Origin: a virus
Virus record (IMG/VR): IMGVR_UViG_3300007511_000184
Location: 1-21,368 of that record
DNA length: 21,368 bases
Strand: one strand, 5' to 3'
Under the pieces are notes generated by a model. It did not search any database. It was not told where the DNA came from and saw nothing but the letters and a program-made list of their open reading frames with translations. The position numbers and the translations under genes were made by a program. Positions 1 through 21,368 of the stretch are shown one piece after another. How positions within the stretch are numbered: position 1 is the first letter of the stretch; every line of letters starts with the position of its first letter.

Positions 1-227
1 AGCTTACCCATCTTGTTCAACATCTTCTGGAACTCCAAGCGAGTGGCAGGGTTGATTGTAGGGTTCTGCATGTGGCGGAAGAGATTATCCAAGTTAACTG
101 CGCCCATAAGGCGTGCTAACGTTTCTATCTTGGCTGGGTCGTCCTCGATCATCTGCAGCTGTCCGCGCGATAGGATGGAGGTGTGTTCGAATTTCGGGTC
201 GGTAAGTTTATCTACTTGATTGCTCAT
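1..227 (-). CDS. partial phage protein, unrecognised (N-terminal part)
   Basis: An open frame reads leftward from an ATG at 227-225 to the window edge without a stop, about 75 codons. It begins MSNQVDKLTDPKFEHTSILS and is rich in charged and helical residues, with a segment reading NPTINPATRLEFQKMLNKMG near the edge. I do not recognise the family. It is the only leftward gene, and it diverges from the replication genes across a 335-nt control region, so it may be the first gene of a second, possibly late, transcription unit; a small DNA-packaging protein is one possibility but only a guess from position. A weak GGAT Shine-Dalgarno lies just upstream. The plus-strand frame over the same bases looks like a shadow. 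Confidence 0.6.
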   Translation of the reverse strand, partial: MSNQVDKLTDPKFEHTSILSRGQLQMIEDDPAKIETLARLMGAVNLDNLFRHMQNPTINPATRLEFQKMLNKMGK

Positions 228-240
228 AATATCCAAGTGT

Positions 241-256
241 ACCTGTTTGTGCAGGT
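241..256 (-). promoter_or_regulatory. short inverted repeat in leader of the leftward gene
   Basis: ACCTG at 241-245 and CAGGT at 252-256 form a 5-bp stem with a 6-nt loop, 14 nt upstream of the ATG of the leftward partial gene. It could be an operator or an mRNA hairpin. No T-tract follows it on the minus strand, so a terminator is unlikely. Confidence 0.35.
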
Positions 257-304
257 GTTTGTCAATGTTGAAGGTATTTTAGCAGGGCTGGAATTTTTTG
301 GGAA

Positions 305-388
305 GGTTCTTTTTAGGGGTGGGGTGTTTCTGTGAAGTGGTTCTTTTTGAGAGAAATGTAAACTATAGAAGTGGTTCTTTTTGAGAGA
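305..388. repeat. 34-bp-period direct repeat (GGTTCTTTTT units)
   Basis: GGTTCTTTTT occurs at 305-314, 339-348 and 373-382, exactly 34 bp apart each time. The second and third copies are extended: GAAGTGGTTCTTTTTGAGAG followed by A is identical at 334-354 and 368-388. A degenerate fourth unit, GGTTGCTATA, starts near 405. The regular spacing in a divergent promoter region suggests repeated binding sites for one protein or repeated promoters of one class. Confidence 0.75.
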
Positions 389-520
389 CACCTATTTTTA
401 GGGGGGTTGCTATATGGAACACCTAAGCATGGACGTACGCCCCTGCCCTGCTCGTTCCCTACCCCCACTTCAAATGGCTGACCCTATATGACAAGGCTAT
501 CGCTTTTGGTAGTCATTCTC

Positions 521-541
521 AAAAGTCCACAGTGGACTTTT
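521..541. repeat. dispersed palindrome, copy a
   Basis: Perfect palindrome AAAGTCCACAGTGGACTTT extended by one A/T pair at each end, centred on A531. It lies 21 nt upstream of the ATG at 563, with the AAGGA ribosome binding site between them. See the finding on the whole palindrome family. Confidence 0.9.
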
Positions 542-562
542 TACAATCAAGGATAAAAAATC

Positions 563-1063
563 ATGAATAAAAATCAAAAAACAAAATTTGCGAAAATCAT
601 CACTTCTTTAAGAAACGCTGATGCGACCAATAAAGAGAGTATTACAAAATCAGACAGCGTGGCTGATAGCATTGCAAAAGTTTACCGTTCAGGCACAGAC
701 AGTACGGCTTGGCTTGAATACTTTACGGCTGAAGTTGCCAACGGTTCAATCAAGCCAAAAGAAGTTAAACTTATGCAAAACAATATCGGCAAAAAAGCCA
801 CGCAACGCAAAATGTTTTCGCTTGATGATAAAGCAAAACCAACTCAACGTGCTAGACTTATGAAAGGTAACAAGACGCTACTAGCTGAGGGTTTATGTAC
901 TCAAACACAACTAGACAGTAAAGCGTATTTATGGATAGTTGACGATGTGAAAGCCACGCCGGAAAAAACGGCAAAGGATAAACTTCAAGCAATTATCAAC
1001 GACTTCAATATCGAAAGCGTAGAAAAACTTCTTGAAATCGCAAAAGAAGTTGAATTCAAATAA
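563..1063 (+). CDS. unrecognised early protein, 166 aa
   Basis: The start is supported by an AAGGA Shine-Dalgarno 9 nt upstream and the palindrome just before it. The product is lysine-rich and soluble, with no membrane segment or signal peptide; an acidic, probably helical C-terminus (about residues 142-166) ends VEKLLEIAKEVEFK. I do not recognise the family. It is a single-gene unit: palindrome and ribosome binding site in front, a strong rho-independent terminator directly behind. Codons are more A/T-rich (many AAA, GAA, CAA) than in the replication genes, and its position as first rightward gene suggests an early, perhaps host-interacting, accessory protein. That role is inference only. 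Confidence 0.75.
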   Translation: MNKNQKTKFAKIITSLRNADATNKESITKSDSVADSIAKVYRSGTDSTAWLEYFTAEVANGSIKPKEVKLMQNNIGKKATQRKMFSLDDKAKPTQRARLMKGNKTLLAEGLCTQTQLDSKAYLWIVDDVKATPEKTAKDKLQAIINDFNIESVEKLLEIAKEVEFK

Positions 1064-1080
1064 CCACTAACCAAAAGTGA

Positions 1081-1102
1081 AAAGCCCCGAAAGGGGTTTT
1101 TT
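1081..1102 (+). terminator. rho-independent terminator
   Basis: AAAGCCCC, loop GAAA, GGGGTTTTTT: a CCCC/GGGG stem with a GAAA tetraloop, flanking A/T pairs and a T6 tract, 18 nt after the stop of the 166-aa gene. It closes that single-gene unit, and a palindrome copy begins 18 nt later. Confidence 0.9.
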
Positions 1103-1119
1103 GCGTGGGCGACTTACAA

Positions 1120-1140
1120 AAAAGTCCACAGTGGACTTTA
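1120..1140. repeat. dispersed palindrome, copy b
   Basis: AAAGTCCACAGTGGACTTT at 1121-1139, identical in its core to copy a. It lies immediately after a terminator and 55 nt upstream of the 58-aa gene at 1195. Confidence 0.9.
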
Positions 1141-1147
1141 GGTCAGC

Positions 1148-1373
1148 CACGACTCATAGGCTAATAAAAAGCGAACACATAAGGAGTTACTCAGATGAAT
1201 TATAAAACTAAATACACGCACTCGTACGGAATTAACTGGATAAGGTTTACAGACAGAGAAACTAAAGAGGTTATCCACCTACACAGGTTTGAGAACGAAC
1301 GAGGTGCTACCAAAATACCTAGTCTATTAAACCAATCCACAGATGAAAATGCTTCACGACTCATAGGCTAATA
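1148..1373 (+). repeat. 19-bp direct repeats flanking a small gene
   Basis: CACGACTCATAGGCTAATA occurs at 1148-1166 and again at 1355-1373. The first copy is intergenic, upstream of the ribosome binding site of the 58-aa gene; the second forms the last codons (Arg-Leu-Ile-Gly-stop) of that gene. The pair brackets the gene 207 bp apart, as expected if the cassette was inserted by, or could be lost by, recombination between the copies. Both contain the wider ACGACTCAT motif. Confidence 0.85.
1195..1371 (+). CDS. unrecognised small protein, 58 aa
   Basis: ATG at 1195 follows a perfect AAGGAG Shine-Dalgarno (1181-1186) and the frame runs to TAA at 1369-1371. The product starts MNYKTKYTHSYGINWIRFTD and is polar and basic with no membrane segment; residues up to about 36 (ending KEVIHLHRFE) look like a small beta-rich fold. 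It is not recognised. It has its own palindrome copy upstream and no downstream gene for about 160 nt, and it is bracketed by 19-bp direct repeats, so it reads as an independent accessory cassette. The last four residues are encoded by the repeat itself. Confidence 0.65.
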   Translation: MNYKTKYTHSYGINWIRFTDRETKEVIHLHRFENERGATKIPSLLNQSTDENASRLIG

Positions 1374-1384
1374 GGCGGCGACCT

Positions 1385-1679
1385 AATAAGACACCAATAA
1401 TCGTGTCTTATTCGTTGTCTTATTACAAAATGCTTTAGTAGATAGGGTTTGAGTACCCTATTAAGACAATAAGACAATAAGACATAATATAAAAGAGAAT
1501 AAAAGTTTTAAAAAGTTAGAGAGAATTAACTATGAAAAAAGAACAACAAAGAAAACCAAAAAGACTCTCCGGCAATCTCTCTCAGAAACTTTGTCTTATT
1601 GTCTTATTCTAGGAAAATCAAGGACTTACACGTGTCTTATTGTCTTAATACAATGTCTTATTGCAAACTTTGTCTTAAT
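1385..1679. repeat. array of twelve TGTCTTATT-type repeats; candidate origin or regulatory switch
   Basis: TGTCTTATT or TGTCTTAAT occurs on the plus strand at 1404, 1416, 1592, 1600, 1633, 1641, 1654 and 1671. The reverse complement occurs at 1385, 1460, 1468 and 1476. Several copies are tandem with an 8-bp period, overlapping by one base. The two inward groups are separated by an A/T-rich stretch (1485-1531). A 7-bp hairpin, ATAGGGT/ACCCTAT, lies at 1442-1461. Repeats of this kind beside an A/T-rich segment are typical of phage or plasmid origins and of cooperative repressor sites. The copies can also pair as RNA: 1460-1476 is the exact complement of 1633-1649. The stretch 1372-1827 otherwise holds only the 26-codon frame, a hairpin and a palindrome. 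Confidence 0.8.
1532..1612 (+). CDS. possible 26-aa basic peptide inside the repeat array
   Basis: ATG at 1532 to TAG at 1610-1612 encodes a short peptide with a very basic N-terminus (MKKEQQRKPKRLSGN) and a hydrophobic end (LCLIVLF), the latter encoded by two tandem TGTCTTATT repeats. A weak GAGAG lies upstream. It could be a leader peptide whose translation affects folding of the surrounding repeats, or a chance frame. Nothing else supports it. Confidence 0.3.
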   Translation: MKKEQQRKPKRLSGNLSQKLCLIVLF

Positions 1680-1702
1680 ACATTTTGGCTCGAAATCGCT
1701 CT

Positions 1703-1751
1703 TTATCATGTCTGTTGCTCCAAGCATTCGCAGACATGATAACCTTTTTTT
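1703..1751 (+). terminator. 12-bp two-tier hairpin followed by T7 tract
   Basis: TTATCATGTCTG (1703-1714) and CAGACATGATAA (1731-1742) are perfect 12-bp arms around a 16-nt loop. The loop holds a second small stem, TGCT-CCA-AGCA (1716-1726). CC and seven Ts follow. This fits a rho-independent terminator, with palindrome copy c 40 nt beyond it. The stem is A/T-rich and the hairpin lies beside the repeat array, so a single-strand initiation site for priming is an alternative. Confidence 0.6.
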
Positions 1752-1790
1752 AACCCAATGTCAACCCTTTTTATAACAATTTAACAAATA

Positions 1791-1808
1791 AAGTCCACCG
1801 GTGGACTT
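1791..1808. repeat. dispersed palindrome, copy c
   Basis: AAGTCCACCGGTGGACTT, a perfect 18-nt even palindrome. The centre is ACCGGT, one base longer than in copies a, b and f. It ends 19 nt before the ATG at 1828, with TAGGAG between. A TATAAC box lies about 15 nt upstream without a clear -35. Confidence 0.85.
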
Positions 1809-1827
1809 ATCAACTAGGAGTAACAAA

Positions 1828-2019
1828 ATGGAAAATAACAATCAAATAAAAAACAACAAGTACACAACGACTTATACAGATGATTTCGAGTCATTAAACA
1901 GTGAACCCGAAACTATCCACGAAGTACAAAAATACTTCGACCAACCACTCAGAAGTGATAGTTGTTGTGGTAACCAATCGCACTTATTCATGTTGGAGAA
2001 ATTATCATGGAAAAACTAA
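1828..2019 (+). CDS. unrecognised small protein, 63 aa
   Basis: I chose ATG 1828 because TAGGAG (1815-1820) sits at the right distance. An in-frame ATG at 1801 lies inside the palindrome and has no ribosome binding site. The product is polar and Asn/Gln-rich (MENNNQIKNNKYTTTYTDDF), with a Cys-Cys pair near residue 47 and no membrane segment. It is not recognised. Its last 13 nt overlap the next gene, so the two are translationally linked. It opens a three-gene unit (1828-2559) led by palindrome copy c. Confidence 0.6.
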   Translation: MENNNQIKNNKYTTTYTDDFESLNSEPETIHEVQKYFDQPLRSDSCCGNQSHLFMLEKLSWKN

Positions 2020-2201
2020 AATCAATCATCGCATCAATATTGATGTCTTTATTACTTGCCACATTATTCTCTTGGATAATGATTAACTTCATAATGGGTT
2101 GTGGAGATAACTACTACAATTCCAAAGGACAAATAATCGCAGGGGAATGTGTAGCAATGCCTTGGGTAACTTACCAAGGTGGGGAGGTAATCAATGAATA
2201 A
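2007..2201 (+). CDS. small single-span membrane protein, 64 aa
   Basis: The ribosome binding site TTGGAG precedes ATG 2007, overlapping the end of the upstream gene. Residues 5-30 (KSIIASILMSLLLATLFSWI and on) form one strongly hydrophobic helix after a MEKLK basic start, so the N-terminus is probably cytoplasmic and the 34-residue C-terminal part periplasmic. That part carries two cysteines (C32, C48) that could form a disulfide. It could be an inner-membrane effector such as a superinfection-exclusion or host-modifying protein; a holin is less likely because nothing lysis-related is nearby. The function is unknown. It overlaps the next gene by 8 nt. Confidence 0.65.
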   Translation: MEKLKSIIASILMSLLLATLFSWIMINFIMGCGDNYYNSKGQIIAGECVAMPWVTYQGGEVINE

Positions 2202-2559
2202 AATTAACAACAATCAGATGAGCGAGTTCACGACTCATCAGCGAGCCTTTAGGACTAATAACGAAACGGTGTACGCCGAGTACAAACACAGCCGTCACTC
2301 AAACCACGACACCTACGTTGTCTACTCGTACGGGGAACACTTCCCGATGTATGTTTACGATGATGAGGTGGAAATGTGGTTCGGGAATGAGGACAAGTAT
2401 TCGCCTACTACATCAAAACACCAAAGACTAGCACGCCCCGACACAGACGACATGACTATGCTACCAACAGATGCGTTGGTGGACATGATAGCACTTGGCG
2501 GGTACAGAGAATACTGTGCTGAGCGGTGTGGGACTATGTATTTCGCCCACAGACACTAG
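2194..2559 (+). CDS. conserved phage/plasmid hypothetical protein, 121 aa
   Basis: A good GGGGAGG Shine-Dalgarno precedes ATG 2194. The core around residues 40-82 (TYVVYSYGEHFPMYVYD, then a Trp-Phe-Gly-Asn-x-Asp-Lys-Tyr-Ser stretch and TTSKHQRLARP) matches my memory of a widespread small family in phages and mobile elements, of unknown function (the DUF8033 type, from memory). The family is soluble and rich in aromatic residues. The C-terminus has two cysteines near residues 108 and 112. The gene closes the unit begun at 1828; a palindrome copy lies 6 nt after its stop. Codons 13-15 carry an ACGACTCAT copy. Confidence 0.75.
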   Translation: MNKINNNQMSEFTTHQRAFRTNNETVYAEYKHSRHSNHDTYVVYSYGEHFPMYVYDDEVEMWFGNEDKYSPTTSKHQRLARPDTDDMTMLPTDALVDMIALGGYREYCAERCGTMYFAHRH

Positions 2560-2564
2560 ACAAT

Positions 2565-2586
2565 AAAAGTCCACCGGTGGACTTTT
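2565..2586. repeat. dispersed palindrome, copy d
   Basis: AAAGTCCACCGGTGGACTTT with one further A/T pair at each end, a perfect 22-nt palindrome and the longest copy. It is 88 nt upstream of the ATPase gene at 2674. The right flank, TAGC, is shared with copy f. Confidence 0.9.
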
Positions 2587-2630
2587 AGCGTTTGAAACGA
2601 CTAATTAACATAAGTTAATAACAACGGGAC

Positions 2631-2652
2631 GGTAGCACCCACTTATGCTACC
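2631..2652 (+). promoter_or_regulatory. leader hairpin before the ATPase gene
   Basis: GGTAGCA (2631-2637) and TGCTACC (2646-2652) form a perfect 7-bp stem with an 8-nt loop, ending 21 nt before ATG 2674 and just upstream of the AGGAG site. No T-tract follows, so it is more likely an mRNA leader hairpin or protein site than a terminator. Upstream, TTGAAA at 2592-2597 could be a -35 box, but the matching -10 is poor. Confidence 0.45.
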
Positions 2653-2673
2653 AAACTATAGGAGATAGCAATT

Positions 2674-3690
2674 ATGCCATCAATTAACCAAGTCGTAGAC
2701 GTAGCGACTTCAATACTACGTAAATCACCAACTGCTGTACCTTTCTTTAAAGGTAAGCCGGGAATGGGAAAATCTGATGCTTGTATCCAAGTGGGACACA
2801 ACCTAGATATATCAGATGATCGCATTCTAGTTGTGCATGTGAACAACCACGATGTAGTGGACTTTACCGGTGTGCCATCAGTAACCGATGATGGAGTAAC
2901 GATATTCAACCCGACCGACATGTTCTACAAGTTCAGAGAGGGAACGGGTGCAGGGCTTATCGTACTAGAGGAACTACCACAGTCCTCGACTCATCACCAA
3001 ACGTGGGCGGCGGGTTTTATCTTGGAACGCTCTACACCAACGTTCAAACTAGACAAAGATGTACGGTTTGTTGTAACGGGTAACCGAGTAGAGGACAAAG
3101 CAGGGGCGAAACAGTTACTAACGCACCTATCCAACCGTATGTATGAGTTCGAGATGGAAACGTCACTAGACGATTGGTGTGAGTGGGCGATGACGCATGA
3201 TGTAGACCCGTTAGGTATTGCGTTCATGAGATTGCGACCGCAACTGTTGAACGACTTCGACCCGATGCGTTCAGTCAATCCAACACAAAGGGCGTGGACT
3301 CAACTGTTCACAGAAGTACCCCGTGACTTGCCAACAGACTTATATATGTACGCTTGTGAGGGTAAAGTTGGTGAGGGAGCGGCGGCTGAGTGGGTAGCGG
3401 CACGTTCACTAATGAGCAAGATGCCATCAGTTGACTCAATCAGACTGCAACCCGATAAGACCGAAGTGCCGGAAGAACCCGCAGTGAAGTACGCAGTAGC
3501 GACTGCGTTAAGTATGACCGCAGAACCCGACTCGTTCGATAGGGACATGAAGTATGTAGCCCGTATGCCAAAAGAGTTTCAGATGGTGTATGTAACTGAC
3601 GCACTACGACTACACCCCGAGTTGCAACAGACGAAGGACTTTATTACTTGGGCGGTTGCCAACAAGGACATCTTTATGGGGGGTGAGTAA
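2674..3690 (+). CDS. MoxR/CobS-like AAA+ ATPase
   Basis: This 338-residue AAA+ ATPase has a Walker A at residues 27-34 (GKPGMGKS, with K33 and S34), a Walker B ending LIVLEE at 95-100 and a sensor-1 TGN at 135-137. The Walker B acidic pair is Glu-Glu rather than the usual Asp-Glu. The length and fold match MoxR-family ATPases, often labelled CobS-like in phages; nothing here indicates cobalamin synthesis. MoxR ATPases typically act with a VWA-domain partner to remodel or activate target proteins, and such a partner lies at 5368 with a DUF3150-like gene between. AGGAG precedes the ATG. The start is also supported by the palindrome and hairpin upstream. This is the first gene of the long 2674-9487 unit. 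Confidence 0.85.
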   Translation: MPSINQVVDVATSILRKSPTAVPFFKGKPGMGKSDACIQVGHNLDISDDRILVVHVNNHDVVDFTGVPSVTDDGVTIFNPTDMFYKFREGTGAGLIVLEELPQSSTHHQTWAAGFILERSTPTFKLDKDVRFVVTGNRVEDKAGAKQLLTHLSNRMYEFEMETSLDDWCEWAMTHDVDPLGIAFMRLRPQLLNDFDPMRSVNPTQRAWTQLFTEVPRDLPTDLYMYACEGKVGEGAAAEWVAARSLMSKMPSVDSIRLQPDKTEVPEEPAVKYAVATALSMTAEPDSFDRDMKYVARMPKEFQMVYVTDALRLHPELQQTKDFITWAVANKDIFMGGE

Positions 3691-3782
3691 TGAGTATCAA
3701 CTCAATAGTAAATATAGCGATAGGTGTCGCTATGGGCGTGATGGCGTTGTACATCATCACATTAATTTCTTTATACACATAG
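3690..3782 (+). CDS. 30-aa membrane microprotein
   Basis: ATG 3690 overlaps the TAA of the ATPase gene (TAATG) behind a GGGGGGTGAG ribosome binding stretch. The frame ends at TAG 3780-3782. Residues 5-28 (SIVNIAIGVAMGVMALYIIT and on) form a single transmembrane helix occupying nearly the whole peptide. The tight coupling to the ATPase and the following AGGAGGG suggest a real microprotein in the operon, perhaps a membrane anchor or regulator. The function is unknown. Confidence 0.55.
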   Translation: MSINSIVNIAIGVAMGVMALYIITLISLYT

Positions 3783-3790
3783 GAGGGTGT

Positions 3791-3934
3791 ATGCACATGA
3801 GATATTTTTTATGCCAAGAAGATAATGAGCAGTTCATTGTCGAGGCAATTGACCTTAGAGAAGCCAAAGAGCGTGCCGAAGTGTACAACGCGGTGGTAAT
3901 TAAGGAAGTACCTAAAAAGGAGATATACAAATGA
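3791..3934 (+). CDS. unrecognised small protein, 47 aa
   Basis: AGGAGGG at 3781-3787 is a near-perfect ribosome binding site for ATG 3791; a second ATG two codons on is possible. The peptide reads MHMRYFLCQEDNEQFIVEAI, then a helix (DLREAKERAEVYNAV) and a basic end. The pattern of a beta-hairpin followed by a helix of the form EAxxxAxxYNAVVIKEV recurs in small phage proteins of unknown role. Its end overlaps the next gene by 4 nt (ATGA). The longer upstream extension of this frame overlaps the ATPase and membrane-peptide genes and is not used. Confidence 0.6.
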   Translation: MHMRYFLCQEDNEQFIVEAIDLREAKERAEVYNAVVIKEVPKKEIYK

Positions 3935-4950
3935 ATATGAATGACATATTGGCGAACGCCATCAACGATGCTGTGGAACATAAGCACGAAGTCCACAGTG
4001 GACTTATTGAGTCGCACGACTCACCACCGGAAACCGTCGCAGAAACGGATCAGGAAGACAGAGTAACGACGAAGCCAACAGTAAGTGTGAAAGGACTAGA
4101 TGAGAAAGCAGTTCTAGTAAGCGTTAAACGTCGCATGTACTCGCCGTATAAACTAGACCAAGAGGAGTCTAAGAATTATGGGGCAGGTAACGTGAACAAA
4201 CACTTGTTCGAGGGGCGTAACAACAAAGTCAAGGAAACGATAAGCAAGTTCTCTGATGTATATGTATATGTAAAAGAGAACACCGTACCTTGGAGTACCG
4301 GAGTTGATATGCTGAACATAGACCACTACATGGAGTTTACTAGCGGATTGCGACAACTCGTAGACCAAGCGAACCAAGCAGTTAACTCGTTGTACGCTTG
4401 TTGGGACGACGAAGTCCAAGCGGACTTGGATAGACTTGCAAAGATAGCACAAGCGAAAGGGAAACCGAACCTTGCAGACCCTAGCGACTATCCGTCAGCA
4501 GATGAGATGAGAGCGAAGTTCAGCGTAGATGTAAGATACATGCCCGTGCCAACGACCGGCGACTTCAGAGTAGTAATATCAGATGAGGACAAGGCGTCGT
4601 TGCAACAGCAGTTAGATGATGCAGGTAACAACGCAACCAAGCATGTACTTGAGTCAATGATAACGCCTATGAAACGTGCCATCGAGAAGTTAGCAGTGCC
4701 AATCGGCAAAGATGGTAGTGTGTTCAGAGATACGTTAATCGACAACATGGTAGATGTCGCAGAGCGTATGAATAAAGTGAACATCAGCGACGACCCTGCA
4801 ATCCAAGAAAAGATTAACGACCTAAGAAGTCTTGTTGGAGCGTACGCTAGTCCGATAGGTAAAGACAACTTGCGTAGTAGTCAGACTGTACGTGAGAAAG
4901 CAGTTAATCAGATAGATAGCCTAGTTAGTCAGATGGCAGGGTTGGTGTAG
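3931..4950 (+). CDS. DUF3150-like protein of the CobS/CobT-like gene set, 339 aa
   Basis: The start overlaps the previous stop (ATGA), with AAAGGAG upstream. The protein is soluble and largely helical. After a variable, acidic first 50 residues comes VSVKGLDEKAVLVSVKRRMY, followed by YKLDQEESKNYG and helical segments to the C-terminus, where residues 226-339 look coiled-coil-like. From memory this resembles DUF3150 proteins, which sit between a MoxR/CobS-like ATPase and a CobT-like VWA protein on mobile elements; the same order occurs here. The role is unknown and presumably it is part of that complex. Codons 20-25 are encoded by a copy of the dispersed palindrome, directly followed by a second inverted repeat, TGAGTCG-CA-CGACTCA (4008-4023). 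Confidence 0.6.
   Translation: MNMNDILANAINDAVEHKHEVHSGLIESHDSPPETVAETDQEDRVTTKPTVSVKGLDEKAVLVSVKRRMYSPYKLDQEESKNYGAGNVNKHLFEGRNNKVKETISKFSDVYVYVKENTVPWSTGVDMLNIDHYMEFTSGLRQLVDQANQAVNSLYACWDDEVQADLDRLAKIAQAKGKPNLADPSDYPSADEMRAKFSVDVRYMPVPTTGDFRVVISDEDKASLQQQLDDAGNNATKHVLESMITPMKRAIEKLAVPIGKDGSVFRDTLIDNMVDVAERMNKVNISDDPAIQEKINDLRSLVGAYASPIGKDNLRSSQTVREKAVNQIDSLVSQMAGLV
3989..4005. repeat. dispersed palindrome, copy e (intragenic)
   Basis: AAGTCCACAGTGGACTT, a perfect 17-nt palindrome inside codons of the DUF3150-like gene (encoding parts of Glu-Val-His-Ser-Gly-Leu). It lies 59 nt after that gene's start, unlike the other copies. Two bases beyond it begins a second inverted repeat, TGAGTCG-CA-CGACTCA (4008-4023). 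Confidence 0.85.
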
Positions 4951-4951
4951 C

Positions 4952-5359
4952 ATGGGATATAGAAGTGATGTAACAATCATAATCTACGGCGATACTAAAG
5001 ATGTAGTAGCGTTCGTAGCGTCAGAGAAGTTGAAAGGGAAACCAAAGGATATCGACTTCCACCCGTTAGATGAGAAAACGGACGACAACTACCACGAGAA
5101 AAACCAATACACCTACGGAGGGAACGATGAGTTCATGATGTTGGAGTTCAATTGGTGGGACGTGAAGTGGTACGACTCATACCCCGAGGTTGAATGGTGG
5201 CAGGACATAGCCGGTAACTTTGAGCAAGGGTATGCAAGTTTGAGCATGGAATTGGCGATAGTTGGCGAGTCAGTAGATGACAACCGAACCGACTACTACG
5301 GCGAGAACTGTGAGTATATGTTGAATATTAGTAGAGAAATTACTAAAAACCTACCATAG
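4952..5359 (+). CDS. MGYRSDV-type conserved phage protein, 135 aa
   Basis: ATG 4952 follows the previous stop by one base and has little Shine-Dalgarno, so translation is probably coupled. The N-terminus MGYRSDVTIIIYGD is typical of a family of phage hypotheticals that start MGYRSDV. The protein is acidic and aromatic-rich (NWWDVKWYDSYPEVEWWQDI) and looks like an alpha/beta fold without membrane segments. The function is unknown. It sits between the DUF3150-like gene and the VWA gene. A KWYDS stretch and the underlying 17 bases are identical to a segment of the 241-aa gene at 6898. Confidence 0.75.
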   Translation: MGYRSDVTIIIYGDTKDVVAFVASEKLKGKPKDIDFHPLDEKTDDNYHEKNQYTYGGNDEFMMLEFNWWDVKWYDSYPEVEWWQDIAGNFEQGYASLSMELAIVGESVDDNRTDYYGENCEYMLNISREITKNLP

Positions 5360-5367
5360 GAGGTAAT

Positions 5368-6528
5368 ATGAGTAATGCAGTAGCAGTTGAGGAAACTATA
5401 AACCAAGCAGAAGTAGAGCGTAAAGTCGGAAAGGCGAAAGCACTACTAATTTTAGACCACCCGTTCTTTGGAACAGCAGTATCCAAGCGACCGATACAGT
5501 ACACAAACGCTGTACCAACCGCAGGTATGAGTGCCACCGGACAGATGGTATTGAATCCAGCGTTTATCGAACCGCTAACCGTTAAGAACATTATGTTTTT
5601 GATGGCACATGAAGCCATGCACTACATGTTGGCACATGCGTTAAGGCGTAAACACCGCGACCATAGAGCGTGGAACGTAGCGTGTGACAAAGTCATTAAC
5701 GACACACTCATAGACGCAAACGTCGGAGATTTTATCAACGGCGGTGTAACACTACGAGATGGTAGGAACTACGCTAGTGAGGAGTTGTACGACGAGAACG
5801 ACGACGACATGGGTAGTGGTGGTATCGGCGAGGACGTAGGCGACCCGACAGATGAGAACGGGAAACCACTAGACGAGTCGCAGATACACCAACTTGAGGC
5901 ACAAGCGAAGATTGATGCTATTCAGTCAGCGAAAGCCGCGAAGGCATCGGGTAAGTTACCCGCGTCAATTGAACGTATGGTTGATGAGATGGTTAACGTA
6001 ACAACTCCTTGGCACGAGAAGTTAGAGAGGTACATGACCTCCAAGGTTAAAGACGGCTACTCATGGAACAGACCGAACCGTAGGTTCATCGGGCAAGGGA
6101 CATACCTCCCCGGGACGGACTACGTGGCACGTATGGGCGAGTTAGTTATCGCAGTCGACACGTCGGGAAGTCTGAACGACAAAGAGTTGGGGTACTTCAA
6201 CAGTCACATCAATCGCATACTAGACACATGTATGCCCGAGAAAGTCACAGTGTTGTATTGTGATTGGGATATTGGTGGGACAGCAGAGTACACACCTGAT
6301 GACTTACCTATTAAGTTAGAACCGGTAGGTGGTGGAGGTACGTCGTTCAAGCCGGTGTTCAAGTGGATTGAGGACTACGCCAACGAGGTTGAGTGTCTTA
6401 TCTACTTCACTGATGGGTGGGGCGACCAAAACGAAATCGAAACCCCCGCAGTTGATACGGTGTGGTTAACCACTGAGAAAGACGAGTTCCCTTTCGGTGA
6501 GATTATTAAATTTGATATAGAGGAGTAA
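5368..6528 (+). CDS. CobT-like protein: HExxH metallopeptidase-like plus VWA domain (DUF2201 type)
   Basis: AGGAGG precedes ATG 5368. Residues 81-85 read HEAMH, a zinc-metallopeptidase-type HExxH in a helix (MAHEAMHYMLAHALRRKHRD). An acidic linker follows (140-170). A VWA-like domain begins near residue 258, with a complete MIDAS set visible: DTSGS at 264-268, T325 in GGGGTSF, and D349 in YFTDGWGD. This matches putative metallopeptidase/VWA proteins of the DUF2201 group, often called CobT-like. Such proteins pair with MoxR/CobS-like ATPases, and one is encoded at 2674. Whether the protease site is active is not shown; residues 96-108 (HRDHRAWNVACDK) may supply the third ligand. The likely role is target remodelling or cleavage together with the ATPase; substrates are unknown. 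Confidence 0.85.
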   Translation: MSNAVAVEETINQAEVERKVGKAKALLILDHPFFGTAVSKRPIQYTNAVPTAGMSATGQMVLNPAFIEPLTVKNIMFLMAHEAMHYMLAHALRRKHRDHRAWNVACDKVINDTLIDANVGDFINGGVTLRDGRNYASEELYDENDDDMGSGGIGEDVGDPTDENGKPLDESQIHQLEAQAKIDAIQSAKAAKASGKLPASIERMVDEMVNVTTPWHEKLERYMTSKVKDGYSWNRPNRRFIGQGTYLPGTDYVARMGELVIAVDTSGSLNDKELGYFNSHINRILDTCMPEKVTVLYCDWDIGGTAEYTPDDLPIKLEPVGGGGTSFKPVFKWIEDYANEVECLIYFTDGWGDQNEIETPAVDTVWLTTEKDEFPFGEIIKFDIEE

Positions 6529-6531
6529 CGC

Positions 6532-6717
6532 ATGGATATGCAGACCGCAGGACTAATAATGTCCGCCCTAATGATACTATCGTTCTACGTTGGTAGAGCG
6601 GTAGGTCGTATGCACTTGCAGATGGCAGTAGTGCAAGCAGAGGTTGAGTTGTTAAAACAAGTCAACGCAACGTTAGACCAAGCAGTAAAACAAGCGAAAG
6701 CAAAGGAGGAAACATGA
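6532..6717 (+). CDS. small membrane/coiled-coil protein, 61 aa
   Basis: GAGGAG upstream, three bases after the VWA gene. Residues 5-22 (TAGLIMSALMILSFYVG) form one transmembrane helix. Residues 28-60 (HLQMAVVQAEVELLKQVNAT and on) form a heptad-like coiled coil ending in a basic tail. The predicted arrangement is a membrane anchor with a cytoplasmic coiled coil, resembling small phage inner-membrane proteins. It could tether a partner from this operon. It overlaps the next gene by 4 nt. Confidence 0.65.
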   Translation: MDMQTAGLIMSALMILSFYVGRAVGRMHLQMAVVQAEVELLKQVNATLDQAVKQAKAKEET

Positions 6718-6911
6718 AGTATGAAGTACAGATAGACCAAGTGGTATCGGAAGTCGTATTTGTCGATGCAGACAGTGAGAACGACGCGATGAACAAAGCA
6801 GGCGACGAGTTATACCAAAGCAACGATAGTAGTTTTGATGGTATGCCCGAGTATAAATTTTCAGTAAGAAAAATGGTTGACACCAAGGAGATAAATAATG
6901 AAAGCAAGTAA
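6714..6911 (+). CDS. unrecognised small acidic protein, 65 aa
   Basis: ATG overlaps the previous TGA (ATGA) and is preceded by AAGGAGG. The product starts MKYEVQIDQVVSEVVFVDAD, a beta-strand pair followed by an Asp/Glu-rich helical stretch (SENDAMNKAGDELY). This strand-strand-helix pattern resembles many small phage proteins of unknown role, and the 47-aa gene at 3791 has a similar pattern. There is no membrane segment. It overlaps the next gene by 14 nt. Confidence 0.6.
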   Translation: MKYEVQIDQVVSEVVFVDADSENDAMNKAGDELYQSNDSSFDGMPEYKFSVRKMVDTKEINNESK

Positions 6912-7623
6912 CTTTTTTAAAGAGAACACGGGGATTTACCCCGAAAAGGTTAGACGTTGGGACGAGTTTAATGCGTTCCACATGAACAACGGTATGTTCG
7001 TAGAGTTTGAGTCCGGAGAGTTAATGGTAAGAGGTGCGTCGAACCCCGACAGTCGCAAGTACTACCCCGAGTATGATGTTCAGTTAGTGACGACGACCGA
7101 CTCAGATTGTCCGACACTATACTTGGATAAGGAGTGTACTCAACCCGTTAAGAAAGCGTGGGTAAGTCATCATGGACAACAACAGTTAGCGATTGACTAT
7201 GAGAGAAAAGTTGCCGTTGCTGTGTTTGAGGGGTGGCGAACAGATAATAACACCGTACTAGGTGACCACGTGGAACGAGCGAGTGCGTATTGGGCAGGGC
7301 AGAAACGACTACCCGTACCACTAGCGAAAATCAAGGTGCAGACACCCGACCCCGAGTACAAGAAAAAGATGGCTAAGGTGTTGACCGATGTACGAGCCGC
7401 GGTCAGTGCAATCCACCGAATGAGTGACGCCAACAGTGATTATTGGTGGTCGGAAGTTCATCTAGCAGACCCGAAGTGGTACGACTCATCAGTGAGTGAC
7501 ATCGTTGCAGAGTTAAGCCAAGACGAACGAGTGATGTACAACATTGCAACTAAAGGATTTGAATACCCGAGGAAAACTAATGAAGTGGAATTCTTATACG
7601 TCAAAGAACGTAAACAAACCTAG
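6898..7623 (+). CDS. unrecognised phage protein, 241 aa
   Basis: The ribosome binding site CAAGGAG precedes ATG 6898, which overlaps the preceding gene. The product is soluble and mixed alpha/beta: an N-terminal part with FEGWRTDNNTVLGDHVERAS near residues 104-123 and a helical C-terminal half (about 145-220) rich in Trp, Tyr and charged residues. I recognise no catalytic motif. It includes a KWYDS segment (about 192-196) encoded by the same 17 bases as in the MGYRSDV-type gene. The last 44 nt overlap the zinc-ribbon gene. Confidence 0.65.
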   Translation: MKASNFFKENTGIYPEKVRRWDEFNAFHMNNGMFVEFESGELMVRGASNPDSRKYYPEYDVQLVTTTDSDCPTLYLDKECTQPVKKAWVSHHGQQQLAIDYERKVAVAVFEGWRTDNNTVLGDHVERASAYWAGQKRLPVPLAKIKVQTPDPEYKKKMAKVLTDVRAAVSAIHRMSDANSDYWWSEVHLADPKWYDSSVSDIVAELSQDERVMYNIATKGFEYPRKTNEVEFLYVKERKQT

Positions 7624-7765
7624 TGAAAGAGTGTGCTACAAATGTGGCAACGAACCAACGATAGTAGATGGGTGGGGGCATGACTTATGCCCTGCTTGTT
7701 ATATCAAAGTTAAATACAGTAAACCAAAAATAAAAAGGAGATTGACATGGCAATCAAACAAATAG
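7580..7765 (+). CDS. small zinc-ribbon protein, 61 aa
   Basis: I chose ATG 7580, preceded by GAGGAAA; a longer extension to about 7544 would lie further into the upstream gene and has no ribosome binding site. Two CxxC pairs (C19/C22 in CYKCG and C37/C40 in CPAC), 14 residues apart, form a classic zinc-ribbon or treble-clef knuckle, followed by a strongly basic tail (KYSKPKIKRRLTWQSNK). It is likely a small DNA- or RNA-binding or protein-contact factor. The gene overlaps both neighbours (44 and 19 nt). Confidence 0.6.
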   Translation: MKWNSYTSKNVNKPSERVCYKCGNEPTIVDGWGHDLCPACYIKVKYSKPKIKRRLTWQSNK

Positions 7766-8277
7766 TACATGAAGCGTATGCAGTAGCAAAAGACGCATCA
7801 ATAGATAGCATTGAAGTAACACTAGACACAAGTAAGTGGTCAAAACGTAAACAAAACATCATTGTTAAAGCGATAGACACCGGTATCGCCGACTGTGGGT
7901 GGGACACGGCTAACTTCGTGGGTAACTTGTTAGACACTTATGGACTTGGAACCCAAAAGATTACGCATTGGAACCAAGAGTTAAGTCTAAACCTTGTTAA
8001 ACCCGAGAAGGTAGAAGAAGTGAAAGCGTACATCGCGGCACTTATACGCCTTAAAGAACACACGTCGTGGTCAGAGGATAGGTACATGGACTCGTTAGAG
8101 CGTGACGACTACCCTACGTCGACAGTACCTATCCCTAACAGTTTTAGTAAGGAGGACAGACACAAGTTTGTTAAGGACTACTTGAAAGCTAAAGACGAGC
8201 AAGAGCAGGAAATTAGAAATAATTTAATAAATGACATAAGAAGTGGTCACAAGTTAACTATTTCGTTTACAATATAA
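7747..8277 (+). CDS. unrecognised phage protein, 176 aa
   Basis: AAAAGGAG precedes ATG 7747. The protein is soluble and mostly helical; the sequence around residues 23-50 (VTLDTSKWSKRKQNIIVKAI and on) looks like strand-helix. The C-terminal third is highly charged (residues 135-165, KEDRHKFVKDYLKAKDEQEQ), with coiled-coil character. I see no enzymatic motif and recognise no family. It lies between the zinc-ribbon gene and the 221-aa gene, 13 nt before the latter, in the same direction. Confidence 0.65.
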   Translation: MAIKQIVHEAYAVAKDASIDSIEVTLDTSKWSKRKQNIIVKAIDTGIADCGWDTANFVGNLLDTYGLGTQKITHWNQELSLNLVKPEKVEEVKAYIAALIRLKEHTSWSEDRYMDSLERDDYPTSTVPIPNSFSKEDRHKFVKDYLKAKDEQEQEIRNNLINDIRSGHKLTISFTI

Positions 8278-8290
8278 AAAGGAGAGCAAA

Positions 8291-8956
8291 ATGGCTTATG
8301 TAAGAAAAACACAAACGCTAGTCGATGGCATCGGCTACAAAGTTGAAAGTATGAGGGACGCTGAAGTAAAACTCCGCGGAAAGAACAAGGTCGCACTAGA
8401 GATAGGTACGCCTTTGTACAACGACGTACGCCACGCGATTGAGAGTGCCGTATGGAGTGAAGCACCCGAACTAAAAGATAAGATACCCGACGATTGGTGT
8501 AAGCACGAGGACGTTATGTCCGCTACGTTTAGACCGAAGGGGGAACTCGACGTAACTAGAGTTACATTCGAAACCTCGGTCGGGGATAAACTCAAACTAC
8601 CACCAAACGTTAGCAGGTGGGACACTATCCCCGTAAATGAGAAATATACGACCCAAGCAGTTAGAGATTGGGTCGCTGGTAGGTTAGCGATTGAGAGAAG
8701 TCAGAAAGAAACGTACGATTTGTTCGGGAACATAAAACAACAGATAACTGATTTCTTGGAAACCCATGCGTCACTCAACGCCGCGGTCAAGGCAATGCCC
8801 GAGTTGGAGTTGTACGTACCCCAAGAGTACCTAGACAAACTAAAAGAGAAAACTGTGAGGGTTAAGAAAGAAACCGTCGAAGCCCCAGAGGTTAACGTCG
8901 ATGTCGAAGCGTTAACACGAGCAGCGGTAGCGCACAGAATTACATCGGGTAACTAA
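8291..8956 (+). CDS. unrecognised conserved phage protein, 221 aa
   Basis: AAAAAGGAG precedes ATG 8291. The protein is soluble. An N-terminal segment reads MAYVRKTQTLVDGIGYKVES; the middle contains a beta-rich stretch with RVTFETSVGDKLKLPPNVSR; residues 152-180 (IKQQITDFLETHASLNAAVK, then MPELELYVP) are helical. The last motif, a helix pair followed by an LxxYVP turn, is common in phage hypotheticals often found beside replication genes. I cannot assign a function. It might be a nucleotide-modification-associated protein (Nmad5-like), but that rests on a faint resemblance only. Confidence 0.65.
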   Translation: MAYVRKTQTLVDGIGYKVESMRDAEVKLRGKNKVALEIGTPLYNDVRHAIESAVWSEAPELKDKIPDDWCKHEDVMSATFRPKGELDVTRVTFETSVGDKLKLPPNVSRWDTIPVNEKYTTQAVRDWVAGRLAIERSQKETYDLFGNIKQQITDFLETHASLNAAVKAMPELELYVPQEYLDKLKEKTVRVKKETVEAPEVNVDVEALTRAAVAHRITSGN

Positions 8957-8957
8957 T

Positions 8958-9101
8958 ATGTACGACATAGGCGAAATAGTAGTAGGTGGTGTACTTTTAG
9001 CAAGTGCGGGGGCACTTGTGTACGCTTCCGACTTTAATAGAAACGTAATCAATAAATCAAAAAAGGAGACTAAAAATGTTAGATGTGAACGAACTAAGTA
9101 A
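8958..9101 (+). CDS. small membrane protein, 47 aa
   Basis: ATG 8958 follows the previous stop by one base; the ribosome binding site is poor, so translation is likely coupled. Residues 5-24 (GEIVVGGVLLASAGALVYAS) form a single transmembrane helix, followed by a short Lys/Arg/Asn-rich tail. The last 26 nt overlap the start of the winged-helix gene, and the AAAGGAG serving that gene lies inside this frame. The function is unknown. Confidence 0.45.
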   Translation: MYDIGEIVVGGVLLASAGALVYASDFNRNVINKSKKETKNVRCERTK

Positions 9102-9384
9102 GAAGTGGAACCAAATTTTAATTATAAGAGAACTGAAGGACGACTTATCCACATACGAGAGTAAATCCCTAAGCGATACGGAGTTTGCGATGCTATGTCA
9201 TATCGCCCACCAAAACGGTAACGCGAACATCACTAGTATCGCCAAACACCCGTACTTCGCTGTGACGTCACTGTCGACTGTTAAACGTGCGGTAGTGCGA
9301 CTGATGAGCGAGGGGTTAATACGTACCAACAACACATCACCGGATAGACGTGAGAATATGTTGGAGGTGGTAGACAATGGGTAA
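9076..9384 (+). CDS. winged helix-turn-helix (MarR-like) regulator, 102 aa
   Basis: AAAAGGAG upstream of ATG 9076. Residues 33-95 follow the MarR/winged-helix pattern: an initial helix (DTEFAMLCHIAHQNG), a recognition-helix region (TSIAKHPYFAVTSLSTVKRA), then VVRLMSEGLIRTNNTSPDRR ending in a wing. The N-terminus forms a helix that could support dimerisation. It is probably a DNA-binding transcription factor, and a dimer of such a protein would be a natural candidate for binding the dispersed palindrome or the TGTCTTATT array. That link is inference. It overlaps the next gene by 8 nt. Confidence 0.7.
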   Translation: MLDVNELSKKWNQILIIRELKDDLSTYESKSLSDTEFAMLCHIAHQNGNANITSIAKHPYFAVTSLSTVKRAVVRLMSEGLIRTNNTSPDRRENMLEVVDNG

Positions 9385-9487
9385 GGCGATAATCCTCACG
9401 CTTATGTGGGTAGGACTTACAGGGTTAGTAGTCTTTATAGGGTGGACTGCCAAGCCTAGTGGTAACTGGAAATTAAATAAAAAGTAA
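9377..9487 (+). CDS. small membrane protein, 36 aa
   Basis: TTGGAGGTGG precedes ATG 9377, overlapping the regulator gene by 8 nt. Residues 4-24 (AIILTLMWVGLTGLVVFIGW) form one transmembrane helix, followed by a basic tail (KPSGNWKLNKK). Spacing and ribosome binding site are good for a real gene. It closes the long unit begun at 2674; a palindrome copy follows 16 nt later. The function is unknown. Confidence 0.5.
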   Translation: MGKAIILTLMWVGLTGLVVFIGWTAKPSGNWKLNKK

Positions 9488-9503
9488 AACCCGTTAGCGT
9501 GTG

Positions 9504-9522
9504 AAAGTCCACTGTGGACTTT
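9504..9522. repeat. dispersed palindrome, copy f
   Basis: AAAGTCCACTGTGGACTTT, perfect, with T at the centre instead of A. It lies 51 nt upstream of the gene at 9574, directly after the last gene of the preceding unit. The right flank TTAGC matches that of copy d. Confidence 0.9.
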
Positions 9523-9573
9523 TAGCAGGAGCATGCCAACTTAATAACACTGCACAACTCAAGGAGAGTAGTA

Positions 9574-9897
9574 ATGAAAAAGAAAGATAAAAATTCAATT
9601 GCCAGTAAGGCACGTAAAGCAGGCTTGGAGCCTAGAGTAGTATACGCACGAATGAACAAAGGGTGGTCGCTTAAGAAAGCGTTATCGACACCGGTGCGTG
9701 AAACCAAGCGACATGCTAAGGTTAAAGATAAGGAGCCAACGGTGGCTAAGAGTGTCACGACTCATAAGCGCGTCGCACCTAAATTGAACAAGCCGGTAGT
9801 AGAACACTACAAATCAGATAGAGGTCTAAACAAAGCCGTTTTGTTCAGCTTAGGTATTATAATCGCTCTTTTAATGGTTTTAATATTGGGGGGATAA
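9574..9897 (+). CDS. HTH-like protein with C-terminal membrane anchor, 107 aa
   Basis: AAGGAGAG precedes ATG 9574. The N-terminal 45 residues follow a helix-turn-helix-like phage motif: SKARKAGLEPRVVYARMNKG, then WSLKKALSTPV. A very basic middle follows (46-80), and residues 87-106 (AVLFSLGIIIALLMVLILGG) form a transmembrane helix ending at the C-terminus. It would be tail-anchored with a cytoplasmic DNA-binding-like head, so it could tether DNA or a repressor to the membrane. The neighbour at 10113 carries a similar head motif. The role is otherwise unknown. Confidence 0.65.
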   Translation: MKKKDKNSIASKARKAGLEPRVVYARMNKGWSLKKALSTPVRETKRHAKVKDKEPTVAKSVTTHKRVAPKLNKPVVEHYKSDRGLNKAVLFSLGIIIALLMVLILGG

Positions 9898-10116
9898 ATG
9901 AACCTACATGACAATAAGTTATGCAAAAAGAAGTGCGACTGCGTTATGAACATGCTTGCCGAGGTGGAGGAACTATTGCAGTACCCTCGGTCGGATAGAG
10001 AACAACTCATCAAGAGTAAGGTTGAGTTGGTACTCCAAGACATTCAGTACTTGTCCCGTGAGATTGATGGCGACAAGGACGACTACTTAATGACTTACGC
10101 TAAGGGTTGGAAATGA
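9898..10116 (+). CDS. unrecognised small helical protein, 72 aa
   Basis: ATG directly follows the previous TAA, with GGGGGG as the ribosome binding stretch. Cysteines cluster at residues 9-15 (CKKKCDC); the rest is amphipathic helix (AEVEELLQYPRSDREQLIKS and on), likely a coiled coil. No known domain is recognised. It overlaps the next gene by 4 nt (ATGA), so the four genes 9574-10534 are a coupled unit. Confidence 0.55.
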   Translation: MNLHDNKLCKKKCDCVMNMLAEVEELLQYPRSDREQLIKSKVELVLQDIQYLSREIDGDKDDYLMTYAKGWK

Positions 10117-10403
10117 CTAGAATATACAAAACGAAAAAGTTTGAACTATCAGACAGTAGTGTGATGGACGCGCGTGAAATAGTGGAAAAGTACAACGTGC
10201 CTCTAGGAACCACTAGGACTAGGTTATCTAATGGCGTTCGAGATGTTGAGGTGTTAAGTAAACAACCACTGTCACACAAACAGAATAAGTACCGAAACAC
10301 GGGAGCCTCTAACGAATATATACCCGAGAAAACGGTTAAGGAGAAAATAGCGCAACGTAACTTTTTCTGCCCCATGTCTCGATTAGCACTGAAAACGATA
10401 TGA
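10113..10403 (+). CDS. HTH-like phage protein, 96 aa
   Basis: I chose ATG 10113 (ATGA overlap); a TTG two codons upstream is possible. Residues 20-50 (DAREIVEKYNVPLGTTRTRL, then SNGVRDVEVLSKQP) fit the same phage helix-turn-helix pattern as the N-terminal part of the 9574 gene (GLxxxxVYARxxxGWSxxxAL). The C-terminus is basic and ends FFCPMSRLALKTI, a tail I associate with conserved small phage proteins. It is likely a DNA-binding regulator. It overlaps the next gene by 4 nt. Confidence 0.6.
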   Translation: MTRIYKTKKFELSDSSVMDAREIVEKYNVPLGTTRTRLSNGVRDVEVLSKQPLSHKQNKYRNTGASNEYIPEKTVKEKIAQRNFFCPMSRLALKTI

Positions 10404-10534
10404 GCTGGTATTGTCAAATGGTAGATGGCGAACGTCGATGTATGGACTGGGGAGAGTACCGCAAATATGGTTGGGTACTGAGTAAGTCATTCACAGTTGA
10501 AGAGTACATGGGCGTATTCAAAAAGAAAGGTTAA
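10400..10534 (+). CDS. unrecognised small protein, 44 aa
   Basis: ATG 10400 overlaps the previous TGA (ATGA) and the frame runs to TAA 10532-10534. The peptide begins MSWYCQMVDGERRCMDWGEY and is rich in Trp and Tyr, with two cysteines (C5, C14). It is a compact basic protein without a membrane segment. The stop lies 5 nt before the long hairpin begins. The coupling supports it being real; the function is unknown. Confidence 0.55.
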   Translation: MSWYCQMVDGERRCMDWGEYRKYGWVLSKSFTVEEYMGVFKKKG

Positions 10535-10538
10535 CAAC

Positions 10539-10638
10539 TAGCCCCCTTACCATAGGGTTAAATTTTAGTATGCTCTCTCACCTTGGCATTCATAGAGTGC
10601 CTTGCGTACTAAGGTCTAATCCTATTTTAAGGGGGTTA
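10539..10638 (+). ncRNA. 100-nt near-continuous hairpin (RNA element or processing site)
   Basis: The strand 10539-10573 pairs with 10604-10638 over 35 positions. By eye, all pair as Watson-Crick or G-U except C10550/C10551 against T10627/T10626 and A10561 against C10616. The terminal segment holds an 11-nt bulge side (10574-10584), a second hairpin, GGCATTC-ATA-GAGTGCC (10585-10601), and a TT. It fills almost the whole gap between two genes and has no T-tract, so it is not a standard terminator. A long helix with an asymmetric internal loop resembles phage RNase III processing sites; a MITE-like insertion or a regulatory RNA is an alternative. A weak TTACCA-16-TATGCT promoter-like pair lies inside it (10547-10574). 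Confidence 0.75.
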
Positions 10639-10653
10639 CACTAGGAGAATAAT

Positions 10654-10830
10654 ATGGAACAACACAAACACGCAGAAGTAATTCACGCTTGGGCTGAAGG
10701 TTACACTGTACAGAAGAAACACAAACTGTGCTGTGATAAGAAGTACGCCAAGTGGGTAGACTGCGACTCAACACCTTTGTGGTTCGAAGACGAGGAGTAT
10801 AGGATTAAACCGTACAAGGAGAACGAATGA
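10654..10830 (+). CDS. small conserved phage protein ending in a YRIKP-type motif, 58 aa
   Basis: CTAGGAG precedes ATG 10654, 15 nt after the long hairpin. The sequence HAEVIHAWAEGYTVQKKHK followed by a Trp-Val-Asp segment and WFEDEEYRIKPYKE fits a widespread small phage family (helix, WxEG, VQ, then a strand pair ending in YRIKP) of unknown function. It overlaps the DNA polymerase gene by 4 nt (ATGA), so its translation is linked to polymerase expression. Confidence 0.65.
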   Translation: MEQHKHAEVIHAWAEGYTVQKKHKLCCDKKYAKWVDCDSTPLWFEDEEYRIKPYKENE

Positions 10831-12788
10831 ATATTTGTACAGTAGACCTAGAGACCTTTTGGGACGTTGGCCACTCCCTAACCAAGATGTCACCTATCGC
10901 ATACTGTATGCACCCCGACACCGAAATCATTAGTTGTGCGTTTAAGTTCAACGATGAGGAAACCGAAGTAATTTTCGGTGAGGAAAACGTAAAGGAATAC
11001 TGCGCGAAAGTAGATTGGTCACAGTATTGGGTAGTAGGGCACAACCTATCGGGGTTCGACTCTATGATTTTATCGTGGCGTTTAGACATTAACCCAAAAC
11101 TATGGGGTTGTACCTTGGCGATGGCTCGACCTATCCACGCTAAAGATGTAGGACTGTCGTTAGCCAAGTTGGTTCAGCACTACCGCTTAGGCAAGAAAGA
11201 CAACTTCGCATTGTTGCAGACCAAGGGTAGACACCTATGTGACTTTACTGAGCAAGAGATTAAAGACATGGGCGTGTACAACAAAGAGGACGTTGACCAA
11301 TGCTACGGACTGTTGCGACGACTCATACCGCAGACTAAGAAGCCCGAGATACTACTGATAGACATGACGATACGTATGCTCATTGAGCCTCAGTTTGATT
11401 GCGACGACGATTTACTGAATAACACCTTGGTAGAAGAAGTTGAGAGAAAACGTACCGCACTACTAGAAGCATCGAAACAGATGGGCGTGTACACCGCTGG
11501 GTTCCGATTACCCCATGGTACGTTTGACGAGTCCGCATTAGAAGCAGAGGAAGATGAAGCCGTCGAGCAAGTACTAAAACTACTTTCGTCGGCGCCGAAG
11601 TTCGGTAAGTTCCTAGAGTCGTTAGGGGTAGAAGTACCTACGAAGATATCTCCAAGGACTGAAAAAGAGATACCTGCCCTAGCGAAAACAGATGAAGCGT
11701 TCATCGCAATGCAAGAGCATGAGAACCCGTTAGTAGCCGTCGCTGCCAACGCGAGGCTTGACGCTAAGAGTACGATACTTCAGACGCGAATACAAGCGTT
11801 TCTAACCGCCGCAGAGGCGCACCCACAGCACAAGGTTCCTATCCCTTTGAAGTACTACGGAGCGGACACAACTGGGCGTTGGAGTGGCTGGGGTTACAAC
11901 CCGCAGAACCTTCCACGTATCAACCCATACAAACCTAAATTATCAGATGCACTACGTAAATCGCTTAGAGCTCCACCAGGCTACAAGGTAGTTGTTGCTG
12001 ACTTATCGGGTATTGAGTTGAGGGTTAACCACTTCCTATGGCAAGTTCCATCAAGCATGGAGCTGTTCCAAGAAGACGTTGAGAACGCAGACTTGTACAA
12101 GGACTTCGCTAGTAAGTTGTACGAGGTCAACCCCGACGAAGTGACGAAAGAACAACGTCAAGTAGGTAAGGTCGCCCACCTCGGACTAGGTTTTGGAGCA
12201 GGGCATATTACGTTCCAAACAGTAGCGAAGACTATGGGTGGTGTAGATATCAACTTAGAGGAGTCTAAAGAGATTGTAGATACGTGGAGAATGAGTTACT
12301 CAGACATCACTAGAGCGTGGCGTAGGTGTCATAATGTACTACCTACTATTATGCGAGGAGCAGAGGGCGGAGCAGTAGACCCTTGGGGCATGGTGTACCC
12401 AACACCGGAAGGACTTCAAACCCCTAAAGGTGTAATCAGATATCCTAACCTTCGAACAGAAGTAAACGAGGAGACGGGTAGAAGTGAGTTCATCTACGGT
12501 GACGGTCGTAACAAGGCAAGGATTTATGCAGGTAAGATTGTGGAGAACATCGTGCAACATCTAGCCCGACATGTAATCGCCGACAACGCATTAGATATGC
12601 AACGAGAGACGGGGTTAATACCTGCGCTAACAGTACACGATGAGTTGGTTTACGTCGTACCGGAAGACAAGGCACAAGAGACACTAGACACCGTACAGCG
12701 CATAATGCGAACACCTCCAACATGGTGGCCGGAACTCCTTACGTGGAGCGAAGGCGACATCGCTGACACATACGGCGACGCTAAATAA
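10827..12788 (+). CDS. family A DNA polymerase with 3'-5' exonuclease domain
   Basis: This 653-residue family A (Pol I/T7-type) replicative polymerase copies the phage genome and proofreads. The exonuclease domain shows DLE (D7, E9), GHNLSGFD (71-78) and the YxxxD motif Y151-D155. The polymerase domain shows TTGRWSG (348-354), motif A DLSGIELR (D392, E397), motif B with R444 and K448, and motif C HDE (604-606). Its length is close to that of T7 gp5. The position matching E. coli F762 is Leu (L452), and that matching Y766 is Phe (F456). The ATG overlaps the previous gene (ATGA), with AAGGAG upstream. Residues 165-167 are encoded by an ACGACTCAT copy. Confidence 0.95.
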   Translation: MNICTVDLETFWDVGHSLTKMSPIAYCMHPDTEIISCAFKFNDEETEVIFGEENVKEYCAKVDWSQYWVVGHNLSGFDSMILSWRLDINPKLWGCTLAMARPIHAKDVGLSLAKLVQHYRLGKKDNFALLQTKGRHLCDFTEQEIKDMGVYNKEDVDQCYGLLRRLIPQTKKPEILLIDMTIRMLIEPQFDCDDDLLNNTLVEEVERKRTALLEASKQMGVYTAGFRLPHGTFDESALEAEEDEAVEQVLKLLSSAPKFGKFLESLGVEVPTKISPRTEKEIPALAKTDEAFIAMQEHENPLVAVAANARLDAKSTILQTRIQAFLTAAEAHPQHKVPIPLKYYGADTTGRWSGWGYNPQNLPRINPYKPKLSDALRKSLRAPPGYKVVVADLSGIELRVNHFLWQVPSSMELFQEDVENADLYKDFASKLYEVNPDEVTKEQRQVGKVAHLGLGFGAGHITFQTVAKTMGGVDINLEESKEIVDTWRMSYSDITRAWRRCHNVLPTIMRGAEGGAVDPWGMVYPTPEGLQTPKGVIRYPNLRTEVNEETGRSEFIYGDGRNKARIYAGKIVENIVQHLARHVIADNALDMQRETGLIPALTVHDELVYVVPEDKAQETLDTVQRIMRTPPTWWPELLTWSEGDIADTYGDAK

Positions 12789-12798
12789 ATGTAAATTA

Positions 12799-12826
12799 GT
12801 ACCCTACAATCATAATGTTAGGGTAC
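12799..12826 (+). promoter_or_regulatory. inverted repeat downstream of the polymerase gene
   Basis: GTACCCTA (12799-12806) and TAGGGTAC (12819-12826) are perfect 8-bp arms with a 12-nt loop, 10 nt after the polymerase stop. A short TCTTTT follows, so a weak terminator is possible. The right arm, TTAGGGTACACT, resembles the TTTAGGGTATTCT at the -10 of the promoter at 16012, so an operator or promoter is the alternative. It precedes the 53-aa gene by about 50 nt. Confidence 0.5.
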
Positions 12827-12874
12827 ACTCTTTTAGAGACTTGGGGGAGTAACCAACTAAACTTTTGAGGAACT

Positions 12875-13036
12875 ATGGACTACTTAGAGATATGCGAAGA
12901 ACAAGCCGCAGAATATGCTGAAAGAGCCGCACTAGGCGGAGCGAACTACGATGATGCTTACGAGTACTATTTACGTAAGCGTATCGAAGTGTACAAAAAC
13001 AAGGGTGAGGAACTAGATGAAATCGACTTTAACTAA
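12875..13036 (+). CDS. unrecognised small acidic helical protein, 53 aa
   Basis: TTGAGGAACT precedes ATG 12875, and the frame runs to TAA 13034-13036, overlapping the nuclease gene by 20 nt. The peptide (MDYLEICEEQAAEYAERAAL, then YDDAYEYYLRKRIEVYKN) is a long amphipathic, acidic helix, probably a coiled coil. The overlap and the AGGAACT site suggest coupling to the nuclease that follows. The function is unknown. Confidence 0.6.
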   Translation: MDYLEICEEQAAEYAERAALGGANYDDAYEYYLRKRIEVYKNKGEELDEIDFN

Positions 13037-13688
13037 ACCGTGGAGTTACTCAGCGTTAACAGCGTTTGAGACTTGCCCGCGCAGATACCAACTGACAAGA
13101 GTAACGCGAGAGGCTACTGAGAAACAACACGAAGCCTCTATTTGGGGTAACAAAGTGCACAAGCACCTTGAGGACTACGCCAATAAAAAGGCGCAACTAC
13201 CCGACGACCTAAAGAAGTACGCCAAGTACGTAGATAAGATATTTACATATGAAGGCAAGCGCATCGTTGAGAAGCAGATGGCTATTAATAGTAACTTCCG
13301 TCCTACTAAGTGGATGGCGAAGGACGTATGGTGTAGAGGTATCGTCGACATCGGTGTCGTTGGTTCAGAGACAGCGTACCTATTAGATTGGAAAACGGGC
13401 AAACACAAGCCGGACTCAGACCAGTTAAAACTATTCGCCGCACTAGCGTTCATACATTACCCTTGGGTAGACAAGATAGTGTGTGGTTTCATTTGGCTTA
13501 AGGTCGGTAAGTTTGACAAGGAGACCTACACTCGTGACGACATCACAGACATATGGGCAGAGTTTTTACCAAGGACAGAGCGACTAGGTACGGCGTTTGC
13601 TACAGATAAGTGGCAAGCTAAACCTTCGGGGTTATGTCGCAACTGGTGTCCGGTAGGAAATAAACTTTGTGAATTTTGTGGGGTATAA
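13017..13688 (+). CDS. Cas4/RecB-like PD-(D/E)XK nuclease with probable Fe-S cluster
   Basis: This 223-residue protein belongs to the PDDEXK_1 (Cas4/RecB-type) group. Visible motifs are SALTAFETCPRRYQL (12-26), H48 in the GNKVHKHLE segment (44-52), D111 in RGIVDIG, the core D124/K126 in LLDWKTG, and Q136 in DSDQLKLF. One cysteine near the N-terminus (C20) and a C-terminal group (C207, C211, C218, C221) match the Cas4/AddB/Dna2 layout that binds a 4Fe-4S cluster. It would degrade or process DNA ends during recombination or host-DNA breakdown. GGTGAGGAACTAG precedes the ATG. No Cas1, Cas2 or CRISPR array is present, so a CRISPR adaptation role is not indicated. Confidence 0.9.
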   Translation: MKSTLTKPWSYSALTAFETCPRRYQLTRVTREATEKQHEASIWGNKVHKHLEDYANKKAQLPDDLKKYAKYVDKIFTYEGKRIVEKQMAINSNFRPTKWMAKDVWCRGIVDIGVVGSETAYLLDWKTGKHKPDSDQLKLFAALAFIHYPWVDKIVCGFIWLKVGKFDKETYTRDDITDIWAEFLPRTERLGTAFATDKWQAKPSGLCRNWCPVGNKLCEFCGV

Positions 13689-13691
13689 GCT

Positions 13692-13991
13692 ATGGGTATG
13701 ACACCGGAAGGTAAAGTCAAAAAGAAAGTAAAAGAGTATTTAGTATCTATAGGCGCTTGGTACTATATGCCGGTTTCAAACGGTATGGGACGTTCGGGTT
13801 GTCCGGACATACTAATATGTTACAAAGGTCGTTTCATGGCTTTTGAAACTAAAGCACCGGGTAAGTTAAAGAACACAACTCCAAACCAAGACCGAGAGAT
13901 TGCCGGTATCAACAAGGCAGGCGGTATGGCTATTGTAGTTGACGACGTAGAACAAGTTAAGGAGGCCATCAATGCCAAAGACATCAGCTAA
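13692..13991 (+). CDS. VRR-NUC domain nuclease, 99 aa
   Basis: A stand-alone VRR-NUC domain, a PD-(D/E)XK superfamily nuclease. E6 in the first helix, D39 in RSGCPDILI and E52/K54 in AFETKAPG are the expected active-site set, followed by helices ending VEQVKEAINA. Such small phage enzymes act on branched DNA or as structure-specific endonucleases. The start follows the previous stop by 3 nt with little Shine-Dalgarno, so translation is likely coupled. It overlaps the HNH gene by 20 nt. Its place after the Cas4-like gene puts two nucleases of the same fold class side by side. Confidence 0.88.
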   Translation: MGMTPEGKVKKKVKEYLVSIGAWYYMPVSNGMGRSGCPDILICYKGRFMAFETKAPGKLKNTTPNQDREIAGINKAGGMAIVVDDVEQVKEAINAKDIS

Positions 13992-14244
13992 GTCGCTTAA
14001 AACCAAAGCGGCGTACAACAAGAAACCGTCGGTGCAGAAGAAACGTGTACTGCAGAACAAAGCGAGACGACACGCACTAGCAAAAGGTACAGTTAAAAAG
14101 GGAGACGGCAAAGACGTTGACCACAAAAAGCCTCTAGCGAAAGGCGGTAGTGGTAAAGACTCAAACACACGAGTGGTTAGTCAGAAAACAAATAGAGGGT
14201 GGAGAAAGAAGAACCCGGAGATGTATAAAAAAGGGAGAAAGTAA
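13972..14244 (+). CDS. HNH-type endonuclease-like protein, 90 aa
   Basis: AAGGAGGCC precedes ATG 13972, which overlaps the VRR-NUC gene. The protein is very basic throughout. A compact HNH-like core lies at 46-77: GKDVDHKKPLAKGG with H51, then N65 and N74 (RVVSQKTNRGW). Small DxDH phage proteins of this type are common near replication genes and are usually called HNH endonuclease or DNA-binding proteins. The short basic sequence lacks Cys-pair zinc knuckles. It likely cuts or binds DNA; activity is not demonstrable from the sequence. Confidence 0.75.
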   Translation: MPKTSAKSLKTKAAYNKKPSVQKKRVLQNKARRHALAKGTVKKGDGKDVDHKKPLAKGGSGKDSNTRVVSQKTNRGWRKKNPEMYKKGRK

Positions 14245-14487
14245 ATGGCAGCAAACGATAGGCAAATCAGCGGTAAACACTACCAGACTGACATTCAGCC
14301 TTGGGACTTCATAGTCGCAAACAACCTTGGTTACTTAGAGGGCAACGTTATTAAGTACGTGTGTCGCTACAAAGAAAAGAACGGTATTGTAGACCTACAT
14401 AAGGCGCAACACTATTTAGATAAGTTAATCGAGGGGATTGAGAATGCTAGTTTGGAAAAAGAAGAAGGCGTTAGTACTACGGACTAG
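14245..14487 (+). CDS. DUF3310 protein, 80 aa
   Basis: GGGAGAAAGTAA precedes ATG 14245. The sequence has the DUF3310 pattern: GKHYQTDIQPWDFIVANNLG, then YLEGNVIKYVCRYKEKNG and DLHKAQHYLDKLIE. The domain is common in phages and is sometimes called nucleotide-kinase-like, though its activity is unproven. It sits between nuclease and helicase genes, typical of phage replication operons. The C-terminal 44 nt overlap the helicase gene in another frame. Confidence 0.9.
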   Translation: MAANDRQISGKHYQTDIQPWDFIVANNLGYLEGNVIKYVCRYKEKNGIVDLHKAQHYLDKLIEGIENASLEKEEGVSTTD

Positions 14488-16015
14488 AGAACCCGACAGA
14501 ATACTAAACGTCATATCGTCAGCTAAGGCGATAAAAGTAAAAGGGGAAACCCTAGTGGCAGTACCCCATAAGGTTGAGGAAACCAAGGTACTAAGGAACT
14601 TGGGGTTTGATGCCCCTGCACCGATAAGACACCACTACGAGTGGCCGGGAAGGTTCAAGCCTTTTAAGGCTCAACTAGAAGCCGCGGCTTTCTTGTCAAT
14701 GTATAAGAGAGCGTTCAACTTAAGTGAGTTGGGTACGGGTAAGTCACTAGCGTCGCTATGGGCGTACGACTACCTTAGAAGTGTAGGTAAGCTGAACAAG
14801 GTTTTAGTTATTGCCCCACTATCCACGTTGGAAAGAACTTGGGCAGACGAGATATTCAACCACTTCACACACCTAACATGTGCAGTAGTACATGGTACTA
14901 GAGCGAAACGAATGAAGCTATTAGCGCAGGACGTGGACGTGTATATCATCAACCATGATGGTGTTGCTATCGTAGAAGAAGCGTTACGCGCCAGACAAGA
15001 TATCGATCTGGTCATCGTCGACGAGATTGCACAGTGCGCTCGTAACGCCGGTACTGATAAGTGGAAGGTAATAAATACAGTAGTAAACAAGCACAAGAAC
15101 AAGAGGTGGTGTTGGGGTATGACCGGAACGCCTACTCCTAACGCTCCTACAGATGCTTGGGCGCAGTGTAGATTGTTGGTTCCCGAGAAGGTTCCACCTT
15201 ACTTCAATAGGTTTAAGATGCAAGTGATGCGTCAGATAACTCAGTTTATATGGCAACCTAAGAAGGACGCATTGGACATAGTAAAAGACGTTATGCAACC
15301 GTCCGTTAGGTTTACTAGAGATGAGTGTGTAGACTTACCCCCTTTAATGTATGAAACACGACAGGTAGCGTTAACTAAAGAGCAGACTAAGGCGTACAGT
15401 GAGATGCTTAACAAGCTAAGGACTCAAGCGGACAGTGGTGACATCACCGCAGTTAACGAGGCTGTGAAGATGGCGAAGTTAATCCAAATTGCATGTGGTG
15501 TCGTCTATGCTGACGATGGTAGTGAAGTAACGATACCGTCGAACCCTCGCATAAAAGAGACCAAGGACATTATCAGCGCGGCGGAAGGTAAAGTGATTGT
15601 GTTCGTACCTTACGTATCGTCGGTTAAGATGGTGTCAGAGGAGTTAGCCAAGCACTTCACAGTAGAAACAATTCACGGTGGAGTTAACAAGAACGAGCGT
15701 GACCGTATATTCGGTGAGTTCCAAAAAGGGAAAGACTTAAAAGTAATCGTGGCACAACCCGCGGCGATGTCTCACGGACTGACCCTAACAGCGGCGAGTA
15801 CGATAGTTTGGTACTCATGTGTTACATCTAATGAAGTATTCGAACAAGCGAACGGTCGTATTAACAGACCGGGGCAGAAAATGAACAACTTTATCATCAT
15901 GCTCGAGGGTACAAAAGTCGAACAACGTATGTACAAAAGACTTAAGAACAAGCAGAAGATGCAGGGCGCACTGCTTGAAGAAATAAAAGCACATAGAGAC
16001 GAACATATTGCTTGA
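14444..16015 (+). CDS. SNF2-type superfamily 2 DNA helicase/translocase, 523 aa
   Basis: I chose ATG 14444 (GAGGGG upstream); it starts within the DUF3310 gene. Motif I SELGTGKS (94-101, K100), motif II DEIA (193-196), motif III GMTGTP (225-230), and a C-terminal helicase domain with HGGVNKNERDRIF and the motif VI region NGRINRPGQ are visible. This is the usual single-polypeptide SNF2-like phage helicase or translocase, acting on dsDNA in replication or recombination, possibly with the neighbouring nucleases. The stop codon overlaps the -35 box of the next promoter. Confidence 0.93.
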   Translation: MLVWKKKKALVLRTREPDRILNVISSAKAIKVKGETLVAVPHKVEETKVLRNLGFDAPAPIRHHYEWPGRFKPFKAQLEAAAFLSMYKRAFNLSELGTGKSLASLWAYDYLRSVGKLNKVLVIAPLSTLERTWADEIFNHFTHLTCAVVHGTRAKRMKLLAQDVDVYIINHDGVAIVEEALRARQDIDLVIVDEIAQCARNAGTDKWKVINTVVNKHKNKRWCWGMTGTPTPNAPTDAWAQCRLLVPEKVPPYFNRFKMQVMRQITQFIWQPKKDALDIVKDVMQPSVRFTRDECVDLPPLMYETRQVALTKEQTKAYSEMLNKLRTQADSGDITAVNEAVKMAKLIQIACGVVYADDGSEVTIPSNPRIKETKDIISAAEGKVIVFVPYVSSVKMVSEELAKHFTVETIHGGVNKNERDRIFGEFQKGKDLKVIVAQPAAMSHGLTLTAASTIVWYSCVTSNEVFEQANGRINRPGQKMNNFIIMLEGTKVEQRMYKRLKNKQKMQGALLEEIKAHRDEHIA

Positions 16016-16040
16016 CACGGCAAAATGTTTAGGGTATTCT
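16012..16040 (+). promoter_or_regulatory. sigma70-like promoter
   Basis: TTGACA at 16012-16017 (a perfect -35), a 17-bp spacer, then TATTCT at 16035-16040 (4 of 6 matches to TATAAT). Transcription would begin near 16047, about 33 nt before the ATG of the AlpA-like gene. This is the best promoter by sequence in the window, and it overlaps the end of the helicase gene. The TTTAGGGTATTCT stretch resembles the right arm of the inverted repeat at 12799-12826. Confidence 0.75.
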
Positions 16041-16079
16041 TGTACTCTCTTGAACACATACGGAAGGATTTGAACTTAT

Positions 16080-16274
16080 ATGAACTTACTTAGACCGGAA
16101 GAAGTTTCGGAAAAATTAGGAATTACGAAGGGTGCTTTACCAGCACTTCGTAGGCGAGAAGTTAGTTTCCCTCAACCTATAAGAGTCTCTCAAAAGGTTC
16201 TTCGTTGGGACGAGGCTGACATTAACAATTGGTTAGTAAACAAAAAGGAGAGTGGTGATGGCGAAAGCGAGTGA
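16080..16274 (+). CDS. AlpA/MerR-like helix-turn-helix regulator, 64 aa
   Basis: GGAAGGATTTGAACTTAT precedes ATG 16080, and the sigma70-like promoter lies upstream. The sequence LLRPEEVSEKLGITKGALPA followed by LRRREVSFPQPIRVSQKVLR, then WDEADINNWL, is the AlpA-type or excisionase-like helix-turn-helix with a C-terminal wing. Phages use such proteins as transcription regulators or excisionases; no integrase is visible here, so regulator is favoured. It is a natural candidate for binding the repeat elements in this window. It overlaps the next gene by 17 nt. Confidence 0.8.
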   Translation: MNLLRPEEVSEKLGITKGALPALRRREVSFPQPIRVSQKVLRWDEADINNWLVNKKESGDGESE

Positions 16275-16659
16275 TATGGATGATGGTTCTTTATTGAAAC
16301 TATTCATCGCACTGCGTGACCGTAGAGCCCGTAGAAAAGCGGACTACAATGCGGACGACGCAGGAGACAAAGAGAAGCAGAACAATATTGAGGTGGAGTT
16401 CCTAAAGCGTTTCAACGAACGTGGTATTGATAACGTATCTTCCAAAGAGTTTGGTACGGCGTATCGTTCCACAAGAGTATCGGCAACAGTTGCTGATTGG
16501 GACTCTTTACTTGAGCACATCAAGGCGGATGAAGCGTGGGAAATGTTAGAGCGCAGAGTTAATAAGACAGCGGTTCTTCAGTACAAAGAAGAAAACGAAG
16601 ACTTACCCCCTGGTGTGAATTGGAACGAAACCCAAGTGGTTAACTTTAGAAGGAAGTAG
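16258..16659 (+). CDS. conserved phage protein, 133 aa
   Basis: I chose ATG 16258 behind AAAAGGAGAG; GTG codons just upstream are less likely. Residues 55-100 (GIDNVSSKEFGTAYRSTRVS and on) and the end (PPGVNWNETQVVNFRRK) fit a widely conserved phage family found just upstream of ssDNA-binding and recombination genes. Family members keep the FGTAYxSTRxSATVADW and PPGVNW segments. It is soluble and mostly helical. The precise function is unknown; its genomic position suggests a replication or recombination accessory. Confidence 0.7.
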   Translation: MAKASDMDDGSLLKLFIALRDRRARRKADYNADDAGDKEKQNNIEVEFLKRFNERGIDNVSSKEFGTAYRSTRVSATVADWDSLLEHIKADEAWEMLERRVNKTAVLQYKEENEDLPPGVNWNETQVVNFRRK

Positions 16660-16660
16660 T

Positions 16661-17545
16661 ATGGACATGATTAACTTAGACGCAGAATTGCCTGCACACC
16701 TAAAAGACACCTTCAGTGGTACTAACCCGTTCGCAGCGGCAGGTAGTGCTGAAGGGTTCAAACGACTTACAACTAAACTGCACTCGTTCTATATGGAACA
16801 CGGAGGCATGCGAGAGGAAATCGGAGTGGATACATTAGATGTTGTCATCTTGGAAGCTAACCCGAATAAATCTAAGGTCTACTATGCTGACGGTTTTGAG
16901 GACGGTGGGTTTGTTAAACCAACTTGCTATTCGAACAACGGTACAACACCTGCGGAACATGCAGACTCACCTCAATCTAAGAAGTGTTCTATATGTCCTA
17001 ATAACCAGTGGGGCTCTCGTATCACCGACAAGGGTGGTAAGGGTAAGGCGTGTTCGGACTCAATGAGGTTGTGTGTTGCTAACATCGACAGCGTCGACGA
17101 CATCATGTTACTTAAGGTAACGTCGTACGCACTCAAGACCCTAGGGCAGTATGGTGCGCAGTTAGCCAAGAGAGGGGTAGACCCGAAGTACGTGGTAACT
17201 CAATTAGGGTTTAACTCCCAAGGGGATTTCCCGTCATTGACGTTTAAAGCAGTACGTTTCATCGAGGAAGAAGAACTGAAAGGTATTGACGAACTAATTA
17301 AGACAGAGCGTTCAACTATCGACCGAATTACCGGCACGGTGGACGCTCCGATTGATAACGTTGGGGGTTTTGCGATAACCCCCAAGAAAGAAGTAAAGGC
17401 TGAAAAAGCGCCGGTGAAAGCTGAACCTAAAAAGGTTGAACCGAAACCGGAAGTTAAAGCGAAAGCGCCGGAACCTAAAGCGGCTAGTGTGGAAGACTAT
17501 GATGACATAGAAGACGCGTTAGACAACTTAGATTTTGACGATTAA
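16661..17545 (+). CDS. putative ssDNA-binding protein with Cys cluster and acidic tail, 294 aa
   Basis: AGGAAG precedes ATG 16661. The core carries five cysteines, C89, C109, C112, C131 and C138, including a CxxC, like a zinc site. A Lys/Pro/Glu-rich linker (about 241-275) follows, and the acidic C-terminus ends ALDNLDFDD. That last segment closely matches the tail of the next protein, and such tails are typical of SSB-like partner-binding proteins. The function is inferred: an ssDNA-binding or recombination mediator that contacts the same partner as the next protein. NPFAAA at 22-27 is shared with the primase-helicase. It is 23 nt before the next gene, whose ribosome binding site is AAAGGAG. 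Confidence 0.65.
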   Translation: MDMINLDAELPAHLKDTFSGTNPFAAAGSAEGFKRLTTKLHSFYMEHGGMREEIGVDTLDVVILEANPNKSKVYYADGFEDGGFVKPTCYSNNGTTPAEHADSPQSKKCSICPNNQWGSRITDKGGKGKACSDSMRLCVANIDSVDDIMLLKVTSYALKTLGQYGAQLAKRGVDPKYVVTQLGFNSQGDFPSLTFKAVRFIEEEELKGIDELIKTERSTIDRITGTVDAPIDNVGGFAITPKKEVKAEKAPVKAEPKKVEPKPEVKAKAPEPKAASVEDYDDIEDALDNLDFDD

Positions 17546-17568
17546 TATTAAAATAAAGGAGAAGTAAA

Positions 17569-18147
17569 ATGGCTGAAGTAGCTAAATATGCGTTTAATAA
17601 CGTAAAAGTAATGTGGGCTAAACTACAACAAGATAACCCGGAGCCGCCATACCAAGGTGAAGGTGTTAGTAACTGGACTATCCAAGCTGTACTAGATGAC
17701 GCACAAGCAGATAAGTACAAGGAGACGGGTTTGTTCCCTAAGTTCAAGCGTAACCAAGAACACGACCTAGTGTTGGAAGACGGTCTACGCCAAGTGAAAC
17801 TTAAGAAGTCATCAACGTTCGGTGTAGGCGGTAAGCCTAAGAACCCAGTAGTGGTTGTAGATGAGTATGGCAACAAGTTCACTGACCTTATCGGTAATGG
17901 TTCTGTGTGTAACATTCAGTGTTCAGCTCACACATGGAGTCGCGATGGCAAACAGAACACTTCACTAGAACTACAAGCGGTACAAGTTGTAGACTTAGTT
18001 GAGTACGTTGAAGGCGAAGGCGGCGACGACTTCGAACCAACTTTTGAGTTCAAGAAACAAGAGAAGGTTGCAATCAAAGACGTTAAGGTTCCGGTTGAAA
18101 CGGACGACGTAGCAGAAGCGCTAGACGGACTAGACTTCGACGACTAA
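17569..18147 (+). CDS. ssDNA-binding protein (DUF2815/gp2.5-like), 192 aa
   Basis: AAAGGAG precedes ATG 17569. The beta-rich core (MAEVAKYAFNNVKVMWAKLQ, then VSNWTIQAVLDD, and GNKFTDLIGNGSVCNIQCSA) resembles phage ssDNA-binding proteins of the DUF2815 OB-fold class, which act like T7 gp2.5. The acidic end, AEALDGLDFDD, is the expected tail that contacts the polymerase or helicase. It is nearly the same as the tail of the preceding protein. Its length is normal for the family. The strong terminator 16-39 nt after the stop ends this four-gene unit (16080-18147). Confidence 0.8.
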   Translation: MAEVAKYAFNNVKVMWAKLQQDNPEPPYQGEGVSNWTIQAVLDDAQADKYKETGLFPKFKRNQEHDLVLEDGLRQVKLKKSSTFGVGGKPKNPVVVVDEYGNKFTDLIGNGSVCNIQCSAHTWSRDGKQNTSLELQAVQVVDLVEYVEGEGGDDFEPTFEFKKQEKVAIKDVKVPVETDDVAEALDGLDFDD

Positions 18148-18162
18148 TCTCGTCAATATAGG

Positions 18163-18186
18163 AGCCGGGGTTCGCCCCGGTTTTTT
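18163..18186 (+). terminator. strong rho-independent terminator
   Basis: CCGGGG (18165-18170), tetraloop TTCG, CCCCGG (18175-18180) and T6. A perfect 6-bp all-G/C stem with a TTCG loop is a strong intrinsic terminator. It follows the ssDNA-binding gene, and palindrome copy g begins 11 nt later. Confidence 0.95.
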
Positions 18187-18196
18187 ATGCTTTACG

Positions 18197-18217
18197 AAAA
18201 GTCCGCTATGGACTTTT
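18197..18217. repeat. dispersed palindrome, variant copy g
   Basis: AAAAGTCC (18197-18204), GCTAT, GGACTTTT (18210-18217). The outer arms are perfect, but the centre is GCTAT instead of ACAGT, so only the 8-bp arms are conserved. It ends 17 nt before the ATG of the primase-helicase gene, directly after a terminator, the same place as other copies. Confidence 0.75.
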
Positions 18218-18234
18218 ACAAAAATAGGTAGAAC

Positions 18235-21177
18235 ATGGGGATTCAACAATTTTTAGAACTAGTAGTGCCGGACAAGGGGGCAAAGATAATAGCCCTAGCA
18301 ACCCCAACGGGTAGAGGCAATATTTGGTTCAAGTACAAAAAGTACGACAGCGCCAAAGACGCAGCGGCAGCAGCTGAGTTCTTCGACGACAACGGGGAAA
18401 CAGTTTACTTCGCGGTTAACTCATTTGGTGATTGGTACGAAGATGAGCGGAAAAAGAAAAGGCGCATACGAACTCAAGAGAACGTAGTAGCGTGCCGCTC
18501 GTTGTATGATGACTTCGACGTCGGCGGGAACGACAAAAAGAAGTACGCAACGAAAGAAGATGCCCTAGCGGACATCATAAGATTAGCAACAGTACTGAAG
18601 CTAACTCCAACGATTACTTCGTCGGGTGGTGGTTACCACTGCTACTTCTCTTTAGATGAGGACGTCGACCAAGATACTTGGAACGAACTGTCAGCACTTA
18701 AACGTGATGTCACGACCCATATGGGGTTGAAGGCAGACCGTGCTGTGGACATGGATAGTGCTCGTATACTACGACCGGTAGGTACTCACAACCGCAAGAC
18801 TAACCCACCCGTTGAGGTTAGGCTAGTTAAATTAGGTAAGCAATACCCGACTGAAACAGTGCGAGATAGACTCCAAGCGTACATAAAAGAACATGACGTA
18901 CAGCCTGCGCCTACTAACAACTACAGTAAGTGCAAAGGGGCTAACCCGTTCGCAGCGGCGTTAGGAGATTACCCGACAGCAGACGCAAACATAATTGCAG
19001 AACACTGTAGTGCTATCCGCGAGTTCAGAGATAAGGGCGGTGACATACCCGAGCCTCATTGGCACAGAGCCATCGGTGTAGTTAAACACTGCGAAAACGG
19101 TGCTGAGATAATTCATGATTGGAGTAAAGGGTACAAGGGTTATACCTTTGAAGAAACTCAAGCGAAAATCGATGAGTGGGAGTTCGGGCCGACATCGTGT
19201 GTTGAGATGGATAAGCACATTGAGTGTATGAAAGAATGCGCCATGTCTGAGAAGTGTAAGTTCTCAATCCAACTTGGCAACTCAGAAACCGCTGAGTCCT
19301 CTAAGGACGAAACGGAAACGGACGACGAACAGCCTGCGACAATACCGGTAATAGAAGGGCAGAAAATTCCGTATTGGCCGATGAGTGGCTACCGTTGGAA
19401 CGGTAAGGCGTTGTCTAGGTCGATCAAAGATGACGACGGTGTTGTCCACTGGAGACCGTTCTGTAGGTCTTTCATATATCCTATCAACCGAATACAAGAC
19501 TCCGAGGGCACTTGGGTAATTCATTGGCGAGCAAAAGAAAAGAACGGCAAGTGGCGTGAGTTCTTTATGCCTACATCAGAGTTAGCATCGACTGACATGA
19601 TGGCGAAGACCCTAGCATCGCACGAAGTATTCTTAATGAGGACAAACAAATCGAGGAACGACATGGCTGAATTTGCAGAAGGTCTCATCGAAACACTCCA
19701 AGCGTGGCGTATGGAAACTAAAACATACAAGCAGTTTGGTTGGACGGAAGACCGTAAAGGGTTCGTAATAGGAACCAACATGATTAAGTTAGACGGTGAG
19801 GAAGAAGTACTGTGTGACGAGGATATGCCAGGAGACGTAGTTGTTAACTTCGGAACTTCGGGAACCTTAGAGCAGTGGACTGCCAACATCGACACTTTAT
19901 ACAATAGACCTGGAGCGGAACCGTTTCAGTTCGCTTTATGCCATTCAATGGGTTCTGTACTTGTTGAACTTATGGGTTCCTCGAACTGGCACGGTCTACC
20001 GCTCGCATTCACTGGCTATGGTGGTACGGGTAAATCTACTGCGGCTAAGATTGCTTGTGGATTTTATGGAAACCCATCTCACATGGAGCGCCAAACGGGC
20101 GAACAAGGTTCCACACTAAACGCCGTTATTAAGCGTATCGCTATTATGGGCTCAGTCCCTATGCTACTAGATGAGTTCTCGGGTAGAGCACCCGACGAGC
20201 TGACTAGAACGGGTTACGCTCTAGCTAACGGGCGAGACAAAGAGCGACTTGGTTCCAACGGTAAGTTTAATACCGTCGGCGGTCAGTGGTTCAAGAATAG
20301 TTTCATAACGTCGAACGACTCGCTGCACGAGAACATAAGTAAGTTACCAGCGGGTTATAGAGTTGAGGCGACCCAACTACGCTTCTTCGAAGTGCAACTG
20401 CCGGAGGATTTTAGAAGCACTGTGTTCCCCGACATCACGCAGTCGTTCGTCGAAGACCACATGGACAATGTGTATGGTGAAGCGTGTCGACCGTTCATTA
20501 GGTTCATTATCAAGAACCACGATTGGGTGCGTAGGCAAATAACAGCCGCGCGTAGTAAGTTTAACCCACAATCCAACGAAGACAACAAAGAACGTTTCTA
20601 CCGTGACACTATTGTAACTGCAGTAGTAGCAGGTAAGATTGCTCAGAAGTTAGGCTTAGTAGCCTTCGACATGGCGGGTATGAAGAAGTGGGCGCTTGAC
20701 CAAATCGTTCAGATGCGTGAGAGCCGTAAGGAAAGTAACACGGACATCAGTGAACACGTAGCGTCGTTCATCTCGACTCTGCCGGGACGACTCATCATTA
20801 CGCTTCGCTTCGGTGACGCTAGAGCTAAGAAGAAAGAAATGCCTTTGGAACACTTGAGAGCACCTGCTGTTGGTAGAGTTTGTACCGAGGATAAGAAGGT
20901 GTACATAATGTCTAAGGCAGTTGGCGATTGGTGTAAAGAGCATGGAGTAGCACCGGCAGCAATGAAAGAAGAATTAGACCGAGGCGGTTACTTAATATAT
21001 CATGCTGATGGTAAGCCTGCCGCTAAGTGTTACATCGGTTCGGGGACTACGGTTCCAAGTGGACAGACAAGATGTTATGAGTTTAACTATGGTAAGTTGT
21101 TCGGTGATAACGCCCCACTTAACTTGGTTGAAACCGACGAAGGTGTTGCTACTGAAACACTGTTAGATGTAGAGTAA
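18235..21177 (+). CDS. primase-helicase (AEP-like primase plus DUF927-type helicase), 980 aa
   Basis: A weak AGGT precedes ATG 18235. The N-terminal part looks like an AEP/RepB-type primase: RSLYDDFD with D92, D93 and D95, a SSGGGYHCYFS segment with H135, and RILRPVGTHNRK (177-188). A cysteine set at C322, C331, C335 and C341 may bind zinc or Fe-S. The C-terminal half is a DUF927-like superfamily 3/AAA+ helicase: Walker A GYGGTGKST (594-602), Walker B MLLDEF (643-648) and a SNDS sensor (693-696). A single polypeptide would both unwind DNA and prime it, replacing separate DnaB- and DnaG-like proteins. A palindrome copy and a terminator mark it as a separate unit. Codons for Arg-Leu-Ile near 851-853 carry an ACGACTCAT copy. 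Confidence 0.85.
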   Translation: MGIQQFLELVVPDKGAKIIALATPTGRGNIWFKYKKYDSAKDAAAAAEFFDDNGETVYFAVNSFGDWYEDERKKKRRIRTQENVVACRSLYDDFDVGGNDKKKYATKEDALADIIRLATVLKLTPTITSSGGGYHCYFSLDEDVDQDTWNELSALKRDVTTHMGLKADRAVDMDSARILRPVGTHNRKTNPPVEVRLVKLGKQYPTETVRDRLQAYIKEHDVQPAPTNNYSKCKGANPFAAALGDYPTADANIIAEHCSAIREFRDKGGDIPEPHWHRAIGVVKHCENGAEIIHDWSKGYKGYTFEETQAKIDEWEFGPTSCVEMDKHIECMKECAMSEKCKFSIQLGNSETAESSKDETETDDEQPATIPVIEGQKIPYWPMSGYRWNGKALSRSIKDDDGVVHWRPFCRSFIYPINRIQDSEGTWVIHWRAKEKNGKWREFFMPTSELASTDMMAKTLASHEVFLMRTNKSRNDMAEFAEGLIETLQAWRMETKTYKQFGWTEDRKGFVIGTNMIKLDGEEEVLCDEDMPGDVVVNFGTSGTLEQWTANIDTLYNRPGAEPFQFALCHSMGSVLVELMGSSNWHGLPLAFTGYGGTGKSTAAKIACGFYGNPSHMERQTGEQGSTLNAVIKRIAIMGSVPMLLDEFSGRAPDELTRTGYALANGRDKERLGSNGKFNTVGGQWFKNSFITSNDSLHENISKLPAGYRVEATQLRFFEVQLPEDFRSTVFPDITQSFVEDHMDNVYGEACRPFIRFIIKNHDWVRRQITAARSKFNPQSNEDNKERFYRDTIVTAVVAGKIAQKLGLVAFDMAGMKKWALDQIVQMRESRKESNTDISEHVASFISTLPGRLIITLRFGDARAKKKEMPLEHLRAPAVGRVCTEDKKVYIMSKAVGDWCKEHGVAPAAMKEELDRGGYLIYHADGKPAAKCYIGSGTTVPSGQTRCYEFNYGKLFGDNAPLNLVETDEGVATETLLDVE

Positions 21178-21183
21178 TTCCCA

Positions 21184-21216
21184 TGCGGGGTTTTTATACG
21201 TTATGTTTTCCCCGCA
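21184..21216 (+). promoter_or_regulatory. inverted repeat after the primase-helicase
   Basis: TGCGGGG (21184-21190) and CCCCGCA (21210-21216) form a 7-bp stem around a 19-nt loop, just after the primase-helicase stop. No T-tract follows the right arm; the T5 inside the loop follows the left arm. It could be a weak terminator or leader hairpin. A perfect 14-bp palindrome, AGGTAGTACTACCT, lies further on at 21261-21274. Confidence 0.45.
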
Positions 21217-21300
21217 AAGGTGCCAGCAGGCGGTGTGCCGTACAAAAACACCTGCAGTTGAGGTAGTACTACCTAGTCCTTTTATTCATGGGACGTTTCC

Positions 21301-21368
21301 ATGAGCTATGACCCAACCGACTCGCCCACGATACGGGCTCCTTATTCTCCACAAAAGAAAAGGCTCGG
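21301..21368 (+). CDS. possible start of the next gene (partial)
   Basis: ATG 21301 opens a frame MSYDPTDSPTIRAPYSPQKK that runs to the window edge. GGGA at 21290-21293 is an acceptable ribosome binding site. A 33-codon frame from 21203 ends in TGA overlapping this ATG, which could mean coupling or chance. The N-terminus is Pro/Ser/Thr-rich and gives no family. Only 22 full codons are visible, so the call rests on the start signals. Confidence 0.45.
   Translation, partial: MSYDPTDSPTIRAPYSPQKKRL

Follow-up and report, generated by a model that had tools for sequence, protein, structure and literature searches.

The DNA analyzed here, which we call the window, is the 21,368-bp IMG/VR virus record IMGVR_UViG_3300007511_000184 (positions 1-21,368). 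Its plus strand carries the early and replication module of a phage, with genes for a MoxR-like ATPase, a VWA protein, a family-A DNA polymerase, an exonuclease, a VRR nuclease, a SNF2 helicase, an AlpA-like protein, and a DUF927 primase-helicase. On the minus strand, the left end of the window holds the start of a likely small terminase gene. A direct DNA similarity search against known phages returned nothing useful and the phage collection held no close relative of the window phage; among named phages, Pseudomonas phage Rollin and Rhizobium phage RHph_TM3_14A come nearest, with about 30% identity in the polymerase. Close relatives in IMG/VR number in the dozens. Searches for tRNAs and against Rfam gave no match. 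Using MoxR or primase patterns, we found no prophages or relatives among GTDB species genomes, and therefore neither a host nor att junctions were obtained.

Within this module, 1.1 kb to the right of the likely small terminase gene (a neighbor that is kept in nearly all relatives), lies a dense cluster of a short repeat. In the 295 bp from 1385 to 1679 we find 12 exact copies of TGTCTTA[T/A]T, nine of them TGTCTTATT and three TGTCTTAAT, with starts at 1385-, 1404+, 1416+, 1460-, 1468-, 1476-, 1592+, 1600+, 1633+, 1641+, 1654+, and 1671+. As the original prediction had it, eight copies on the plus strand and four on the minus strand are arranged around an A/T-rich stretch, and the 8-bp tandems that it pointed out are real (1460/1468/1476, 1592/1600, and 1633/1641). 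Only two other exact copies occur in the whole window (16561 and 17297). The commonest 8-mer is present nine times in the cluster, whereas no 8-mer exceeds three copies when the local 1.4 kb is shuffled (300 shuffles) or four copies when the whole window is shuffled (60 shuffles); multiple short repeats in a non-coding region, at a density far above chance, are what is expected of an iteron origin. A+T makes up 71% of 1385-1679 and 86% of 1485-1520, compared to 55% of the window, and the segment beside the triple tandem is also A/T-rich in relatives, as is the segment adjacent to the repeats in iteron origins. The features of the cluster and of its proposed reader are as follows.

1385-1393, minus strand: iteron 1, TGTCTTATT, exact match
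1404-1412, plus strand: iteron 2, TGTCTTATT, exact match
1416-1424, plus strand: iteron 3, TGTCTTATT, exact match
1460-1484, minus strand: iterons 4-6, triple tandem with 8-bp period (TTAAGACAATAAGACAATAAGACA on the plus strand), exact matches, found in almost every relative irrespective of its repeat unit
1485-1520, no strand: A/T-rich segment (86% A+T) adjoining the triple tandem, candidate DNA unwinding element
1592-1608, plus strand: iterons 7-8, double tandem with 8-bp period, exact matches
1616-1628, plus strand: perfect IHF-consensus site AATCAAGGACTTA (WATCAANNNNTTR), at a fixed offset after the double tandem
1633-1649, plus strand: iterons 9-10, double tandem, exact matches
1654-1662, plus strand: iteron 11, exact match
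1671-1679, plus strand: iteron 12, TGTCTTAAT, exact match
18235-21177, plus strand: DUF927 primase-helicase, 980 aa, proposed initiator and helicase (Pfam DUF927, 5e-24; PHROGs primase/helicase; PDB sequence match 5dgk)
20875-21099, plus strand: predicted C-terminal winged-helix domain (residues 881-955), proposed iteron reader (column tracking; SaPI Rep model match)

The repeats are conserved in relatives, a point that the original prediction had raised: the cluster is present in nearly all loci with enough upstream sequence. Of the 44 loci from a first MoxR search, 42 have an enriched 8-mer cluster upstream of the MoxR-like gene; L106 ends short of the cluster site, L088 ends approximately where the cluster should begin, and L091 is weak. 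A second search found the cluster in another 22 of 25 loci, and in the three loci without it the upstream sequence is shorter than 1.6 kb or the contig end is uninformative for another reason. Near-identical contigs make up many of the loci, so that the locus counts are not independent. Further primase-bearing contigs (G022, G023, G025, G026, G028-G033, and G039), most of which are without the MoxR region, yielded no new linked cluster in the sequence parts examined.

Relatives share a common layout: a triple tandem of minus-strand copies (8-bp period) is followed by an A/T-rich segment and a variable stretch, and then come two plus-strand copies, again with an 8-bp period, an IHF-type site, and more copies. 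The double tandem follows the start of the triple tandem by about 106-131 bp. The repeat unit differs by lineage (TGTCTTAWT, TGTCTAAWT, TGTCATAA, TGTAATAA, ACGTCATAA, and partly TGTCTCAAT), and the copies within one genome share the altered unit of their lineage. That the 12 sites are unequally spaced, lie in both orientations, and change together points to recognition of all of them by one protein; such concerted change between lineages is the behavior of binding sites for one trans-acting protein.

One 63-kb relative (locus L091, contig G003) has a degenerate or rebuilt cluster of TGTCTCAA copies with no triple tandem, and its gene order is circularly permuted. The position directly left of the repeats, occupied in the window by gene 563-1063, is highly variable: close relatives with the same repeats carry two apparently unrelated families there (for example, MNKNQKT... 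and MLDTKAINRKIGG...AGHAY), and L069 and L104 are among the loci concerned.

The perfect IHF-consensus site is found about ten bases past the double tandem. Among 33 non-redundant loci, WATCAANNNNTTR is perfect in 14 and has at most one mismatch in 28, compared to 0.17 and 3.1 in shuffles, respectively. Its offset is mostly constant among relatives, such that the site keeps a fixed place, and it is inverted in some clades. The consensus used is that of PMC10380432, and the site would be bound by IHF only in a host that has this protein. We also followed up the GC-skew check proposed with the original prediction: in six of seven long contigs, the detrended cumulative GC skew reaches its minimum less than 3 kb from the cluster. 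An origin would fit this result but is not proven by it, and the signal is confounded because gene direction also changes near the cluster.

To look for the protein that reads the repeats, we used ten genomes that have both the repeat cluster and the primase-helicase. Iteron position 6 is T in six of these genomes (the TGTCTTATT set) and mainly A in the other four (G006, G002, G015, and G016; the TGTCTAAAT set), and the A6 phages G006, G015, and G016 retain two or three T6 copies. In the predicted winged helix of the primase-helicase, 5 of 75 alignment columns split exactly by iteron base 6 (S/A/Y893V, K931R, Y933T/V, I934L, and F950L/I). The remainder of the protein has 9 such columns of 877, and twelve other proteins together have 13 of 3026. 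Among all 210 four-versus-six groupings, the true one scores best for the winged helix, and the comparison with the twelve other proteins gives a Fisher p of ~5e-5; the boundaries of the region were picked after inspection of the alignment, and the p-values are therefore descriptive. In a tree of eleven other genes, the two A6 groups fall in different clades: G002 branches basally in the T6 clade, and the T6 phage L030 does so in the other (A6) clade. These placements imply that the iteron base switched at least twice and that the winged helix followed each time. Based on the column tracking and the structural model described below, the best candidate for the reader of the repeats is the DUF927 primase-helicase, which would act via its C-terminal winged helix. 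The other candidates tried were the AlpA-like protein, rejected with 0 diagnostic columns of 57, the terminase small subunit, with 1 of 91 between T6 and A6 phages, and gene 563-1063, which is an unlikely reader given that same-repeat relatives carry an apparently unrelated gene in its place (L066 versus L069).

We also compared the primase-helicase with known structures. In a profile search of the PDB, residues 536-851 match the SCCmec Cch helicase (5dgk; E 2e-9), indicating a homologous helicase core. An AlphaFold2 model of residues 785-980 (mean pLDDT 72) has as its best structural match the C-terminal region of SaPIBov1 Rep (8tch; Z 8.4 over 111 residues), and other matches include an oriT-binding winged-helix protein (5vfy; Z 8.1) and Cch (5dgk; Z 6.7). 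A Z of ~8 is in the middling range and would be weak if alone; the predicted fold resemblance is more credible because two of the top four matches are C-terminal domains from the very helicase family to which the sequence search had pointed. The model of the full-length protein was unusable (pLDDT 46). The C-terminal profile also matches 8ydl, a PDB entry for a viral fusion glycoprotein (E 4e-5), which we left out of the evidence.

The site itself, its conserved layout, the concerted change of the repeat unit, the IHF-consensus site at a fixed offset, the tracking of the repeats by the winged helix, and the fold resemblance all support the replication origin that was one of the options raised originally. 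We propose, with a probability of about 0.8, that 1385-1679 is the replication origin of this phage, best read as one of the SaPI/SCCmec-like kind. We also consider a fuller account to be likely, in which the DUF927 primase-helicase would bind the 8-bp iterons by its C-terminal winged-helix domain and assemble on both arms, a host bending protein such as IHF would fold the site between the arms, and the adjacent A/T-rich segment would melt. The same primase-helicase would be loaded there as the helicase, and probably as the primase too, for the phage family-A DNA polymerase, and replication would start at the cluster.

Other functions for such a cluster can be envisioned. The early operon begins just downstream of the cluster, which contains a promoter-like sequence within its repeats (TTAAGA-16-CATAAT, 1461-1488), and the early operator of Mu likewise combines repeats with an IHF site. 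The locus could accordingly be a multi-site operator and no origin, at which an early regulator (possibly the primase-helicase) and IHF cooperatively repress the early promoter. We find this explanation unlikely: the promoter match is weak (8 found versus 4.1 expected), a MarR-like protein goes undetected by tblastn in several cluster-bearing contigs, none of the 57 columns of the AlpA-like protein is diagnostic, and the only protein found with a DNA-reading domain that tracks the repeats is the replicative primase-helicase. Autorepression by this same protein is possible as a second role compatible with an origin, since the promoter-like sequence lies among the repeats and could be repressed by the initiator as well. 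The adjacency of the likely small terminase gene in nearly all relatives would suit a packaging (pac) site, or a partition site, with the small terminase or a different phage protein as its reader. However, with 1 of 91 columns diagnostic between T6 and A6 phages the small terminase does not track the repeat sequence, and we noticed no partition genes, making a site of this type quite improbable.

The arm-type direct repeats, triple tandem, and IHF site of the cluster resemble lambda attP, and some relatives carry tyrosine integrases, as would be expected if the cluster were a phage attachment site with integrase arm-type sites and IHF. We nevertheless view attP as very improbable. The near-complete contigs G016 (57.6 kb) and G017 (55.3 kb), as well as the 44-kb contig G001, have the cluster without a detectable tyrosine integrase, a search for serine recombinases found none, and the integrase gene, if present, adjoins the primase gene at some 15-20 kb from the cluster. 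The final alternative, also from the original prediction, is an RNA attenuator or switch with competing hairpins around a 26-codon leader. The two arms are indeed perfectly complementary within the window (1460-1476 with 1633-1649, and 1468-1484 with 1592-1608), but this is a by-product of having repeats in both orientations; similarly, the leader-like frame is present at 1532-1612 but absent from the closest relatives. The consensus RNA fold comprised iteron copies only, with no predicted pairing beyond the repeats. Across 24 sequences no pair shows a one-sided (G-U) change, direct copies that are unable to pair mutually change in concert equally well, and there is no Rfam match, leaving this idea with almost no chance of being correct.

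In the course of this analysis we observed that tyrosine integrase genes near the primase gene (in G002, G003, G014, G015, G025, and G026) differ in size and orientation. Some members have them and others lack them, a pattern of lysogeny genes being acquired or lost repeatedly at a single place.

The proposed replication origin can be compared with a number of known systems. In SaPI and SCCmec, a helicase C-terminal domain binds the origin iterons, according to PMC7581432 (which for SaPI cites Ubeda et al. 2007), and the C-terminal domain of SCCmec Cch2 binds the iteron region even in isolation (PMC7581432). The original prediction had remarked that an 8-bp period is short for iterons; such a period fits origins of the SaPI/SCCmec kind, given that the SCCmec iteron is 5 nt (PMC7581432). 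The window phage is like SaPI Rep/ori in its putative helicase initiator, with a C-terminal domain that would recognize short origin iterons and SaPIBov1 Rep (8tch) as best structural match. In contrast to SaPI, the window phage belongs to a lineage of tailed phages and has primase and helicase regions in one 980-aa protein, and its iterons are 8-9 bp and accompanied by an IHF-consensus site. In addition, the cluster is upstream of the proposed initiator gene and 16.5 kb away from it, whereas the SaPI origin is just downstream of its initiator gene; near the primase-helicase gene we found no second repeat cluster that could be a directly downstream origin of the SaPI/SCCmec type. The likeness to SCCmec Cch/Cch2 consists of the helicase-region match to Cch (5dgk) and of family-A polymerases in both systems. 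SCCmec differs as a chromosomal cassette with a separate primase and with 5-nt AAGTG iterons beside the helicase gene; its origin is likewise a putative one.

In satellite phage P4, the alpha protein is a fused helicase and primase that initiates replication (PMC7145576). The window protein resembles P4 alpha by description, as a helicase-primase fusion and candidate initiator, and its helicase family is different (DUF927). Like the window cluster, the P4 origin has 8-bp iterons in both orientations. A second repeat cluster like P4 crr was not found in the window phage. Iteron plasmids use a separate Rep initiator together with host DnaA/DnaB, and their iterons are ~17-22 bp. The window cluster shares direct repeats, an A/T-rich segment, and an IHF site with these plasmids, whose origins (R6K, pSC101, and RK2 type) have direct repeats, an A/T-rich segment, and often IHF (for general reviews, PMC4980987 and PMC5043065).

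Of the named relatives, Rollin (OR577172) has a homologous primase-helicase (~25% identity) and eight copies of TTGCATA in the first 700 bp of its record, a unit that is almost absent from the remainder. This cluster has a triple tandem (9-bp period) followed by an A/T-rich run and also a perfect IHF-type site; we count it as a separate parallel in favor of the origin reading, with the same components as the window cluster. It differs from the window cluster in its unit, its 9-bp period, and the order of its elements, and the record does not annotate it as an origin. Positions 1-420 of OR577172.1, beside the TTGCATA cluster, hold six AAAAGGTAG/CTACCTTTT inverted pairs as a second repeat system. 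Rhizobium phage RHph_TM3_14A has two perfect IHF-type sites within an A/T-rich non-coding stretch, with no clear iteron cluster.

Two additional motifs in the window are distinct from the iterons.

1150, 1357, 2231, 2987, 5173, 7482, 9758, 11319, and 20788, all plus strand: octamer CGACTCAT
524-538, 1123-1137, 1792-1807, 2568-2583, 3990-4004, and 9506-9520: six perfect palindromes AGTCCAC(N1-2)GTGGACT

The octamer, often extended to ACGACTCATAGG, occurs nine times on the early-gene strand of the window and never on the other strand. Across 34 related loci, there are 94 sense and 0 antisense copies in 296 kb of the early side and 4 sense and 0 antisense copies in 138 kb of the structural side, and the octamer is found in all three reading frames. 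It marks the early module, possibly as an early-mRNA motif, a Chi-like site, or a priming site. The palindromes are mostly between early genes and look like operators or small terminators; they are also present in the closest relatives (L009, L010, L012, L013, and L066) and not in other clades.

The origins of most uncultured phages are unknown, and here a probable origin can be located in some fifty contigs by sequence alone. The analysis also proposes a specific domain and specific residues (893, 931, 933, 934, and 950) that would read this origin, which makes the DUF927 primase-helicases, named for a domain whose function is unknown, testable as proteins of origin recognition and links phage replication to that of SaPI and SCCmec. 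We see roughly even odds that the cluster and primase-helicase of these uncultured tailed phages, as a widespread lineage, form a portable origin/initiator module whose iteron-domain pair repeatedly switched specificity in a matched way. If true, this matched switching would amount to a naturally occurring set of orthogonal origins in a single group of phages, and its iteron/initiator pairs of differing specificity could be used in binding assays.

Follow-up and report, generated by a model that had tools for sequence, protein, structure and literature searches.

A long intergenic hairpin between two mosaic junctions of a phage genome as a candidate lineage-specific mRNA spacer

Gene surroundings of the hairpin

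The window analyzed here (the whole stretch of 21,368 nt, positions 1 to 21,368 of IMG/VR record IMGVR_UViG_3300007511_000184) carries a hairpin that fills 100 of the 119 bases between two small genes, orf45 and orf58, beginning 4 nt past the stop codon of the former and ending 15 nt ahead of the ATG of the latter (Table 1). The neighboring genes are all encoded on the plus strand, and orf58 runs at its end into the beginning of a gene for a family-A DNA polymerase, in keeping with the original prediction of a hairpin between genes and just ahead of replication genes. The ribosome-binding site of orf58 is predicted to be mostly open, with an unpaired probability of 0.78-0.96 in the ensemble. 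Searching prokaryote genomes with the polymerase returned no relative, and hence no host is suggested.

Table 1. Coordinates of the hairpin and its neighboring genes in the window
Feature	Position	Strand	Remarks
orf45 (44 aa), upstream gene	10400..10534	+	homologues in L003, L013, L018, L019, L047
Hairpin 5' arm	10539..10573	+	pairs with 10604-10638
Apical region with 7-bp hairpin	10574..10603	+	MFE and centroid folds concur
Tip hairpin pairing	10585-10591 with 10595-10601	+	loop of 3
Hairpin 3' arm	10604..10638	+	pairs with 10539-10573
Predicted ribosome-binding site of orf58	10644..10648	+	GGAGA; 5 nt past the stem
orf58 (58 aa), downstream gene	10654..10830	+	phrog_34112, E 2.9e-24, function unknown
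Family-A DNA polymerase gene	10827..12788	+	Pfam DNA_pol_A, E 4.4e-22; phrog_17, E 4e-71

Structure and statistics of the hairpin

Recounting the two arms gave 27 Watson-Crick pairs, 5 G-U pairs and 3 mispairs (C.U, C.U and A.C) over 35 positions, exactly the extent and number of mispairs originally predicted, and the 7-bp hairpin at the tip was likewise present in the fold. This pairing (32/35) is the top score in the window for 35-nt arms at most 60 nt apart, against a maximum of 27/35 in 12 mononucleotide shuffles of the window as a whole. Thermodynamic folding of the plus-strand RNA yielded -49.5 kcal/mol versus -23 +/- 3.25 for shuffled sequence (z -8.15; none of 200 dinucleotide shuffles equalled the energy of the hairpin), and a scan of both strands revealed it as the lowest-energy 110-nt stretch of the window by a wide margin. 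The minus-strand RNA folded at -34.4 kcal/mol (z -4.3), and single-stranded DNA parameters gave a z of -3.2. Within a 181-nt context the mean pair probability was 0.97, and the hairpin persisted in a context of 431 nt.

The stem is followed by TTACACTAGG rather than by a run of T, and a terminator scan found no plus-strand site at the hairpin, such that an intrinsic terminator is ruled out here, as had been anticipated; a plausible true terminator of the phage, with a GC-rich stem and a T-run, lies at 18160-18185. Rfam searches of the hairpin returned no match at the gathering score and, at a permissive threshold, nothing meaningful beyond sub-threshold chance matches to microRNA hairpins.

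The original prediction held that the structure was selected as RNA, and here the outcome is mixed. The bias in stability toward the plus strand (z -8.15 vs -4.3) is consistent with it, but the argument drawn from G-U pairs is weak. Relative to a perfect palindrome the arms hold six transition-type mismatches, of which five still pair on the plus-strand RNA and the sixth on the minus-strand RNA; if the ancestor was a perfect DNA palindrome in which transitions yield a plus-strand G-U half of the time, at least five of six on the plus strand arise by chance with a one-sided p of 0.11, which is not significant. The strand bias of the mismatches is thus weak evidence for selection at the RNA level.

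Distribution among relatives

Among relatives, which were viral contigs fetched by homology to the polymerase, the hairpin was present in only one other contig, L002, which is nearly the same phage and carries it unchanged between flanks 99.3-99.8% identical to the window, so that misassembly of a single contig cannot account for it. No such structure was found at the corresponding place in the contigs with the upstream genes in common (L003 and L013), in those with orf58 in common (L005, L010 and L061-L067, with the orf58 proteins of L061-L066 being 98% identical), or in the relatives that share the polymerase. In L005, the spacer after the upstream gene (3265-3372) showed weak pairing only (z -1.4). 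Scanning the relatives with a stricter stem search and by z-score recovered other hairpins, none of them homologous or similarly placed. One of these, a strong hairpin of about 20 bp (CCATACCTAAAAGCGCATTGC...) on the minus strand of L099 (17526-17625, z -5.4), is unrelated in sequence to that of the window.

Wider searches gave the same picture. Probes for the ends, arms and tip recovered from 2.9 million viral contigs only the sister contig and two chance matches (arm-probe matches in L114 and L115, both unstructured); the exact 11-bp ends at the spacing of the hairpin were absent from 84,980 prokaryote genomes; and phage and plasmid records held nothing credible that matched the hairpin, a 21-nt match in Streptomyces phage Faust being at chance level (E 0.3). 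The window itself holds no second copy.

Since the sole other copy is identical, there is no variation in which covariation could appear, and confinement to one species-level phage leaves no sign of long-term selection. Because relatives with the upstream genes, orf58 or the polymerase in common do without it, the hairpin does not, judging from the contigs compared, represent a regulatory element conserved in this phage group. Part of what the original prediction had named as counting against it was thereby found, as relatives sharing one flank lack the hairpin; none of the relatives examined has an identical orf45-orf58 junction.

Mosaic junctions on either side

Comparison of the flanks revealed that homology to L003 and L013 breaks off upstream at 10528-10530 and that homology of the orf58 cassette starts at 10636-10643. 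With homology breaking on either side, the hairpin makes up the stretch between two recombination boundaries, which we regard as the most informative new fact about this locus and which the original prediction did not contain. Phages whose polymerases differ greatly carry the orf58 cassette at 93-97% DNA identity, and by these alignments orf58 is a recently exchanged cassette.

Two further observations concern orf58. Phages with very different polymerases have in common an invariant stretch of about 95 nt (10684-10779), and five contigs (L001, L063, L065, L066 and L068) all terminate within the gene, as expected if several phages in one sample share sequence.

A candidate structured mRNA spacer and its rivals

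The hairpin is real and statistically striking and occurs in one lineage only, and a function for it seems plausible. The reading that we favor, tentatively and at somewhat less than even chances, is that of a structured spacer in the mRNA, specific to this lineage, that would part the upstream message from the orf58-polymerase message either as a cleavage site of RNase III or as a barrier to exonucleases. This lineage would have gained the spacer as orf58 was placed between orf45 and the DNA polymerase gene. Its long double-stranded stem would presumably form during synthesis of a polycistronic plus-strand mRNA and could then serve as a substrate of host RNase III, or as a plain block to 3'-to-5' exonucleases and to ribosome run-on, with the message of the upstream small genes parted from that of orf58 and the polymerase while the orf58 ribosome-binding site would stay open. 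A T7-like cut within the stem would let the downstream mRNA start roughly 25-40 nt ahead of the orf58 start codon. Supporting this reading are the plus-strand stability, the all-plus genes, the tight intergenic fit, the open ribosome-binding site, the five of six mismatches that pair in plus-strand RNA, and the T7 control sites, which lie in the same type of place. Counting against it are the confinement to one species-level phage, the p of 0.11 for the mismatch bias, and the lack of sequence likeness to T7 sites.

RNase III sites of the T7 type call for intergenic double-stranded RNA of sufficient length, and at 32 pairs over 35 positions (z -8.15), interrupted by small symmetric internal loops, the stem exceeds RNase III substrates in length. 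As a control we folded T7's five early RNase III sites at what we take to be their coordinates in the annotated T7 record, checked by this folding, which gave -18 to -25 kcal/mol (z -3.3 to -4.9) for sites 27-35 nt upstream of start codons. Like them, the hairpin is a stable structure in a short gap between same-strand genes, near the next start codon and without a T-tract. Unlike them, it has no sequence in common with these sites, its stem is longer and more stable (32 pairs of 35, -49.5 vs -18 to -25 kcal/mol), and it is the only one in the window, itself a part of the genome, where T7 has several per message. Cleavage is established for T7, whose early mRNA is cut by RNase III at five such sites (PMC4858673), and is a candidate property here.

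The PeSL (promoter early stem-loop) cassettes of T4-type phages, as described where PMC4503421 cites Arbiol et al. 2010 and Comeau et al. 2014, also feature a stem-loop at the borders of small-gene cassettes that can be exchanged. In contrast to these, the hairpin is single copy and does not recur at other cassette boundaries, and no sigma-70-like match was found on the plus strand in 9000-11000, a scan that phage-specific promoters would escape.

The strongest rival is that the hairpin is near-neutral filler, either a palindromic scar of the gene swap or a single-copy insertion from the recombination that joined orf58 to orf45, tolerated since it neither terminates transcription nor hides a ribosome-binding site. 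We consider this rather unlikely, though it draws on the position exactly between two mosaic junctions, on the absence outside near-identical relatives, on palindrome deviations with a non-significant RNA-strand bias only, and on a direct repeat of 5 bp, ACTAG, close to each end (10536-10540 on the left, the 10641-10645 region on the right). Chance alone, however, would put such a repeat this close to both ends in a few per cent of cases, and its copies do not abut the inverted repeat symmetrically, the right one being offset by about 4 bases. No donor copy turned up in the window, viral contigs, prokaryote genomes or plasmids, and an unselected stem of 35 positions should decay fast, although it may be young.

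A narrower form of the structured-spacer reading joins that mosaic origin to a function, with the hairpin as a newborn processing site, a cis-acting RNA recruited at the gene-swap junction that would re-insulate the polymerase message after the arrival of orf58; we hold this unlikely. Should the hairpin be functional, it would be a very recent case of a mosaic phage keeping neighboring messages apart after a gene swap, for which the relatives with and without it offer natural controls; should it not be, it would caution against taking even a spectacular hairpin, seen in a single phage, for a conserved regulator.

Doubtful to a similar order is a translation insulator or attenuator, whereby the stem, independently of any nuclease, would bar orf45 ribosomes from re-initiating and set the rate at which orf58 and the polymerase are translated. 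The placement of the stem, 4 nt past one stop codon and 5 nt ahead of a ribosome-binding site predicted to be open, would suit such a role, but no alternative structure was found that would switch this site, and in relatives the same polymerase is expressed from behind spacers that differ greatly. A free-standing small regulatory RNA, transcribed from a dedicated promoter or freed from the mRNA, is improbable: the 100-nt fold is compact, stable and self-contained, but the plus strand showed no promoter-like site in 9000-11000 and no terminator behind the hairpin, and Rfam gave the sub-threshold chance matches described above and none at gathering level.

Least probable is a MITE-like mobile DNA element, which the original prediction had listed and which shares with prokaryotic MITEs and REP-type palindromes a palindromic, intergenic sequence of around 100 bp, here with inverted ends TAGCCCCCTTA/TAAGGGGGTTA and a possible ACTAG duplication, offset on the right; a spreading MITE family is unlikely, as the hairpin is a single copy for which no family was found, its end patterns have no other match in the 2.9 million viral contigs or 84,980 prokaryote genomes, arm and tip probes reached nothing beyond the sister contig and two chance matches that lack structure, and plasmids gave no match.

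Other repeats and genes

Elsewhere in the window, a near-perfect palindrome, AAGTCCAC(A/T/CG)GTGGACTT, occurs in seven copies of 20-22 nt each (521, 1120, 1789, 2565, 3987, 9503 and 18197), and a stricter form of it gave 10 strand matches vs 0.04 expected. The copies are mostly intergenic, just ahead of gene starts or past a terminator, and the palindrome is also found in the relatives L096 (5446, 14344 and 17578), L108 and L110. These palindromes are candidate operator sites, and a candidate binder is the 102-aa MarR-like winged-helix protein encoded at 9076-9384 (Pfam MarR, E 3e-4, narrowly missing the curated cut-off). At 1385-1663, TAAGACAATAAGACA / TGTCTTATTGTCTTA recurs in clustered inverted and direct repeats, possibly a replication origin or another protein-binding region. 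Among the relatives, the family-A DNA polymerase gene of L061 (143-2563) is split by an intein-like insert, with an HNH-like open frame at 1227-1796 in another frame.
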